This document shows positions 1 through 64,000 of a stretch of DNA of 64,000 bases, piece after piece. This stretch comes from Streptomyces bambusae (lineage in GTDB: Bacteria; Actinomycetota; Actinomycetes; Streptomycetales; Streptomycetaceae): positions 62,001 to 126,000 of the forward strand of contig NZ_JAJAUZ010000006.1 of NCBI RefSeq assembly GCF_020532645.1, given 5' to 3'. Position 1 is the first letter of the stretch. Every line of letters begins with the position of its first letter. The position numbers and the translations under genes were made by a program. The notes below the pieces were generated by a model. That model had not been told where the DNA came from, did no database searches, and worked only from the letters and a program-made list of their open reading frames with translations.

Positions 1-58
1 CGCAATGGTGGCCGCCGTTGGGTTGTCCATGCAGTGCGGTCGTGTCCTCGCCGCTAAG

Positions 59-96
59 GTCGGGACAAGCCCTGGTTGTCCCGGTGTTGTCCCGAC
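59..96. promoter_or_regulatory. Inverted/direct TTGTCCCG repeats (candidate operator)
   Basis: Three copies of the octamer TTGTCCCG lie 42-79 bp upstream of the first gene: one inverted (61-68) and two direct (76-83 and 87-94, 11 bp apart, about one helical turn). The outer copies extend to a 10-bp inverted repeat, GTCGGGACAA at 59-68 and TTGTCCCGAC at 87-96. This fits a dimeric-repressor site controlling the downstream gene, perhaps by autoregulation because that gene encodes an HTH. No -10 element is obvious. The function is inferred. Confidence 0.45.
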
Positions 97-137
97 TGCA
101 GCCGAGGGCGGGCATCGGACCTGACGGGGGATGATCT

Positions 138-1610
138 TTGGCGAACACGCAGCGCGGCCGGCCGTGGAGCGACCTCGGTGCCGACGCGGACGTCACCGAG
201 GAAGCAGCCCGGCTGGCCCGGTTCCTACGTGAGCGGGTGACCGCGGCAGGGGTCGGCCTCCGTTCGCTGGAAGGAAGGATCCCGTACTCCCGGTCCCAGA
301 TCAGCCGCGTCCTGGCAGCGAAGGCCCTTCCGGACGGAGCCTTCGTCGACGCACTGCTCGCGGCGACCGCCGCCAAGGACGCCCGGACGCACGAGATGCA
401 CCGCCAACGGGCCGCGGCGCTCCTGGCCGCGGTGCGTGCCCCCCGGCAGGCGGCTCCACCGCCTTCGCCGGAAGTGGTGGCCGAAGTCGCCGCCGTGCAG
501 GCCGGGCACCTCCAGACCTACGAGCGGCTGACGCAAACCCTCGACCAGCGGAACGAGTTGCGCGAGGCCCTCACCAGGTCGGAGAAGATCGTCTTCGTTC
601 TGACGGCCATGCTCCAGTTCCAGAACCAGCACATCGAGACGCTCACCCGGGAACGGGACGGCCTCCTCGGCAGCCGGGCCGCCGAGGCCGCCGGAATCCA
701 GGAAAGACTGGACCTCGCCCGTGACCAGGAAACGCGGACCCGCGAGGAGTTGCTGCGCGCACAGCACCGACACCAGCGAGCCGAAGCCCTGCTCCGCCGG
801 ACACGGGCCGAAGTCGGACACCTCAGAGGCGAGTTGCGGCGCGGCGACGCAGAAGCGACCGCCACCGATGGGGACAGCGCCGACGAACCACTGCCCGTTC
901 CGGTTCCGCTGCCGCCGGGCGTGGCGTCCCTCGGTGACTCGCCGGCCGGAGCCGACCTGGCCGGAGCGCTCGACCGGGCGGCGGCGCTCGGCGAGGAGGA
1001 CAACGAGATCCTCGATCGGGCAGAGCACCGCCTCGCCCACTCCCCGGCCTCGCCAGGTGCGCGCGCCATGCCGGGACGCCGCCGCAGGCCGGTGGTCCAG
1101 GGCGTGGCCGCCGTCGTGATCGCGCTTTCGGCGGGCCTGGCGCTGAGCACGTACCTGGCACCGGCCGACGACGACGGCAAGGAGGGGCCCGCGGCGAAGC
1201 CGAGTGCTTCTGCCGCGCCCCAGCCCTCTTCCCGTCCGTCCCCGGGCTGGCTGAAACCCGCGCGCACCATCGTGACCCTGCCCATGGAACTCTGGACGCC
1301 GGCGGACGGCACAGGGCAACGCACGGCAGAAGTCCGCCGGCAGATTCCCCGCATCGATACGGCACTGGCCGGCCGGCTGCCCGCCGTCGTGCGCATTTTC
1401 ACGAGCTCGCCCGCAGACTCGCGCAGGGAGGCCCAGGCCATGTCCCAGGAAGTGGCGCGGCTGCTGCGCAAGGAGATGCCCGTCATGGGTATGGCACAGT
1501 TCAGCCACGCCTGGCAGGGCGGCCCGGCCGGCAGGGTGAGGCTGGAGATCTACACACTGGAGGCCGAACTGGCTGCGCTGGGCGGTCCTGCGCGCGGCGG
1601 CGTCACCTGA
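138..1610 (+). CDS. HTH / coiled-coil / single-pass membrane protein
   Basis: A 490-aa protein of unknown function with a clear layout. Residues ~20-75 hold an XRE-like helix-turn-helix (the SRSQISRVL stretch). Residues ~105-240 are Glu/Arg/Gln-rich and predicted coiled coil. A Pro/Gly linker precedes one hydrophobic segment at ~319-341, then a Pro/Ser-rich spacer and a ~110-aa C-terminal domain that should lie outside the cell. This is the layout of a membrane-tethered DNA-binding or signalling protein with an extracellular sensor. The start is TTG at 138, the first start in the frame after the upstream repeats; a clear Shine-Dalgarno is lacking. The 3' end overlaps the convergent next gene by 8 bp. 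Similar HTH-TM proteins are frequent in Streptomyces, but I cannot name this one. Confidence 0.75.
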   Translation: MANTQRGRPWSDLGADADVTEEAARLARFLRERVTAAGVGLRSLEGRIPYSRSQISRVLAAKALPDGAFVDALLAATAAKDARTHEMHRQRAAALLAAVRAPRQAAPPPSPEVVAEVAAVQAGHLQTYERLTQTLDQRNELREALTRSEKIVFVLTAMLQFQNQHIETLTRERDGLLGSRAAEAAGIQERLDLARDQETRTREELLRAQHRHQRAEALLRRTRAEVGHLRGELRRGDAEATATDGDSADEPLPVPVPLPPGVASLGDSPAGADLAGALDRAAALGEEDNEILDRAEHRLAHSPASPGARAMPGRRRRPVVQGVAAVVIALSAGLALSTYLAPADDDGKEGPAAKPSASAAPQPSSRPSPGWLKPARTIVTLPMELWTPADGTGQRTAEVRRQIPRIDTALAGRLPAVVRIFTSSPADSRREAQAMSQEVARLLRKEMPVMGMAQFSHAWQGGPAGRVRLEIYTLEAELAALGGPARGGVT

Positions 1611-2580
1611 ACCGGGTGAGGTGCGCCCGGACCCAGTCGTCGTACGTGAGGGGGGTGCGGCCGATGAGCTCGGGGACGGTCGGGTGCTGGTCGAGGGTCC
1701 AGCGGACGAGTTCGTCGTAGCGGTCGGCGTAGGCCTCCAGGGCGAAGAGGGTCACGTCGATCGCCCCGTCGGGCCAGCCGAGGGCCCGCCAGCGGGCCCG
1801 GCCCTCGTCCGGGGACAGGTCGACCGTCGCGATGTCGCGGCCGAGGGCGGCGGCGAGGGTGCGGATGCGTTCCTTCGTGGCCAGGGGGAGTCCGACGGCT
1901 TCCAGGATGCGGCCGTTGTGCTCGTCGCCGGTCAGGGCCGCGGCGGCGACGGCGGCGAGGTCCTCCTCGTGGATGAACGGGTAGTGACCCCGCTCGGCGA
2001 AGGCCTCCCGTACGACGCCCTCGGCGCGGACGGTGCCGAACCAGTCCGACCCCGTCGCCGGGTACGTGCCCTCGACGGCGGCGCCCATCACGGCCGACGG
2101 CCGGATGTGCGTCCAGGGGATGCCCGAGGCCTCGACGGCCTTTTCGATCGCCAGCCAGTACCAGGTCTCGGGCGGGTTGGCCGCCTCGTACTCCGGGCCG
2201 TGCGAGGACAGGAGGACCACCTTGCGGGCGCCGCCGTCGCGGGCGAGGGCGAGCGCGTCGGGGACCGAAGACGGCCGGGCGCCGGCGAAGAAGACGGAGT
2301 CGACGCCGTCGAAGGCCCGCGCGCACTCCAGGGGCCGGGTGACCGAGCCCGCCACGACCTCGGCCCCGGCGGGCCAGCCGTCGCCCACCTCCGGCTCGGC
2401 CAGGACCCGTACCGGCCGGCCCGCTGCGACGAGGAGGCGCGCCAGGTGCCGGCCGACGATCCCCGTCGGGCTGTTGCCCTCGTCCTTGCGGGGAGCGACG
2501 GCGGTCAGCAGACAGACCCCACCGGCTTCGGGGGCCGTCCCCACACCGTACCGCCCGTGCTCGTACCCGTATCCGTGCAT
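1603..2580 (-). CDS. NmrA-like NAD(P)-binding protein
   Basis: A 325-aa member of the atypical short-chain dehydrogenase (NmrA/azoreductase-like) group. Visible family features are PTGIVGRHLARLL, a VVAGSVTRP stretch for the second Rossmann strand, KVVLLSSHG, and a THIRPSAVMG core. The canonical first strand (ILVTGATG) is not readable: the N-terminus is a Gly/Tyr-rich leader and the glycine motif appears only as PTGIVG. Cofactor binding may therefore be impaired, or an upstream frameshift may have altered the N-terminus. ATG 2580 is chosen over ATG 2598 because GGAAGGG sits about 8 nt before it. The gene is convergent with the HTH-TM gene and divergent from the CHAT operon. The substrate is unknown. 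Confidence 0.75.
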   Translation of the reverse strand: MHGYGYEHGRYGVGTAPEAGGVCLLTAVAPRKDEGNSPTGIVGRHLARLLVAAGRPVRVLAEPEVGDGWPAGAEVVAGSVTRPLECARAFDGVDSVFFAGARPSSVPDALALARDGGARKVVLLSSHGPEYEAANPPETWYWLAIEKAVEASGIPWTHIRPSAVMGAAVEGTYPATGSDWFGTVRAEGVVREAFAERGHYPFIHEEDLAAVAAAALTGDEHNGRILEAVGLPLATKERIRTLAAALGRDIATVDLSPDEGRARWRALGWPDGAIDVTLFALEAYADRYDELVRWTLDQHPTVPELIGRTPLTYDDWVRAHLTRFR

Positions 2581-2705
2581 GGCAAGACCCTTCCACATGT
2601 CAGCGGAGATCTTGCGCCTGCCCCTGTGCCGGGACGAGGTTGCGGATCGATGGCCAGAGCCTAGCGGACGACCGGTGATGCGGTCCCGTGAATGTGACCA
2701 ACCGA

Positions 2706-2735
2706 TCGACCGATCAACGGCCCGCGTCCTAGCAT
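2706..2735 (+). promoter_or_regulatory. Candidate promoter for the CHAT operon
   Basis: TCGACC (2706-2711), close to the TTGAC -35 consensus, is separated by 18 bp from TAGCAT (2730-2735), a TANNNT -10. It sits 34 bp before the GTG at 2769. The same stretch carries repeated CCGATC/GATCGG words that could bind a regulator. Only sequence similarity supports this. Confidence 0.4.
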
Positions 2736-2768
2736 CGATCGGAGGTCACTTCGACGGCGGGAGACGCG

Positions 2769-3407
2769 GTGCAGCACGAGGTACGCGAGGGCGATGCAGT
2801 CCGGCAGGAAGGCACCGTCCGAATCTTCGGGTGGTACGGCGACGAGTCCCTCGCCGCCCCCGCCGCCGTGTTCGCCGAGGAGTTCTACGCGACGGCCGGC
2901 GACCTGGGATTCAACGTCGAGCCCGACCCGTTCGACGACGATCTCCTGCCGTTCGGCACGGCGGGCGACTACGCCGCGCAGCACACGGTGCCGGACAAGG
3001 GCGTGGCCGACCAGGATCCGGTCGCGCTCACCGTGGCCCTCTTCGTCGCCCTGGAACTGGGCAGTTGGGCCGTCGGCAAGGTCGCCAACGGGGTCTGGGG
3101 CAAGCTCGCGCCTGCCTTCGGCCGCCTGCGCGATGCCGTCGCAGGCCGCCCGCGTACCGAGGCCGCGTCACCGTCGCGGCTGGTGGTGCGCACGGTCTAC
3201 GCCGCGGACCAGGTCGTCGTCGAACTGGCCGTCGATCTCGCCGACGTCGACGCCGACCGCCTGGGCAGCCACCTCGTCGAGGCCCACCACCGGGCCGTCG
3301 CGGCTGCCGCCGCGGGCGACGGTGGCGTACGGGTGATCAGGTTCGAGGCGACGCCGGCAGGGCTGTCGGGCCCGGCGGAACTGCCGGCCGCCGACCCGCA
3401 CCCGTGA
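2769..3407 (+). CDS. CHAT-associated small protein (possible protease target)
   Basis: A 212-aa protein I do not recognise, translationally coupled to a CHAT protease gene. The GTG start at 2769 follows a GGGAG Shine-Dalgarno. The N-terminal ~70 residues are acidic. Residues ~78-115 form a hydrophobic/amphipathic stretch (VALTVALFVALELGSWAVG) that could insert into or lie on a membrane. Residues ~140-200 look like an alpha/beta domain. The stop overlaps the GTG start of the next gene in the GTGA arrangement, so the two products are probably made in fixed ratio. Adjacent small genes in CHAT systems are often the substrate or effector of the protease; assigning that role here is inference. Confidence 0.7.
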   Translation: MQHEVREGDAVRQEGTVRIFGWYGDESLAAPAAVFAEEFYATAGDLGFNVEPDPFDDDLLPFGTAGDYAAQHTVPDKGVADQDPVALTVALFVALELGSWAVGKVANGVWGKLAPAFGRLRDAVAGRPRTEAASPSRLVVRTVYAADQVVVELAVDLADVDADRLGSHLVEAHHRAVAAAAAGDGGVRVIRFEATPAGLSGPAELPAADPHP

Positions 3408-6400
3408 TCGGCTGGGGCGAGAAGGCCGAACGTCCGCCGGAGGACGACGGGCTGTTGCGGCGCTTCTGCGGGACGCTGTCCCCGCGCTACGCCCGTGACC
3501 TGCTCGCCGCCCACCCGCAGCTGCTGATCATGCTCGGCGGCAAGGCCTACAAGACGATTCTGCGGGAGATACCCGGGTTCGACCCGGACGAAGGCCCGCG
3601 ATGGAGACAACGGCTGGACGTCCTGTACGCCGCGGCGACAGCCGGACCGGACACCGCGTTCGGTGCTTTCGTCGCGCCCGGCCCGGACAATGGCGAACGG
3701 CTGCGAAGAGCACAGCAAGCGGTACGTGCCGTCCGCTCCGCCAAGGAGTTCGCCGCCGCCCTCTACGCGTATCCGGAGCTGCTCTGCGACACCATCCACC
3801 GCCGGCTGGTCTGGGAGGCGGAGCAGACGGAGGCAGAGCTGCGGCAGGGGCCGGAGGCGTCGGCCTTCCTGGTGCACCGCTGCATGCGGGTGGGAGTGGC
3901 GGCCGGGACGGCGCAGGGCGATGCCCAGCACCGGATCGAACTGGTGCCCACGGTGGCGCTGCCCCACATCGGCTGCGACACCGTTGCCGAGGCCCGGGAA
4001 CTCATGGACGTCGTAGGCGACTTCATCGGACCCGAGTGCGGGCTCGCCGAACGCGTCCGCCTGCTCGCCGAGCACCCGGTGCTCCTCACTGAGGAGGCGG
4101 TGCGGCTGATCGACATCGTCGGCATGCTCGACATGCCGGAGTCCGTGCACACGGAGTTGCTCTTCGCCAGGTCGATCCTCACGACCGCGGAGACTCACGG
4201 TGTGGAAGAGGCGCTGCTTGCAACGGCGTTCGGCCGCATCCTGCTGGAGCCCGACCCCGTGCTCGCGGCGGCACGTGCCGACGAGTACCTGACACAGTTC
4301 GGGGCGCAGTCGTCCCAGCACATCGCGCTCTTCTTCCGCGACAGCAGCATTCAAGAACCCCAGCCCCATGAGTGGGAACGGATGGCAGAGCGGCATGCGA
4401 TGTTCAACGAGCGGGCCGACCGGCGGCTGCGCCACGTCGGTGATCTCCTCGACGACCTCGTCGTGACCGACGCCCGACTCGAGGACGACCAGCACATCGG
4501 CCCGGTGGTCCTGCGCCTGCGCGGCCTCCTGTTCGGCAATCCCGACCTGCTGGGACCCCTCGCGCAAGGGCTCCTCGACAAGCGGGCCCAAGACGCCGGG
4601 CAGGAGGATGCCGGCCGTCGGCTCTCCGGCCTGAAGGTCCTGCTGCTGGAGGTTCCGGACCTCGGATTCGACATCGCCATGGGCCGCTTCCTCCACCGTC
4701 GTGCGGCCCTGGCCACGGCCGCACCGCGTACGAGTGCCGAGGACGCCGTGGGGCAGTCGGAAGCGTACGTGGAGGAACTCGAATCGTCCGGCGAGCCTGC
4801 CGCCGCACCGGTCGTCGAACGTCTGCTGCGCGATCTCGTCCTGGCCTCGGGCCTGCCCGACACCTCGCCCCGGCTGCGGATACGGCTCCTGAACTCACAG
4901 GCGGCACTGCTGCGGTGGCACTTCGCGGCGACCCGTCAGATCGACCACCTGGACCAGGCGATCATGCTGTTGGAGGAGGTGGTCGCTTTCCACGACCGGG
5001 TGGCCCCCGACATCGATGACGGCTCCTGGCTGCTGGGCAACCTCGGCGAGGCCCTGCTGCAGCGCTACGCCCTCACCCGTGACGACGCCGACCTCGGCCG
5101 GGCGATCGCCGCACAACTCGATGCCGTCAACCGCGCCCGCGCGAACGGCACGGTGTCCGCAATGCTCTTGAGGCAGTTCGCGCACGGCACGGCGGACGCG
5201 GCCATCCGGACCGGGCTGACCCTCTTCATGGAGTCGGCCGTCGACGCATTGCGTGAGGCACGCCTGCTCGCCCGACAAGGGACCGTGCCGCACCTCGTCA
5301 TCACGGAGCTGCTCGCCACCCTCCTCTTCATCGATGCCCAGGCCGATGGCGATCACGAGGGAGTCGAGGAGTCGTTCGCCCTCCTGAGGGAGGTGCTTGC
5401 GGACAGCGCCGACCTCCCCGGACACCACGCGATGGTGCGCTACAACCTCGCGCGGAACCTGGGCATGAAGGGCGGTCCGTACCTGGCGGAGGCGATGACC
5501 CTCATGCGGGAGGCGCTCGCCGACGCCGAAGGCGTGAACATCCCCCTGGCCACCGTCTGCGCGACCTGGCTGGGCGAATGGGAAGGTGCGAGCGGCAACT
5601 GGGAGCAGGCGGCGTCCCACTACGTGGCCGCCTGGGCCCAGACCCGGCAGGTCACCGACTCCCAGGCGACCCGCGCCCACACGGAACTGCACCTGCGCGG
5701 GGTGACCGGACGGACCGCAACCGCGGCCTTCGCGCTCGTCCGCACCGACAAGCCCATGGACGCGGCGGTCCTCCTGGAGCAGGGCCTGGCGGTGCTGACC
5801 GGTAACGCGCTCACCGACGACCCGCAGTGGCTGGACCGCCTCACCGCGGCCGGTCACCCCGAACTCGCACGCAGCTACGCAGAGTTGGCGGCGGCGCTGC
5901 GTCGGCAGGACGGGCTGGACCTGACCCGGCTCGGTGGCGGTCTCGGGGGCGGCGCCCCGCTGAGCGTCACATCCACCGCGACCGGCGTGCGCAGCATGCG
6001 GCAACGCCTCGGCGAGACCGTCGAGGCCATCCGGAACATCGACGGGTTCGCCGACTTCCACCGCGCCGCCCGGGCGTCCGACGTCCTCGGCGCCGCCTGC
6101 GAGGCCCCGCTGGTGTATCTGGCCGCCACCGCATACGGAGGGTTCGCCCTGGTCATCGGCCGGGACCGGTCGATCGAATCGTTGGTCCTCCCGGAGCTGA
6201 CCGAGGCTGCCGTACGAGCGCAGGTCCAGAAGGTCTTCGGCGACCCCGTGCGCGGAGTGGAATCGGCCGGTCAATGGCTCTGGACGGCGGCGATGGGGCC
6301 CGTCCTGGCCGCCGTCCGGGGCGCCGACCGGATCTGTCTCGTGCCCGCCGGCGGCCTGCACCTGCTGCCCCTGCACGCCGCCTGGACCCCCGACCCGCAC

Positions 6401-7198
6401 CGGCCGACCCGCCGCCGGTACGCACTCGACGACCTGCTCATCACCTACGCACCCACCGCCCGTGCCGTCACCGTCACCCGCGCGCGTGCGCAGGCGGCGC
6501 GGCCGGGCCGGCTGCTCGTGGTCGACGAGCCGACGCCGGTCGCGGGGCCCCCGCTGCCGCACTCCGCAGCGGAATGCGCGGCCGCACTGGCCGGATGGGA
6601 CGGGGAATCGGTGTACCTCAAGGGGGAGGCCCCCACCCGTGACGCCGTCCGCGCGCACCTGTGCGACGCGGCTCTCGCCCACCTGTCGTGCCACGCACAG
6701 GCGGACGTCGTCAACCCGCTGGCGAGCCGGCTGGAAGTCGCCCACCACGGCGCGGTCACGGTCGCCGATCTCCTCGGCGACCGGCTGGACGGCCTGCGGC
6801 TCGCGGTCCTCTCCGCATGCAAGACCGGCCAGGTGGGGACGACGGCACCCGACGAGGCCATCGGCTTTCCCACCACGCTGATCCAAGCCGGCGCGGCCGC
6901 CGTCGTCAGCAGCCTCTGGGCCGTCCCGGAACTCGGCACCACCGAGCTGATGGTGCGGTTCGCGCGCGAGTGGCGGACCGATGGGACCACGTACGGCGAG
7001 GCGCTCCGCACGGCGCAGCAGGAGGTCCGCGACAGCACCGTCGCCGAGAAACGCCGCCTCCTCGCCGACGTCATGCCCGCCGGCACCACCCCGTTCGCCG
7101 TGCAGGCCGCCACCGCACTCGCCCACGCCCGCCCCTACCACTGGGCCGCCTTCGCCTTCCACGGCGCAGACGGCCCCCCACTGCGCAGCAGGCCGTGA
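3404..7198 (+). CDS. Helical-repeat/CHAT-domain caspase-like peptidase
   Basis: A 1264-aa protein ending in a CHAT (caspase HetF-associated with TPRs) domain at ~985-1255. The catalytic dyad is visible: His1097 in AHLSCHAQ and Cys1139 in LSACKTG. It is followed by the family's FPTTLIQAGAAAVVSSLW and a terminal YHWAAFAFHG. The preceding ~900 residues are alpha-helical, with TPR-like pairs best seen at ~500-800 (for example LDQAIMLLEEVV, LGRAIAAQLDAV). GTG 3404 overlaps the partner gene's stop by 4 bp and is preferred; the frame stays open far upstream only because of high GC. CHAT proteases are known to act in regulated proteolysis and anti-phage or cell-death systems, where the repeat arm receives a trigger and the CHAT domain cleaves a neighbour-encoded target. 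That role is inferred here. Confidence 0.88.
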   Translation: MIGWGEKAERPPEDDGLLRRFCGTLSPRYARDLLAAHPQLLIMLGGKAYKTILREIPGFDPDEGPRWRQRLDVLYAAATAGPDTAFGAFVAPGPDNGERLRRAQQAVRAVRSAKEFAAALYAYPELLCDTIHRRLVWEAEQTEAELRQGPEASAFLVHRCMRVGVAAGTAQGDAQHRIELVPTVALPHIGCDTVAEARELMDVVGDFIGPECGLAERVRLLAEHPVLLTEEAVRLIDIVGMLDMPESVHTELLFARSILTTAETHGVEEALLATAFGRILLEPDPVLAAARADEYLTQFGAQSSQHIALFFRDSSIQEPQPHEWERMAERHAMFNERADRRLRHVGDLLDDLVVTDARLEDDQHIGPVVLRLRGLLFGNPDLLGPLAQGLLDKRAQDAGQEDAGRRLSGLKVLLLEVPDLGFDIAMGRFLHRRAALATAAPRTSAEDAVGQSEAYVEELESSGEPAAAPVVERLLRDLVLASGLPDTSPRLRIRLLNSQAALLRWHFAATRQIDHLDQAIMLLEEVVAFHDRVAPDIDDGSWLLGNLGEALLQRYALTRDDADLGRAIAAQLDAVNRARANGTVSAMLLRQFAHGTADAAIRTGLTLFMESAVDALREARLLARQGTVPHLVITELLATLLFIDAQADGDHEGVEESFALLREVLADSADLPGHHAMVRYNLARNLGMKGGPYLAEAMTLMREALADAEGVNIPLATVCATWLGEWEGASGNWEQAASHYVAAWAQTRQVTDSQATRAHTELHLRGVTGRTATAAFALVRTDKPMDAAVLLEQGLAVLTGNALTDDPQWLDRLTAAGHPELARSYAELAAALRRQDGLDLTRLGGGLGGGAPLSVTSTATGVRSMRQRLGETVEAIRNIDGFADFHRAARASDVLGAACEAPLVYLAATAYGGFALVIGRDRSIESLVLPELTEAAVRAQVQKVFGDPVRGVESAGQWLWTAAMGPVLAAVRGADRICLVPAGGLHLLPLHAAWTPDPHRPTRRRYALDDLLITYAPTARAVTVTRARAQAARPGRLLVVDEPTPVAGPPLPHSAAECAAALAGWDGESVYLKGEAPTRDAVRAHLCDAALAHLSCHAQADVVNPLASRLEVAHHGAVTVADLLGDRLDGLRLAVLSACKTGQVGTTAPDEAIGFPTTLIQAGAAAVVSSLWAVPELGTTELMVRFAREWRTDGTTYGEALRTAQQEVRDSTVAEKRRLLADVMPAGTTPFAVQAATALAHARPYHWAAFAFHGADGPPLRSRP

Positions 7199-7350
7199 CG
7201 CTCAGTGGTCCGGGTCTCTGTGCGGAAGCGGCGCACGAACGCATGCCGATTGTGGGGGAGTTGACGTGAAGTCGTGGGCGGGGTGTGGAGGGGGTTTTAA
7301 GAAACCTTGTTGAATAACCGCTACCGCCGGTTCGCTCTTGATTTGCTCCT

Positions 7351-7383
7351 GTCAAACGGAACAGGGTTGATCAGAAGTTTGAC
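7351..7383. promoter_or_regulatory. Inverted repeat upstream of the subtilisin gene
   Basis: GTCAAAC (7351-7357) and GTTTGAC (7377-7383) form a perfect 7-bp inverted repeat with a 19-bp spacer, 34-66 bp before the protease start. This 218-bp interval is noticeably more A/T-rich than its surroundings (a run near 7295-7320), as expected of a promoter region. It could be an operator for growth-phase control of the secreted protease. I could not pair a convincing -35 and -10. Confidence 0.35.
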
Positions 7384-7416
7384 GCCCCCAACGTCACGAC
7401 GAGGAGCAACCTCTCC

Positions 7417-8616
7417 ATGGCAACTCACAAGCGGCCCAACGGACTTCGCAACACGGCCATAGCCGCAGGTGCTGCGGGCACACTCGCCGCCGCCTTCTTT
7501 GCAGGCCCCTTCGCCGGAGCCGCCGCCCCGGCCGAGGGGACCGTGCACGGACTCGGCGCCCCGGGTGCCGTGTCCGGAAGTTTCGTGGTGATCCTCGACG
7601 CATCCGCGAACAAGGAGGACCTGGCCAAGAAGTATGGAGGCACCCTGCAGCGCTCCTACGGCTCCGCCGTCAACGGCTTCTCGGCCTCCGGTCTGACGGT
7701 GACGGAGGCCAAGCGGCTGGCCGCGGATCCCGCCGTCGGCCAGATCGTACAGAACAAACGATTCAGCATCAACGAGACACAGGAGAACCCCCCGTCCTGG
7801 GGCCTGGACCGGATCGACCAGCCCGGCACGGCCGGCGACGCCAAGTACACGTATCCCGACGGCGGCGGCGAGGGCGTCACCGCGTACGTCATCGACACCG
7901 GCGTCAGGATCTCGCACGAGGACTTCGCGGGGCGGGCCGCCCACGGCTTCGACGCCGTCGACAACGACGAGACGGCCGACGACGGCAACGGCCACGGCAC
8001 GCACGTCGCGGGCACCATCGCGGGCACCGCCCACGGCGTGGCCAAGAAGGCCAGGATCGTGGCGATACGCGTCCTCGACGACAACGGTTCCGGCACCACC
8101 GAGCAGGTCGTGGCCGGCATCGACTGGGTGACGCAGAACCACTCCGGGCCGTCCGTCGCCAACATGAGCCTGGGAGGCGGAGCCGACGAAGCCCTGGACG
8201 CGGCCGTCCAGCGTGCCATCGCCTCGGGCGTGTCCTTCACCGTGGCCGCCGGCAACGACTCCGCCGACGCCGGTCAGGGCTCGCCCTCCCGGGTGCCCGA
8301 GGCCATCACGGTCGCGTCCAGCACCGGGGGCGACGAGCAGTCCGAATTCTCCAACTTCGGCCCGGTGATCGACCTCTACGCTCCCGGCTCGGACATCACC
8401 TCCACATGGAACGACAGCGACACCGGCGTCAAGACGATCTCCGGCACCTCCATGGCGGCCCCGCACGTGGCCGGCGCGGCCGCCCTCTACCTGGCCGCCA
8501 ACCCCACGGCGACCCCCGCCGACACGGCTGCCGCGCTGACGGGGGCCGCCACCGCGGGCGCCATCAAGAACCCGGCCTCCGGCACCGCGAACAAGCTCCT
8601 GAACGTGACGCCGTAG
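7417..8616 (+). CDS. Secreted subtilisin-like serine protease (S8)
   Basis: A 399-aa secreted endopeptidase. Residues 1-~36 are a Sec signal peptide (basic KRPNGLR, then an Ala-rich hydrophobic core). Residues ~48-115 are an I9 inhibitor propeptide (SFVVILDAS to VGQIVQNKRF). The S8 catalytic domain follows with the full triad: Asp160 (VIDTG), His193 (GHGTHVAGT) and Ser345 (GTSMAAPHVAG). The oxyanion Asn is in the AAGNDS motif. Size and layout match proteinase-K-like Streptomyces proteases, probably autoprocessed after export and used for extracellular nutrition. ATG 7417 follows GAGGAGC. A strong hairpin terminator lies 29 bp after the stop. The neighbouring CHAT genes are probably not in the same operon, given the promoter-like 218-bp gap. 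Confidence 0.95.
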   Translation: MATHKRPNGLRNTAIAAGAAGTLAAAFFAGPFAGAAAPAEGTVHGLGAPGAVSGSFVVILDASANKEDLAKKYGGTLQRSYGSAVNGFSASGLTVTEAKRLAADPAVGQIVQNKRFSINETQENPPSWGLDRIDQPGTAGDAKYTYPDGGGEGVTAYVIDTGVRISHEDFAGRAAHGFDAVDNDETADDGNGHGTHVAGTIAGTAHGVAKKARIVAIRVLDDNGSGTTEQVVAGIDWVTQNHSGPSVANMSLGGGADEALDAAVQRAIASGVSFTVAAGNDSADAGQGSPSRVPEAITVASSTGGDEQSEFSNFGPVIDLYAPGSDITSTWNDSDTGVKTISGTSMAAPHVAGAAALYLAANPTATPADTAAALTGAATAGAIKNPASGTANKLLNVTP

Positions 8617-8644
8617 CCTGACCGGCGGCACCCCACGATCCCGC

Positions 8645-8682
8645 GGCGGGCGGTCCTCCACACGGCTGGAGGGCCGCCCGCC
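8645..8682. terminator. Hairpin terminator between convergent genes
   Basis: GGCGGGCGGTCCTCCA (8645-8660) pairs with TGGAGGGCCGCCCGCC (8667-8682) around a 6-nt loop: 16 bp with one G-U wobble. It lies between the subtilisin stop (8616) and the end of the convergent GST-like gene (8714), so it can serve both transcripts. No T-tract follows, as usual in Streptomyces. Confidence 0.8.
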
Positions 8683-8713
8683 GTGCGCAGGCGCCCGGGC
8701 GCGACCGCTCCCG

Positions 8714-9592
8714 TCAGCTCCCCGCCGGCTCCACGGCCGCGACGGTTCGTGCCGCGTGCCCGGGCCAGTCCACGATCCGCACCGCCGCACCGGCGGCCTC
8801 CTTGCCGCGGCAGTGCGCGTGGTGCCGGTCGGCGATGGCGTCCAGGTCGAGGTGGGACGCGAAGGCGGGATGCGCCGCCAGTCGTCGCGCGTACGACCAC
8901 AGGCGGGGGTGGTCGGTGATGCGGTACACCGCGGCGGCGTCCAGGTGCCAGCGGTGCACGGTGTCCAGCTGGACCAGCGTCACCCACAACTGCACGTCGG
9001 CGGCGGTGAGTGCGCTGCCGAGCACGTACTCGGTGGAAGCGAGCCGCCGATCCAGTGCCTGCAGTGTCCGCGACAGGGTGGTGAGCGCGGCGTCGCGCGC
9101 CACCGCGCCGATGCCGGACCGGCCGGCGCGCTGCGCCGCCGCGTTGACGCCCTGCTCGCAGAGCCGGCCGACGGCCTCGATCCGCCCGTCCGCGCCGTCC
9201 GGGTACAGGCGCGGGCCGGAGCCGCCGAACAGCCGGGCGAGGTCCTGGAGGATGTCGGGCGCGTGCGTGCTGACGATCCGGCCGGTCCAGTCGTCGCTGA
9301 GCACCGGGGCGAGGGCCGGTCCCGGATGCCGGTGCGAACTGGCCTCGTACCGTGGGCGCAGGGCCAGGTACCCGCCGCCGGGCGCGTCGGGCAGGGCGGG
9401 CAGCATCGTCACCGGGACGACGTCCTCCAGGCCGGCCAGGCCGTGGGTGACGGCGATCCGCAGACAGCCCGGACAGGACGGGGCGAGGTGCAGCCGGTAG
9501 CGGTGCGGCACGGCGGGGTAACCGCTGCGCGCGTCGCTGCCGATCCTGCCCCGGAAGGAGGGCACGGCTTTCGGGGAAGTGGTGGCGGACAT
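8714..9592 (-). CDS. Xi-class GST-like / hydroquinone reductase-like enzyme
   Basis: A 292-aa protein resembling the glutathionyl-hydroquinone reductase (ECM4/YqjG) group. It has an N-terminal thioredoxin-like fold (HRYRLHLAPSCPGCLRI) and a helical GST C-terminal domain (LDRRLASTEYVLGSALTAADVQLWVTL). The family's active site is normally CPWAHR; here it reads SCPGC, a CxxC pair more like thioredoxin. Actinobacteria make mycothiol rather than glutathione, so the electron donor is likely mycothiol or a dithiol system. The start is ATG 9592 with AAGGAG just upstream. A transposable element begins about 25 bp upstream of this start and has probably separated the gene from its original promoter. 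Confidence 0.75.
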   Translation of the reverse strand: MSATTSPKAVPSFRGRIGSDARSGYPAVPHRYRLHLAPSCPGCLRIAVTHGLAGLEDVVPVTMLPALPDAPGGGYLALRPRYEASSHRHPGPALAPVLSDDWTGRIVSTHAPDILQDLARLFGGSGPRLYPDGADGRIEAVGRLCEQGVNAAAQRAGRSGIGAVARDAALTTLSRTLQALDRRLASTEYVLGSALTAADVQLWVTLVQLDTVHRWHLDAAAVYRITDHPRLWSYARRLAAHPAFASHLDLDAIADRHHAHCRGKEAAGAAVRIVDWPGHAARTVAAVEPAGS

Positions 9593-9636
9593 ACATCTCC
9601 TTGGGAGTGCTCGGTCACCTGACTTCTTCCAGGAGG

Positions 9637-9656
9637 CCCCCGCCTTCAGGCGGGGG
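9637..9656. repeat. Left-end hairpin of the TnpB element
   Basis: Perfect 8-bp stem with loop TTCA, 18 nt inside the inferred left boundary. It corresponds to the subterminal palindrome that TnpA recognises in IS200/IS605 elements. Confidence 0.7.
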
Positions 9657-9762
9657 AGGAATGGATCCTTGGCGCGTAGGTGCGGAGCGCCGGAGTTCTC
9701 TTCGTTTCTGTTCTGAGCTGTGCTCTCTTCGGTTGTCAGTGGGGGGTGTTAGTTTCCGGATC

Positions 9763-10968
9763 GTGACGACAGCGGCGATGGCCGAGACGGTGGCCGGGCA
9801 CGCCCGGTACACCTACCGGCTGCGTGTGTCGTCCGGCGCGCTGGGCCGGCTGGATGCCGAGTGGGCGCGGTGTCGGTGGGTGTGGAACGAGTGCGTGGCG
9901 ATGTCCCGCAAGGTCCACAGGCACAACAGGACGACCGGCGGGCAGACGACGTGCGGCCCGGCCCGGCTCGACAGGATGCTGACCGAGGCCCGGCGGTCGA
10001 TGACGTGGCTGCGCGAGGGTGCGTCGGTGCCGCAGCAGCAGGTCATCCGGGACTTCGCCAGGTCCCGGACGAAGGCGCTCAAGGACATCAAGGCGAAGCT
10101 GCCGATGCGGCGGCGGGCCGGGATGCCCCGCATCAAGCGCAAGCGCGAGGCCGCGCCGTCGCTGAACTACACGACCCGGGGTTTCCGGATCAAGGACGGC
10201 CGTCTGCACCTGGCAGGCGGGATCGTCCTTACCGTGGTGTGGTCGCGTGAGCTGCCCAGGCCGGCGTCCAGCGTGCGCGTGTACCGGGACAGTCTCGGGC
10301 ACTGGTACGCGTCCTTCGTCGTTCCCGCCGTGACCCAGGCCCTGCCGGAAACCGGTGCGGCAATCGGTGTCGACTGGGGTGTGAAGGAGACCGCGACCAC
10401 CACGTCCGACGCCCACGACCTGCCCCACGCGCAGCATGGCAGGACGGCCGCCGCGAAGCTTGCGCACTACCAGCGGATGATGGTCCGGCGCGGGACCCCG
10501 AAGAACCGTCCCGACACCAAGGGCTACAAGAAGGCCCGCCGAGCGGCGGCGAAGATGCACAAGAAGATCGTCCGGCAGCGGCAGGACACCGGCCGCAAAT
10601 GGGCCAAGACCCTCGTCCGCGACTTCGACACACTCGCCGTCGAGGACTTCAAGCCGAAGTTCCTCGTCAGGACCACGATGGCCCGCAAAGCTGCCGACGC
10701 CGCGATCGGCGCCACGAAGACAGTCCTGATCGAGATGGCCCGCAAACATGGCCGGACCGTGCACCTGGTCCACCCCGCGCACACCACCATGGACTGCGCA
10801 CACTGCGGAGCGAGAACCAAGCACCGCCTACCCCTTTCCCAGAGGACGTATACGTGCACCGCGTGCGGCGCGGTGTCCCCCAGGGACAAGAACTCCGCAC
10901 GCGTGATGCTCGTCCGGGCTGGTCTCAACCCGGCTAGTGCTGATCTTGTAAGCCCCGCCACCTGCTAG
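9763..10968 (+). CDS. tnpB: TnpB RNA-guided nuclease (IS200/IS605 family)
   Basis: A 401-aa TnpB, the RNA-guided endonuclease ancestral to Cas12. The split RuvC site looks intact: Asp204 (GVDWG), Glu294 (AVEDF) and Asp375 (PRDKNSARVM). The zinc ribbon has Cys345/Cys348 and Cys365/Cys368. The N-terminal WED-like region (YTYRLRVSSGALGRLD, RWVWNECV) is typical. GTG 9763 is chosen because it is preceded by a G-rich stretch and family similarity starts nearby; ATG 9778 is possible. The upstream in-frame codons cover the left-end hairpin and are not coding. Known role: cleave DNA matching the guide at an empty site next to a TAM, retaining the element by recombination. All catalytic positions are present, so it may be active. 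Confidence 0.9.
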   Translation: MTTAAMAETVAGHARYTYRLRVSSGALGRLDAEWARCRWVWNECVAMSRKVHRHNRTTGGQTTCGPARLDRMLTEARRSMTWLREGASVPQQQVIRDFARSRTKALKDIKAKLPMRRRAGMPRIKRKREAAPSLNYTTRGFRIKDGRLHLAGGIVLTVVWSRELPRPASSVRVYRDSLGHWYASFVVPAVTQALPETGAAIGVDWGVKETATTTSDAHDLPHAQHGRTAAAKLAHYQRMMVRRGTPKNRPDTKGYKKARRAAAKMHKKIVRQRQDTGRKWAKTLVRDFDTLAVEDFKPKFLVRTTMARKAADAAIGATKTVLIEMARKHGRTVHLVHPAHTTMDCAHCGARTKHRLPLSQRTYTCTACGAVSPRDKNSARVMLVRAGLNPASADLVSPATC

Positions 10969-11040
10969 GTGTCAGGCGAAGTGAGCTAGGAATCCCCTCC
11001 CTTCAGGGAGGGGAGGATGTCAAGGCCATACGACGACGGC
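10880..11040 (+). ncRNA. Predicted omegaRNA (reRNA) overlapping the tnpB 3' end
   Basis: TnpB guides derive from the 3' end of tnpB plus the element's right end and read into flanking DNA. Here the scaffold would run through the end of tnpB, the right-end hairpin (10994-11013) and terminate at TCAA (11023). The guide would be the ~16 nt from 11024 (GGCCATACGACGACGG). The 5' end is approximate. This is based on family knowledge and position, not direct evidence. Confidence 0.5.
10994..11013. repeat. Right-end hairpin of the TnpB element
   Basis: Perfect 8-bp stem CCCCTCCC/GGGAGGGG with the same TTCA loop as the left end. The 5' foot is GAAT and the TCAA cleavage motif follows, the arrangement expected at an IS608-like right end. 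Confidence 0.7.
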
Positions 11041-11400
11041 ACGCGGCGGCTTCGGCGCGTGCGGGACCCGGTGGTGCGCGGGGGTGAGTGCGCGGAGGGT
11101 GATGTGCAGCAGGTGGGTGCGCGGAGGGTCAGCTGACGGCGGGCGCGGGGCCGCCGTGGGGCGGGAGGCCCGCCGCGCTGCACACACGAAGGAGGTCGAT
11201 GTGGCGGCGGGACGTCAGCAGCGGCAGCCGCAGCAGAAGGACGGCGAGACGGACGCCGTCGGTGCCGCGGTCCAGCGCAGAGCAGCCCATGATTCCCTAC
11301 CGGTTCACCAGGATTTGCCGTGTCTGGAGTGTCGACGCCTGTCCGGGCGCTGTCAAGACGGCCGCCGCGCCCGGCGGCGGCCGTCCTTGCGCGCGCGGGG
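11024..11400. other. Intergenic region with no recognised gene
   Basis: This 377-bp stretch lies between the element's right end and the glycosyltransferase stop. It contains GAAGGAGG just before ATG 11199, a good Shine-Dalgarno match, but the following reading frames are Arg/Ala/Gly-rich and run antisense into the glycosyltransferase, so I do not call a gene. It ends in the terminator hairpin at 11357-11385. It may be what remains of the locus beside the TnpB insertion. Confidence 0.5.
11357..11385. terminator. Hairpin terminator after the glycosyltransferase
   Basis: GACGGCCGCCG (11357-11367) and CGGCGGCCGTC (11375-11385) form an 11-bp perfect stem with a 7-nt loop, 16 bp beyond the stop of the minus-strand glycosyltransferase gene. 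Confidence 0.7.
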
Positions 11401-12174
11401 TCAGATGCGGGAGTTCCGGAGCGACTGCCATACGGCGCCGGCCAGCGCCCGCGTCGCCCGCGGGACCGACAGGTGCTCGTGCTCGCGGTACAGCTCCCAG
11501 TTGTACTGCACGAGGGACAGCTTGTTGGAGGACAGCGATCCGGCCTGGTGGGCCCGGTAGACCGCGAGCGGCTCGGCCAGGCCCCGGGCGTCGGCGCCGT
11601 CGCGCATGATCGACAGCCAGAGCGCGTAGTCCTGGCGCTTGCGCATCTCCGGCATCAGCCTCGTGCCCAGGGCGTTGCGGTCGTACATGGCGGTGAGTGC
11701 GCCGATGTAATCCCGGACCAGCATGGCGCGGTAGTCCACGTGCTCCCGTGCACGGACCACCCGCCCGTTCGGGACCCAGTCCGTGCTCTCGCCGGCGTAG
11801 TCGGCGTCCATCTTGAAGTACGAGGTGAACGTCAGCGGCGCGTCACCGTCCGCGGCGAAGGCCAGCTGCTTCTCGGTCTTCTCCGGCAGCCACATGTCGT
11901 CGCTGTCGAGGAAGGCGACGTAGTCCCCGCGTGCCCGCTGGATCGCGAGGTTGCGGGCCTTGCCGGCACCGCCCTGCTCGGGCGCCCGCTGCGGCAGGAC
12001 CCGCTCGTCCTGCTCGGCGAACTCGCGGAGCATGTCCATGGAGCCGTCCGTGGACTGGTCGTCGGTGACCAGCAGCTCCAGATCGCCGTGCGTCTGTGTG
12101 AGCACCGATCGGACGGCCGCGCCGAGAGTGGCTGCCGAGTTGTACACGGGCATCACGACAGAGACCAGGGGCAC
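11401..12174 (-). CDS. Family 2 glycosyltransferase
   Basis: A 257-aa inverting GT-A glycosyltransferase. The nucleotide-sugar fold starts at once (VSVVMPVYNSAATLGAAVRSVLTQT), followed by LLVTDDQSTDGS, GKARNLAIQRARGDYVAFLDSDD with the DxD-type metal motif, and an acceptor-side KRQDYALWLSIM. It has no membrane anchor, so it is a cytosolic or peripheral enzyme adding a sugar to a cell-envelope or secondary-metabolite acceptor; the acceptor is not predictable. GTG 12174 is preferred because AAGGAG lies 7 nt upstream and the family N-terminus begins there. The upstream strong terminator (12226-12271) separates it from the sulfur operon, so it is likely transcribed on its own. Confidence 0.88.
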   Translation of the reverse strand: MPLVSVVMPVYNSAATLGAAVRSVLTQTHGDLELLVTDDQSTDGSMDMLREFAEQDERVLPQRAPEQGGAGKARNLAIQRARGDYVAFLDSDDMWLPEKTEKQLAFAADGDAPLTFTSYFKMDADYAGESTDWVPNGRVVRAREHVDYRAMLVRDYIGALTAMYDRNALGTRLMPEMRKRQDYALWLSIMRDGADARGLAEPLAVYRAHQAGSLSSNKLSLVQYNWELYREHEHLSVPRATRALAGAVWQSLRNSRI

Positions 12175-12225
12175 AGCGTTTCTCCTTGTCAGACCAAGTG
12201 CGACGGTCCATTCAAGCATTGCGAA

Positions 12226-12271
12226 CCGCGGGGCCCGCCGCCGACCTGGTCGTCGGCGGCGGGCCCCGCGG
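12226..12271 (-). terminator. Strong terminator of the organosulfur operon
   Basis: A 20-bp perfect stem (CCGCGGGGCCCGCCGCCGAC at 12226-12245 with its complement at 12252-12271) and a CTGGTC loop. It starts 19 bp beyond the stop of the last operon gene and precedes the glycosyltransferase start. It is the most stable hairpin I saw in the window. Confidence 0.9.
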
Positions 12272-12289
12272 GATGGCAGCCGGCCGTGG

Positions 12290-13627
12290 CTATCGCGCGG
12301 CCGGTGCGTAGCGGTTCGCCGGCCGGGGGAGCCCGTAGTGGTCGCGCAGGGTCCGGCCGGTGTATTCGGTGCGGAACAGGCCGCGCTGCTGCAGGATCGG
12401 CACGACGTGGTCGACGAAGTCGGAGAGCCCGGTCGGCAGCACCGGCGCCATGATGTTGAAGCCGTCGGCCGCGCCGTTCTCGAACCACTCCTGGAGCTGG
12501 TCGGCGATCTGCTCCGGGGTGCCGGCGAACACCCGGTGGCCGCGGCCCGCGCCGAGCCGGGCGATCAGCTCCCGCAGGGTGAGGTCCTCCCGCCGGGCGA
12601 GTTCGGCTACCAGGGTGAAGCGGCTCTTGTTGCCGTTGATGTCCCGTTCCTCGGGCAGGTCGGGCAGCCGGCCGTCCAGCGGCAGCCCGGTGAGGTCGAC
12701 ACCGAGCATGCCGGAGAGCTGGGCGAGCCCGTACTCGGGCACCTGGAGTTCGGTGAGCTCCTGTTCCAGCCGCCTGGCCTCGGCCTCGGTGGAGCCGATC
12801 ACCGGCGCGATGCCGGGGAGGACGAGCAGCCCGTCCTCGGCGCGGCCGTAACGGGCCAGTCGCGACTTGAGGTCCTTGTAGAAGGTCTGGCCGTCGGCAA
12901 GGGTCTGCTGGGCGGTGAACACCGCCTCCGCGTACCGGGCGGCGAACTCCTTGCCGTCCTCGGAGGAGCCGGCCTGGACCAGCAGCGGGCGGCCCTGCGG
13001 GGAGCGGGGCACGTTGAGCGGGCCGGCCACCTGGAAGTGCGTGCCGCGGTGGGCGGCGGGGTGGAGCTTGGCGGTGTCGGCGTAGACGCCGGCTGCCCTG
13101 TCCAGGACGATCGCGTCGTCTTCCCAGCTGTCCCACAGCTTGCCCGCCACCTCCAGGAACTCGCGGGCCCGTTCGTAGCGGACGGCGTGTTCCAGGTGCT
13201 CGTCCCGGTTGAAGTTGCGGGCTTCGTCGACGGTGCCGGAGGTGACGATGTTCCAGCCGGCGCGGCCGCCGCTGATGTGGTCGAGGGAGGCGAACTTCCG
13301 GGCCAGGTTGTAGGGCTCGTTGAACGTGGTGGAGACCGTGGCGATCAGTCCGATGCGCTCGGTCACGGCCGCGATCGCGGACAGCAGCGTGAGCGGTTCG
13401 AAGCCGCCGAGGGCGTTGTGGCGGGCCTTGCCCCACAGTGCGACGCCGTCGGCGAAGAAGATCGAGTCGAGCCTGCCGCGTTCCGCGGTCCGGGCGAGCT
13501 CCTGGAAGTAGGCCAGGTCGGTGATCCGCTCGGGCTGCGACCCCGGGTGGCGCCAGGCGGCGTCGTGGTGGCCGGCGTTCATCAGGAACGCGTTGAGGTG
13601 GAGGGTGCGGGGCGTCTCGGTGGTCAT
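12290..13627 (-). CDS. FMN-dependent monooxygenase, NtaA/SnaA/DszA family
   Basis: A 445-aa bacterial-luciferase-like monooxygenase. Family hallmarks are LHLNAFLMNAGHH near the start, AERGRLDSIFFADG, the flavin-site STTFNEPYNLARKFASLDHISGGRAGWNIVTS block, RGTHFQVAGPLNVPRSPQGRPLLVQAGSS and the C-terminal ADGFNIMAPV. Members use FMNH2 and O2 to oxidise nitrilotriacetate, pristinamycin precursors or dibenzothiophene sulfone. Being last in an operon with a sulfonate-type ABC importer and an SsuE-like reductase, it most likely desulfonates or oxidises an organosulfur compound using FMNH2 from that reductase. ATG 13627 has AGGAA upstream. It follows the permease by 19 bp and is followed by a strong terminator. 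Confidence 0.92.
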   Translation of the reverse strand: MTTETPRTLHLNAFLMNAGHHDAAWRHPGSQPERITDLAYFQELARTAERGRLDSIFFADGVALWGKARHNALGGFEPLTLLSAIAAVTERIGLIATVSTTFNEPYNLARKFASLDHISGGRAGWNIVTSGTVDEARNFNRDEHLEHAVRYERAREFLEVAGKLWDSWEDDAIVLDRAAGVYADTAKLHPAAHRGTHFQVAGPLNVPRSPQGRPLLVQAGSSEDGKEFAARYAEAVFTAQQTLADGQTFYKDLKSRLARYGRAEDGLLVLPGIAPVIGSTEAEARRLEQELTELQVPEYGLAQLSGMLGVDLTGLPLDGRLPDLPEERDINGNKSRFTLVAELARREDLTLRELIARLGAGRGHRVFAGTPEQIADQLQEWFENGAADGFNIMAPVLPTGLSDFVDHVVPILQQRGLFRTEYTGRTLRDHYGLPRPANRYAPAAR

Positions 13628-13646
13628 CGGGGTTCCTGTCGCAGTA

Positions 13647-14672
13647 CTAGGAGGAGGCGGGGACGCGCCACAGGCTGAGGCGGCGTTCGACGGTGACGAG
13701 GAGCTGGTTGAAGGCGACGCCGATGGCGGAGATCGTGATGATGCCCGCGTACATCTGGGGGATCGCGAAGTTGAACTGCGAGGCGTTGACCAGGTAGCCG
13801 AGCCCGGCCTTCGCGCCGATCATCTCGGCGGCGACGAGCACCAGGATGGACACCGCACCGGCCAGCCGGACGCCCGTGAAGACGGCCGGGACGGACGCCG
13901 GGAGGATGACCTTCTGGAACAGCCGGGGCGTGGAGAGGTCCATCGAGCGGGCGAGCCGTACGAGGGTGGGGTCGGCGTTGCCGACGGCGCTGATGGTGTT
14001 GAGGAGGATCGGCCACACGCAGGCGTAGACGACGATGGACACCTTCGAGGTCTCGCCGATGCCGAGCAGCAGGACGAAGACGGGCAGCAGGGCGAGGGCC
14101 GCCGTGTTGCGGAAGACCTCCAGCAGCGGCCCGAGCACCTTGGCGACCGGCCGGTACCAGCCGATCAGGAGCCCGAGCGGGACGGCGACGACGACGGCGA
14201 TGCCGAAGCCGCCGAGCGAGCGGGTCAGGCTGGCCTGCGTGTGCTCGGCGAGCTGTCCGTCACCGGCCAGCTCCCACCAGGCGACGGCGACCTCGCTTAT
14301 GGGCGGCAGGAAGGTGGCGTCCACCAGGCCCGCTCGTGGAGCGACCTCCCACAGGGCGATCAGGGCCAGGACGGCGACGGTCCGGACGAACACGGCCTTG
14401 AGGGCCCGTACGGCCTTCAGCGCGGCGGCGGCACCCCGGCCCGGCGCACCGGCCTCCGGGGCGGCCGTTGCAACGGACCCGCTTTCGTTCCCGGACCCGG
14501 ACCCGGACCCGGACCCGGCCTCCGTCTCGGACCCGGTCCCGAATTCGTCCCCGTTCCCGGTCCCGTTCCCTGACAGGTCCCGGGGTACGGATTCCGGGAC
14601 GGTCCCGGCACGGGGTGCCGGGGTCCGGACGCCTGCCGCGGCCATGGCGGTGATGTCGGTTCCGGTGGTCAT
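13647..14672 (-). CDS. ssuC: ABC transporter permease, sulfonate/taurine type
   Basis: A 341-aa inner-membrane permease of the SsuC/TauC family, with about six hydrophobic helices from residue ~100 and the EAA-loop region RSMDLSTPRLFQKVILPASVPAVFTGVRLAGA that contacts the ATPase. The N-terminal ~95 residues are unusual: a cytosolic Gly/Ser/Glu low-complexity tail encoded partly by four ACCCGG hexamers (around 14493-14518). ATG 14672 overlaps the stop of the ATPase gene (ATGA) and has AAGGAGG about 10 nt upstream, so the two are translationally coupled. An earlier in-frame start would only add a sequence lying inside the ATPase gene. Import of alkanesulfonate-like substrates is inferred from family and operon. 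Confidence 0.9.
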   Translation of the reverse strand: MTTGTDITAMAAAGVRTPAPRAGTVPESVPRDLSGNGTGNGDEFGTGSETEAGSGSGSGSGNESGSVATAAPEAGAPGRGAAAALKAVRALKAVFVRTVAVLALIALWEVAPRAGLVDATFLPPISEVAVAWWELAGDGQLAEHTQASLTRSLGGFGIAVVVAVPLGLLIGWYRPVAKVLGPLLEVFRNTAALALLPVFVLLLGIGETSKVSIVVYACVWPILLNTISAVGNADPTLVRLARSMDLSTPRLFQKVILPASVPAVFTGVRLAGAVSILVLVAAEMIGAKAGLGYLVNASQFNFAIPQMYAGIITISAIGVAFNQLLVTVERRLSLWRVPASS

Positions 14673-15463
14673 GCCGCCACCGCCTCCTTCTCCAGTTGCC
14701 GGGCGCGGGCCACTTCGTCGTGGAGCAGCGTCCAGATCTCGTGCCGGAAGCGGGCGAACTCCGGGCTGGACCGCAGGGCCTCGCCGAGCAGCGCGTCGCA
14801 CTCACCGAACGAGACCGGGACGACCTCCTTGATCCGGCCGGGCCGGGAGGTCATGACGGCGACCCGCTGCCCGAGGTAGACCGCCTCCTCGATGCCGTGC
14901 GTGATGAACACGACGGTCTTGCCCGTGCTCTGCCAGATGCGGCGGAGTTCGTCCTGGAGCGATTCGCGGGTCTGCGCGTCCAGTGCTGCGAACGGCTCGT
15001 CCATCAGCAGGACGTCCGGGTCGTAGGCGAGGGCGCGGGCGATGGCCACGCGCTGGCGCATGCCGCCGGACAGTTCGTGCGGGTGCCGGTCCTCGAATCC
15101 GGAGAGCCCCACCAGGTCCAGGAACTCCCGGGCCCGCGCGCCCCGTTGGCGGCGCGGCACGCCGGTGGCCTCCAGCCCGAACTCGACGTTGCCCTGCGCG
15201 GTCCGCCACGGCAGCAGTGCGTACTGCTGGAAGACGATGCCGCGGTCCAGCCCGGGGCCGGTGACCGGCTTCCCGTCGAGCAGGATCCGTCCGCCGGTGG
15301 GCCGGGACAGACCGCCCAGCAGGTCCAGCAGCGTGGACTTGCCGCAGCCGCTGGGCCCGACGACCACCAGGAACTCACCGCTGCGGATCTCCAGGTCGAT
15401 GCCGTCGAGGGCGGTGAACCCGCCGAACGACTTGCGCACCCCCTCGATCACGATCTTCGCCAT
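14669..15463 (-). CDS. ssuB: ABC transporter ATPase, sulfonate/taurine type
   Basis: A 264-aa ATPase with all motifs: Walker A GPSGCGKST (~residues 37-45), Q-loop FQQYALLPW, signature LSGGMRQR, Walker B VLLMDEPFAALDA and switch His in ITHGIEEAV. It powers import through the permease encoded immediately downstream. ATG 15463 lies 8 bp after the binding-protein stop, with AAGGGG about 11 nt upstream. The reading frame continues upstream through the binding-protein region, but homology begins at MAKIVIEGVRKSFGG. Confidence 0.93.
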   Translation of the reverse strand: MAKIVIEGVRKSFGGFTALDGIDLEIRSGEFLVVVGPSGCGKSTLLDLLGGLSRPTGGRILLDGKPVTGPGLDRGIVFQQYALLPWRTAQGNVEFGLEATGVPRRQRGARAREFLDLVGLSGFEDRHPHELSGGMRQRVAIARALAYDPDVLLMDEPFAALDAQTRESLQDELRRIWQSTGKTVVFITHGIEEAVYLGQRVAVMTSRPGRIKEVVPVSFGECDALLGEALRSSPEFARFRHEIWTLLHDEVARARQLEKEAVAA

Positions 15464-15471
15464 GGCGGCCG

Positions 15472-16515
15472 TCACCCCTTCCCGTAGCCGTTGAACTCGT
15501 TGGTGAAGAGCTCGGACGCCTTGAGGCGGCCCTTCTTGACCTCGCCGCGCTCGCCGAGCCAGTCCAGCCACAGCCGGAAGTGCTTGTCCTCGACCCGGCC
15601 ACCCGTCTCGGCGATGCCGTAGGAGCGCCAGTACTTGAGGTTCGAGGCGTCCTCGTTGCGACCGCGCTTCTTGACGATCTCGGTCTGCCGGGCGATGACC
15701 TGCTCGCGCGGGGTGGTCCGGGACCACTCGATGGCCTTGGCCACACCGGTGACGAAGGTGCGTACGGTGTCCGGGTTCTCCTTGATGAAGCGCTGGGTCA
15801 TGATGTACGTGCCGGCGCTGAACGGGCCGAGCAGCTGGGTGTCGGTGAACAGCGGGCGGAGGCCGCCGGCCGCGAGGGCCTTGTCGCGCAGGATGCCGCT
15901 GAGCACTCCGACCTCGATCTGCTTCTGCCTGATCGCCTGTTCGGTGTTGACGGGCGGCACGACGAGCGGTTCGACCTTGCCCGCCTCCGCCTCGGAGAGC
16001 CCGTTGCGGCTCAGGTAGATGTCGAGCAGGGCCTGGTAGTGGGCGCCCAGGGTGTTCATGCCGACCTTCTTGCCGATCAGGTCCCGGGCGGAGCGGATCG
16101 GGCTGTCCTCCAGGACGAAGTAGCCGCCGTAGGTGTGCTGGTCGGAGCCGTAGGAGGAGATGACGGCCTTGATCGGCGCCCCGCCTGCGGCGAGCTTGAT
16201 GACCGCTCCGTTGAACGCGCTGCCGAAGTGGGTCTGGCCGGTGGCCGCGGACTGGATGTCCTGCGGTCCGCTGATGGTGTTGCCGACCCACTCCAGCTTG
16301 ACGTCGCCGAAGTAGCCGAGGTCCGCGGCGAGTTCGGGCAGGGTGACGGCGCCGACCGCGCCCTGGTACTTGAGGGTCTTCACCTGGCTGCCGGAACCGG
16401 CGCCGGAGCCGCCGCCGGCCGTGGCCGTACCGCAGCTCACAGCGGCCGCCGAGATGCCGAGCAGGGTGAGGAACTGGCGCCGGGAGGTGGTGGACGGGGT
16501 GAGTGCTGCGGGCAT
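15472..16515 (-). CDS. ssuA: Sulfonate-type ABC substrate-binding lipoprotein
   Basis: A 347-aa exported binding protein of the SsuA/TauA/NMT1 family. The N-terminus has a twin-arginine signal (SRRQFL) followed by a lipobox with Cys28 (AAAVSC), so it is probably exported by Tat and anchored as a lipoprotein. The body has family motifs QVKTLKYQGAVGAVTLPELA, GAPIKAVISSYG, DLIGKKVGMNTLGAHYQALL and VVPPVNTEQAIRQKQIEVGV. It captures an organosulfur ligand outside the membrane and delivers it to the permease. ATG 16515 has AAGGA upstream. It sits 38 bp after the FMN reductase and 8 bp before the ATPase gene. Confidence 0.92.
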   Translation of the reverse strand: MPAALTPSTTSRRQFLTLLGISAAAVSCGTATAGGGSGAGSGSQVKTLKYQGAVGAVTLPELAADLGYFGDVKLEWVGNTISGPQDIQSAATGQTHFGSAFNGAVIKLAAGGAPIKAVISSYGSDQHTYGGYFVLEDSPIRSARDLIGKKVGMNTLGAHYQALLDIYLSRNGLSEAEAGKVEPLVVPPVNTEQAIRQKQIEVGVLSGILRDKALAAGGLRPLFTDTQLLGPFSAGTYIMTQRFIKENPDTVRTFVTGVAKAIEWSRTTPREQVIARQTEIVKKRGRNEDASNLKYWRSYGIAETGGRVEDKHFRLWLDWLGERGEVKKGRLKASELFTNEFNGYGKG

Positions 16516-16553
16516 GTTGCTGGTCCTTGGTCGCTGCGAAGGTAAGGGGAGGG

Positions 16554-17120
16554 TCAGCCGGCGGCGGTGACGGCGGTGGTGACGGCGGTGGAGCCGGCAC
16601 GCACGGCGTCGGCGAACTCGTCGACGGCCTGGTAGAGGTCGAGTTCCGCCTCGGGGCGGAGCCGGTCCGGCCCCGTGCCCCGCTCCACCGAGGAGTCGAG
16701 GACGAACCGGCCGGCGGTGACGTGCCGGGCACCGAGCACCGAGAGCACCGGCCGGAGGGCGTAGTCGAGGGTGAGGACGTGGGCGAGGCTGCCGCCGGTG
16801 GCCAGCGGCAGCACCGTCTTGCCGTCCAGGCCGTCCTGCGGGAGCAGGTCGAGGAACGCCTTCAGCAGACCTGTGTACGAGGCCTTGTAGACCGGGGTGG
16901 CGATGACCACGCCGTCGGCTTCGGCGACGGCCGCAAGGGCGCGGCGCAGCTCCGGCTGCCCGGTGCGGGCGGCCAGCAGGTCGGCCGCGGGCAGGTCCCG
17001 GACGGCCAGGTGGGCGGTCTCGAAGCCGGCGTGGGCCAGACGGCCGAGGGCGTGCTCGGCGACGACGGTGGTGCGGGAGTGGAGGGAGGGGCTGCCGGTG
17101 AGGGCGAGGATGCGGGGCAC
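16554..17120 (-). CDS. ssuE: NAD(P)H-dependent FMN reductase (SsuE-like)
   Basis: A 188-aa flavodoxin-fold reductase. The flavin-phosphate loop GSPSLHSRT is near the start, and the SsuE signature TPVYKASYTGLLKAFLDLLPQ and LPLATGGSLAHVL follow. It supplies FMNH2, most plausibly to the NtaA/SnaA-like monooxygenase at the end of the operon. GTG 17120 has GGAAAGAGA upstream. Length is normal for the family. It lies between the dioxygenase (50 bp upstream) and the binding protein (38 bp downstream), in one transcript. Confidence 0.92.
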   Translation of the reverse strand: MPRILALTGSPSLHSRTTVVAEHALGRLAHAGFETAHLAVRDLPAADLLAARTGQPELRRALAAVAEADGVVIATPVYKASYTGLLKAFLDLLPQDGLDGKTVLPLATGGSLAHVLTLDYALRPVLSVLGARHVTAGRFVLDSSVERGTGPDRLRPEAELDLYQAVDEFADAVRAGSTAVTTAVTAAG

Positions 17121-17170
17121 GGTTTCTCTTTCCGGGACGCGGGGATCGGGACGGATCGGGCCGGGGTTGA

Positions 17171-18169
17171 TCAGGCCGTCGCGGCGGCGGGCTCGGCCTC
17201 GGCCTCGGGCGCGGCTTCGGCCTCGGGCGCGGCGGAGGCGCCGGAGGGGATGCCGAACGACGGCGCGGGCACCGTCTCGGGGCTCAGCAGGACGGAGTGG
17301 CGTCCGTCCGTGCCGACGGGGACGTCGCCGTCGACGGTGACCCGGCGCAGGGTGCGCTCGTGGTCGCCGGAGTCGTCCACGCCGTAGTGCTGGGTGGCGC
17401 GGTTGTCCCAGATGGCGACGTCACCGGGCTGCCACTGCCAGCGGACGGTGTTCTCGGGCAGCTCGATGTGCGCCTGGAAGAGGTCCAGCAGCGCGCGGGA
17501 GTCACGGCCGGTGAGGCCCTGGAGGCGCTGGACGAAGTTGCCCAGGAGCAGGGTGCGTTCGCCGGTCTCCGGGTGGACGCGGACGACCGGGTGCTCGGTC
17601 CGGAACCGGGTGGAGGTGAAGACCTCGCGGTACTGGGCGAGGGCCTCGGGCAGGGCGTCGGGCTTGAGGGCCGCGTAGTCGTAGTCGTTGGAGTGGACGG
17701 CGCGCAGGCTGTCGGCGAGGGCCCGGAGCGGCTCGGCGAGGTGGGCGTACGCGGTGGCGGTGTTCGCCCAGAGGGTGTCGCCGCCGTAGGGCGGGATGGT
17801 GACGGCCCGCAGGATGGAGAAGGCCGGGTAGGCGGGCACGAAGGTGACGTCGGTGTGCCACTGGTTGGCGCGGGCGCCGTGGTGGGAGTCGATGCCCAGG
17901 GCGTAACGGCCGTCGGCGGAGGGGACGGTGGGGTGCGCGACGGGCGTGCCCAGGAGCCGGGCGAACGCCTCGTGGCTCTCCTCGTCCAGGTGGTGCTGGC
18001 CGCGGAAGAAGACGACCTTGTGGGCCAGGAGGGCGTCCCGGACGGCGGTGACGGCGGCGGGGTCGAGGTCCCCGCCGAGCCGGACGCCGTCGATGACGGC
18101 GCCGATGCGGCCGCCGACGGGCGTGGTGGTGATCTCGGTGCCGGTGGTGTGCCGGGTGGCGGTGGCCAT
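17171..18169 (-). CDS. tauD: Fe(II)/2-oxoglutarate dioxygenase, TauD family
   Basis: A 332-aa non-haem iron dioxygenase related to taurine/alkylsulfatase dioxygenases. The iron ligands are visible as His-x-Asp in [10 protein letters not shown] and a distal His in ATQHYGVDD, with the 2-oxoglutarate Arg in the [10 protein letters not shown] stretch. It would hydroxylate the carbon next to a sulfonate or sulfate ester and release sulfite/sulfate. The last ~20 residues are a Pro/Glu/Ala repeat outside the core, encoded by iterated CTCGG words. ATG 18169 has GAGGAG 5 nt upstream. It is the first gene of the organosulfur operon. Which substrate it uses, taurine or an alkylsulfate, cannot be read from sequence. 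Confidence 0.9.
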
Positions 18170-18683
18170 GGTTGCTCCTCGGGACGGGCGGGCCGGGGGC
18201 CCGGGGTGGTGACGTGCCGGACGTACGGCACGGGGACGGGGTGGAGGTGCGGCGCGGTCGCGCGCTGCTGGGGTCGTACGCGGGGAACGGCGTAGGGGAA
18301 GGACGGGCGGGCTGTAGGGCCGTGCGGATCGAGCGGCCTTGCGGGAGAGCGGTCGTACGGGACGCCGGACTCGGGACGCGGCTCGGGGTTCGGGCTCGTA
18401 CCGGCTGGTCCGGGCCGGTACGCACGGACCGGGTCGCGGTGAGACGTACGGCGGTGGGACCGGCCGCACGGGACGCCGCCGCGGGGATGACCGGAGCGGG
18501 ACCGGAACGGGACCGGAGCGGGAGGGGCGTGACGGAAGGGGACGCAGGCGCTGCTGCGGACGGGCCGTCCGGTGGTGCCGGGTGCGGCTGGTTACTTCCT
18601 CAGCGGAAGAAATGCGGTGCGACGCGGGCCCCGCCGTGGTGCGCAGTGCGCGCCGGGCCGGTGGCCGGTCGTGCCGGATGCGC
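18170..18683. other. Long untranslated or promoter region of the sulfur operon
   Basis: A 514-bp stretch upstream of the dioxygenase with no credible gene; open frames through it are low-complexity Pro/Arg/Ser. It contains many CGTACGG and CGGTCC words. If transcription starts at or above the Cys-rich small ORF, this would be an unusually long leader that could house an attenuator. I found no strong terminator hairpin in it. Confidence 0.4.
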
Positions 18684-18791
18684 TCAGGCGGAGCAGGAAC
18701 AGGCCGGACAGCGGCCCGGACACGCGGCCGGCACGGTGGAGGTGCCGCCGGAGGTGCGGAGCCGCTCGGCGAATCGCTCGGTTGCGGACAT
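18684..18791 (-). CDS. Cys-rich 35-aa ORF upstream of the sulfur operon
   Basis: ATG 18791 opens a 35-codon frame ending [14 protein letters not shown], with four Cys codons (24, 28, 31, 33) in the last twelve. It lies on the same strand as, and 515 bp upstream of, the dioxygenase, the first gene of the operon. Short Cys-rich leader ORFs are known to act as cysteine-responsive attenuators of sulfur genes in mycobacteria, and that role is the best guess here. The Ser/Thr-rich middle followed by Cys also resembles a small RiPP precursor, but no modification enzyme is nearby. The Shine-Dalgarno is weak. Confidence 0.35.
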
Positions 18792-19108
18792 GGCAGGAGC
18801 CTCGCAGCGGGCCCGCACCCGGTCAAGGGCCCGCACCCCGGCCCGCCGGCCCGCCGGCCGGGTTTCCCGAGCAGCCGCGAAAAGCCCTTCAAGCCCGCGC
18901 TGACCTGCGATTTCTCCAGACCTACGCGGGGTGGGCGGACCCGTGGCCGACCCCGCCGGACCGTGGCCTGAATTCATGGTGCCGCAACGCGCCCGCCACG
19001 CCCGCACACGCCCCGCCATGCCCTGTACACACGGGAACCGGCCATCGGGGCGGCGCCAATCGGCCACCACGGGCGCCTCTCGGCCGGTCGCGGTTACTGT
19101 CGTCGGCT
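18792..19108. other. Divergent intergenic region before the ROK regulator
   Basis: A 317-bp stretch between the Cys-rich ORF and the ROK gene. TACTGT (19095-19100) lies 9 bp before GTG 19109, so the ROK mRNA could be leaderless. Open frames here are compositional. No clear palindromic operator was found. Confidence 0.35.
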
Positions 19109-20353
19109 GTGACCGACCCCCACCACGACCACCCCGCCGCCCCGGCACCGGCCCGTCGCCCGGGCCCCGCGATGACCGGTGACGACCGGGCCGCGGCCAA
19201 TGCCGCCACCGTGCTCCGCACGGTCCTCGACCACGGCCCGGTCGCCCGCAGCGCCATCTCCCGCCTCTGCGGCCTGAGTCCGGCGGCGGTCTCCCGGCAG
19301 ACCACCGGTCTGCTCCGGCGCGGCCTGCTCCGGGAACTGCCCGAACCACCCCCGCCCGGTGGAGTGGGCCGCCCCCGCGTCCCGCTCGACCTGCACACCG
19401 GCCCGGTCGGCGGGGCGGTCGTGGCCGGGCTGCACATCGGTGTGCCCTCGTCCACGTTCGGGCTGGTCGACCTGCGCGGAAGGGTCCTCGCCGGCCGCAG
19501 CGTGCCGCACGACGGGGACCACGACCCCGCCCGGATCGCCGCCGGGCTGTCCGCCTTCCTCGCGGAGTCCGCCGCGGGCCGGCCGCTGCTCGGAGTGGGG
19601 GTGGCGCTGGGCGGCTGGATCCGCCCGGACGACGGTCTGGTCGTCCGGCACGAGCGCCTCGGCTGGCGGGACCGGCCGCTGGCCCGGGAACTCTCCGAGG
19701 CCCTGGGCCTGCCGGTCCGGATCGACAACCACGCGCGCGCCGTGGCGGGTGCGGAGATCCTCTTCGGCCGCCCGGAGGCCCGCCGGAGCCTGGTTCACCT
19801 GTTCGTGGGCAACGTCGTCGACGCGGCCTTCGGCATCGAGGGCACCCTGCACCAGGGCCCCGACGCGGCGGCCGGCGACGTCGCGCACCTGCCGGTACCC
19901 GGGTCGACCGTGGGCTGTGCGGCCTGCGGGCGGACCGGCTGCCTGCAGGCGACCGCCTCCGACACCGCGATCACCGCCGAGGCGGTCCGCCGGGGCATCG
20001 TGCCGTCCCCCGCGATCGCGCTGCTGGTCGACGCGGCCGCCGCCGGCGACCCCCGGGCCGACCGCCTGCTGCGGGACCGCGCCCGGCACGTGGGGCGGGC
20101 CACCGCGCTCCTCCTCGACGTGTTCAACCCCGCCGTCATGGTCGTCACGGAGCTGTCGAGCGTGCTGCACGAGGAGTACCTCGAAGAGATACGGGCGGCC
20201 GCGGTGGCGTCCTCCCACGTGTCCACCGACCGCGGCCGCATCGTCATCCCGCACGCCGGCCCCGCCGTCCTCCCCGAAGCCGCCGCAACCGTCCTGCTGA
20301 GCCCCCTCTTCACGGACCCGTCCGGCTCACCTGCGCTCGGGCTCGGGCCCTAA
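19109..20353 (+). CDS. ROK-family transcriptional regulator
   Basis: A 414-aa repressor-type ROK protein. A winged-helix HTH occupies ~30-80 (SAISRLCGLSPAAVSRQTTGLLRRGLL), followed by the two-lobed ROK domain. The zinc motif is present as CAACGRTGC. Kinase residues are lost: the DIGGT phosphate loop reads HIGVPSST, and the catalytic DNAN motif reads DNHARA, so it should bind a ligand rather than phosphorylate sugar. GTG 19109 is favoured for a leaderless start; ATG 19172 would give a shorter protein with the HTH intact. It is divergent from the sulfur operon and is a candidate regulator of it, though ROK proteins usually sense sugars. Confidence 0.88.
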   Translation: MTDPHHDHPAAPAPARRPGPAMTGDDRAAANAATVLRTVLDHGPVARSAISRLCGLSPAAVSRQTTGLLRRGLLRELPEPPPPGGVGRPRVPLDLHTGPVGGAVVAGLHIGVPSSTFGLVDLRGRVLAGRSVPHDGDHDPARIAAGLSAFLAESAAGRPLLGVGVALGGWIRPDDGLVVRHERLGWRDRPLARELSEALGLPVRIDNHARAVAGAEILFGRPEARRSLVHLFVGNVVDAAFGIEGTLHQGPDAAAGDVAHLPVPGSTVGCAACGRTGCLQATASDTAITAEAVRRGIVPSPAIALLVDAAAAGDPRADRLLRDRARHVGRATALLLDVFNPAVMVVTELSSVLHEEYLEEIRAAAVASSHVSTDRGRIVIPHAGPAVLPEAAATVLLSPLFTDPSGSPALGLGP

Positions 20354-20408
20354 GGGGTGGTCCGGGCCGCCGTGACGGTCCTCCGCGGGGGCGGGGCCGG
20401 CCGCCGGG

Positions 20409-22145
20409 TCAGCGGGCCGGCAGCCGCGGCGTGCGCGGCGGGGTGGTGCGGCGGCTGCCGGTGGCCTCGAAGGCGGCGGCGAGGGTCAGCAGGGCGTTGT
20501 CGTCGTAGGCACGGCCCGCGAAGGTCAGGCCGACGGGCATGCCGGTGTCGGTCATGGTGCCCATGGGCACGGTCACCGTCGGGATGCCGAGGTGGCGGGG
20601 GACCAGGTTGCCGTTGGCGACCCAGACGCCGTTGCGCCAGCCGAGGTCGGCGGACGCCTCGTTCACGTCCATGTCGGCCGGGCCCACGTCGGCGACCGCC
20701 GGGAAGACCACCGCGTCCAGGCCCAGTCCGTCCATCCACAGCTCCAGGTCCACGCGGCGCGTCTCCTCCAGTCCGCGCAGCCCCTGCTCCAGGTGCGGCA
20801 TGTCGGTGAGGGCGGCGTACGGGCGCTCGCGCACGAAGCGCGGGTAGTCGCCGATCGTGTCGTCGAAGCCGTCGTAGCGGTCGGGCAGCTCGCCCTCCTG
20901 CTTGGGCCAGATGCGGGTGCCGTCGACGTCGGCCAGGGTGGCGAGCGCGGGGTCGCCGTTGGCGCGCAGGAAGTCGTCCCAGGCCCAGGCGGACAGGTCC
21001 TCGATCTCGAACGTGAGGTACTCGCGGCCGACCAGACCGCGGGTGAGGAGCGAGGGCGCTCCGGGGCGGTCGGACTCGTAGTTCGTCACGACGGGGAAGT
21101 CGACCTCGACCACCTCGGCGCCGGCGGCCTCCAGGTCGCGGCGTGCGGCCTCCCACAGGGCGATGACCGAGGGCCTCGTGTCGATGCGCTGCCCGGTCTG
21201 GCCGCCGATGCCGCCGGCGGGGTTCGTTCCCGCGTCGGGATCGGCGTTGACGTACATCCGGGGTACGCCGACCCGCTTGCCGGCGAGCGCGTCGGATGCG
21301 GCCCCGGCGTCGGCGGGCGCGAGGGCCGGGTACGAGGCCGGTCGTACCTGCGACGCCGGGGGCAGCTGCACCCACGGCTGTGCGCGCCACAGGTCGCCGC
21401 GCGTGTGGGGATCGTCGGCCACGACGACGTCGAGCAGTTCGAGGAGGTCGGCCATGGTGCGGGTGTGCGGGACGACGACGTCCATGGTCGGCACGAGCGG
21501 CCAGTTGCCGCGCACCGAAATCACGCCGCGGCTGGGCGTGTACGCGCACAGCGCGTTGTTCGACGCGGGGGCCCGGCCCGAGGACCAGGTCTCCTCGCCG
21601 AGGCCGAACGCGCCGAACGACGCCGCCGTCGCCGTGCCGGAGCCGTTCGAGGAGCCGGAGCCGTAGGCGCTGGTGAGCCAGTCGGCGCTGTACGGGCTTT
21701 CCGCTCGGCCGTACACACCGCGCTGCATGCCGCCGTTCGCCATCGGCGGCATGTTGGTCAGGCCGATGAGGACGGCCCCGCCCGCGCGCAGCCGCTCGAT
21801 CGCGAAGGCGTCGCGCTGGGCGACCAGGTGCTCGAACGCGGGGGAGCCGGACGCGGCGGTCAGCCCCTTCGCGAGGTAGCTGTCCTTGGCCGTGTAGGGG
21901 ATGCCGTCCAGCGGGCCGAGCGTCTCGCCGCGGGCGCGGCGCGCGTCGGAGGCTTCCGCGTCCGCGCGGGCGTCCGGGTTCATCACGACCATCGCGTTGA
22001 GGGCGGTGTCCGTACCGGGCCGGTCGTAGGCGTCGATGCGCGCGAGGTAGGCGTCGAGCAGCTCGACCGCGGTGGTCTCACCCTTCTCCAGCGCTGCCCG
22101 CAGGTCGGCGATACAGGTCTCCACGACATCGAATCCGCGCGTCAT
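20409..22145 (-). CDS. Amidase-signature family hydrolase
   Basis: A 578-aa amidase-signature enzyme. The Ser-cisSer-Lys triad can be mapped: Lys87 (YTAKDSY), cis-Ser ~165 in GSGSSNGSG, and nucleophile ~Ser189 in EETWSSGRAPAS, 24 residues later as in the family. GLTNMPPMANGG and PLDGIPYTAKD are typical core motifs. It hydrolyses a carboxamide or similar bond in the cytosol; no signal peptide is present. ATG 22145 has GGAGA upstream. It is divergently transcribed from a TetR gene across an AT-rich, repeat-bearing promoter region, so the TetR protein probably represses it. Confidence 0.9.
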   Translation of the reverse strand: MTRGFDVVETCIADLRAALEKGETTAVELLDAYLARIDAYDRPGTDTALNAMVVMNPDARADAEASDARRARGETLGPLDGIPYTAKDSYLAKGLTAASGSPAFEHLVAQRDAFAIERLRAGGAVLIGLTNMPPMANGGMQRGVYGRAESPYSADWLTSAYGSGSSNGSGTATAASFGAFGLGEETWSSGRAPASNNALCAYTPSRGVISVRGNWPLVPTMDVVVPHTRTMADLLELLDVVVADDPHTRGDLWRAQPWVQLPPASQVRPASYPALAPADAGAASDALAGKRVGVPRMYVNADPDAGTNPAGGIGGQTGQRIDTRPSVIALWEAARRDLEAAGAEVVEVDFPVVTNYESDRPGAPSLLTRGLVGREYLTFEIEDLSAWAWDDFLRANGDPALATLADVDGTRIWPKQEGELPDRYDGFDDTIGDYPRFVRERPYAALTDMPHLEQGLRGLEETRRVDLELWMDGLGLDAVVFPAVADVGPADMDVNEASADLGWRNGVWVANGNLVPRHLGIPTVTVPMGTMTDTGMPVGLTFAGRAYDDNALLTLAAAFEATGSRRTTPPRTPRLPAR

Positions 22146-22236
22146 CGGGGTGTCTCCAGGTGGTGGGTGGTACGGGCGGGCCGCCGGCCGGGACGGCGCC
22201 GCACACGGGCGTCCGTCACGCTCCCCAGCGTCCTAA

Positions 22237-22272
22237 CTAGATTTTCAGTCTAGACTAACGGTCTAGATTTTC
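22237..22272. promoter_or_regulatory. Probable TetR operator in the amidase/TetR divergent region
   Basis: TCTAGAC (22249-22255), spacer TAACG, GTCTAGA (22261-22267) form a perfect 7-bp inverted repeat. A CTAGATTTTC direct repeat flanks it (22237-22246 and 22263-22272), and a further CTAGACTTG lies at 22278. The block is markedly A/T-rich and lies between the amidase and TetR starts, so it probably holds both promoters and the TetR-binding site. Confidence 0.65.
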
Positions 22273-22318
22273 GGAACCTAGACTTGGGACCTGGATTTCC
22301 GGAACCGAAGGTGAGCTC

Positions 22319-22990
22319 ATGCCGACGTCACAGCCCGGGCCCGGCGTGCCCGGCGCCGCTTCCCGGTCCGCCGTACGGGCCCCGGTCGACAGGAAGCGTC
22401 AGCCCAGCGGCGACGAGGCGCGGGGGCGGGCGATGCGGGCCGCGATCAGCATCATCGCGGAGAAGGGCACGGCGGCCCTGCGGATGTCGGACATCGCGGC
22501 GCGGGCGGGGATGAGCACCGGGCACATCCTGTACCACTTCGGCAAGAAGGACCGGCTGCTGCTGGAAGTCCTCGCCTGGAGCCAGGCGGACCTGTGGGAA
22601 CGGTTCCGGCAGGCCGCCGACGAGGCGGCCTCGCCCGCCGAGAAGCTGGACCTGTTCGTCCGCTTCTACCTGCCCGGCCACCAGGGCGACGAACGGTACG
22701 CGCTGTGGACGCAGGTGCTGGCCCAGCGCCACGACGAAGCGGGCCGGCAGGTCCTCACCGGGCTGCTGGACGGCTGGGACGAGCGCCTGGAAGCCATCGT
22801 CCGCGAGGGCCGGGACCTGGGGCACTTCGCCGACGTGGACGTCACCGAGTTCACCATCCGGGCCGTGGCCATGCTGAGCGGGATCTCCGAGGACGTGATG
22901 TTCGGCCGGTCCCGCTGGCAGCACGCCTCCGCGCACGCGTTCGCCCTGGCCGCCCTCGAACGCGAACTGCGTCCCGCCGGCCGGGCGTGA
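22319..22990 (+). CDS. TetR-family transcriptional regulator
   Basis: A 223-aa TetR protein. After a ~35-aa disordered leader, the DNA-binding domain reads AMRAAISIIAEKGTAALRMSDIAARAGMSTGHILYHFGKKDRLL (residues ~38-82), with the GHILYHF recognition helix. The C-terminal half is the helical ligand/dimerisation domain (TetR_C_6-like AEKLDLFVRFYLP). ATG 22319 is preceded by GAAGGTGAG. It likely represses itself and the divergent amidase through the TCTAGAC palindrome. The ligand is unknown. Confidence 0.92.
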   Translation: MPTSQPGPGVPGAASRSAVRAPVDRKRQPSGDEARGRAMRAAISIIAEKGTAALRMSDIAARAGMSTGHILYHFGKKDRLLLEVLAWSQADLWERFRQAADEAASPAEKLDLFVRFYLPGHQGDERYALWTQVLAQRHDEAGRQVLTGLLDGWDERLEAIVREGRDLGHFADVDVTEFTIRAVAMLSGISEDVMFGRSRWQHASAHAFALAALERELRPAGRA

Positions 22991-23007
22991 CGACGCACGG
23001 AGCCTTC

Positions 23008-23038
23008 CCGGGGCCGGCCGGTTACGACCGGCCCCCGG
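23008..23038. terminator. Hairpin between TetR and the convergent oxidoreductase
   Basis: CCGGGGCCGG (23008-23017) can pair with CCGGCCCCCGG (23028-23038) with one bulged C and a 10-nt loop. It lies just after the TetR stop and overlaps the last codons of the convergent gene. It probably terminates the TetR transcript. Confidence 0.45.
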
Positions 23039-23711
23039 CTGCCGGATCCGGGGCGAGGGCCAGGAAGTCGTCGTAGGTGCGGACCCGGACCCCGGGCCGC
23101 TCCTCGGCCAGTGCGGCGATCATCGCCGCGGCCAGCCGGCCCGCGGGCACCGGCCGGTACGGGCGGGCCGGTCCGGCCATCAGCGGGGCCAGCACGGTGG
23201 CGGCGGAGCTCCCGAGCCCTTCGCCCCGGCGGTGCGAGGGCCGGCGGCCCAGGATGAAGGAAGGCCGGAAGAACTCGGTCTGCGGGTAGCCCAGGGCCGT
23301 CACCTCCGCCTCCATGTCCCCCTTGACCCGCAGGTAGAACGCCCGGGAGCCGGATCCGGCGCCGACCGAGGAGACCACGGCGATCCGTGCGGCGCCGGTG
23401 TCCCGGGCCAGCTCGGCCACCCGCACGGTGTGGTGCTGGTCGACCTCGCGGAAAGCCTCCTGGGAACCGGCCTGGCGGATGGTGGTGCCCAGCGCGCCGT
23501 ACACGTCCGTCCCGCCCGGCCCGGCCGGCAGGTCGTCCGCCCCGAGCTTGGCGAAGTCCACGACCCGGGCGTCCAGACGCGGATGCTCCAGGCCCAGCGG
23601 GCGGCGGGCCAGCACGGTGACGCGGTCGTAGCGGGGGTCGCGCAGCAGCCGCGCCAGCAGTTGCCCGCCGACCAGCCCGGTGGCTCCGACCAGAAGTGCG
23701 CTGCGGGTCAC
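23022..23711 (-). CDS. NAD(P)-binding SDR-like protein (TIP30/HTATIP2-like)
   Basis: A 229-aa atypical SDR. The Rossmann motif [16 protein letters not shown] starts at residue ~7. [22 protein letters not shown] and [30 protein letters not shown] follow, with the YxxxK-type pair as Y..RVK, then FFRPSFILG. This matches the oxidoreductase group related to HTATIP2. GTG 23711 has AAAGGA 6 nt upstream. The substrate is unknown. A 116-bp gap separates it from the exporter-like gene upstream. Confidence 0.85.
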
Positions 23712-23827
23712 GAGCAGTCCTTTCCGCGATCGGCGGCCGCCCCGCCGGAGTCCCCGCAGAATGCCACACCGCCCGGCGTCCACCGGCGCGGCCCGCAGGA
23801 TTCGGCCGAGGTCCGGCGGCCGTCGCG

Positions 23828-25039
23828 TCAGCCTGGGCGGGCAGCCGGCCGGAGCCGGGCGCGCAGGTGCCGGCCCCGGCTCCGGCGGGCACGGGCGTGC
23901 CGGTCGAGTTCTTCCATCAGCCGCTGGCTGCGCTTCTCGACCCCCAGCTCGTCCAGCACCCGGTCGATCTCCGCCAGCAGCGCCCCGTACAGCTGCCACT
24001 GCGCCGGATGCTCCCGCACCCGGGCCAGCAGCAGTGCGGCGAACCGGTCGCGGCTCGCCCGGGCGACGGCCAGCTCCCGGGCCAGCCGGGCCTCCGCCTC
24101 CTCCGCATTCGAGCTGACCTGGGCCGCGATCAGCTCCGCGAAGCTCTCCACGGCCACGGCGGTGTGCTCCGTCACGCTCCGCAGCGCCTCGTGCACACCG
24201 GCCGGCAGGTCGGGGCCGGTGTTCCCGGCCGGCCGGGCCCGCGCGAGGTCGGTCAGCGTCCGGCAGGCCACGCGCAGCACCACGGCGCAGATCTCCAGGG
24301 TGTCCAGCCCGGTGCGCAGGACCAGCCGGAACAGCAGCCCTTCCTTGACCCGCGGGTTGAGCCGGAGGCTGTCCTCGGCCTGCCGGAGGGCGCCGTCGAC
24401 GTCGGCGACGTCGTTGTCGAGGCGGCGTGCCTCGTGCAGGCGGGCGGTGGCCTGCCCGACGTCGGTGGCTCCGAGCGGGGTGCGGCCCATGTGGGTCAGC
24501 AGGCGGCTCATCCGCGCGGCGAGATCGGTGATCGCCTCCCCGGCCGGTCCCACCCAGACGGGCGGGGCGACGAGGAGGTTGACCAGCAGGCCGACGGCGG
24601 CTCCGATCAGCGTCTCCAGGATGCGGTCCCAGGCGGTGTCGGCGACCTGGGTCACGCCCAGCACCAACATCGCGCTGATCGCCACTTCGGGCACGAACTC
24701 GTCGACCCGCACCAGGTGGCCGACGACCAGCGAGGCGAGGATCAGCAGGCCCAGGCTCCACCAGCTCAGCCCGACCAGGACGCTGAACCCGATGGCGATG
24801 AGGACACCCGCCACCACGGAGTTCATCCGCCGGACCCCGGTCGTCAGGGTCGAGTACAGGGTGACCTGGACGACGAGCAGGGCCGTCAGCGGCGCGGTGA
24901 GCGGGGCGGGCTCGCTGCTCAGACGCAGGGCGACGACGTACGCGAGGACGGCGGCCAGGGTCGAGCGCACGGCCTGGACGACGACGGGCCGCCGGTGGCG
25001 GCGGGCCAGGCGGGCGAGCCGGGCGATCGGTTCCGTCAT
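23828..25039 (-). CDS. Aromatic acid exporter-like (FUSC/ArAE) membrane protein
   Basis: A 403-aa integral membrane protein. Residues ~20-165 contain about five or six hydrophobic helices, including the family-type [43 protein letters not shown] block and [19 protein letters not shown]. The remaining ~235 residues are soluble, helical and charged, ending in a basic tail. This matches the ArAE/FUSC proteins of Streptomyces, thought to export small aromatic acids or stress metabolites. The start is ATG 25039. Confidence 0.85.
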
Positions 25040-25119
25040 GATCGGGCGTCTGCCCGCTCGCCGGCCCGGTACGCGGCGGCCGTAGCCGGGCGGGCGCGCG
25101 GCTGCCCGCGGCCGGCCGC

Positions 25120-25407
25120 TCAGGACGAGGGGCCGGCCGCGTGGACCAGCAGGACGTGGCGTTCGTCCGCGGTGAGGCCGCCGCGCACGCCGTACGGGAT
25201 GCGGTGGGCCAGGGCGTGGCGGCGGCACGGGATGCGGACGGGGCAGCTCCCGCAGATCTCCTTGGCTGCCGCCTCGACCGCGAGGGCGGCCGCGCAGTGC
25301 TCCGGCGTGGCCGCCGTGAACCGCTCGGACTCCGGGACCCGGCAGGCCCGTTCGTCTGTTCGGCCGGCACGGCTTCCGGGTGCTGCGGTGAGAACGGTCT
25401 CGGCCAT
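25120..25407 (-). CDS. WhiB-family iron-sulfur regulator
   Basis: A 95-aa Wbl protein. The four [4Fe-4S] cysteines fit the family spacing: Cys22, Cys52, Cys55, Cys61 (C-x29-C-x2-C-x5-C), with an extra Cys38. The usual GVWGG turn reads GVRGG, followed by LTADERH. Wbl proteins bind the principal sigma factor and act as redox-sensitive transcription factors. It is divergent from the large hybrid kinase, which suggests a stress-response role. The W to R change in the turn is unusual and may alter sigma contact. Confidence 0.9.
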
Positions 25408-25680
25408 CGGGGCAGGTGTCCTTCCGGTGGGGGCGGCCCTGCCGGTCGGCCGCCCGATGCTGCCCGTATGACCCGGAACGCTGCGTTCATGCGCCCCCGG
25501 GCCGGGGAATTCCGGCCTGATCCCGATCTTCTCTCCGTCCTCGGCCCATGGGGTAGCCTCCGGACCGGTACGGGCCCGCGTCCCGACCCAGTTGGCGGAT
25601 GCCGGCCGTGGACGGAGGCACGGGGCGACGCGCAGGATCGATGCCGGCCATGGCCCGGCGGGGTACGGAGGCGACGTTCG

Positions 25681-29694
<4,014 letters not shown>

Positions 29695-29701
29695 CGCCGG
29701 C

Positions 29702-32239
29702 ATGACGTCACCCGGCCGACAGCGACCGCAGGACCGAGGAGCCGAGCCAGTGCACCCCCACGACCCGCCCGACGGCGTCCGCGCCGACCGGCCCGCCGCC
29801 CCCGGCGCCGTCCGGGTCGGACCCCAGCGCGCCGCCGGCACCGGCCGGCCCCACGCGCCCGACCACCCGTCCGACGACGACGGCGGCGCGGCGGTCGGCC
29901 GCCTCGCGAGCACCGTCGAGCGGCTGCGGCGCGAACTGGAGAAGGCCCACGCCGACGCCGCCGGCCGTGCCCTCGTCGACCTGGCCTCCGGCGTCCTGGT
30001 CGAGCGGCTGCGCTGCGGCCCGACCGAAGCATCGGCCCAGCTGGCGGACCTCGCCGAGCGGGCCGGCGTCCCCGTACTGTCCCTCGCCGCCGACCTCGTC
30101 AACCAGGCCGCCGCGGACCGCATCTCGGCCGTCGCCCGCGACTTCGTGGCCGCCTCGGCCGCCGGCCCGGCGGGCGGAGCCGTGGCGGTCCGGCTGCGCA
30201 GCGCCGAAGCCGACGCCCTCGCCGGACGGGACACCGAAGCCGTCGCCCGGTCCATGCTGGAACACGCCCTGCGGCCGCTGGGCGCCGCCGCCGTCGCCAT
30301 CTGGGCGGCCCACCCCGATCGGTCCCTGTCCCTGGCGGGCAGCGCCGGATTCGGCCAGGACGAGGCCCACCGCTGGCGGCACGTACCCCCCGGCGTACCC
30401 ACTCCGGCCCGCCGGGCCCTCGACGAGCGGGCCACGGTCGCGTACCCGGCGCTCGCCGACGCCGGCCTGCCCTCGATCGGCCAGCAAGAGATCGGCGGCG
30501 GCCGCCTCGCCGTCCCCGCGGGCACCGGCGGCCGGCTCACCGGCGTGCTGGAGGTCTGCTGGCCGGAGGAGGCGCCCGAGCAGTCCCAGCCGCTCCAGCG
30601 GCAGTTCGAAGCCCTGGCCGAACTGTGCGCCGCGACCCTGGAGACCTGGGCGGGCACCCCCGCCCCCGGCGAGGAGCAGCAGGACGTGTACCTGGAGGGG
30701 CTGCGGCCCCTCACGGACGGACTGATGGACCCCTGCCTCGTCCTGCAGACGACGCCGGGCGGCGGCGAGTCCCCGCTCCAGTTCACCATCAGGCACGTCA
30801 ACCCGGCCTTCGTCGACTTCGCCGGGCGCCCCACCGGCGCCATCGTCGGAGCCAGGCTGCTGGAGGCGTACCCGCTCGCCGCCGAGCCCGGCGGACTGCT
30901 GGAGAAGGCCGAACACGTCTTCGTGACCGGCGAACCGTTCCACACCGGCGCCATGACCCTGTCCGCCACCGTCGACGGCGTGCCGCTCAGCACCCAGGCC
31001 AAGGTCAGCATCAGCCGGCACGGCACCGGCCTGGTGGTGGTCTGGCGTCTCGACGAGGGCACCCCCAGGGTCGCCCGTCTGCTCCAGCACGCCCAGCGGC
31101 TCGGACGGATCGGCGGCTTCGAGGAAAACCTGCGGACCCGCCGGATCGCCTGGAACGACGCCGTCTACGAACTGCACGGCCTGCCCCCCGGCGCCCTGCC
31201 GATCCCCCTCGACCAGCTCGGCGAGCACGCCCACCCCGACGACCGCCAGACCATCGGCCGGTTCCTGCGCAACCTCCTGCACCACCAGCGGCCCGCCTCC
31301 ACGGCCTTCCGGCTGCTGCGCCCCGACGGGGTGGCCCGGCACATCCGTGTGGTGGCCGAGCCCGTCCACGACCCGGACCACCGGCTGACCCTCGTCCGCG
31401 GCGCCTACCAGGACATCTCCGCGCAGCACTGGACCGAGGTGGCGCTCGCCGCCACCCGCGACCAGCTCGCGCAGAGCGAGCAGCAGGCGGCCGAACGCAG
31501 CCGGCTGGCCCGCCAGTTGCAGCACGCGATCATGCCGCCCGTCCACAGTCCCGTGGGCCTCGACGACCTGCACGTCGCGGTCCGCTACCGGCCCGCGGAG
31601 AAGGACCACCTCGTCGGCGGCGACTGGTACGACACCCTCACCCTGCCCTCCGGCGAGATCCTGCTGTGCGTCGGCGACGTGGCGGGGCACGGCATCGAGG
31701 CGGCCACCGGCATGGTCGCCCTGCGCAACGCCCTGCGCGGGCTCGCCGCCACGGGGGCCGGCCCGGCCCAGCTCCTGACCTGGCTGAACAGCATCAGCCA
31801 CCAGCTGACCGAAAGCCTCACCGCCACCGCGGTGTGCGGGCTGTACGACCCCGCGACGCGCCGACTGCGCTGGGCCCGCGCCGGCCACCTGCCGCCGGTC
31901 CTGCTGCGCGCCGGACGTGCACAGACCCTTCCCCAGCCGTCCGGGATCCTCCTGGGCGCCCTGGACCACACCGACTACGAGGAGCACACGGTCCAGCTCA
32001 GGCCGGGCGACCTGCTGGTGCTCTACACCGACGGCCTCGTCGAGCGCCGCGACCAGTCCCTGCAGGCCTCGCTCACCAACCTGATCTCGCTGGCGGAGCG
32101 AGCGGGGGACGGTGGCGGGCCGGCCGGGCTCGAAGCCCACCTCGATCACCTGCTGCGATACAGCCGTGCCGACACCGACGACGACACCTGCCTGGTGGGC
32201 GTGTCCGTACGGGAGGGGGAGGGGGAGGCGGACGGGTGA
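29702..32239 (+). CDS. ANTAR/GAF/PAS/PP2C (SpoIIE-type) phosphatase
   Basis: An 845-aa serine phosphatase. The N-terminus is disordered; residues ~85-125 resemble an ANTAR helix bundle (RALVDLASGVLVERLRCGPTEASAQLADLA). A GAF-like domain follows (~165-320), then two PAS domains (~330-450 and ~455-575), a short coiled coil and a PP2C domain. The metal ligands are visible: Asp641 in GGDWYD, Asp659 in GDVAGHG, and later YTDGLVERR and DDDTCLVGV. It should dephosphorylate the STAS anti-anti-sigma factor encoded downstream and so release the sigma factor under stress. ATG 29702 starts 7 bp after the kinase stop, so the two are co-transcribed. Confidence 0.93.
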   Translation: MTSPGRQRPQDRGAEPVHPHDPPDGVRADRPAAPGAVRVGPQRAAGTGRPHAPDHPSDDDGGAAVGRLASTVERLRRELEKAHADAAGRALVDLASGVLVERLRCGPTEASAQLADLAERAGVPVLSLAADLVNQAAADRISAVARDFVAASAAGPAGGAVAVRLRSAEADALAGRDTEAVARSMLEHALRPLGAAAVAIWAAHPDRSLSLAGSAGFGQDEAHRWRHVPPGVPTPARRALDERATVAYPALADAGLPSIGQQEIGGGRLAVPAGTGGRLTGVLEVCWPEEAPEQSQPLQRQFEALAELCAATLETWAGTPAPGEEQQDVYLEGLRPLTDGLMDPCLVLQTTPGGGESPLQFTIRHVNPAFVDFAGRPTGAIVGARLLEAYPLAAEPGGLLEKAEHVFVTGEPFHTGAMTLSATVDGVPLSTQAKVSISRHGTGLVVVWRLDEGTPRVARLLQHAQRLGRIGGFEENLRTRRIAWNDAVYELHGLPPGALPIPLDQLGEHAHPDDRQTIGRFLRNLLHHQRPASTAFRLLRPDGVARHIRVVAEPVHDPDHRLTLVRGAYQDISAQHWTEVALAATRDQLAQSEQQAAERSRLARQLQHAIMPPVHSPVGLDDLHVAVRYRPAEKDHLVGGDWYDTLTLPSGEILLCVGDVAGHGIEAATGMVALRNALRGLAATGAGPAQLLTWLNSISHQLTESLTATAVCGLYDPATRRLRWARAGHLPPVLLRAGRAQTLPQPSGILLGALDHTDYEEHTVQLRPGDLLVLYTDGLVERRDQSLQASLTNLISLAERAGDGGGPAGLEAHLDHLLRYSRADTDDDTCLVGVSVREGEGEADG

Positions 32240-32377
32240 GACGCGAGGGCCCGCACCGGGACGGACCCCGGCTCCGCCGCCGTCCGCTACGCCGCCGCCC
32301 GGTACGCCGTACGGGCTTGGCCGCGGGCAGCCGAACTGCGTAAGGTCGAGGGCACTTCTGCGGACGGAAGGACGACA

Positions 32378-32770
32378 ATGCCAGGCGAGAACGAGCAGGA
32401 AGCGGGCACGGCGGCCCGGTACCCGCACGAGGCGGCGCTCACGGTGCAGGTCCGGTCGCAGAGGGGCCGGGAAGCGGTCTGCCGGATCGCGGGGGACCTC
32501 GACATCGAAACCCTGGCGCCCGCCCAGGAGGCCCTGTCGACCCTGGTCGGGCAGGGCCCGCCGGTCCTGGTGGTCGACCTCGGGCAGGTCGGGTTCTGCG
32601 ACTCCTCCGGCCTGAACCTGCTGCTCAGGACCCGGGCGGCGGCCATGGCGGCGGGCACCGAGTTCCGGCTGGCTGCGGTCGCGCCGTCGGTGATGCGCGT
32701 GCTCGAACTCACCGGTGCGCAGACCGTCTTCGCGCTGTACGAGTCGGTCGACGCCGCTGTCACCGGATGA
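32378..32770 (+). CDS. STAS anti-anti-sigma factor (RsbV/BldG-like)
   Basis: A 130-aa STAS protein. The phosphorylation loop FCDSSGLN holds the conserved Ser76 (equivalent to SpoIIAA Ser58), and ICRIAGDLDIETLAP-like and VLVVDLGQVGF strands flank it. Unphosphorylated, it should bind the anti-sigma kinase and free the sigma factor; it is reset by the PP2C protein encoded 138 bp upstream. ATG 32378 has GGAAGGA at a good distance. The anti-sigma gene follows closely. Confidence 0.93.
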   Translation: MPGENEQEAGTAARYPHEAALTVQVRSQRGREAVCRIAGDLDIETLAPAQEALSTLVGQGPPVLVVDLGQVGFCDSSGLNLLLRTRAAAMAAGTEFRLAAVAPSVMRVLELTGAQTVFALYESVDAAVTG

Positions 32771-32873
32771 GGGCCACATGGCCGGCCGAGGGCATCATCC
32801 GGACGCAACGGGGCATCTGACCGAAAGCAGCCGCATCGGCGGCGACGAAGCGACACCGAAGGGGTTCCCGCAC

Positions 32874-33353
32874 ATGACGACCAGCCCGGGCATCCTGGAC
32901 GACGGCCGGAGCAAGCCGGGTGCGCCGCCGGCCGGCGGCAGGCGGCGCCGCATGCCCCTGGCCGGGCTGCCGCAACCGGTCTCGCGTGCGCGGGCCTTCA
33001 CCACCCGCACCCTGGAGGACTGGTGCTGGCCCGCGGCCGACCCCTGGACGACCGGACACGGCGTGGACGACATCGTCCTCGTCGTGGCGGAACTCGTGGC
33101 CAACGCCAAGCTGCACGCCGGCGGTCCGCTGGAACTCGTCCTCGACGTCTCCGACACGCGCCTGCGCATCGAAGTCAGCGATCCCGCCCCCGAGCCGCCC
33201 GCCCCGCGCCGGCCCCACCTGCCGTCGGTGCCCGGAGGCCACGGGCTCTTCATCGTCCAGCGGACCTCGGACCGGTGGGGGCACGAGCGGCACGCCCAGG
33301 GCAAGTCCGTGTGGGCGGAGTTCGACATCGACGGGCGGGCCGGCCTGGAGTAG
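32874..33353 (+). CDS. RsbW-type anti-sigma factor / serine kinase
   Basis: A 159-aa HATPase (GHKL) protein. The N-box reads VAELVANAKLHA, and the G2 motif is GGHGLFIVQRTSDRWG; the G1 region is poorly conserved (DPAPEPPAP). Family proteins bind and hold a SigB/SigF-type sigma factor and phosphorylate the cognate STAS protein. ATG 32874 (GAAGGGG upstream) is chosen because homology begins after it. ATG 32778, in frame and 7 bp after the STAS stop with its own GAGGG, would add 32 non-conserved residues and cannot be excluded. The gene converges on the sigma-factor gene rather than preceding it, unlike a classic rsbW-sigB operon. Confidence 0.9.
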   Translation: MTTSPGILDDGRSKPGAPPAGGRRRRMPLAGLPQPVSRARAFTTRTLEDWCWPAADPWTTGHGVDDIVLVVAELVANAKLHAGGPLELVLDVSDTRLRIEVSDPAPEPPAPRRPHLPSVPGGHGLFIVQRTSDRWGHERHAQGKSVWAEFDIDGRAGLE

Positions 33354-33376
33354 GGCGGACCGGCCGGCACGCCCGC

Positions 33377-33416
33377 GCAGCTGCGGGCACGGCAAGGCAG
33401 CTGCGGGCACGGCAAG
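33377..33416. repeat. 20-bp perfect tandem duplication
   Basis: GCAGCTGCGGGCACGGCAAG occurs twice in direct tandem (33377-33396 and 33397-33416) between the convergent anti-sigma and sigma genes. It looks like a recent slippage or duplication event; no function is evident. Confidence 0.85.
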
Positions 33417-33480
33417 CCCGTCCGGCCCCGGGCCCGGTGCCCCGGCCCGTACGGACTCGGTCGCCCCCGGCGGTCCGCGA

Positions 33481-34392
33481 CTACGCGAGCATGCCCTCAC
33501 GGAGGCGGGCAAGGGTCCGGGACAGCAGCCGCGAGACCTGCATCTGGGAGATCCCGAGCTCGGCGCCCATCTGCGCCTGGGTCATCTCCTCACCGAAGCG
33601 CATGACGAGGATCTGCCGGTCCCGCGCGCCGAGTTCGGCGAGTAACGGGCGCAGGGCGCTGCACTCCTCGAACAGCTCCAGCGCCGGGTCGTCCTCGCCG
33701 AGGGTGTCGCTCAGCGCCCGGCGGCCGGGACCCGTGTCCCCGCCGCCCTGCGGGTCGGCCGCGGCCGCGTCGAGCGACTCGGAGGAGTAGCCGTTCGCGG
33801 CCACCATGCCTTCCAGCACCTCCTCCTCGGTGAGGCCGAGGTCCGAGGCGAGTTCGGCGACCGTCGGCGTACGGCCGAACAGGTCGGTGAGGGCCTCCTG
33901 GCTCTTGGCGAGTTCGGTGCGCAGCTCCTGCAGGCGGCGTGGTACGTGCACCGCCCAACTGGTGTCGCGGAAGTACCGCTTGACCTCCCCGACGATGAAC
34001 GGAAGGGCGAGCGTGGTGAATTCGACGCCGCGGCCGGGGTCGAAGCGGTCGATGGCCTTGATCAGTCCGATCGTGCCGACCTGCACGATGTCGTCCGGAT
34101 CGGTCCCGGTCCGGCCGGTGCGCCCGCGGAAGCGCCGTATGGCGTAATGGACGAGAGAGATGTTCATCTCGATGAGCGTGCCGCGGACGTACCGGTACTC
34201 GGGGGTGCCCTCCTCCAGCGAGCGGAGCCGGATCAGGAAGACCTTCGACAACTCCCGCGCGTCCGCGGGTGCCAGCTCGCGGGCCGGGACCGACGGCGGC
34301 AGGTCCGGCACGCCGGCCCTCGGGGGCGGGACCTGCCTCGCCCCCTGGCCGGACGGGCGTGCGGTGCGGGCAGCGGCGGAAGCGCGAAGCAT
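33481..34392 (-). CDS. SigB/SigF-type alternative sigma factor
   Basis: A 303-aa group 3 sigma-70 factor. Region 2 is clear (NISLVHYAIRRFRG, DDIVQVGTIGLIKAIDRFDPGRGVEFTTLALPFIVGEVKRYFRD), with the SigB-type region 2.4/3.0 WAVHVPRRLQELRTELAKSQEAL. Region 4 with HTH is EEMTQAQMGAELGISQMQVSRLLSRTLARLREG. It should direct RNA polymerase to GNNTA-N14-16-GGGTAY promoters for osmotic/general stress genes. It is the expected partner of the adjacent RsbW/STAS/PP2C proteins. ATG 34392 has GAGAGGA upstream. Confidence 0.94.
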   Translation of the reverse strand: MLRASAAARTARPSGQGARQVPPPRAGVPDLPPSVPARELAPADARELSKVFLIRLRSLEEGTPEYRYVRGTLIEMNISLVHYAIRRFRGRTGRTGTDPDDIVQVGTIGLIKAIDRFDPGRGVEFTTLALPFIVGEVKRYFRDTSWAVHVPRRLQELRTELAKSQEALTDLFGRTPTVAELASDLGLTEEEVLEGMVAANGYSSESLDAAAADPQGGGDTGPGRRALSDTLGEDDPALELFEECSALRPLLAELGARDRQILVMRFGEEMTQAQMGAELGISQMQVSRLLSRTLARLREGMLA

Positions 34393-34439
34393 GACGATGC
34401 GTTCCTCTCGGCAGACGCGGGACGACCCTCTGCCCGCGT

Positions 34440-34464
34440 TTGCCCGGCATTCCCGTCCCTACGC
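34440..34464 (-). promoter_or_regulatory. Possible SigB-type autoregulatory promoter
   Basis: On the minus strand, GCGTA (34464-34460), a 14-bp spacer and GGGCAA (34445-34440) resemble the GNNTA-N14-16-GGGTAY consensus of SigB-class factors. It sits 48-72 bp upstream of the sigma gene start, where autoregulation would be expected. The -10 matches only partly. Confidence 0.3.
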
Positions 34465-34499
34465 GCGGCGAACCGGTCCTGCCGGTCCCGGTTCGCCGG

Positions 34500-34727
34500 T
34501 CAGGACCGGGGGCTGCCCTGTTCGGGGTCGTCTGCAGGGGTCTGCCAGGAGTCCTGGCGGGGCTGCGGGCTCTGGCGGGGTGAGGCGGACGGCCTGCGGC
34601 GACGGGCCAGGCGCCTGCTGCCCCACCAGAATCCCGCGAGCAGCAGAGCCGCGACGGCGACCCCCACGATGATCAGGAAGAGGGGAGCCGTCTCCGTCTC
34701 GGTGGCGGCCAGAAGGGTGGAGATCAT
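34500..34727 (-). CDS. Small single-pass membrane protein (DUF6479-like)
   Basis: A 75-aa protein: a short N-terminus (MISTLLAATETETA), one transmembrane helix (PLFLIIVGVAVAALLLAGFWWGSRR), then a basic cluster and a Ser/Pro/Gln/Asp-rich cytosolic tail. It matches the small DUF6479-type proteins common in Streptomyces, function unknown. ATG 34727 has GAGAAGG upstream. The frame is open much further upstream only through GC bias. Proximity to the sigma gene suggests membership of the stress regulon. Confidence 0.7.
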   Translation of the reverse strand: MISTLLAATETETAPLFLIIVGVAVAALLLAGFWWGSRRLARRRRPSASPRQSPQPRQDSWQTPADDPEQGSPRS

Positions 34728-34976
34728 GGCACCTTCTCTCGGGGACCGGTGATGCCGTGGGTACGGCACGGGCTCGGCTACCCGGGATCGCCCGCGGCAT
34801 CCCTGCTGCCGGACGAAGGCGTGCGGTGCCGGGGCCGGAGCCGGCGTCGCGGACGGCGTCAGCGGGATGCCGGCCCGCCCCCGCCGTCCCGCCCGCCGGC
34901 GTCCGCGGGAGCGGCCGGGTCCGGCCAATCCCGCGCCGCAGGGCATTGGCTGGAGGCGTGCGGGCAAGAGCGCGCC

Positions 34977-35078
34977 ATGCTGTTCACTCTGCTCACCGTG
35001 CTCCCGCTCGGCATCGCCATGGTCCTGACCGCCTTCGCCGACCTCAGTCCGCACGGCCGCCACCGCGACCGCCGTTGA
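34977..35078 (+). CDS. Possible 33-aa hydrophobic peptide
   Basis: ATG 34977 opens a 33-codon frame with one hydrophobic segment (MLFTLLTVLPLGIAMVLTAFADL) and a basic His/Arg tail, the pattern of a membrane micropeptide. The Shine-Dalgarno is weak (GGAGG is 19 nt away). It is listed because this 428-bp interval otherwise lacks a gene on this strand. Confidence 0.3.
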   Translation: MLFTLLTVLPLGIAMVLTAFADLSPHGRHRDRR

Positions 35079-35155
35079 CGCCTGCCAGCCGGCCGGCCAC
35101 CCGGAGGCGGCCACGCTCCCGGCCGGACCCTCCTGCGCCGGGCGGACGACGCTTG

Positions 35156-35335
35156 CTACATGTCCTCGTCGCGCCACCCGTCGTCACGGCTGCGCTGCAG
35201 ATCTTCCTCGTCCTGACGGCGCCGGACGTCCTCGGTCTTCTCGCCGGGCCGGCGCGAGCGGGACGGGTCCTGCTTGCGGACCTGCTCCTCGCGGCCCTTT
35301 CCCGGCTGCTGCTGCTTGTCCTGCATACCGCCCAT
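35156..35335 (-). CDS. Small hydrophilic, highly charged protein
   Basis: A 59-aa protein rich in Gln, Arg, Asp, Glu and Lys with no hydrophobic core (MGGMQDKQQQPGKGREE, ending DDGWRDEDM). It resembles small hydrophilic stress/desiccation-type proteins. ATG 35335 is chosen because GAGGAG lies 5 nt upstream; the longer frame from 35392 adds only an unlikely leader. Its place next to the SigB-type module suggests a general-stress role, which is inference. Confidence 0.6.
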   Translation of the reverse strand: MGGMQDKQQQPGKGREEQVRKQDPSRSRRPGEKTEDVRRRQDEEDLQRSRDDGWRDEDM

Positions 35336-35407
35336 GATGACTCCTCGCGTTGCGGGAACTGTGCCGCTCCACCGTGCCACGCACTGTGACATTCCGCCTG
35401 CCGGAAA

Positions 35408-36859
35408 CTACGGGAGGTGACGATCGGGGACGGCCGACAGCTCGGCGAGCAGCTCGGGCAGCGTCCCCGGATAGTGCCACAGACGCGGCACGAACGCGGC
35501 CCACCGTTCGGCGGGGACGCCGCCGGCGCACCAGCGGGCCACGAGGGCGGCCGTCTCCACGTGGAGGGCGGAGCGGCCGCTCCACGGCGCGCGCGAGACG
35601 TCGGCCCAGCCGGACTGCTGACCGACCCACGAGGTCAGCAGGCTCGCGGGACGGATCAGTGGCGCGGCCTCCGATGCGGACAGCCGGCCGTGTTCGAGGA
35701 CCGCGCTCAGGTGGCCCAGGTGGGGTGCGTGCGGGTCCCGGTGCGCGTCGTGGACGACCGCGGTGGTCCGCAGCACGCGGAGGGCCGACTCGGCGGTCCC
35801 GCCGAACGGCCCGGTGTCGCCGGGCGGCTGCCACGGGGGCACCCAGTGGCTTTCGGGCTGCCGGTACGGCGGCGGAGCCTCCGGCCCGGGGTCGGGCGGC
35901 GGCAGGGGGCGGCCGGGTACGGCGGGCCGGCCGGTCCGGAGGACGACGGCCACCTCGGGCGGGCAGTCCGGGTGCGAGCGCAGCACCTCCGCGGCCGTGC
36001 GCGGCAGCCGGTGGCCGAGCCGGGCCGCCGACACCAACCGCCAGTCGATGCGGTACGGCTCCCGGAGGACCGACCGCATCGTGCGCCGCACCTCCGGCGG
36101 GGTGGCGCCGGCGCGGTGCACGGCACCCAGCCTGCGCAGCAACGCGCCCGTGCCGAGCCTGAGTTCGGCCGCAGAGTCGAGGTACGGTCCCGGATCGGCC
36201 TCGGCGCAGGCAGCCCGGACGCCGGCGTCCACGTCGCAGTCGCCGCAGGCATCGCCGTCGCCACCGCCCGGATCCCCGCCTCCCGGCAGCAGCGCCACCA
36301 GTTCCCGTACCCGCGCCGTGCCGCCCGCGGTGCGTACGGTCTCCCAGGCCGCCGCGCGGGCCGTCGGCGGGTGTTCCCCGCGCCGGTCCAGGAGGGCGGC
36401 CGCCGCGAGGTCCGGGTCCGCGGAGCAGAGGGCCCGGCGGTGGTGGTCCGGGTGGTAGGCGGCGCCCGCCGCGGCGGCCGCCGGGTCCCGCAGCTGCAAA
36501 AGGCACCGCGTCTCGTACGACAGCCGGTGGTTGTCCAGCAGGGCCGCGTCGATCCCGCGGACGCCGAGGCCGGCGAGGGCGCGCTGGGTGTCGGCGCTGC
36601 CGGCCGTGCGCGCGAGGGCGGTCTGCAGACGCGTGCCGCCCAGCCGCAGAACCGCCTCCGTGACGGGAGCCGGCGGGTCGAAGCCCATGAAGAACAGGGA
36701 CGGGTCCACGGCCAGCCAGGCGTCCAGTGCGGCGGGCCGCTGGTGGTACGGGACCAGGACAGCCAGACAGGCGAGATGGAACCGGTTGGTCATCAGCTGG
36801 TGCGGGGTCAGCTCCTCGTAGGCGCGCACCCCGGACCGTCCCTCCGGTACCCCGCTCAC
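35408..36859 (-). CDS. Hypothetical protein, 483 aa
   Basis: I do not recognise a family. The product is soluble, Ala/Leu/Arg-rich and helical at the N-terminus (AYEELTPHQLMTNRFHLACLAVLVPYHQRPAALDAWLAVDPSLFFMGFD). It has repeated short blocks mentioning LR.PAA, PYRIDWR and HPDCPPEVAVVLRTG that look like HEAT/leucine-type degenerate repeats, a Pro-rich linker at ~320-365, and a C-terminal helical part with conserved-looking Trp residues (SWVGQQSGWADVSRAPWSG, WAAFVPRLWHYPGTLPELL). GTG 36859 is a plausible start; an earlier in-frame start at 36904 adds a Gly/Ala stretch. Similar WHYPGTLPELL-type proteins occur in Streptomyces with unknown function. Confidence 0.65.
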   Translation of the reverse strand: MSGVPEGRSGVRAYEELTPHQLMTNRFHLACLAVLVPYHQRPAALDAWLAVDPSLFFMGFDPPAPVTEAVLRLGGTRLQTALARTAGSADTQRALAGLGVRGIDAALLDNHRLSYETRCLLQLRDPAAAAAGAAYHPDHHRRALCSADPDLAAAALLDRRGEHPPTARAAAWETVRTAGGTARVRELVALLPGGGDPGGGDGDACGDCDVDAGVRAACAEADPGPYLDSAAELRLGTGALLRRLGAVHRAGATPPEVRRTMRSVLREPYRIDWRLVSAARLGHRLPRTAAEVLRSHPDCPPEVAVVLRTGRPAVPGRPLPPPDPGPEAPPPYRQPESHWVPPWQPPGDTGPFGGTAESALRVLRTTAVVHDAHRDPHAPHLGHLSAVLEHGRLSASEAAPLIRPASLLTSWVGQQSGWADVSRAPWSGRSALHVETAALVARWCAGGVPAERWAAFVPRLWHYPGTLPELLAELSAVPDRHLP

Positions 36860-37183
36860 GGTTCCCACGCCCCCCGCCCGCCCGGCCGCCCCGGCTTCCC
36901 GCACCCTACCTCCCGCCCGCGGCCGGACCGTGGGGCGCGGAACCCCCGCCCGTACCCCGCCGTGGAACCACCGGTGTACCGCGCTGGTTGGAGGGGCGCC
37001 CGCACTACCGCACGGGTTGACGCCAGGATCAGCTCCCTGCTGGATGGAAAACCTCCGCGGCGTCCCTAGATTTCCCTTCCGTGGACGTCACGGACTCCGT
37101 CGATTCCACGGAAAGGGCACCGGCACGCACGGGGGCCGTGCCGGCGTCCTCACCCCAACGTCAGGCGACGACAAGGAGATTCC

Positions 37184-37567
37184 ATGTCCAGGATGCGGCG
37201 TTCTCTCACGGCGTTCGCGGTCGGGGCGGCGCTCGGCGCCGGCGCGCTCGCCGTCACCCCGGCCGCGGCGGCCGCACCCCGCGACTGCCCGGACCGGGCC
37301 CTGTGCGCCTACTGGCTGAAGGACTACAAGAGCACGCCTGCGCACCCGCGGCAGAAGGTCTTCGAGAACAACCGCGACCTCAGCCGCTACGCCAACTTCA
37401 ACCACAGCGCCGGCGGCTCGCTGTTCAACAACGGCCGGCGGTGCCACGTGAAGGTGTACAAGGAGAAGAACTACCGCGGCCGCGGCTGGCAGCTCAACCG
37501 GGGCACCGGGTGGCGCGAGATCGGTGCCTGGAACCTCCCCCACATCTGGTCCAACAAGTGGTGCTGA
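37184..37567 (+). CDS. Secreted peptidase inhibitor-like protein (I36)
   Basis: A 127-aa secreted protein. The signal peptide runs to about residue 30 (basic MSRMRR, Ala/Gly core, AAAAAP). The ~95-aa mature part has three Cys (CPDRALCAYW, RRCHVKVY, C-terminal WC), a beta/gamma-crystallin-like fold signature (LCAYWLKDYKS, VFENNRDLSRYANFN, SLFNNG, YKEKNYRGRGW) and ends in HIWSNKWC, as in Streptomyces I36 metalloprotease-inhibitor-like proteins. AAGGAG lies 5 nt before ATG 37184. It probably acts outside the cell. Whether it inhibits a protease is not shown by sequence. Confidence 0.85.
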   Translation: MSRMRRSLTAFAVGAALGAGALAVTPAAAAAPRDCPDRALCAYWLKDYKSTPAHPRQKVFENNRDLSRYANFNHSAGGSLFNNGRRCHVKVYKEKNYRGRGWQLNRGTGWREIGAWNLPHIWSNKWC

Positions 37568-37577
37568 CGGCGCCCTG

Positions 37578-38546
37578 ATGAAGACACGGCAGACCCGGCA
37601 CACCCGGCAGACCCGGCGCCCCCGGCACCTCGCGGTCCTCGGGGCCCTGCTCCTCGGAACGGGCGTCGGCGCCGGTGCCGGTCTGGGTGCCGCCGGATTC
37701 CCGCCGTCCGCCGCCTCCGGCCCCGAGCGGGCAGCGCCGCTGCCCCGCCCCTTCGGCGGAGTGACCGCGCCCGCCGCGGGACGCGCGGCGGCCGCCCTGC
37801 ACGCCGAGAACGAGAAGCTGGTCGCCGACTGCATGCGGCGGCGCGGATTCACCTACCGTCCGGAGCCGTCCGGCCCGGGGGCGGAGCGGGCGGAACCGAA
37901 TCCGTACGGCCTGCTCGGACCGGCCGAAGCGGCGGCCGACGGCTACGGCGTCACCGGCGCCGCACTGTCCGCCGGTGAACTCCCGGACCCCAACCGGGAG
38001 CCGGCCGCGGACCCGAAGTGGCACGCCGCCCTGGTCGGTACGGAGGCGCACGAGGAAGGCGTGCGGATGCCCGACGGCAGCGAGTTCCTCCTCCGCTCCG
38101 ACGCGTGCGCGGTACGGGCCGACCGGACCCAGTACGGGCCGGATCACCTGCGGCTCTCCGCCACGTTCGCCGTCCTGGGAAACCGGGTCGTCGACGAGGT
38201 CGAGAAGGACCCGCGCTACCTGCGGGCGCGGGAGCACTGGAGCGCGTGCATGACGGAGGCCGGCCACCCCGCCCGGGAGCTCGCCGACCCCGTCACGGCG
38301 ATCGGCGAGGCGCTCGACGCGGCGGGCGCGGACCCCGGGCGGGTGCACGCGGTGGCGGGCCGGGAGCTGGAGGTGGCGCGGGCCGACGCGCGCTGCCAGT
38401 CGCGCGCGGACCTGGCCGCAGCGGTGGGGGCCGCCCAGGCGGACGCCGAGCAGCGCGTGATCGGCCGGCACGCGGGGGACCTGGCCAGGTTGCGCGACAT
38501 GAACGCGAGGGCGCTGGCCGCCGCCCTCGCCGCCACCCGCTCGTGA
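37578..38546 (+). CDS. Secreted/anchored hypothetical protein
   Basis: A 322-aa protein with an Arg/Thr-rich N-terminus (an iterated HTRQTR sequence from tandem CAGACCCGG words) followed by one hydrophobic stretch (HLAVLGALLLGTGVGAGAGLGAAGF). This is a signal peptide or signal anchor. The exported ~270 aa are charged and helical, with paired Cys (VADCMRRRGFTY, SDACAV, SACMTEAG, DARCQSR) that could form disulfides. The CMRRRGFTY..P pattern is common in Streptomyces secreted proteins of unknown function. ATG 37578 is 10 bp after the inhibitor gene stop, so the two may be co-transcribed. Confidence 0.7.
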   Translation: MKTRQTRHTRQTRRPRHLAVLGALLLGTGVGAGAGLGAAGFPPSAASGPERAAPLPRPFGGVTAPAAGRAAAALHAENEKLVADCMRRRGFTYRPEPSGPGAERAEPNPYGLLGPAEAAADGYGVTGAALSAGELPDPNREPAADPKWHAALVGTEAHEEGVRMPDGSEFLLRSDACAVRADRTQYGPDHLRLSATFAVLGNRVVDEVEKDPRYLRAREHWSACMTEAGHPARELADPVTAIGEALDAAGADPGRVHAVAGRELEVARADARCQSRADLAAAVGAAQADAEQRVIGRHAGDLARLRDMNARALAAALAATRS

Positions 38547-38600
38547 CGGGTGCCGGACAGCAGGTGCGGAGCGCCCCGGACCGGGCGGTGGCGTCCCGCT

Positions 38601-38664
38601 CGGACGTCCCGCTCGGACGTCCCGCTCGGACGTTCCGCCCGGACGTTCCGCCCGGAGTCCCGCT
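38601..38664. repeat. 13-bp minisatellite
   Basis: CGGACGTCCCGCT repeats head-to-tail: 38601-38613, 38614-38626, then two CGGACGTTCCGCC variants (38627-38652) and a 12-bp copy to 38664, with partial copies on both sides. It fills the gap between the convergent secreted protein and response-regulator genes. Each unit contains a GACGTC or near-palindromic core, so it could also fold. No function is known. Confidence 0.8.
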
Positions 38665-38691
38665 CGGACGCCCGGCGGCGGGACGTCCCGC

Positions 38692-39366
38692 TCAGACGCC
38701 CCGCGCCGGCCGGACCAGCCCGCTTTCGTACGCCGTCACCACCGCCTGCGCCCGGCTGTCGAGGCCGAGCTTGCTCATGGTCCGGTTGAGGTGCGTCTTG
38801 ACCGTGGCCTCGCTGATGGACAGCCGGCCGGCGATCTCGCAGTTGGACAGTCCCCGCCCGGTGAGCTGGAGGACCTCCCGCTCCCTGGCCGTCAGCGCGC
38901 CCAGGTCCGCGGGCGGCTCCGCGGCCGGCGCGGGCTCCGGGTGCGGGGCGTACGCCTCGATCAGACGCCGGGTGACGCTCGGCGCGAACAGGGCGTCGCC
39001 GCCGCGCACGGCCGCCACCGCGGTCAGCAGCCGCTCCGGCCCCGAGTCCTTGAGCAGGAAGCCGCTCGCCCCGGCGCGCAGCGCCCCGTACACGTACTCG
39101 TCGAGGTCGAACGTGGTCAGGATCAGGATCCGGGGCGGCGGGTCCTCGGCCGCGGCGAGGATCCGGCGGGTCGCCTCGATGCCGCTCATGCCGGGCATGC
39201 GGATGTCCATGAGGATCACCTCGGGCCGGGTCCGGGCGGCCAGTTCCACGGCCTCGGCGCCGTCGGCGGCCTCGCCGGCCACCTCGATGCCGGGCGCCGC
39301 CCTCAGCAGTCCCACCAGCCCGGCTCTGATCAGGAACTGGTCGTCCACAACGAGCACCCTCGTCAT
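38692..39366 (-). CDS. NarL/LuxR-family response regulator
   Basis: A 224-aa two-component regulator. The receiver holds VVDDQFLIRAG, phospho-acceptor Asp54 (ILMDIRMPG) and LKDSG with the switch Lys. The C-terminal LuxR HTH (LTAREREVLQLTGRGLSNCEIAGRLSISEATVKTHLNRTMSKLGL) occupies ~150-215. ATG 39366 overlaps the kinase stop (ATGA), so both are made together. It probably binds the 32-bp palindrome just upstream of the kinase gene, which would be autoregulation. Confidence 0.94.
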   Translation of the reverse strand: MTRVLVVDDQFLIRAGLVGLLRAAPGIEVAGEAADGAEAVELAARTRPEVILMDIRMPGMSGIEATRRILAAAEDPPPRILILTTFDLDEYVYGALRAGASGFLLKDSGPERLLTAVAAVRGGDALFAPSVTRRLIEAYAPHPEPAPAAEPPADLGALTAREREVLQLTGRGLSNCEIAGRLSISEATVKTHLNRTMSKLGLDSRAQAVVTAYESGLVRPARGV

Positions 39367-40517
39367 CGTGCGGTGTCGTCCCCCTGCCCGGTGGCCCGTG
39401 CGGCGGTCGGCAGGGTCAGGCTCACTGCGAATCCCCCCTCGCGCCGCGGGCCGATGCGGATCGTCCCGCCGTAGAGCTTCGCCCGTTCCCGCATGCCGAT
39501 CAAGCCGTGCCCGCTCCCGGCGGGCAGGTTGGCCGGAATCGTTCCCCCGCCGTCGTCGGTGATCTCCACCCGCACCTCTCCGCTCCCGAAGGTGACTTCC
39601 ACGGTGGTGCGGGCACCCGGGGCGTGCTTGAGCACGTTGGTCAGCGCCTCCTGCGTCACGCGGTAGAGGCACAGGCCGACGCCGGGAGCCAGCGGCCGGG
39701 GCATGCCGGTGATCCGCAGGTCGACCTCCGCGCCGCCGGCCCGGACGCGGTTCACCATGTCGTCGAGGCGGTCGAGGCCGGGCATCGGCGCCGACGGGGC
39801 GGCGTCCGCGTCGTCGGCGCGCAGGAGGGCGAGGATGCGCCGGAGCTCCTCCATCGCCTCCCCGCTCGTGCCGTTGATGGTGCCGAGGGCGGTACGGGCG
39901 GTCTCGGTGTCCGAGTCGAGGACGTACCAGGCGAGACTGGACTGCACGGATATCACCGCCATGTGGTGGGCCACCACGTCGTGCAACTCCCTTGCGATCC
40001 GCCCGCGTTCGGCCGCCACCTCGCGGCGGGCCCGCTCCTCCTGCTCGGCCCGCAGCCGGCGGGCGAGCTCGGCGGAGCGCCGGGAGAGCCAGCCGAAGCG
40101 CCACAGGACGGCGGGGAAGACCAGCGCCTGGCCGGCGACGGAGACCATGTTCGCGTCGGCATGGAGCAGCCCCGCGTACAGCCACACGGCGGCCATCAGG
40201 GCCGCGCACCCCCCGGTGGTCCGGGTCCCCCGCGTCGACGCGACGGTGTACAGGGCGAGCATCGGACCGAACGAGCTCACCACGGGCCAGTAGCCGGCCG
40301 TCACGTACGCCGTCCAGACGGCGTCGACGAAGAGGCAGACCGCGACGGGGTGCCGCGTGCGCCGGACGAGCGGCAGGTGCAGGGCGGCGACGAGCGCGTA
40401 CCCGGCGCCGTCCAGCGCCGGCCACCCCTGCGCGGGCGCCTCCTGCGCGAGCATCAGGGCGAGGCCGGCGATGGCCGCGGCGACCAGCGCGTCGGCGAGT
40501 GGGGGGCGGATCCGCAT
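39363..40517 (-). CDS. HisKA_3-type sensor histidine kinase
   Basis: A 384-aa membrane kinase. About five or six hydrophobic helices fill residues ~5-140, with almost no extracellular loop, so it likely senses within the membrane. The dimerisation/phosphoacceptor motif RIARELHDVVAHH contains His179. The ATPase has the EALTNVLKHAPG N-box, DDGGGTIP and GHGLIGMRER. It is the cognate partner of the overlapping response regulator. ATG 40517 is chosen at the first hydrophobic segment; a TACCCT -10-like element lies just before it on the minus strand, so the transcript may be leaderless. Confidence 0.93.
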   Translation of the reverse strand: MRIRPPLADALVAAAIAGLALMLAQEAPAQGWPALDGAGYALVAALHLPLVRRTRHPVAVCLFVDAVWTAYVTAGYWPVVSSFGPMLALYTVASTRGTRTTGGCAALMAAVWLYAGLLHADANMVSVAGQALVFPAVLWRFGWLSRRSAELARRLRAEQEERARREVAAERGRIARELHDVVAHHMAVISVQSSLAWYVLDSDTETARTALGTINGTSGEAMEELRRILALLRADDADAAPSAPMPGLDRLDDMVNRVRAGGAEVDLRITGMPRPLAPGVGLCLYRVTQEALTNVLKHAPGARTTVEVTFGSGEVRVEITDDGGGTIPANLPAGSGHGLIGMRERAKLYGGTIRIGPRREGGFAVSLTLPTAARATGQGDDTAR

Positions 40518-40550
40518 CGCCGCAGGGTAACCGGGCCCGCCCGGCCACGC

Positions 40551-40582
40551 GTCAACCTCGCGCGGTACCGCAGGAGGTTGAC
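40551..40582. promoter_or_regulatory. 32-bp near-perfect palindrome upstream of the two-component operon
   Basis: Outer arms GTCAACCTC (40551-40559) and GAGGTTGAC (40574-40582) flank an inner perfect palindrome GCGGTACCGC (40562-40571), giving symmetry at 28 of 32 positions. TTGAC -35-like hexamers occur on both strands at its edges. It lies 34 bp upstream of the kinase start, on the side shared with the zinc-finger gene. It is a likely binding site for the LuxR-type regulator. Confidence 0.6.
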
Positions 40583-40744
40583 CCGACGGCGGTGTCGGCG
40601 CCGGAGATCCACGTCCGTCGGGCAGGACGGCAGCAGGCTGGACGGGGTGACCGGTTCCGGCTGAATCCGGGGCGCCGGTGCCGGCCGAACCCAAGGCGAC
40701 GGACGGCGCGGCCGGACCTCGCGCCCGAGTGCAAGGAGCCTGCG

Positions 40745-41098
40745 ATGACAGACAGCGGTGGCGACTCCCGGAGCCCGCTCGAACGGCCGTCCACCTGGGC
40801 GGTGCTGCCCGACGGCGGGCGCCCCGAAGGACGGGCCTGCTCCCACCTGGCGGCACTCTCCGGCCTGCCGGGGCCACCGGCCGCCGTGTGCGCGTCGTGC
40901 CGCGCCCGCGGCTGGTCCTGGAGACGGCTGCGGTGGTGCCTCACGTGCGGGCACGTCGGCTGCTGCGACAGCTCGAGGGGCCGGCACGCCCACGCCCACC
41001 ATGCGCGGACCGGGCACCCGGTCGTGCTCTCCCTGGCCGGCGACGAGCCGTGGGCCTGGTGCTTCGTCGACGAGGTCTTCCTCGTCCGGGCGCGGTGA
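40745..41098 (+). CDS. UBP-type zinc-finger protein
   Basis: A 117-aa protein made mostly of one UBP-type zinc finger. The ligand pattern is visible: CSHLAAL, CASCRARGW, CLTCGHVGCCDSS and clustered His (GRHAHAHHARTGHPV), then AGDEPWAWCFVDEVFLV. In eukaryotes this fold binds ubiquitin's C-terminus. Bacteria encode short stand-alone versions in actinomycetes, of unknown role, perhaps recognising protein C-termini or related to Pup. ATG 40745 has AAGGAG 6 nt upstream. It is divergent from the two-component genes across the palindrome. Confidence 0.85.
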   Translation: MTDSGGDSRSPLERPSTWAVLPDGGRPEGRACSHLAALSGLPGPPAAVCASCRARGWSWRRLRWCLTCGHVGCCDSSRGRHAHAHHARTGHPVVLSLAGDEPWAWCFVDEVFLVRAR

Positions 41099-41233
41099 CC
41101 GCGACGGCCCGACCCGCCGGCCCCTTTTGGTGCCGGCGGCTGCATCCGTTGCGGCCGGAACGGCGGAAGAGAGGACGGAGATGCGGTGTGGAAGGGGGCC
41201 TCAGGCGGAGGCGGCCGGTGAGAGACCGTGCCG

Positions 41234-41728
41234 TCAGCGTCCGACCTGCATCAGCTGCTGGTTCATCTCGTGCAGGAAGCGGACGACGACGTGGAGTTCG
41301 TCGGCTTCGAAGCGGGTCCGTACGGCGTCCGTGGAGCGGGCCAGCGGTCCGAAGTACTCGCGCGCGACCTGCCGTCCGGCCGGTGCGTAGTGCAGGTGCA
41401 CGACCCGCCGGTCGCCGGCGGCGCGGGAGCGCTGGATGTGGCCCGCCTTCTCGAGCCGGTCGATGCAGGCGGTCACCGCGCCGGAGGTGAGGTTCATACG
41501 GGCGCCGAGCCGGCCGGGGGTCATCGGCTCGCCGTCCTCGTCCTGGTCGGCGTCCAGTACGGCGATCAGGGCCTGGACGTCGGTGAGGTGCAGGCCGTGG
41601 GAGTGGGCGAACTCCTGGGCGATCCGGTTGAACTCGGCGTTCAGGCGGCGCAGGAGAACGGCGAAGGACTGCAACCCGATCGGGTCCTCGTCAGGAAGCG
41701 GGGGCGGAGGTGTGGCGGCGCTGCTCAT
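41234..41728 (-). CDS. MarR-family regulator
   Basis: A 164-aa winged-helix regulator. The core reads LTDVQALIAVLDADQDEDGEPMTPGRLGARMNLTSGAVTACIDRLEKAGHIQRSRAAGDRRVVHLHYAPAG split over helix, recognition helix and wing. It probably represses itself and the divergent MMPL transporter and is relieved by a toxic or phenolic ligand. ATG 41728 faces the transporter across only 79 bp that contain ATCTC/GAGAT repeats. Confidence 0.92.
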   Translation of the reverse strand: MSSAATPPPPLPDEDPIGLQSFAVLLRRLNAEFNRIAQEFAHSHGLHLTDVQALIAVLDADQDEDGEPMTPGRLGARMNLTSGAVTACIDRLEKAGHIQRSRAAGDRRVVHLHYAPAGRQVAREYFGPLARSTDAVRTRFEADELHVVVRFLHEMNQQLMQVGR

Positions 41729-41742
41729 GACGTCAGTCTATG

Positions 41743-41761
41743 ATCTCTCAATCATCGAGAT
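41743..41761. promoter_or_regulatory. Probable MarR operator
   Basis: ATCTC (41743-41747) and GAGAT (41757-41761) form an imperfect palindrome typical of MarR sites. A further TCTCGTTGAG word lies at about 41766. It is between the divergent MarR and MMPL starts in an A/T-rich pocket. Confidence 0.5.
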
Positions 41762-41807
41762 ACTTTCTCGTTGAGTTATTGCGTCGTCGGGTCTTTGGAG
41801 GCCGTCC

Positions 41808-43931
41808 ATGAGAAGCACATCCCGCAGGGCCCGGTGGCTGGTGCCGCTGGTGCTGCTGCTGGTCTGGCTGGGGATCGGCGGGACGCTCGGCCCCTACGCC
41901 GGAAAGCTCGGCGAGGTCGCGACCAACGACCAGGCCGCGTTCCTGCCGGAGAGCGCCGAGTCCACCCGGGTACTCGAAGCCCGCAAGGCCTTCGAACGTG
42001 CCGAATCGGTACCCGCGATCGTCGTGTGGCAGACGGCCGGCACCAGCCGCGTCAGCGAGTCGCAGCAACGGGAGGCGACGCGGGCCGTGGCCGGCCTGGC
42101 GGGGCAGGACGGCATCGCCGGACAGCCCTCTCCCGCGCTGCTCTCCGAAGACGGCCGGGCGCTGCAAGCCGTCGTTCCCCTCGCACCGGACCTCGGCGAC
42201 GAGCTGCCCGCGGTCCTCGCGGAGGTGCGCGCTGCCGTCGGCGCAGTGCCGGGCCTGACCTCCGGGATCGCCGGACCGGCAGCCACCCAGGCGGACCTGT
42301 CGGACGCGTTCGCCGGCATCGACGGTCTGCTCCTCGGCGTCGCCCTCGGAGCCGTCCTGCTGATCCTGCTGCTGGTCTACCGGAGCCTGCTGCTGCCCCT
42401 GGTGATCATCATCAGCGCGGTCTTCGCCCTCGGCCTGGCCTGCGCCGTGGTGTACGCGCTCGCCGACCGCGGGATCGTGCGCGTGGACGGACAGGTCCAG
42501 GGCATCCTGTCCATCCTGGTCATCGGGGCGGCCACGGACTACGCGCTGCTGCTCGCCGCACGCTTCCGGGAGGAACTCGCCGCCCGGGACGACCGGATGG
42601 CCGCCGCCGTCGCGTCCGTGCGCCGGTCGGCCGGTGCGATCACCGCCAGCGCCGCGACCGTCGCCCTGGGCCTGCTCGCGCTGCTGGCGAGCGACCTGAC
42701 GAACAACCGGGCGCTGGGCCCGGTGGGCGCCATCGGCATCGTCTGCGCGGTGCTGAGCACCCTGACCTTCCTGCCCGCCGTACTCGTCCTGCTCGGCCGT
42801 ACCTCGTTCTGGCCCGCGACACCCAGGCCGGCGGACGCCACGACCGACGGCCACCGCATCTGGCGCCGGATCGCGGCCGTGATCGACGCCGCCCCGCGCC
42901 GGGTGTGGGTGGTGACGGCGGCCCTGATGCTCGCGCTGGCCGCCTTCGCGCCCACGCTGTCCTCCAAGGGGGTGCCTCTGGACGAGATCTTCGTCAACGA
43001 CGCCCCGTCGGTCGCGGCCCAGCGCACCCTCAGCGAGCACTTCCCGGCCGGCTCCGGCCAGCCCGCCGTGATCCTCGCCAATGAGGGGAAGGCCGCCGAG
43101 GTCGCCGCAGCCGCCCGGGCCACCGAGGGCGTCGCCTCGGCCACCCCCCTCTCGGCCCCGGGCCGCCCGGACGCGAAGACCCCTCTGGTCGTCGACGGCC
43201 GCGTCCGCATCGACGCCACCCTGGAGGCGGCCGCCGACAGCCGGGCCGCGCAGCGGGCGGTCGCGGAACTCCGCGCCCGCGTGCACGCCGTCGCCGGAGC
43301 CGACGCCGTCGTCGGCGGCTACACCGCCCAGCGGTACGACACCGAGCGGACCGCGGCCCGCGACCGCACGGTCATCGTCCCGGTCGTCCTCGCCATCATC
43401 CTGCTCATCCTGGTCCTGCTCCTGCGCTCCCTGCTCGTACCGGTCCTCCTGGTGGCGACGGTCGCCCTGAACTTCCTGGCCACCCTGGGCGTCTCCGCCC
43501 TCGTCTTCCGGCACCTGCTCGGCTTCAGCGGCACGGACGCCTCCGTCCCCCTGTACGGATTCGTGTTCCTCGTCGCCCTCGGCGTGGACTACAACATCTT
43601 CCTCATGTCGCGCGTACGGGAGGAGAGCCTCGTCCACGGCGTCCGCGAGGGCGTCCTGCGCGGCCTGACCACCACCGGCGGTGTCATCACCTCGGCCGGC
43701 GTGGTCCTCGCCGCCACCTTCGCCGCCCTGATGGTCATCCCGCTCGCCTTCCTCGTCCAGATCGCCTTCATCGTCGCCTTCGGCGTCCTCCTGGACACCC
43801 TCGTCGTCCGTTCCCTGCTCGTGCCCGCCCTGGTCATCGACATCGGCCCCCGTGCCTGGTGGCCCGGCGCCCTGTCCCGCCCGCACCCCGTGTCCCCTCC
43901 CGGCCCCGAACGGGAGGCGGCCACCCGCTGA
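41808..43931 (+). CDS. MMPL/RND-family transporter
   Basis: A 707-aa membrane protein with the two-fold MMPL layout: a first TM helix (WLVPLVLLLVWLGIGGTLG), a ~130-aa extracellular loop, five or six helices with GAATDYALLLAARFREEL, then the second half repeating the pattern (VWVVTAALMLALAAFAP, a second loop, and LGVDYNIFLMSRVREE). Family members export lipids, siderophores or drugs using the proton gradient. GGAGG precedes ATG 41808. Regulation by the adjacent MarR protein is likely. Confidence 0.92.
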   Translation: MRSTSRRARWLVPLVLLLVWLGIGGTLGPYAGKLGEVATNDQAAFLPESAESTRVLEARKAFERAESVPAIVVWQTAGTSRVSESQQREATRAVAGLAGQDGIAGQPSPALLSEDGRALQAVVPLAPDLGDELPAVLAEVRAAVGAVPGLTSGIAGPAATQADLSDAFAGIDGLLLGVALGAVLLILLLVYRSLLLPLVIIISAVFALGLACAVVYALADRGIVRVDGQVQGILSILVIGAATDYALLLAARFREELAARDDRMAAAVASVRRSAGAITASAATVALGLLALLASDLTNNRALGPVGAIGIVCAVLSTLTFLPAVLVLLGRTSFWPATPRPADATTDGHRIWRRIAAVIDAAPRRVWVVTAALMLALAAFAPTLSSKGVPLDEIFVNDAPSVAAQRTLSEHFPAGSGQPAVILANEGKAAEVAAAARATEGVASATPLSAPGRPDAKTPLVVDGRVRIDATLEAAADSRAAQRAVAELRARVHAVAGADAVVGGYTAQRYDTERTAARDRTVIVPVVLAIILLILVLLLRSLLVPVLLVATVALNFLATLGVSALVFRHLLGFSGTDASVPLYGFVFLVALGVDYNIFLMSRVREESLVHGVREGVLRGLTTTGGVITSAGVVLAATFAALMVIPLAFLVQIAFIVAFGVLLDTLVVRSLLVPALVIDIGPRAWWPGALSRPHPVSPPGPEREAATR

Positions 43932-43974
43932 AGACGGCCGGTCTGCGGATCCGGGCGCTGCCGTGGCGGGCGGT

Positions 43975-44976
43975 TCACCGCCGGACGTTCCTGCTCTCCA
44001 GCAGCCGTCCGAGCGGCCAGGTCGTGATCAGGCGGTCCGCTCCCAGACCTGCCCGTGCCGCGCGGGCGTATCCCGTGCTCTGCCAGTGCAGCTGCCCGGG
44101 GGCGTGCGCGTCGGTGTCCACGGCGAAGCGGCAGCCCGCGGCGGCGGCCTGCGCGAGCAGGTCGTCCGGCGGGTCCCGCCGCTCGGGCCGGCAGTTGATC
44201 TCCACCGCGGTGCCGGCCTCCGCGCACGCCGCGAACACGGCCCCGGCGTCGAAGCGGGACTGCGGGCGCCCCCGGCCGGTGATGAGCCGGCCCGTGCAGT
44301 GCCCGAGGACGTCGACGCGCGGGTTGCGTACCGCAGCCAGCAGGCGGGCGGTCATCGGTCCGGGCTCCGAGCGGAGCTTGGAGTGGACGGACGCCACGAC
44401 GATGTCGAGCCGTCCGAGCAGCTCTTCGTCCTGGTCGAGGGAGCCGTCCTCGAGGATGTCGCACTCGATGCCGGTCAGCAGCCGGAACCCCGGGCCCATG
44501 GTGGAGTTCACTTCCGCCACGGCCTCCAGCTGGCTCCTGAGCCGGTCCGGGCTGAGTCCGTGGGCGATCGTGAGCCGCGGCGAGTGATCCGTCAGAACGG
44601 CCCACCGGTGGCCCAGGGCGCGGGCGGCGGCGGCCATGTCCTCGATCGGGCTGCCGCCGTCCGACCAGTCGGAGTGCAGATGGCAGTCACCGGTACTCGC
44701 CGCCGCGAGGTCCCAGCCCGCCCGGGCCCCGGCGCCTGCTTCGGCCTGCAGGCGGGCGAGGTAGCGCGGTACGGCGCCGGCCGACGCCTGGGCGATCACC
44801 TGGGCGGTGACCGGGCCCACCCCGCGCAGCTGCGCGGCCTGCGCGGCGTCCACCGGGCCCGGCGGAAGGCCGCGGACGGCGTCGGCCGCCGTGTGGAAGG
44901 CCCGCACCCGGTAGGGGGAAGCCCCGCGCCATTCGAGGAGGAAGGCGATCCGGCGCAGGGCCTCGTCCGGGGTCAT
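43975..44976 (-). CDS. PHP-domain metal-dependent hydrolase
   Basis: A 333-aa protein: an N-terminal helix-hairpin-helix-like segment (residues ~1-60, LRGVGPVTAQVIAQA), then a PHP domain with metal ligands DCHLHSDWSDG, LTDHSP, GIECDI, VVASVHSK, HCTGR and DTDAHAPG. This matches the PHP C-terminal part of family X DNA polymerases, here without the polymerase. Phosphoesterase activity is likely; whether it trims DNA ends or hydrolyses a small phosphate is unknown. ATG 44976 overlaps the SDR stop (ATGA). Confidence 0.88.
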   Translation of the reverse strand: MTPDEALRRIAFLLEWRGASPYRVRAFHTAADAVRGLPPGPVDAAQAAQLRGVGPVTAQVIAQASAGAVPRYLARLQAEAGAGARAGWDLAAASTGDCHLHSDWSDGGSPIEDMAAAARALGHRWAVLTDHSPRLTIAHGLSPDRLRSQLEAVAEVNSTMGPGFRLLTGIECDILEDGSLDQDEELLGRLDIVVASVHSKLRSEPGPMTARLLAAVRNPRVDVLGHCTGRLITGRGRPQSRFDAGAVFAACAEAGTAVEINCRPERRDPPDDLLAQAAAAGCRFAVDTDAHAPGQLHWQSTGYARAARAGLGADRLITTWPLGRLLESRNVRR

Positions 44977-45866
44977 GGCAGCGGGGTTCCGCCGGTGGCG
45001 TTGACGATCTCGCCGGTGATGTAGGAGGCCCGGTCGGAAGCGAGGAAGACGAAGGCGGGTGCCATCTCGGCCGGCTGCGCGGGCCGGCCCAGTGGTGACT
45101 GCTCGCCGAAGTCCGTCGGGTCGGGCATCGTTGCGGGGATCAGCGGGGTCCAGACCGGTCCCGGCGCGACGGCGTTGGCCCGGATGCCGCGCTTGGCGAG
45201 CATCCGGGCCAGGCTGTGGGTGAAGGAGATGATCGCGGACTTGGTCATGGCGTAGTCGAGCAGGTGCGGGCTGGGCCGGTAGCCCTGCACGGACGAGGTG
45301 TTGATCACGGAGGCGCCGCGGGGCATGTGGGCCAGGGCGGCCTTGGTGAGCCAGAACATCCCGTACAGGTTGGTCTTCATCACCCGGTCGAACTGCTCGG
45401 TGGTGATCGCCTCGATCCCTTCCGGCTGGGACATCTGGTAGGCGGCGTTGTTGACGAGCAGGTCGATGCCGCCCAGCTCGTTCACGGTCCGGTCGACGAG
45501 GTCCGTGCACGCGCGCTCGTTGCGGATGTCGCAGGAAACGGCCACCGCCGTGCGGTCGGCCGCGCGGATCAGGCGGGTGGTCTCCTCGGCTTCCCCGGCC
45601 TCCTCGGGCAGGTGGGTGAAGACGACGTCGGCCCCCTCCCGGGCGAAGGCCAGGCAGACGGCCCGGCCGATCCCGGAGTCCCCTCCGGTGACCAGCGCCT
45701 TGCGGCCCGTCAGCAGGCCGTGGCCCCGGTAGGTGTCCTCGCCGTGGTCGGGGCGCGGATCCATGGCTTCGGTCGAGCCGGGATGGTCCTGGTCCTGCTC
45801 GGGAAACGGGGGACGCGGGTGGCGCGATACGGGATCGGTGAGGCGGGTTTGGTCGTGTGAGGGCAT
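44973..45866 (-). CDS. SDR oxidoreductase (general stress protein 39-like)
   Basis: A 297-aa classical SDR of the YdaD/YhdF/YghA group. After a ~50-aa Pro/Asp-rich leader typical of that group, it has TGGDSGIGRAV (cofactor loop), LLVNNAAYQ, catalytic Ser in INTSSVQGY, YAMTKSA with Tyr/Lys, and APGPVWTPLIP. In Bacillus these are SigB-controlled general stress proteins. AAGGAG lies before ATG 45866. It is the middle gene of a flavodoxin-SDR-PHP operon. Confidence 0.9.
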   Translation of the reverse strand: MPSHDQTRLTDPVSRHPRPPFPEQDQDHPGSTEAMDPRPDHGEDTYRGHGLLTGRKALVTGGDSGIGRAVCLAFAREGADVVFTHLPEEAGEAEETTRLIRAADRTAVAVSCDIRNERACTDLVDRTVNELGGIDLLVNNAAYQMSQPEGIEAITTEQFDRVMKTNLYGMFWLTKAALAHMPRGASVINTSSVQGYRPSPHLLDYAMTKSAIISFTHSLARMLAKRGIRANAVAPGPVWTPLIPATMPDPTDFGEQSPLGRPAQPAEMAPAFVFLASDRASYITGEIVNATGGTPLP

Positions 45867-45899
45867 CGCGGACTCCTTCCGGCGAAGGTCGGGCGGGGG

Positions 45900-46529
45900 T
45901 CAGGCAGTGGGCGGGTAGGCGGCGGCCTCGAGGCGGCGCGCGAGGTGGGCGGTGTTCGCGGCCAGGGTCCTGGTGGTCGCTGCGGTCTTCTCGGGCGTCT
46001 CGTCGAGGTCCTGGTAGTCGGTGCGCTGCATGGCCTCGCCGACCCAGTAGGTGACCGCGTTCGGGGCAAGGGAGAAGCCGACGCCGTTCAGGCCCTGGAA
46101 GAGTTCGGCACTCACGTGGTGGGCGCCGTCCTCGTTGCCGACGACGCACACGGCCGCGGCCTTGCCGTAGGTGAGCATCCGGCCCTCGTCGTCGCTCTCG
46201 CCGAGTTCGGCGTCCAGGCGTTCCAGGACGCGCTGGGCGACGCTGGAAGGGTGTCCGAGCCAGACCGGCGTGGACAGGACCAGGATGTCGCAGCGCAGGA
46301 GCGTGTCCCGGATCCCGGGCCAGGTGTCCCCGTCTCCCATGTCGACCCCGACGCCGGCCTTGACGTCGTGGTCGACGATCCGGATCACCTTTCCGGTGAC
46401 GCCGTGATCGGCCAGGGCCGCCATGGTCTGCTCCGCCATGAGCTGGGAACCCGACGGTTTCGGGGAGGGCGCGAGCGTGCAGACCAGCGCGAGGGCGCGC
46501 AGCGGCGTGGTGTCGGTCGTGGGGTCCAT
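45900..46529 (-). CDS. Flavodoxin/FMN-reductase-like protein
   Basis: A 209-aa flavodoxin-fold protein. The FMN-phosphate loop region is CTLAPSPKPSGSQLMAEQ, followed by ILVLSTPVWLGHPSSVAQRVLERLDAEL and AVCVVGNEDGAHHVSAELFQGL. It matches flavodoxin-family NAD(P)H-dependent oxidoreductases that reduce quinones or nitro compounds. It is the first gene of the three-gene operon, 33 bp before the SDR. The Shine-Dalgarno is weak. Confidence 0.88.
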   Translation of the reverse strand: MDPTTDTTPLRALALVCTLAPSPKPSGSQLMAEQTMAALADHGVTGKVIRIVDHDVKAGVGVDMGDGDTWPGIRDTLLRCDILVLSTPVWLGHPSSVAQRVLERLDAELGESDDEGRMLTYGKAAAVCVVGNEDGAHHVSAELFQGLNGVGFSLAPNAVTYWVGEAMQRTDYQDLDETPEKTAATTRTLAANTAHLARRLEAAAYPPTA

Positions 46530-46686
46530 GGGGCGCGGCTACCCCGGACCGCCGATGCGTACCCCACCTTCCCGGCCGACCGGGCCCAACCGGCCCACTC
46601 CGCAGCTCGCGGTCCGCCCCGCCCCGCCCCCGACCGGGCCGGTCCGTCCGGGTGCGCATGGTCCGGGGACGGGCAAGGGTGGGGGG

Positions 46687-46905
46687 ATGACCGCACGGCT
46701 GGTGATCCATCCTCCGGACGAGAACGGGTGGCGGCGGGTCCGCTACGACGGCGTCGCGATCGGTGTCGCGTACAAGCCGTCCGACGTCGTCGCGTTCCTG
46801 GAAGCCGCGGGGATGCAGGACCCGGAGACCTTCGACCTGACGGACCCGGCGCTCGTGGAGTGGCGGGGCGGCGGCCCGGAGACGTGGGCGGAGTCTCCGC
46901 CGTGA
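46687..46905 (+). CDS. Small conserved hypothetical protein
   Basis: A 72-aa protein (LVIHPPDENGWRRVRYDGVAIGVAYKPSDVVAFLEAAG, then DLTDPALVEWRGGG). It is soluble, without Cys, with an alpha/beta look and conserved-appearing Trp/Gly motifs. I have seen this type in Streptomyces as an uncharacterised conserved protein. ATG 46687 is preceded by a GGTGGGG run. It is divergent from the flavodoxin gene. Confidence 0.6.
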   Translation: MTARLVIHPPDENGWRRVRYDGVAIGVAYKPSDVVAFLEAAGMQDPETFDLTDPALVEWRGGGPETWAESPP

Positions 46906-47060
46906 GCGGCCCCTGACGTCCGCGTGCCGCAAGCGCACGGGCGCGCCGCCGAGGGGGCGCCTGCGAGGGTCCGACGCACGGTCGGCCGTACGGCGGGACC
47001 CCGGCCGCCGCCGGTCCCGGCCGTCCGTCCCCGGGGCGCGCGGCGCCGGGCGGGGTCTTC

Positions 47061-47087
47061 TTGCCGCCGTCTAGTAATACGTATAAC
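47061..47087 (+). promoter_or_regulatory. Candidate promoter/operator of adenosine deaminase
   Basis: TTGCCG (47061-47066) is followed 15 bp later by TATAAC (47082-47087) in an A/T-rich island containing the palindrome ATACGTAT (47077-47084). The spacer is short. The palindrome could be a GntR-type or other operator. The adenosine deaminase GTG is 89 bp downstream. Confidence 0.4.
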
Positions 47088-47175
47088 CTCGCCGCAGCGG
47101 TCCCGACCGGGCCGCGTGCCACCCTGCGGTCGCCCGCTCGGCCGCAACCCTTACTTCCTGCCGGAGAACCAGCCC

Positions 47176-48273
47176 GTGACCACCAGCACGCCCCTGCGCA
47201 CGTCGCCGTCGTCGCCCCTCACCGACGAAACGATCCGCCGCCTGCCGAAGGTCGTGCTGCACGACCACCTCGACGGCGCCCCGCGTCCCGCCACGCTGGT
47301 GGAACTCGCCGCCTCCGTCGGCCACCGCCTGCCCGCGGACACCCCCGAGCAGCTCGCCGACTGGTACGTCGCCGCCGCCGGATCCGGCGACCTCGTGCGC
47401 TACATCGGCACCTTCGAGCACACGCTGGCCGTCATGCAGCACCGCGAAGGACTGCTGCGCATCGCCGAGGAGTACGTGCTCGACCTCGCCGCGGACGGCG
47501 TCGTCTACGCCGAGGTCCGCTACGCGCCCGAGCTGATGCTGGGCGGCGGCCTGTCCCTCGACGAGGTCGTCGGGACCGTCCAGGAAGGCCTGGCCAACGG
47601 CATGGCCAAGGCCGCCGCGGCCGGCACCCCCGTACGCGTCGGCACGCTGCTGTGCGGCATGCGCATGTTCAGCCGTACCCGCGAGATCGCCGGCCTCACC
47701 GTGGCCCACCGCGACGCCGGCGTCGTCGGCTTCGACATCGCCGGCGCCGAGGACGGCTTCCCGCCCGCCGACCACCTGGCCGCCTTCGAGTTCCTGCGCG
47801 CCTCCGCCATGCCGTTCACCATCCACGCCGGCGAAGCACACGGCCTGCCCAGCATCCACCAGGCCCTCCAGGTGTGCGGCGCCCAGCGCATCGGCCACGG
47901 CGTGCGCATCACCGACGACATCGTCGACGGCCGCCCCGGCCCGCTCGCGGCCTGGATCCGCGACCGCCGCATCCCCCTGGAGATGTGCCCCACCTCCAAC
48001 CTCCAGACCGGCGCCGCCACGACCATCGCCGACCACCCCATCACGCTGCTGCGCGACCTCGGCTTCCGCGTCACGCTCAACACCGACAACCGCCTCGTCT
48101 CGGGCACCACCATGACCCGCGAGATGTCCCTGCTGGTCAACGAGGCGGGCTGGCACGCGGACGACCTCAAGACCGTCACCGTCAACGCGGCCAAGAGCGC
48201 CTTCCTGCCGCACGACGAGCGCACCGCCCTGATCCGCGACGTCATCCTCCCCGGCTACGCGGCCGCCCTCTGA
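47176..48273 (+). CDS. add: Adenosine deaminase
   Basis: A 365-aa metal-dependent deaminase (adenosine to inosine plus ammonia; purine salvage). Metal and catalytic motifs are clear: HDHLDG (His29, His31), [16 protein letters not shown] with catalytic Glu, [18 protein letters not shown] and [13 protein letters not shown] with the metal Asp. GTG 47176 is chosen where homology starts ([12 protein letters not shown]); GGAGA lies upstream. The Gfo/Idh/MocA gene follows 39 bp later, so they are probably co-transcribed. Confidence 0.95.
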
Positions 48274-48312
48274 ACCCGGCCGCGGCCACCCCCCCCCACC
48301 AGGAGCACATCC

Positions 48313-49332
48313 ATGACCCCGCCCGTCAAAGCCGTCCCGGAGCTGCGCCTCGGCTTCATCGGCCACGGCCGGCACGCGCGCGCCAACCTGTACCCGTCGC
48401 TCGCCCTGGCCGGCGCCCGCCTCGCCTGCATCGCCACGCGCGACGAGCAGGCGGCGCGGGCCGCGGCGAACGCCCACGGAGCCGGCAGCGGCTACGGCGA
48501 CCACCGGCAGATGCTGGCGCAGGAAGCCCTCGACGCCGTCTTCGTCAGCGTCGCCCCCGAAGACCAGGCCGGCATCGCCGAGGACTGCCTGAAGGCCGGC
48601 GCCCACGTCTTCGTAGAGAAACCGCTCGGACTCGACGAAGCCGACGCACGGCGGGTGGCCGCGACGGCGCAGCGGTACGGCCGCCAGGTGATGGTCGGGT
48701 TCATGAAGCGCCACGCCCCGGCCTACCGCAAGCTGGCGGAGGTCATCGCCGACTCCCGGAACTTCGGCCGGGTGCTGTCCTTCAACGGCTTCTTCGCCTT
48801 CAGCCCGTGGACGGACACCCTGCGCGACGACACCTACCTGAAGTTCGGTGCCGTCCACATCATCGACCTCGTACGACACCTCTTCGGCGAGGTCACCGAG
48901 GCCACCGGGTTCCGCAACTCCCGGGACGCGGACATCAGCATGGCGCTGGCGCTGCGCTTCGACAGCGGGGCCGTCGGCAACCTGACCCTCGCGGCGGCCC
49001 CCTCCTGGAGCCGTGAGCAGGAGGAGCTGACCGTCACGGGGCAGCACGGATTCGTCCGCACCGAGAACCTCACCACGGTGGCGCACCACCACGCGCGACC
49101 GTCCGGCCCCGCCGAGCCGTGGCAGGGCCTGCACGAGGACACCGTCGTCCTGAAGTCCGCGAACTCCCCGGCCTCGGGCGGGCACCAGGACCTCTACCTG
49201 CGCGGGTTCGCCGGCGAGGTCGCGCACTTCCTCGACGCGGTCCGCCACGGCGAAGCGCCCGTCGGCTCCGCCGCCGACAACGTCGCCACCATGGCCCTGT
49301 GCGACACGATCCTCCGCCTGCCGCACCACTGA
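48313..49332 (+). CDS. Gfo/Idh/MocA-family oxidoreductase
   Basis: A 339-aa NAD(P)-dependent oxidoreductase. The Rossmann loop GFIGHGRHARANLYP is near residue 15, FVEKPLGLDEADARR carries the EKP motif, and KFGAVHIIDLVRHLFGEV covers the catalytic region. Family members oxidise sugars or related polyols. AGGAG precedes ATG 48313. It follows adenosine deaminase, which hints at nucleoside-sugar or aminosugar metabolism, but the substrate cannot be assigned. Confidence 0.9.
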   Translation: MTPPVKAVPELRLGFIGHGRHARANLYPSLALAGARLACIATRDEQAARAAANAHGAGSGYGDHRQMLAQEALDAVFVSVAPEDQAGIAEDCLKAGAHVFVEKPLGLDEADARRVAATAQRYGRQVMVGFMKRHAPAYRKLAEVIADSRNFGRVLSFNGFFAFSPWTDTLRDDTYLKFGAVHIIDLVRHLFGEVTEATGFRNSRDADISMALALRFDSGAVGNLTLAAAPSWSREQEELTVTGQHGFVRTENLTTVAHHHARPSGPAEPWQGLHEDTVVLKSANSPASGGHQDLYLRGFAGEVAHFLDAVRHGEAPVGSAADNVATMALCDTILRLPHH

Positions 49333-49472
49333 CGGCGGGCAGACGCCGGTTCCCGGGAGGAAGCCGGAACGGATCCGGGCTGCGGCGCGTCCGGCGCCGC
49401 CGCCCGGCTGTCCGCACGTAGCCTGGCGGCGGCCGCTCCCCACCCGGTCGGGCAAGGATTGCGAGGGCACGC

Positions 49473-50653
49473 ATGGGCAAGACGCCAGGCGACGGGCACG
49501 ACGTGGCGGTCATCGGCGCGGGAGCCGCCGGGCTGGCCTGCGCATCCGACCTCGTCAGGGCCGGTCTGAGGGTGCGCCTGGTGGAGGCGGAGGACTCGGT
49601 GGGCGGCCGCATCCGCACCGACCGGGTCGCGGGCTTCACCACCGACCGCGGCTTCCAGGTCTTCAACACCTCCTATCCGCAGGTCAGGCGCCGCCTCGAC
49701 CTGCGCGGCCTGTTCCTGCGGCCGTTCACCCCGGGGGTCCTGGTCCACACCGACAGGGGGAGGCTCCGCCTCACCGACCCCACGCGGCGCCCGCGCGACG
49801 GCATCGCGCTGCTCGGGAGCGGGTGGGTCAAGCCGCGCGATCTGCTGGCGTTCGGCGCGCTGTCGGGACGCGCCGTCCTCGCACCCGCCTCCCGGGTCCG
49901 GGCCCGGCCCGACGGCACCACCCGCACCGCCCTGGCCGACGCCGGGTTCTCCGAGGACTTCGTCGAGACGTTCTTCCGGCCCTTCCTCTCCGGGGTCTTC
50001 CTGGAGGACTCGCTGGAGACCTCGGCCCGCTTCTTCCACCTGGTCTGGCGCAGCATGCTGCGCGGCACCCTCTGCCTGCCCCGCGACGGCATCGGCGCCG
50101 TGCCGGAGCAGCTCGCCGCCGGGCTGCCCCCGGGAGTGCTCCGTACGTCGTCGCCACCGGCGCGGGCGCCGCCGCGCGCCTCCTGCCCGGCCTCGCACCG
50201 CCCGCGGGCCGGACCGTCACGACGCTCTACCACGCCGTCGACCGCTCGCCCCTGCCCGAGCCCACCCTGCTGGTCGACGCCCGCCGCAGGTTCCTGAACA
50301 CATGCGTCCTCACCGAGGTCCAGCCCGGCTACTCCACCGACGGCAGGGCCCTGGTGTCGACCTCCGTGCTCGGCACGCCCGGCCCGGTGGAGGAGGCCGT
50401 CGTGCTCACCGCCCTCGCCGAGGCCTACGGCACGGGCACCGGAACCTGGGAACCGGTGCACCGCGTGACGGTGCGGAACGCCCTGCCCGCCATGACCCCG
50501 CCCCTGCGCCTGAGCCGCACCACCCGCTTCTCCGCGGGCCGCTACGTATGCGGCGACCACCGGGCAACGGGTTCGCTGCAGGGCGCACTGGCGTCGGGAG
50601 CCCGCGCGGCCCGCGAGGTGATCGCCGACCTCGCAGCCACCGCGACGCACTGA
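49473..50653 (+). pseudogene. FAD-dependent amine oxidase-like gene broken by deletion/frameshift
   Basis: The N-terminal half (from ATG 49473) is a good FAD oxidoreductase: VAVIGAGAAGLACASDLVRAGLRVRLVEAEDSVGGRIRTD, RGFQVFNTSYPQVRRRLDL and HLVWRSMLRGTLCLPRDGIGAVPEQLAAGLPPG. The C-terminal half (YVVATGAGAAARLLPGLAPP through VCGDHRATGSLQGALASGARAAREV) is in a different frame. Between LPPG (~50135) and YVVATG (~50143) only 8 nt remain where about 25 residues are expected, so roughly 70 bp are missing and the frame changes. The native first-frame product would end in unrelated sequence at 50297. It could be a real deletion or an assembly error. Confidence 0.8.
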
Positions 50654-50719
50654 CGGGACGAGCGCCCTGCGCCGGGTCCGCAACGCCCGGCGGGACCCGC
50701 GTGCCGCCCCGGCCGGGGT

Positions 50720-52348
50720 TCAGAACGCGTTGCGCCGGCGCAGCCGGAGCGGGCGGCCGTCCGGGTCCACCAGGAGCCGGTACACGGGCATGGCCAGCGT
50801 CCGCACCGGTGCGGACATCTCCGGCGGGTGGTACGCCCGCAGCCGCCCCGGCGGCCGCGGCCCGCGCCGGCCGCCCTCGTGCCAGGCGTCCAGCGCGGCC
50901 GCACACTGCGCGAACGCGTCGAACGCCGCCACCGGATCGCACAGGTCCTCCGGCGCGAACGGCGAACCCGGCAGCCCCGCGTCCAGGTGCTCGCAGGACA
51001 GCCCGAGCCGCAGTTCCCGGGCGAACCGGCGGGCACCGTCGCCCAGTCCGCCCGGATCGCGCGGCTCCCGCGCGTCGGCGGCTTCGTCCAGCACGGCGCA
51101 GTTCAGCTCCGAATCGTGCGTCCACGAGCGGAGGTTGATGTTGTCGGAGCCCACGGTCGCCCACACGTCGTCGATCACGCACACCTTGGCGTGCACGTAG
51201 ACCGGCGTACCGGCACGGTTCTCCACCGCGTACACCGCCACCCGGTCCCCGCCCGCCCGGCGCAGCCGCTCCAGCGCCGTGACCCGCCCCACCAGGTTCA
51301 TGGGCAGCATCAGTCGGCCGTCCTGGTCGGGGTGGAAGGGGATGACGGCGATCAGGCGGAGGTCCGCGTGCTCGTGCAGGGCCCGGGCGAAGGACTCCAC
51401 CACGTTCGGGGACCACAGGTACTGGTCCTCCAGGTAGATCAGCGCCCGTGCCCGGCGCAGCGCCTTGAGGTAGCTGCGGGCGATGCTGCGCTCGCCGTCG
51501 GGCGCGAAGGGGTAGCCGCGCAGCAGCCGGTTGGGGTACGTGCGGAGCACCTGCACGGTGTGGGTGCCGCACGGCGGCGGATCGGGCAGCTGCGGCGGGA
51601 TCGGGTCCGCCTCGGTGTCCTCGTGGTGCACGAGTTCGCGCAGCCGGACCAGCGGGCTGCGGCTCAGCGGCGACGGGTCCTCCCAGCGCTCCCGGAAGAC
51701 CGCCTCGACGTCCCCCACGGCGGGACCGCGCACGGCCAGCTGCACGTCGTGCCACGCCGGCCGCGGCCCGTACGCGGACGCGAAGGGCAGCGTCTGCGGG
51801 TCGCCGCGGTGGGAGGCGTCGTCCCTGCGGCCGTGGCACAGGTCGATGCCGCCGACGTACGCGACGTCGCACTCGGGGCGCCCCGGGTGGCGCAGCACGA
51901 CGAGCTTCTGGTGGTGCGATCCGCCGGGGCGCACCCGCATGTCGAGCAGGCACTCGGCACCGGCCTCCTCCAGCTGCTCCACGAGACGGCGGTTCTCCCG
52001 CTCGCTGAACCGGAAGCCATCGAGGTGGGAGCGCCAGAGGAGCCCTTTCACCACCACCCCGCGGCCGGCCGCCCCGCCGAAGACCCGGCCGACTTCGGTC
52101 CCCGGCCCGTCCAGCCGCTCGTCCGGATCCCCGCGCCAGTCGGTGAACATCAGCAGGTCCCCGGCGCGCTGCGCGCGCACCGCCCGCAGCAGCTCGGTGA
52201 AGTACGCCGCCCCGTGCACCAGCGGCCGGACGTCGTTGCCCCCGGTCCAAGCCGCACCGCCCGGGTGGCGCCGCCGGAGCCGGGTCGCGTCGTTCCCCCG
52301 TTCACCGGCAGTGAGCATCCAGTCGCTGTTCTCCACGGTGTTCTCCAT
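50720..52348 (-). CDS. Phospholipase D-like HKD protein
   Basis: A 542-aa protein with two HKD half-sites: SHHQKLVVLRH (His146, Lys148, followed by CDVAYVGGID) and VHAKVCVIDDVWATVGSDNIN (His386, Lys388, Asp393). The HxK-x4-D pattern is complete in the second and less regular in the first. It is cytosolic (no signal peptide), so it is probably a phosphatidyltransferase/phosphodiesterase such as a cardiolipin synthase-like or PLD-like enzyme, not a secreted phospholipase. ATG 52348 follows a GAGG stretch. It is convergent with the broken FAD gene. Confidence 0.9.
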   Translation of the reverse strand: MENTVENSDWMLTAGERGNDATRLRRRHPGGAAWTGGNDVRPLVHGAAYFTELLRAVRAQRAGDLLMFTDWRGDPDERLDGPGTEVGRVFGGAAGRGVVVKGLLWRSHLDGFRFSERENRRLVEQLEEAGAECLLDMRVRPGGSHHQKLVVLRHPGRPECDVAYVGGIDLCHGRRDDASHRGDPQTLPFASAYGPRPAWHDVQLAVRGPAVGDVEAVFRERWEDPSPLSRSPLVRLRELVHHEDTEADPIPPQLPDPPPCGTHTVQVLRTYPNRLLRGYPFAPDGERSIARSYLKALRRARALIYLEDQYLWSPNVVESFARALHEHADLRLIAVIPFHPDQDGRLMLPMNLVGRVTALERLRRAGGDRVAVYAVENRAGTPVYVHAKVCVIDDVWATVGSDNINLRSWTHDSELNCAVLDEAADAREPRDPGGLGDGARRFARELRLGLSCEHLDAGLPGSPFAPEDLCDPVAAFDAFAQCAAALDAWHEGGRRGPRPPGRLRAYHPPEMSAPVRTLAMPVYRLLVDPDGRPLRLRRRNAF

Positions 52349-52463
52349 GGTCCGGGCCTCCGTGCGGCGGCTACCCGCCGAGCCCGGCCCCGACACACAC
52401 CTCCCGGACGAGCCGTGCCGGGGCGCGCCGGTGCGCCGCGTCGACGCCGCTGCCGTGCCGCCG

Positions 52464-52955
52464 TCACCCGTTGGGCGGCGCCTCCGGATCGCGGTCGGAT
52501 GAGGGCCAGACGTACGGCAGGTCCCCGGGTACGCCGGGGAAGCGGGGCCGGTAGAAGTCCGGGTCCTTGCGCACCAGCGCCGACTGGTGGCTGCGGTGGA
52601 ACTCCGGGAGGCCCAGCCACGGCGGCAACGCCTCCGCGCCGGCCAGTTCCTCCTGTGTGCGCACCGCCCCGGTGCCGTCCGCGCGCCAGGACCGGTAGTC
52701 CGCCACCAGGGAGGCGGCGCAGGTGTCCGCGCGTCCGGCGTCCGTCCACACCCGGCAGACCTCCAGCCCGTACCGCACGAGCGCCTCCTCGTACCCCGTC
52801 CACATGCGAACCGCCGGATGCCGGCGCCATCCGTAGCCCGGAACGGTCAGGCCGCGCAGCACCTGCAGGGCCTCCACCCGCTGCTTGCCCAGCCGCCGCC
52901 CGTCCAGCACGGCCGCCGACGCTTGGAACGACGGCAGCGGCAGGAACGTCTGCAC
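52464..52955 (-). CDS. Pyrimidine-dimer-glycosylase-like (MSMEG_6728 family) protein
   Basis: A 163-aa protein of the MSMEG_6728 family related to T4 endonuclease V-type pyrimidine-dimer glycosylases. It opens MQTFLPLPSFQASAAVLDGRRLGKQRVEALQVLRGL, with HPAVRMWTGYEEALVRYGLEVCRVW and a C-terminal EFHRSHQSALVRKDPDFYRPRF. These are the family's conserved blocks. DNA-repair activity is inferred; many members are untested. GTG 52955 has GGAGGTGA upstream. Confidence 0.8.
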   Translation of the reverse strand: MQTFLPLPSFQASAAVLDGRRLGKQRVEALQVLRGLTVPGYGWRRHPAVRMWTGYEEALVRYGLEVCRVWTDAGRADTCAASLVADYRSWRADGTGAVRTQEELAGAEALPPWLGLPEFHRSHQSALVRKDPDFYRPRFPGVPGDLPYVWPSSDRDPEAPPNG

Positions 52956-52999
52956 CGTCCGGTCACCTCCGATCCGCCGCCCTGCGGTCGTCGTCGTGC

Positions 53000-53755
53000 T
53001 CAGGCCCCTCGGGTGTCATGGCCCGTCACCCGGCCGGCGGCCAGCCGGCCGAAGGCGCGGGCGTCGGCCACCGCCGCTCCTCCGGGGTCGTTGTTGAAGT
53101 ACGCGTACACGTCCGCGTCCTCGGGCCAGGTGTCCGCGATACGGCCGGCCCAGCTGCGCAGCGCCGTGCGGCCGTACCGGGGCGCGTCGCGGGCCCGGCC
53201 CTCATGGAAGCGCACGTACGCCCAGTCGGCCGTACGCCACAGCGGTGTCACCGGACGGGAGCCCCGGTCGGCCCAGCACAGGGCCGCGCCCCGGTCTTCG
53301 AGCACCGAGCGGACGGCGGCCGTCCACCACGAGTCGTGGCGCGGTTCGACGGCCAAGCGCGTCCCGGCGGGGAAGCAGGCGAGGCAGGCGTCGAGTGCGG
53401 CCGGGTCGGCCCGCAGGGTCGGCGGCAGCTGGAGGAGGACCGGCCCGAGCCGGTCGCCCAGCCCGGCGGCGTGAGCCATCAGCCGCCGCACCGGCTCCGC
53501 CGGTTCGCGCAGCCGCTTCACGTGGGTCAGGAAGCGGCTCGCCTTGACCGCCATCACGAAGCCGGGCGGGGTGCGGGCGCGCCACTGGGCGAAGGTCCCG
53601 GGCGCGGGCAGCCGGTAGAAGGCGTTGTTCAGCTCCACGGTGGCGAAGTGGCGGGCGTACTCCTCCAGCCACAGCCGCTGCGGCCGGTCCGGCGGGTAGA
53701 AGACGCCGGACCAGTCGCGGTACTGCCATCCGGACGTGCCGACGAGGAGGGCCAC
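53000..53755 (-). CDS. DUF72 family protein
   Basis: A 251-aa TIM-barrel-like DUF72 protein: VGTSGWQYRDWSGVFYPP at the start, FATVELNNAFYRLP, FVMAVKASRFLTHVKRL, GPVLLQLPPTL, LAVEPRHDSWW, and the C-terminal DVYAYFNNDPGGAAVADA. These are strongly conserved positions of a widespread family with no established activity, possibly nuclease or metal-binding. GTG 53755 has AGGAG 6 nt upstream. Confidence 0.9.
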   Translation of the reverse strand: MALLVGTSGWQYRDWSGVFYPPDRPQRLWLEEYARHFATVELNNAFYRLPAPGTFAQWRARTPPGFVMAVKASRFLTHVKRLREPAEPVRRLMAHAAGLGDRLGPVLLQLPPTLRADPAALDACLACFPAGTRLAVEPRHDSWWTAAVRSVLEDRGAALCWADRGSRPVTPLWRTADWAYVRFHEGRARDAPRYGRTALRSWAGRIADTWPEDADVYAYFNNDPGGAAVADARAFGRLAAGRVTGHDTRGA

Positions 53756-53851
53756 GCCCTGCTCCTGCCCCGCCTCCTCGCCGGCATCCCCGCGGTCTGC
53801 GGCCTCCGGCCCGACCCTTCCCGCCGGGTCCCGGGCGAAGTCGGACAGGAT

Positions 53852-56800
53852 CTAAGCCGCACCCCCGGCGCCCGGCAGGACCGGCGTGCCGGCCGCCCGC
53901 CAGGCCTCGGCGAACAGCTCGTGCGGGGGGACCGGAGGCAGCAGGCGCAGGAACGGCAGGTCCGGATCCGGGGTTTCCGCCGTGGCTCCGTGGAGGTGGA
54001 GTTTGGCGGTCTCCAGCGGCAGGTGCGGGGCCTTCAGCTCGGTCCACGGTCCCGGCACGAACGCCGTCCGGCCCGCGCGCGGGCGCCGTCCGGTCTCCAC
54101 CGCACCCGCCTGCGCCAGTTCCTCCTGAGCCTTCTTGTGCCGGGCCGGGGACCAGCCGTTCCAGCGGCGCACGTTCCGGTCGGTGGGCCGGGCCAGGGCC
54201 AGCAGCTGCAGGTACAACCCGGCCGCGTCGGTGCCCACCCCCAGCGCGGCGGCGGCTTCGGCCACCAGTTCCGGGACGGCGAGGGCCGGGTTCAGTTCGT
54301 GGCCGCCGGGCGGAACCGGGGTGTCGGCGGCGCGGGCGAGCATCCGCGCGAGGCCCCCGCCGCAGGCCGTCTCGACCCGGCGGACCGCGGCCGCGAGCCC
54401 GGGCAGTCCCAGGGACGCGCCCAAGTGCTCGGCCCGGCCGGCCAGGGCCGGGTCGGCGAGGGCGGCCGGCCGCAGGAACACGTCGCCCGCGGGCACCGAC
54501 ACCACGAACAGGCCGTCGTCGTGGGCGGTCGAGACCACCGTGTCCTCCCGGTACAGGGGACGGGGACAGGGCAGCACGGCACCCCCGTACGGAGAGAACG
54601 ACGAATCCCCGGGCACGGCCCGGCCCAGCACGGGATGGCGGCCGAGCGGGACCAGGGTCCGCGGGTCGTCCATCCGGGCCCGCAGCGCCGTGTGCACCGC
54701 GGCGGCCCCGGCCGCGGCCGGATCGCCGACCGGCAGCTCGGTCAGCGCCCACGCCACCACGGACGCCGGGGCCGCGTGCACGGGGTGGTGCACGAACACC
54801 GGCCGGCCGGGGCTCCCGTCGGCCTCGGCGTGGTGGAGGGCGAGCCCGCCGTTCGGGGCGCCGACCAGCACCCCGGCGGCGCCCGGCACGTACCGGCCGG
54901 CGGCCTCCGGACCGCCTGTGAGGGCGAGCGCCCAGCCGGAGGCCAGCCCCAGATCGGCCTCCAGAGCGGCCGCGAGGTCCTCGTCGACGTACTCCGTGGT
55001 GCCGAGGAGCCCCGCCCAGGCCTCCGCCATCCGCGCGGCGGCCGCGGTCATCCCGTCCGGCTCCCACAGCTCGGCGGGGTCCTCCGGTACGCCCGCGGCG
55101 AGCACCGCCCGGCAGCCGGTGTCGCCGAGCCGGTGGCGCAGCCCGTCGTACTCCCGGACCACCGCCTTGCCCGCCTTGTACGGGGCCGCGCGCAGCGCCT
55201 TGAGGTGCTCGTCGTGGTTGCCGCGCTGCGGCAGCCCGCCGAGGACCAGCGTGGCGATCGACCGCCGGACGCCGGTACGTCGGGCGAAGGCCGCCACCGC
55301 CTCGGGCGGCAGCGCGAGCGGCCCGCGGCGGGCGACCAGGTCCAGCAGCCGCGGCAGCCGCGACGCGTCGTCCCGCGCGATGCTGCGGACCTCCCCGTCG
55401 CCAGCGGTGTCCGCCGTCCGCGGGTCCGCCGCCCGTGCCTCCGCGGCAGCGGCGCCGCCCGTGGACCCGCTACCCGTGGGGCGAGCAGCCGTCGGCCCGC
55501 CGTCCCCGCACGCGCTGCCCGCAGGCCCGTTCCCGGCCGGCCCGGCGCCCGCAGCCTCCGCCGGCCGTACGGCGTACCCGCCCGCGGACCCGCCGCCCTG
55601 CAGCCCCGTACGCCACCGGCTGCCGCGCGCGGCGAACGGCTGGCCGGCCCACGTCTCCAGCAGGGCCCCGAGCGCCGCGCGGTCCGCCTCGGACGTCGTG
55701 CCCACGGCGGCCCGCCACGCCACCGCGTCGATCGACCCCAGCAGCGCCGTCCACGGCGCCGGGGCCGCCGGCAGGGCCAGGCGGCGGGTCTCGTCGTCGA
55801 TCTCGCCGCGCAGGTGCCGCCCCTCGGCCGCGACGGCGGTCAGGGTCGCCGGGTGTCCGCCGGGCACGTAGGCGCCGTACGGGCGGAGCTGCGGCAGCAG
55901 TCCGCCCAGGGCGGGCGCGAGCGCGGAGTCCGGGACGGAGGAGGGGAGTTCGACCCCCGGGCCCGCACGCATCACGGCCACGCGGCGGGACAGCTCCTTG
56001 CGCCGCCGCAGGACGTCCGCGGCCAGCAGCGCCGCCCGCACGACACCGTCCGCCACCCGTGGTTCGGACACCCCGGGCAGCAGCCCGGCGATGCGGTCCC
56101 GGAGTGCCGCGCGGTCCCCTTCCGCCTCGGTGGCGGCGTCGAGGAGGGCGCGCACGGCGTCCGCCCCGAGGGCGCGCAGCGCCGCGGACGAGGCGGCGTC
56201 CCGCGGGGCCAGGAAGTGCCAGAACGCGGGCGGCGGGAACGTGCCCACCCCGTGGCCCGAGGGCCGGTTCCGCGCACCCTCCCCGCCGGGGAAGCCGCGG
56301 GCCTCCCACAGCAGCGAGTTGTCCTCGGCGGCGTGGCAGCGGATCACCGTCTCGCCCGCCAGCACGGCGTCCTCGCCGCCCGCCGGCATCCGGATGACGC
56401 CCCAGGGCCGGCGGCCCGGACGCCGGCTGCGGTAGCGGGCGCGGCGGCCGTCGATGCCCTCCAGCAGGAACTCGGTCGGCGAGGGGCCCGCGTACGGGGT
56501 GCGGTGGAGCACCCGGCAGCCGGTGAGGACGCCGTCCTGGCCCAGCGGGGAGGCGGGGGCGTCCGGGGGGAGCGCGGCGAGCGTCAGCTGGTCCCCGAAC
56601 AGGGCCGTGCCCGGCGGCGGTTCGGCCTCGTGGAACGCGGGAACGGAGGGTTCGGCGGCACGCGCCCCGGTCACCGGATCCACGCGCGCCCAGCCCTTCA
56701 GTCCCCCGAAGACCCTGGAACTCCAGATGCCGGTGCCGTCACCCATCTGGAAGTCGTGGTGGTCGACGCCCTCCCGGCCGCCGGGGCGCAGGACGCGCTC

Positions 56801-58579
56801 CCCGTCGTGGCGGCCGCCGCCGTCCCCGGTCTCGAACTGGTAGCCCAGACCGCCCTGGATGCTGCCGCCGTAGGGCCGCAGGCCGAAGGTCCGGTCGGGT
56901 ACGAAGACGTCTTCGGGCCGGTCCGACCAGAACGACGGTCCGGTGAAGGAGTCGTCCGGGTCGGTGGACCAGCTGACCAGGAACCGGCCGCCCGCGTAGT
57001 GGACGACGTGGTGGTCGGCGTCCTCGGGCAGGGTGAAGCCGGCGGTGGCACGGACGGAACCCGGCGCGACGGCGACCGCCTTCGCACGTCCGTAGACGGT
57101 CAGCACGGGCCAGGTGCACGTCACCCCGGCCACCTCCTCGGGCGCCAGCGCGGCGACGGCCTCCTCCAGGGCGGGCCAGCCCAGTTCCTCCGGCAGGCCG
57201 GCGCGCAGCGCGCGGGCGAGCGGGCCGGTCCCGTCGAGGGCGGCGAGGGCCTCGTCGATGCCGTCGAGGGCGGTGGCGGTGGGCCGGTCCAGCAGCCCCG
57301 TCAACTCCTCCACCGCCTCGTCGGCGGCGGCCGGTCCACCGCCCGCCAGAGCGGAGAGCAGGCCCTCGACCCGGGCCTGCACCTCGGCGGCGATGCCCGG
57401 GTTCTCCGGCAGCCGGGTGATCGCGGTGCCGCCGCTGCGCAGCCCGGCGTGCACGGTGCCCTCCAGCCGCGGCCCGAACGACGGGTCCGTGGCCAGGGCC
57501 AACAGATTCCGGCGGGACCGGTCGCCCCAGAAGGCCAGCCCGACCGTCGGGCCCGGGTCGACGACGGCGATGCCCTCGGCGAGGCAGAGGTCGAGCAGGT
57601 CCGCGTCGAGGCCGGGCCACTGCCGGCGGTCCTCGTGCAGGACGACCGGCGTGCCGGCGGCGCGCAGCCGTGGCGCGAACCGGGCGACCAGGTCGAACAG
57701 TTCCTCCGGCACGGGCTGCCGGATCACCCCGCCGTAGGCCACCGGGCGGTGCGAGTAGGCGAAGGTGTAGCGGCCGAGCCAGGCCGCGATCCCGCCCGCG
57801 GGCGCGATGCGGCCCGCGGCGACCGCGTCCGCGGCTCCGGAACGCAGCAGCACCCGGAGCCAGGCGGCCGCGTCGTTCCTCGACTCGGGGAAGACGTCGA
57901 GGAGCCCGGCCAGGACCTCGTCGTCCTGCGGGTGCTCGGCGAGCAGGGCGGCCACCCCGTCGAGCAGGGTGTCCGGCACGGCCTTCCCACGGGCCGCGCC
58001 GACCGTCCGGGCCAGCACGGCGGCGACCGCGGAGTCCCCGAGGCCGGCGGCGTGCGCCGAGACGCGCAGCCGGCGGGCCAGATCGGCCGGGAGCTCACCC
58101 GGCGAAGCCGTCCACGCGGCCAGCACCCGTACGTACTCCTCGTGCGCGTCGGCCGGCTCCGACACGGCGGCCAGCCACGCCTGATGCCCGCTCAGCTCCT
58201 TGACCGGCAGGGCCCCGGCGCCGGCCAGGAGCGCGACGTTGCGGCGCCGCCACTGCGGGTCCACCGGCAGGTCGTGCTCCCGCTCCGCCGCCCGCGCCAG
58301 CGTGTACGCCCGGCCGGCGGCCCGGGTGTCCCACGAGGCGAAGCGGTGCGCCACCGTGTCCCAGAACCAGGGCAGATGGGCCGCCGGAAGCGGGCGGGCG
58401 AGACGGGTCAGCTCGTCGAGGGCGCGGCCGGCCTTCGGATACGCCCGCGAGATCCGGTCGCCCACGGCAGCCAGCACGCTGCGCGCGGCCTCCTCCGCGT
58501 CCGGCCCGTGCGAACGGGCCCAGTCCGCATAGGAATCGGAGCGGCGGGGATCGGACGGCAGCGGCACGGAGACGTTCAT
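53852..58579 (-). CDS. Very large protein of unknown function (1575 aa)
   Basis: No signal peptide, membrane segment or enzyme motif is obvious. The N-terminal ~450 residues are helical, repeat-like and Ala/Arg-rich (HEAT-type look). The centre (~480-700) is beta-rich with many Trp/Asp/Gly (WSTDPDDSFTGPSFWSDRPEDVF, GGSIQGGLGYQFETGDGGG, DGTGIWSSRVFGGLKGW). A Gly/Ala low-complexity linker lies at ~1000-1070. The C-terminal third is helical with LVLGGLPQRGNHDEHLKALR and a basic end (RRWNGWSPARHKKAQEEL). ATG 58579 is used. The gene sits alone, divergent from a WhiB gene. It is among the largest proteins in the window and probably a scaffold or regulator, but I cannot assign a role. Confidence 0.8.
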   Translation of the reverse strand: MNVSVPLPSDPRRSDSYADWARSHGPDAEEAARSVLAAVGDRISRAYPKAGRALDELTRLARPLPAAHLPWFWDTVAHRFASWDTRAAGRAYTLARAAEREHDLPVDPQWRRRNVALLAGAGALPVKELSGHQAWLAAVSEPADAHEEYVRVLAAWTASPGELPADLARRLRVSAHAAGLGDSAVAAVLARTVGAARGKAVPDTLLDGVAALLAEHPQDDEVLAGLLDVFPESRNDAAAWLRVLLRSGAADAVAAGRIAPAGGIAAWLGRYTFAYSHRPVAYGGVIRQPVPEELFDLVARFAPRLRAAGTPVVLHEDRRQWPGLDADLLDLCLAEGIAVVDPGPTVGLAFWGDRSRRNLLALATDPSFGPRLEGTVHAGLRSGGTAITRLPENPGIAAEVQARVEGLLSALAGGGPAAADEAVEELTGLLDRPTATALDGIDEALAALDGTGPLARALRAGLPEELGWPALEEAVAALAPEEVAGVTCTWPVLTVYGRAKAVAVAPGSVRATAGFTLPEDADHHVVHYAGGRFLVSWSTDPDDSFTGPSFWSDRPEDVFVPDRTFGLRPYGGSIQGGLGYQFETGDGGGRHDGERVLRPGGREGVDHHDFQMGDGTGIWSSRVFGGLKGWARVDPVTGARAAEPSVPAFHEAEPPPGTALFGDQLTLAALPPDAPASPLGQDGVLTGCRVLHRTPYAGPSPTEFLLEGIDGRRARYRSRRPGRRPWGVIRMPAGGEDAVLAGETVIRCHAAEDNSLLWEARGFPGGEGARNRPSGHGVGTFPPPAFWHFLAPRDAASSAALRALGADAVRALLDAATEAEGDRAALRDRIAGLLPGVSEPRVADGVVRAALLAADVLRRRKELSRRVAVMRAGPGVELPSSVPDSALAPALGGLLPQLRPYGAYVPGGHPATLTAVAAEGRHLRGEIDDETRRLALPAAPAPWTALLGSIDAVAWRAAVGTTSEADRAALGALLETWAGQPFAARGSRWRTGLQGGGSAGGYAVRPAEAAGAGPAGNGPAGSACGDGGPTAARPTGSGSTGGAAAAEARAADPRTADTAGDGEVRSIARDDASRLPRLLDLVARRGPLALPPEAVAAFARRTGVRRSIATLVLGGLPQRGNHDEHLKALRAAPYKAGKAVVREYDGLRHRLGDTGCRAVLAAGVPEDPAELWEPDGMTAAAARMAEAWAGLLGTTEYVDEDLAAALEADLGLASGWALALTGGPEAAGRYVPGAAGVLVGAPNGGLALHHAEADGSPGRPVFVHHPVHAAPASVVAWALTELPVGDPAAAGAAAVHTALRARMDDPRTLVPLGRHPVLGRAVPGDSSFSPYGGAVLPCPRPLYREDTVVSTAHDDGLFVVSVPAGDVFLRPAALADPALAGRAEHLGASLGLPGLAAAVRRVETACGGGLARMLARAADTPVPPGGHELNPALAVPELVAEAAAALGVGTDAAGLYLQLLALARPTDRNVRRWNGWSPARHKKAQEELAQAGAVETGRRPRAGRTAFVPGPWTELKAPHLPLETAKLHLHGATAETPDPDLPFLRLLPPVPPHELFAEAWRAAGTPVLPGAGGAA

Positions 58580-58724
58580 GAACCGATCCTGGCACGCCCC
58601 ACCGACACCGCCGGCGCCCGCTCCCCTCGGAGCCGGGCCGAAACGCGGAGGTTTCAGGAGGCGCACCCGGGCGAGACGCGCCTTCGACAGGAGTTCCGGC
58701 CGACCGAGTTGAGAGGAGTCCGCC

Positions 58725-59045
58725 GTGTCGACCACATCGCGGCTGCCGGGAAGTGCGGCGCACCAGTGGACGTGGCAGGAGCGTGCCGCCTGCCGGGAAC
58801 TGGGCCCGGACAGGTTCTTCCACCCTGCGGGGGAGCGGAGCGAGGACCGCGATGCCCGCGACCGGGCCGCCAAGGAAGTCTGCGCGGGGTGCCCCGTCAG
58901 GCGTGCCTGCCTGCGCCACGCACTGCAGGTCCAGGAACCGTACGGCGTGTGGGGCGGCCTGACCGAGGAGGAGCGGCGCCCCCTCTACGCCCACGCCGCA
59001 CTCGCCGCCCGCCCGGCCGCGAGCGCGGCGGGACGCCCCGAGTGA
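58725..59045 (+). CDS. WhiB-family regulator (second copy in the window)
   Basis: A 106-aa Wbl protein. The [4Fe-4S] cysteines are Cys23, Cys53, Cys56 and Cys62 with the family spacing, then LRHAL, an intact GVWGG turn and LTEEERRPLY. Trp-rich sequence precedes the first Cys (HQWTWQERAAC). GTG 58725 follows GAGGAG. It is likely a redox-sensing transcription factor. Divergent from the 1575-aa gene, with ~145 bp between them. Confidence 0.93.
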   Translation: MSTTSRLPGSAAHQWTWQERAACRELGPDRFFHPAGERSEDRDARDRAAKEVCAGCPVRRACLRHALQVQEPYGVWGGLTEEERRPLYAHAALAARPAASAAGRPE

Positions 59046-59087
59046 AGACCGCCGGGCGCCCCCGGCGAAGAGGGCCGGATGGCCCCG

Positions 59088-59897
59088 TCACGTCGTGGGA
59101 CCACCTGCACGCCGGCCGGCGTGAGGCGCGGGGGAGTCCGAGGCCCGCTCGAACGTGCCGCGCCATGCTGCCGTGAGCTCGGCCGCCCCGTGCGCGTCCA
59201 CGAGATCCGGAGCGCCGAAGGCCATGGCGGCGTCGAGAAGAGCACCGAGGGCGGCGCGCCAGGCAGGAGCCGTCACCTCGTCACCGTCCTCGTCCACCGT
59301 GAACGCCTCGTCACCGCCCCGCAGCCGCGCGCTCTCGCGGACCACGCGGGACAGCACCGTGAACCCGTGTCCGATCGGTGACCGGGACCGTCCGGCGCCC
59401 GGCACGGCCAGCGTCCATGCGTGCGGCCGGCCCCGGTAGGGCGCCCCGTTCGGCTGGTCGGCGAGCCACCGTTCCCACGCCGCACCGTAGGCCTGGTCGG
59501 CCGTCGTGCTCCGGAGGGACGCGAGCCGGTGCGCCCCCTCGCCGTCCAGGGCGCGTCCCGCCTCGAGCACGCGGAGCACGGCCTTCCCGTGGCCTCCGAA
59601 GAGCAGCGCGGGGGACAGTTCCTCCACCAGGTCGACGGCGACGGCACGGGTGAAGGCGGCCCCGGAACGCAGGTTACCGGCAGCCAGAGCCGCCGCGGCC
59701 CGTTCCCTGTCCGTCGACGGAGGAACGACCTCGGCCCGGAACAGCCGCCCCGGCCAGCGGACGACCAGCACGCCCTCCAACTCCTCGTCCACGACCAGCC
59801 AGGGCGGCTCCAGCGACGGGACCCTGATCCGTGCCCCCACCGCGGCCCCCTGGAGATGCCCGGGAGCCTCGTGATCGACGTACATGTACCCGGCCAT
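59088..59897 (-). CDS. Hypothetical protein, 269 aa
   Basis: I do not recognise the family. The N-terminal ~60 residues contain an acidic, beta-like segment (MYVDHEAPGHL, VPSLEPPWLVVDEELEGVLVVRWPGRLFRAEVV), and the rest is helical with LLFGGHGKAVLRVLEAGRALDGEGAHRLASLRS. No membrane helix or signal is seen. ATG 59897 has GGGAGAG upstream; an internal Met5 is possible. It is divergent from the lower-GC nuclease-like gene, and its own GC matches the host, so it may be a resident gene next to the insertion. Confidence 0.65.
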   Translation of the reverse strand: MAGYMYVDHEAPGHLQGAAVGARIRVPSLEPPWLVVDEELEGVLVVRWPGRLFRAEVVPPSTDRERAAAALAAGNLRSGAAFTRAVAVDLVEELSPALLFGGHGKAVLRVLEAGRALDGEGAHRLASLRSTTADQAYGAAWERWLADQPNGAPYRGRPHAWTLAVPGAGRSRSPIGHGFTVLSRVVRESARLRGGDEAFTVDEDGDEVTAPAWRAALGALLDAAMAFGAPDLVDAHGAAELTAAWRGTFERASDSPAPHAGRRAGGPTT

Positions 59898-59961
59898 TGC
59901 TCTCCCCCGTGCCTGACTCCGATGTGGTGGGCCGGAATCTACGCGGGAGGCGGGGGCGGAG

Positions 59962-61170
59962 GTGCGGGTGGGTTCCCCGTTCGTCGGGCTGTACCCGGAG
60001 TGGGATTTCCGCTCCGGGGCCTGCAGGTCCTGGCGCCGTGCCGGTGTGTCCGGTGACAATGTGGCGGTGATCGACGCCTTGTACGAGGCGCTGGACTTCC
60101 TCGTCACCTACAAGAGGTCCAGCCGGAGTGCTCGCAAGCAGGAACTGCAAGCAGAGTTCATTCGCGCCTTCGGGCCAAGGCGCGTTCGGAGCGTGCTTGT
60201 CGGTGACGGCTATGCACTCCGGTTCGCAGAAGCGCAGGCGGGCTCCTTCTCAAACACGATCTTGTCCCTCTCGGCGTTGCAGCAACACGACCAGGCTCCG
60301 TTCGTCGTCGTCGTCGTTCGTCGGGACCGACTGGACTTCCTGCTTGCCAACTCGACGATGCTGAAGAAGGTGAGCCACAGCTCGAGGGACCTTCGGATCG
60401 GCCGCGTTCGCGGGAGCTTCAACGGCAGCGACATCCTCCGGGAGTACGGCGAACTGCCCAACATCCCGGCCAACTTCGGGGCACTGTTCGCACTCCACGC
60501 CGCTTTCACCTGGGATGACAACGTCGAGCGCCTCGTAGAGGCGACCAATGCCATCGTCCCGCGGGACGTCCGCTTCCACCCCGGCACCGACGATCAGGCA
60601 CTGATTCTGGCGGCCCCGAGCCGTGCTGCAGCGGCTTTGGCCTCTCAGGACTTCGCTGCCATCGGCCACGACCTCGTCACCGCAGTGAAACACCATCGCC
60701 AGTCCATCCTCAGGCTCGCCGCGCTCGACAACGTCAACCTTCGCGGCAACGGGATCGAGCAGCTCATCACGGGAGACGGATCCGCGCACCGGCTCGACGA
60801 TCTTGAGCGTCGGTACGGGAGCACTCTGCTCTCCATCGACATCAAGACCAAGCTGCTGGACCGCGCTTCCGCGCCGAAGGCGTACAACGTCGACAAGATG
60901 CTGCGGTTCCTCGCGAAACCCGACACCGTCGCCGCAGTTCTCGTCATCGGCATCGACGTGGGTGGCCAGGATGTCCGCGCCATGCTGGTTCCCGTCCTCG
61001 AAAGGTCCCTTCTCGCGGCGACGAGGATCCAGCACCACTGGGCGGGCCGAGGCTCACGTGGGGTCACCCAGCTCTCCGGCCCGTTCGGCCAGGTGTTCGA
61101 GAGTGGCTACGGCCCAACCGTTCCCCTCGACCAGGCTCGTGAATTCCTAATAGAGCTCATCGCCCTCTGA
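59962..61170 (+). CDS. Lower-GC orphan gene, possible PD-(D/E)XK nuclease
   Basis: A 402-aa protein unlike its neighbours: third positions are less G/C-biased and sample lines run about 58-62% GC against ~72% nearby, suggesting recent transfer. The region around residues 279-300 (LDDLERRYGSTLLSIDIKTKLLD) has an Asp before a D-x-K pair (Asp280; Asp293-Ile-Lys295) as in PD-(D/E)XK restriction-type nucleases. KAYNVDKMLRFLAKPDTVAAVLVIGID and ATRIQHHWAGRGSRGVTQLSG follow. The N-terminus has FVVVVVRRDRLDFLL. No methyltransferase or Cas-like gene is adjacent. GTG 59962 is the furthest start; GTG 60046 or 60061 is possible. The nuclease assignment is a hypothesis from motif shape. Confidence 0.5.
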   Translation: MRVGSPFVGLYPEWDFRSGACRSWRRAGVSGDNVAVIDALYEALDFLVTYKRSSRSARKQELQAEFIRAFGPRRVRSVLVGDGYALRFAEAQAGSFSNTILSLSALQQHDQAPFVVVVVRRDRLDFLLANSTMLKKVSHSSRDLRIGRVRGSFNGSDILREYGELPNIPANFGALFALHAAFTWDDNVERLVEATNAIVPRDVRFHPGTDDQALILAAPSRAAAALASQDFAAIGHDLVTAVKHHRQSILRLAALDNVNLRGNGIEQLITGDGSAHRLDDLERRYGSTLLSIDIKTKLLDRASAPKAYNVDKMLRFLAKPDTVAAVLVIGIDVGGQDVRAMLVPVLERSLLAATRIQHHWAGRGSRGVTQLSGPFGQVFESGYGPTVPLDQAREFLIELIAL

Positions 61171-61358
61171 GCGCCACCGCGATCGTCCGGCCGCCGGCGC
61201 CCAGGGCCGCAGCCGACGCCGCAAGGACCACGGTGGGCCGGCTCTTCGCGGCGGCTCTGCAGCGGCGCAACGAGGTATGGCTCTCCCGGGTCGTGCGCCC
61301 GGCTCAGGCGATCAGACCGATTGGGGCGTTGCCCGCCTGTCTGCGGTCACCGGACCGC

Positions 61359-61574
61359 TCAGGTGTCGCGGCGGGTCTCGTCCACCACCGGGAGGGCGGC
61401 CGGCACACGGCGCCTGCGCAGGACGCTCGAGTACACCAGGAGCCCCAGCAGCCCGGCGGCCATCATGATCAGGCCCACGGCGTCCAAATTGACGCTCTCC
61501 AGCTTCCAGTCGCTCGCGAAGGTGAGGACGGCCCCCACCACGATCAGGGCGATGCAGCCGCCTATGCCAGCCAT
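61359..61574 (-). CDS. Small membrane protein (DUF6458-like)
   Basis: A 71-aa protein with two hydrophobic helices: MAGIGGCIALIVVGAVLTFASDW and LDAVGLIMMAAGLLGLLVY, then a basic tail. This matches the small DUF6458 membrane proteins of actinomycetes, function unknown. ATG 61574 has GAGGAGGG upstream. The longer open frame upstream is compositional. Confidence 0.85.
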   Translation of the reverse strand: MAGIGGCIALIVVGAVLTFASDWKLESVNLDAVGLIMMAAGLLGLLVYSSVLRRRRVPAALPVVDETRRDT

Positions 61575-61786
61575 GAGTGTCCCTCCTCGTCGGGTCGGGC
61601 AGCGGACGGATACGCCGACCGCGCGGGCCGCAGTCCCGGCCCGCTGAACGACGTACGGCACGTGCCGCGCGCGAAGTGCGCAGTCCCGTCCGCTCCCCGA
61701 ACAACCGTCATGCGCCGCTCCTGCCCGCCCGCGGCGGTCTGAAGCACGAGCAGGCCACGCAGGGGCCGACCGGCCGGAAGTCCCCC

Positions 61787-63010
61787 TCAGGGAAGGAAGG
61801 TCACCGCCGGGAAGGCCGGGGACGGCCCGTCCAGGAGGTGCCCGGGACGGTGGCGCAGGTGCTCGTCGAAGAACGCGCGCGGATACGCCTGCTGGATCTT
61901 CACCGCCTGGTCGGGATCGAGGGTGCCGATCACGCGTTGGAGCTGCTGCTCGCTCCATCCGAGCCGCTTCGCCACCTGGGGGAACAGCGCCTCGTTGTCG
62001 CCGTACGAGATGTGCGCGGCGCCCTCGGCCCGTATGTCCAGCCGCCAGCCCCGCAGTTGGGACCAGAACGCGGCGGCCGCGGGATGCGTGGCACGGGCGA
62101 ACTCGGCGGACATCGTCATGAACGGCCGGTGCAGGTCACCGGCCAGCGGCGGTTGCATCTGCATCGGGGCGTCGAGGCTCAGCCCGGCACGGATGCGCCC
62201 GTCCGCGAGCATGGCGCAGGCGGTGGCCGTGCCGCCCTTCGACCAGCCGAGGGCGCCGACGCGCCGGGGGTCGAGGGAGCCGAGGAGCCCGGCCGGCAAC
62301 CTGCTGCGGCCGACGTCCGGATTGCACCCGGCAGCGAGCTGCTCGACACAGTCGACGGCGAAGCGCAGATCGGCGGCGAAGTCCCCGGGGTACGTCGGCG
62401 CCTGGCTGTCGTCGAGGGGGACGGCGATCCGGCCGTCGGGGAACTCCGTGTACGTGTCGTACTGGTGGGCCAGGGTCACGACCGCGTACCCGTGACTGGC
62501 GAGCTCCTGGACCACGATGGTGTGGTCGCCCTCGTGGCTGTGCGCACCGTGCGAGAACACGACGACGGGCAGCCGCCGGCCCGTTCGCCGCACCGGAGCC
62601 CCCAGGCGGCCGGCCGTGAGCGGCCCCGCGGAGGCCAGCTCGCCCAACCCGGCATCGGTGACGAACGCCTTGAACGCGCCGTCCGGCATCCAGGGCGCCA
62701 ACGGGTGGCGCCCGACGTCCCGGGCGGGGTACCAGACGGTGGCCATCAGCTCGCGGAAACGCCCGGGGCCCGCGATGACGTCCGGACGCGAGCGGTCGAC
62801 CAGGTGCAACCGGACCGTACCCACCGGGTGCGGCCCGGTCGGCGCGGGCAGCGTGAGCCGCGCCCCGGCGGAGGCGGGAACCTTCCGGGCCACGGGCGTG
62901 CCGGCCCAGGCCGGCCCGGCAACGGCGGCGAGTGGCACGGCGGCCAGCGCCGCGCCCACAATGCTGCGGCGCGTCACGCCCTGCCGACCGGCTAACTGCG
63001 TGGTGTTCAT
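61787..63010 (-). CDS. Secreted alpha/beta hydrolase (PAF-acetylhydrolase II-like)
   Basis: A 407-aa exported serine esterase. The N-terminus is a twin-arginine signal (TRRSIVGAALAAVPLAAVAGPAWA, cleavage near residue 36). The nucleophile is Ser257 in GWSKGG; Asp280 (SLDAPM) and His333 (AAHISYGD) complete a plausible triad. VVVFSHGAHSHEGDHTIVVQELASHGYAVVTL contains the oxyanion region. This fits the platelet-activating-factor acetylhydrolase/poly-ester-hydrolase group of Streptomyces. ATG 63010 has GGGGGAG upstream. It probably hydrolyses lipid or polymer esters outside the cell. Confidence 0.9.
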   Translation of the reverse strand: MNTTQLAGRQGVTRRSIVGAALAAVPLAAVAGPAWAGTPVARKVPASAGARLTLPAPTGPHPVGTVRLHLVDRSRPDVIAGPGRFRELMATVWYPARDVGRHPLAPWMPDGAFKAFVTDAGLGELASAGPLTAGRLGAPVRRTGRRLPVVVFSHGAHSHEGDHTIVVQELASHGYAVVTLAHQYDTYTEFPDGRIAVPLDDSQAPTYPGDFAADLRFAVDCVEQLAAGCNPDVGRSRLPAGLLGSLDPRRVGALGWSKGGTATACAMLADGRIRAGLSLDAPMQMQPPLAGDLHRPFMTMSAEFARATHPAAAAFWSQLRGWRLDIRAEGAAHISYGDNEALFPQVAKRLGWSEQQLQRVIGTLDPDQAVKIQQAYPRAFFDEHLRHRPGHLLDGPSPAFPAVTFLP

Positions 63011-63188
63011 GAGAGCTCTCCCCCGTGGTGACGGATCGTCAACCATGCCGCAACGGCCGTTCCGTGGGCACAGGGGAACCCTGCCAGACCACCCTCCCCT
63101 TCAGCATCAGCCCACGGTTCTACACCCTGGGTCTGAGCCCGGGCACCGGCCGCCGCAGCCACCCGCCCGCCCTGCCGCCGGGGGCAGG

Positions 63189-63347
63189 TCAGTCGCCGCC
63201 GTCGCTGCCGGACCCGCCGCTGAACCCACTGCTGCGGCTGCCGCCGCCCCACATGCCGCCGCGGCGCTTCCGCTGCGTCCCCCCGCCCGCGATGTGGAGC
63301 AGGAATGCGATCACGATCACCGCAGGGGTGATCAGGGATTCGAGCAC
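63189..63347 (-). CDS. 52-aa membrane protein with Gly/Ser-rich tail
   Basis: GTG 63347 has GGAGG 5 nt upstream, one of the best ribosome sites here. The product is one hydrophobic helix ([18 protein letters not shown]) followed by a basic patch (QRKRRGG) and a Gly/Ser/Trp/Asp tail ending DGGD. No family is known to me. Its frame is continuous with the broken SDR upstream, so a fused product cannot be excluded, but the strong start site argues for an independent small gene. Confidence 0.65.
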
Positions 63348-63559
63348 GGGATCCTCCCGGAACCGCCGGCCACGCATGCGGTCGCACCGTGTGTGACGAC
63401 GATGCCCGCCGAAGGCCCCGGGCCGAAACCGAGTTGAGGAACTCCAGAGCTTCACCTCCGGTGCGCAGAGGCGGCCACCGCCGTGCGGAACCCGACCGCT
63501 TCGGCGACGGTGCGGATCACTCCGGAGCGAAGGCGCCGGGAGCAGAACCGCCCGGCCGC

Positions 63560-64000
63560 CCTCACAGAGCGCACGGACGGCGAACTTGGTGGCGCAGTAG
63601 ACGGCGGCGGTGGGCACCACCTCGTACGCCCCGACGGAGGCGACGTTCACGATGTGCCCGCCGCCCTGGGCGCGCATCACCGGAAGGGCTGCGGCGATCC
63701 CGTACAGGACTCCCCGCAGGTTCACGTCGATCACCCGGTCCCGGTCCCGGACCCTGACTTCCTCCAGCGGCGACAGCGGCATGATGCCGGCGTTGTCGAC
63801 CATCACGTCCACCCGCCCGTAGAGGTCGCGTGCCGCCCGGACGAACGCCTGCACGTCGGCCGCGTCGGTGACGTCCAGCCGCCGGGCCGCAGCCGTGCCG
63901 CCCGAGTCGGCGATCTCCGCGGCGAGCGCGTCGAGACGCCCGGTGCGGCGTGCTCCCAGGAGCACGCCGTGGCCGTCGGCGGCGAGCCGGCGGGCGGTGG
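63560..64000 (-). pseudogene. SDR oxidoreductase, partial (5' end beyond window) and probably broken at the 3' end
   Basis: Reading from the right edge: [66 protein letters not shown] and [11 protein letters not shown], an SDR with NAG-type and YxxxK motifs. After the ALCEG block (~63560) the expected family sequence (helix then VSPG) is replaced by Arg/Pro-rich nonsense in the same frame, which runs on to the small membrane gene. Either a frameshift/deletion has removed the C-terminal third or the gene ends abnormally. The start lies outside the window. Confidence 0.7.

Follow-up and report, generated by a model that had tools for sequence, protein, structure and literature searches.

The gene, its family and its conserved residues

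The window analysed here is a stretch of 64,000 nucleotides from Streptomyces bambusae, whose genome is denoted G000. The open frame at 59962-61170 on its forward strand (402 aa) was confirmed. Judging from the sequence, coding more likely starts at GTG 60061 or GTG 60067 than at 59962, because the DNA shared with a congener (genome G306, locus L010) starts only at 60026 and the N-terminus of the enzyme family aligns from there. The features of the locus are as follows.

60026-61206, forward strand: block common to the window and G306, with 94% (94.2%) DNA identity over 1128 bp and 92% over 51 bp
60061-61170, forward strand: gene of a predicted solitary type II restriction endonuclease, 369 aa if started at GTG 60061 (GTG 60067 equally possible), matching PADLOC profile PDLC03461 with E 2.3e-68
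60061-60618, forward strand: residues 1-186 (N-terminal half), another fold of the endonuclease kind but without D-x-K (predicted model)
60619-61167, forward strand: C-terminal half, residues 187-369, PD-(D/E)XK catalytic domain (predicted model, VIA-align 2)
60757-60846, forward strand: putative catalytic residues E233, D247, D260 and K262, invariant in 10/10 aligned rows, with the catalytic role taken from the motif
61030-61071, forward strand: QHHWAGRxSRGVTQ segment, residues 324-337, invariant except x in 10/10 aligned rows

The GC content drops from 0.73-0.79 upstream (intervals starting at 57000-59500) to about 0.64-0.65 within the gene, and from 61000 onwards it is back at 0.70-0.77. 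The gene itself (60061-61167) has 64.2% GC and a third-position GC of 0.81, compared to 73.8-76.4% and 0.86-0.91 for three neighbours, which bears out the lower GC and deviating codon use remarked on in the preliminary description. The enzyme genes of five relatives outside the genus have 50-60% GC. Since these values are lower still, the composition of the window gene fits import, and the gene is probably foreign and accessory. The product of the left neighbour at 59091-59897 on the reverse strand has 269 aa and matched no family above a curated cut-off. A WhiB gene is present among the genes of the window and, like the high GC, points to Actinomycetota.

The PADLOC profile PDLC03461 ('REase_II', type II restriction enzyme) matches the window enzyme along its length in two stretches, and it was also matched by all four relatives tested. 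Searches of Pfam, NCBIfam and PHROGs gave no family for the window enzyme. A sequence search of solved structures gave a single hint, a Holliday-junction resolvase with E 0.16 over residues 227-301, which correspond to the putative catalytic core; a profile search of PDB sequences with the window enzyme gave no relevant match. Conservation was assessed on an alignment of ten rows, consisting of the window enzyme and nine relatives with 36-91% identity along the length, with the interrupted copy L106 left out. The Asp followed by D-x-K that had been pointed out in a conserved-looking block corresponds to D247 ... D260-I-K262 (window 60799-60801, 60838-60840 and 60844-60846), and the three residues are indeed identical in every aligned row. 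The enzyme has in this way the conserved D ... (D/E)-x-K residues of the PD-(D/E)XK superfamily. L106 has E-I-K, i.e. E in the place of D260, as the motif allows. Its counterpart of the beginning of the QHHWAGRxSRGVTQ segment is QFHWAGR; this segment may perhaps contact DNA. Both the profile match over the length and the invariant motifs are shared by the window enzyme and the relatives found.

Predicted structure of the two halves

The full-length predicted model has a mean pLDDT of 80.3 and a pTM of only 0.55. The best match of its C-terminal half is R.SwaI (5tgx; VIA-align 2 Z 11.7, rmsd 3.4, 158 residues aligned), and the next fold matches are EcoRV (Z 9.1) and HincII (Z 8.2). Foldseek alone was weaker; its best hit, HincII, had E 1.3e-3, and no match reached 0.001. 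The predicted half has the restriction-endonuclease-like core fold, and hence the suspected PD-(D/E)XK-type core is upheld by structure prediction together with fold search. Among the weaker matches of this half, with Z around 6, are the methylated-DNA-bound domains of NhoI and Eco15I.

The N-terminal half was folded alone (residues 1-187) with a pLDDT of 88.6 and a pTM of 0.81. R.SwaI (5tgq) ranked first here as well (VIA Z 8.9, rmsd 5.0, 159 residues aligned), followed by HincII with up to Z 7.9 and EcoRV with up to Z 6.3, where the tool warns that a Z near 8 may reflect a common arrangement. The top 35 VIA rows were all SwaI, HincII or EcoRV, and Foldseek alone gave a SPARDA chain as best match (E 0.012) with HincII next. 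In a hand alignment, S71 and L73 occupy the places of D260 and K262; S71 is invariant in all ten rows and L73 is V in one of them. The models suggest a single-chain pseudo-dimer having two like folds and one active site. A profile comparison of the N- and C-terminal halves gave E 0.53, which is no better than 20 column-shuffled controls and indicates no sequence-level similarity. Because this comparison was negative, the reading of one chain with two folds draws on the predicted structures only.

Although the R.SwaI, EcoRV and HincII class of PD-(D/E)XK enzymes provides the best fold matches of both halves, the listed chains of these enzymes have about 210-260 residues, whereas the window enzyme, at 369 residues, combines two endonuclease-like halves and carries a single set of catalytic residues. 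The likeness is at the level of the fold, with 3-13% identity in the matched rows and about 10% for SwaI. In the available text of PMC4081073, the single-chain type IIT enzymes Mva1269I and BtsCI have two endonuclease domains per chain, as in the window enzyme. According to the same text these enzymes contain two catalytic sites, recognise asymmetric targets and are generally accompanied by two methylases, whereas the window enzyme has one catalytic residue set and its relatives have a single methylase gene. A literature search on the nuclease domains of pseudodimer restriction endonucleases gave no match, and no SwaI structure paper was among the matches listed.

Methylase pairing, solitary copies and constraint

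Relatives of the enzyme were collected by pattern scans, which reach close relatives only and gave four genome loci (Novosphingobium, Bradyrhizobium, Microbacterium and Sphingobium) and seven loci in viral contigs. Further single-protein scans of viral contigs gave nothing beyond L022 (L125 is the same contig). The window enzyme had no match in phage records or plasmid records, the L020 enzyme none in phage records and the L023 enzyme none in plasmid records. In genome samples that overlap and that each include the window's own genome, the enzyme family was found in 2 of 392 genomes of the genus, 1 of 100 relatives and 1 of 396 in the phylum sample. The presence of the gene within the genus is variable, as had been proposed for checking, and it is not a core gene. 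In the taxonomic family of the Microbacterium genome (G831; locus L126) the count was 1 of 398, that genome itself.

A related DNA methylase is adjacent to the enzyme gene, or one gene from it, in all ten non-actinobacterial loci (L002, L003, L005, L019-L024 and L106). In L002, L003 and L005 an N6/N4 methylase (PF01555, E 1.4e-36 to 1.4e-41) follows the enzyme gene on the opposite strand, and those of L002 and L003 are also PADLOC MTase_II. Each of the seven viral loci encodes a methylase related to these. It is convergent with the enzyme gene in six of them, L019 having one ORF in between, and in L023 it lies upstream in tandem. The methylases of this family are presumably beta-class. In two viral contigs (L020:4099-9705 and L022:4089-9700) the pair lies between the genes for the large terminase subunit and the portal protein, and in a third (L024:1545-2957) it adjoins the portal gene (all PHROG assignments), by which gene order the pair appears to be cargo within a phage packaging module. 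In Bradyrhizobium (L003:11570-13810), a GmrSD_N and Schlafen/AlbA_2 fusion protein is encoded at a distance of about 1 kb from the methylase gene, perhaps as part of a small defence island. A Prevotella methylase related to the partner (L127:3986-4948 in NC_022111.1; 53% identity over 91% of the query) is a possible orphan; the 8.9 kb around it yielded no relative of the enzyme.

In contrast to these relatives, the window copy has no such neighbour, and a linked methylase is found in 0/3 actinobacterial loci versus 10/10 non-actinobacterial loci. A six-frame scan for methylase motifs covered the whole window and 19 kb around each of the G306 and Microbacterium copies. Its single match, GPPCQ at window 1525 on the reverse strand, is antisense to the gene of a helix-turn-helix protein and was taken as chance for that reason. 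The control loci L002, L003, L020 and L106 all show methylase motifs in the same scan. An ORF-based methylase scan covered only ORFs with high third-position GC. In order to find a methylase remnant near the gene, we compared three methylases of the family by tblastn to the window, L012, the flanks of L010 and L004, which gave chance matches only (best E 0.19). The absence of a partner methylase nearby, noted from the letters alone, therefore held for the window as a whole. Genome-wide, the L003 methylase as query gave at best 35% over 72 aa in G000 and 31% over 76 aa in G306, and the L002 methylase 34% over 196 aa in G831, with controls of 100% (G832) and 74% (G833). The window gene accordingly lacks the enzyme-linked cognate methylase of a type II restriction-modification system. 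It does have the properties by which the available part of PMC3488263 delimits solitary endonucleases, namely kinship with an enzyme of a restriction-modification system, absence of a linked methylase and nothing in the genome that is closely related to the partner methylase.

The preliminary description had regarded the missing methylase as expected for a modification-dependent nuclease or a solitary defence gene. A type IIM or IV enzyme that cuts only foreign modified DNA would be tolerated without a methylase, the weak NhoI and Eco15I fold rows point in that direction, and at seven positions where the other eight rows are invariant both congeners have a different residue, which leaves room for a switch. 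The pairing in 10/10 non-actinobacterial loci, however, is how ordinary type II systems that cut unmodified DNA are arranged, which is the opposite logic, and no Pfam family of any kind was found for the enzyme. We therefore rejected modification dependence as the main reading and consider it highly improbable. The solitary defence gene, as read from the sequence, fits.

A second alternative is a separated restriction-modification system, in which an unrelated methylase elsewhere in the genome protects the same or an inner site. Such systems are described in the available part of PMC3488263, and other methylases are present in all three genomes with solitary copies and could protect. PF01555 was found at one place in G000, at two in G306 and in one protein of G831; PF00145 at one place in G000 and at two each in G306 and G831, some places being split into several matches; and PF02384 at one place in G000, two in G306 and one in G831. 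Both G000 and G306 carry a similar PF01555 methylase with a PF00145 methylase about 22-28 kb away.

G000:C81:138640-167246 and G306:C1:1375074-1398229: regions with PF01555 and PF00145 methylases, similar genes around the PF01555 one

We would guess that this region is an integrative element. The shared PF01555 methylase is, however, not closely related to the partner methylase of the family, and we regard a separated system as possible though on balance improbable.

Three solitary copies are known, one each in the window genome, one congener and one Microbacterium. In the tree of the ten rows they form one group with support 90/90, and the branches of L004 (Microbacterium) and L023 are long. 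The DNA shared by the window and G306 is about 1.2 kb with one recognisable gene and lies at unrelated places. The 51-bp block lies upstream of the 1128-bp block, with 148 bp between them in G306 only. The rest of 58001-63500 (5.5 kb compared) had one 25-bp match only to the 19 kb around the G306 copy, so the flanks are unrelated. No direct repeats of at least 14 bp bound the shared block. The gene at 61787-63046 has relatives in G012, G038 and G016, where the match stops at the end of the gene and the left flank is unmatched; comparison with these three genomes gave no clean empty site. In G306 a frame of about 41 codons (L010:9913-10055, reverse strand) starts in the 51-bp block and has a GTGA overlap with the enzyme gene, which resembles translational coupling. 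In the window, which lacks the 148 bp, the first codons of the counterpart of this frame run in frame into the enzyme. The short peptide had no match in 150 relatives, an uncontrolled negative as G306 itself was not confirmed in the set.

The dN/dS between the window and G306 copies is 0.43 (NG86), 0.36 (YN00) or 0.31 (ML). Non-synonymous codons number 31, compared to 41.4 +/- 3.3 expected when the same changes are placed at random, and 2 of 2000 simulations were as low. Differences between the two copies fall in 0/88 columns that are invariant in the other eight rows versus 30/274 other columns (Fisher p 2.3e-4). At 7 of these 88 positions the window and G306 copies both deviate from the other eight rows. 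These counts argue that the enzyme is under protein-level constraint between the congeners, part of which may predate the loss of the methylase. They also bear on whether the gene is a silent or inactive relict, the methylase having been lost and the enzyme being unexpressed or dead. The upstream sequence does differ, with the 148 bp between the shared blocks of G306 missing from the window, and absent expression or activity is among the explanations for solitary enzymes named in the available part of PMC3488263. On the other hand, the frame is full-length, the putative catalytic residues are intact, dN/dS is well below 1, none of the family-invariant columns is changed and the gene groups with a solitary copy from another genus. 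A relict is in our view unlikely. Taken together, the PADLOC match, the missing methylase, the shared block and the constraint argue for a solitary type II restriction enzyme that appears to be shared as a single gene and is probably functional.

Candidate targets and host tolerance

According to the available text of PMC3488263, a type II restriction enzyme without a methylase should be highly toxic to the host. The options given there are that a methylase is encoded at a distance, that the solitary enzyme is not expressed or not active, or that the genome lacks its sites, and these are offered as untested explanations. All 16 four-bp palindromes occur in both a 460 kb sample of G000 and a 419 kb sample of G306. 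Of the 64 six-bp palindromes, 3 are missing from the G000 sample and 7 from the G306 sample. TTATAA and TTTAAA are the only ones missing from both, and they are absent from both non-carrier samples as well. If the two enzymes have one unprotected target in common, TTATAA and TTTAAA are the only uninterrupted palindromes of 4 or 6 bp that it could be. An active unprotected enzyme with one target in both hosts needs TTATAA, TTTAAA or a target that is longer, interrupted, odd-length or asymmetric; the scan covered uninterrupted palindromes of 4 and 6 bp. We also looked for the target by site avoidance in two carriers and two non-carriers. The best depletions (CTCGAG, CTAG and AAGCTT) were shared by the non-carriers, and no target emerged.

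As both halves resemble SwaI, an AT-rich 8-mer target is attractive. The R.SwaI target, which we take to be ATTTAAAT, occurs 0 times in G000, G306 and G831, also 0 times in G833, which has the methylase, and twice in G832. A genome of such size and composition would be expected to contain it only about once (scaled from the sample). Because the zero counts are near chance expectation and G833 also has zero, they are silent on specificity.

With about as much doubt as confidence, we prefer to read the gene as a solitary type II restriction endonuclease with one C-terminal PD-(D/E)XK centre that is tolerated by means of a long, AT-rich and rare target. The enzyme would bind a specific DNA sequence and cleave through its one centre with D247, D260 and K262. 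The N-terminal half would have the same type of fold as the C-terminal one but be catalytically empty, so that one chain could cover the site like a homodimer, and the strands would be cut one at a time or through transient pairing. The part of which we are least sure is host tolerance, which would depend on a long, AT-rich target that is missing or almost missing from a chromosome of 72% GC. Being present in some incoming DNA, such a target would let the enzyme act as a stand-alone defence gene, as with PacI. A further-reaching version, which we put forward tentatively and think rather improbable, is an actinomycetotal lineage that has lost its methylase and spreads as a naked gene on target rarity in high-GC genomes. 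The enzyme would then be a pseudo-dimer of two SwaI/EcoRV-like folds, one of them dead, and would nick the strands in turn, which would also soften self-damage.

The enzyme is ordinary in kind, as it is a restriction enzyme and solitary examples are known. What is unusual is that the group, found in high-GC bacteria, is under constraint and apparently free of methylase, and that the enzyme probably combines two folds in a single chain. In such a small group, where the partner methylase is known from relatives and the putative active site is intact, target rarity in GC-rich DNA is a testable reason for survival. The window enzyme could also yield a rare-cutter with an unusual design of one chain and one active site. 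A literature search on orphan restriction endonucleases in Streptomyces gave no match. The survival logic proposed for the window enzyme is that of PacI, which in the available part of PMC3488263 is an enzyme without a methyltransferase in a host genome without its sites, although PacI is an HNH enzyme (PMC4081073, available text) and the window enzyme is of the PD-(D/E)XK kind. Like the window enzyme, the solitary endonucleases described in that part of PMC3488263 are related to enzymes of complete systems, and no methylase matching them was found in the genome. Compared to that survey, as far as its available part goes, the solitary copies of the present group cluster across two genera and their constraint is measured.
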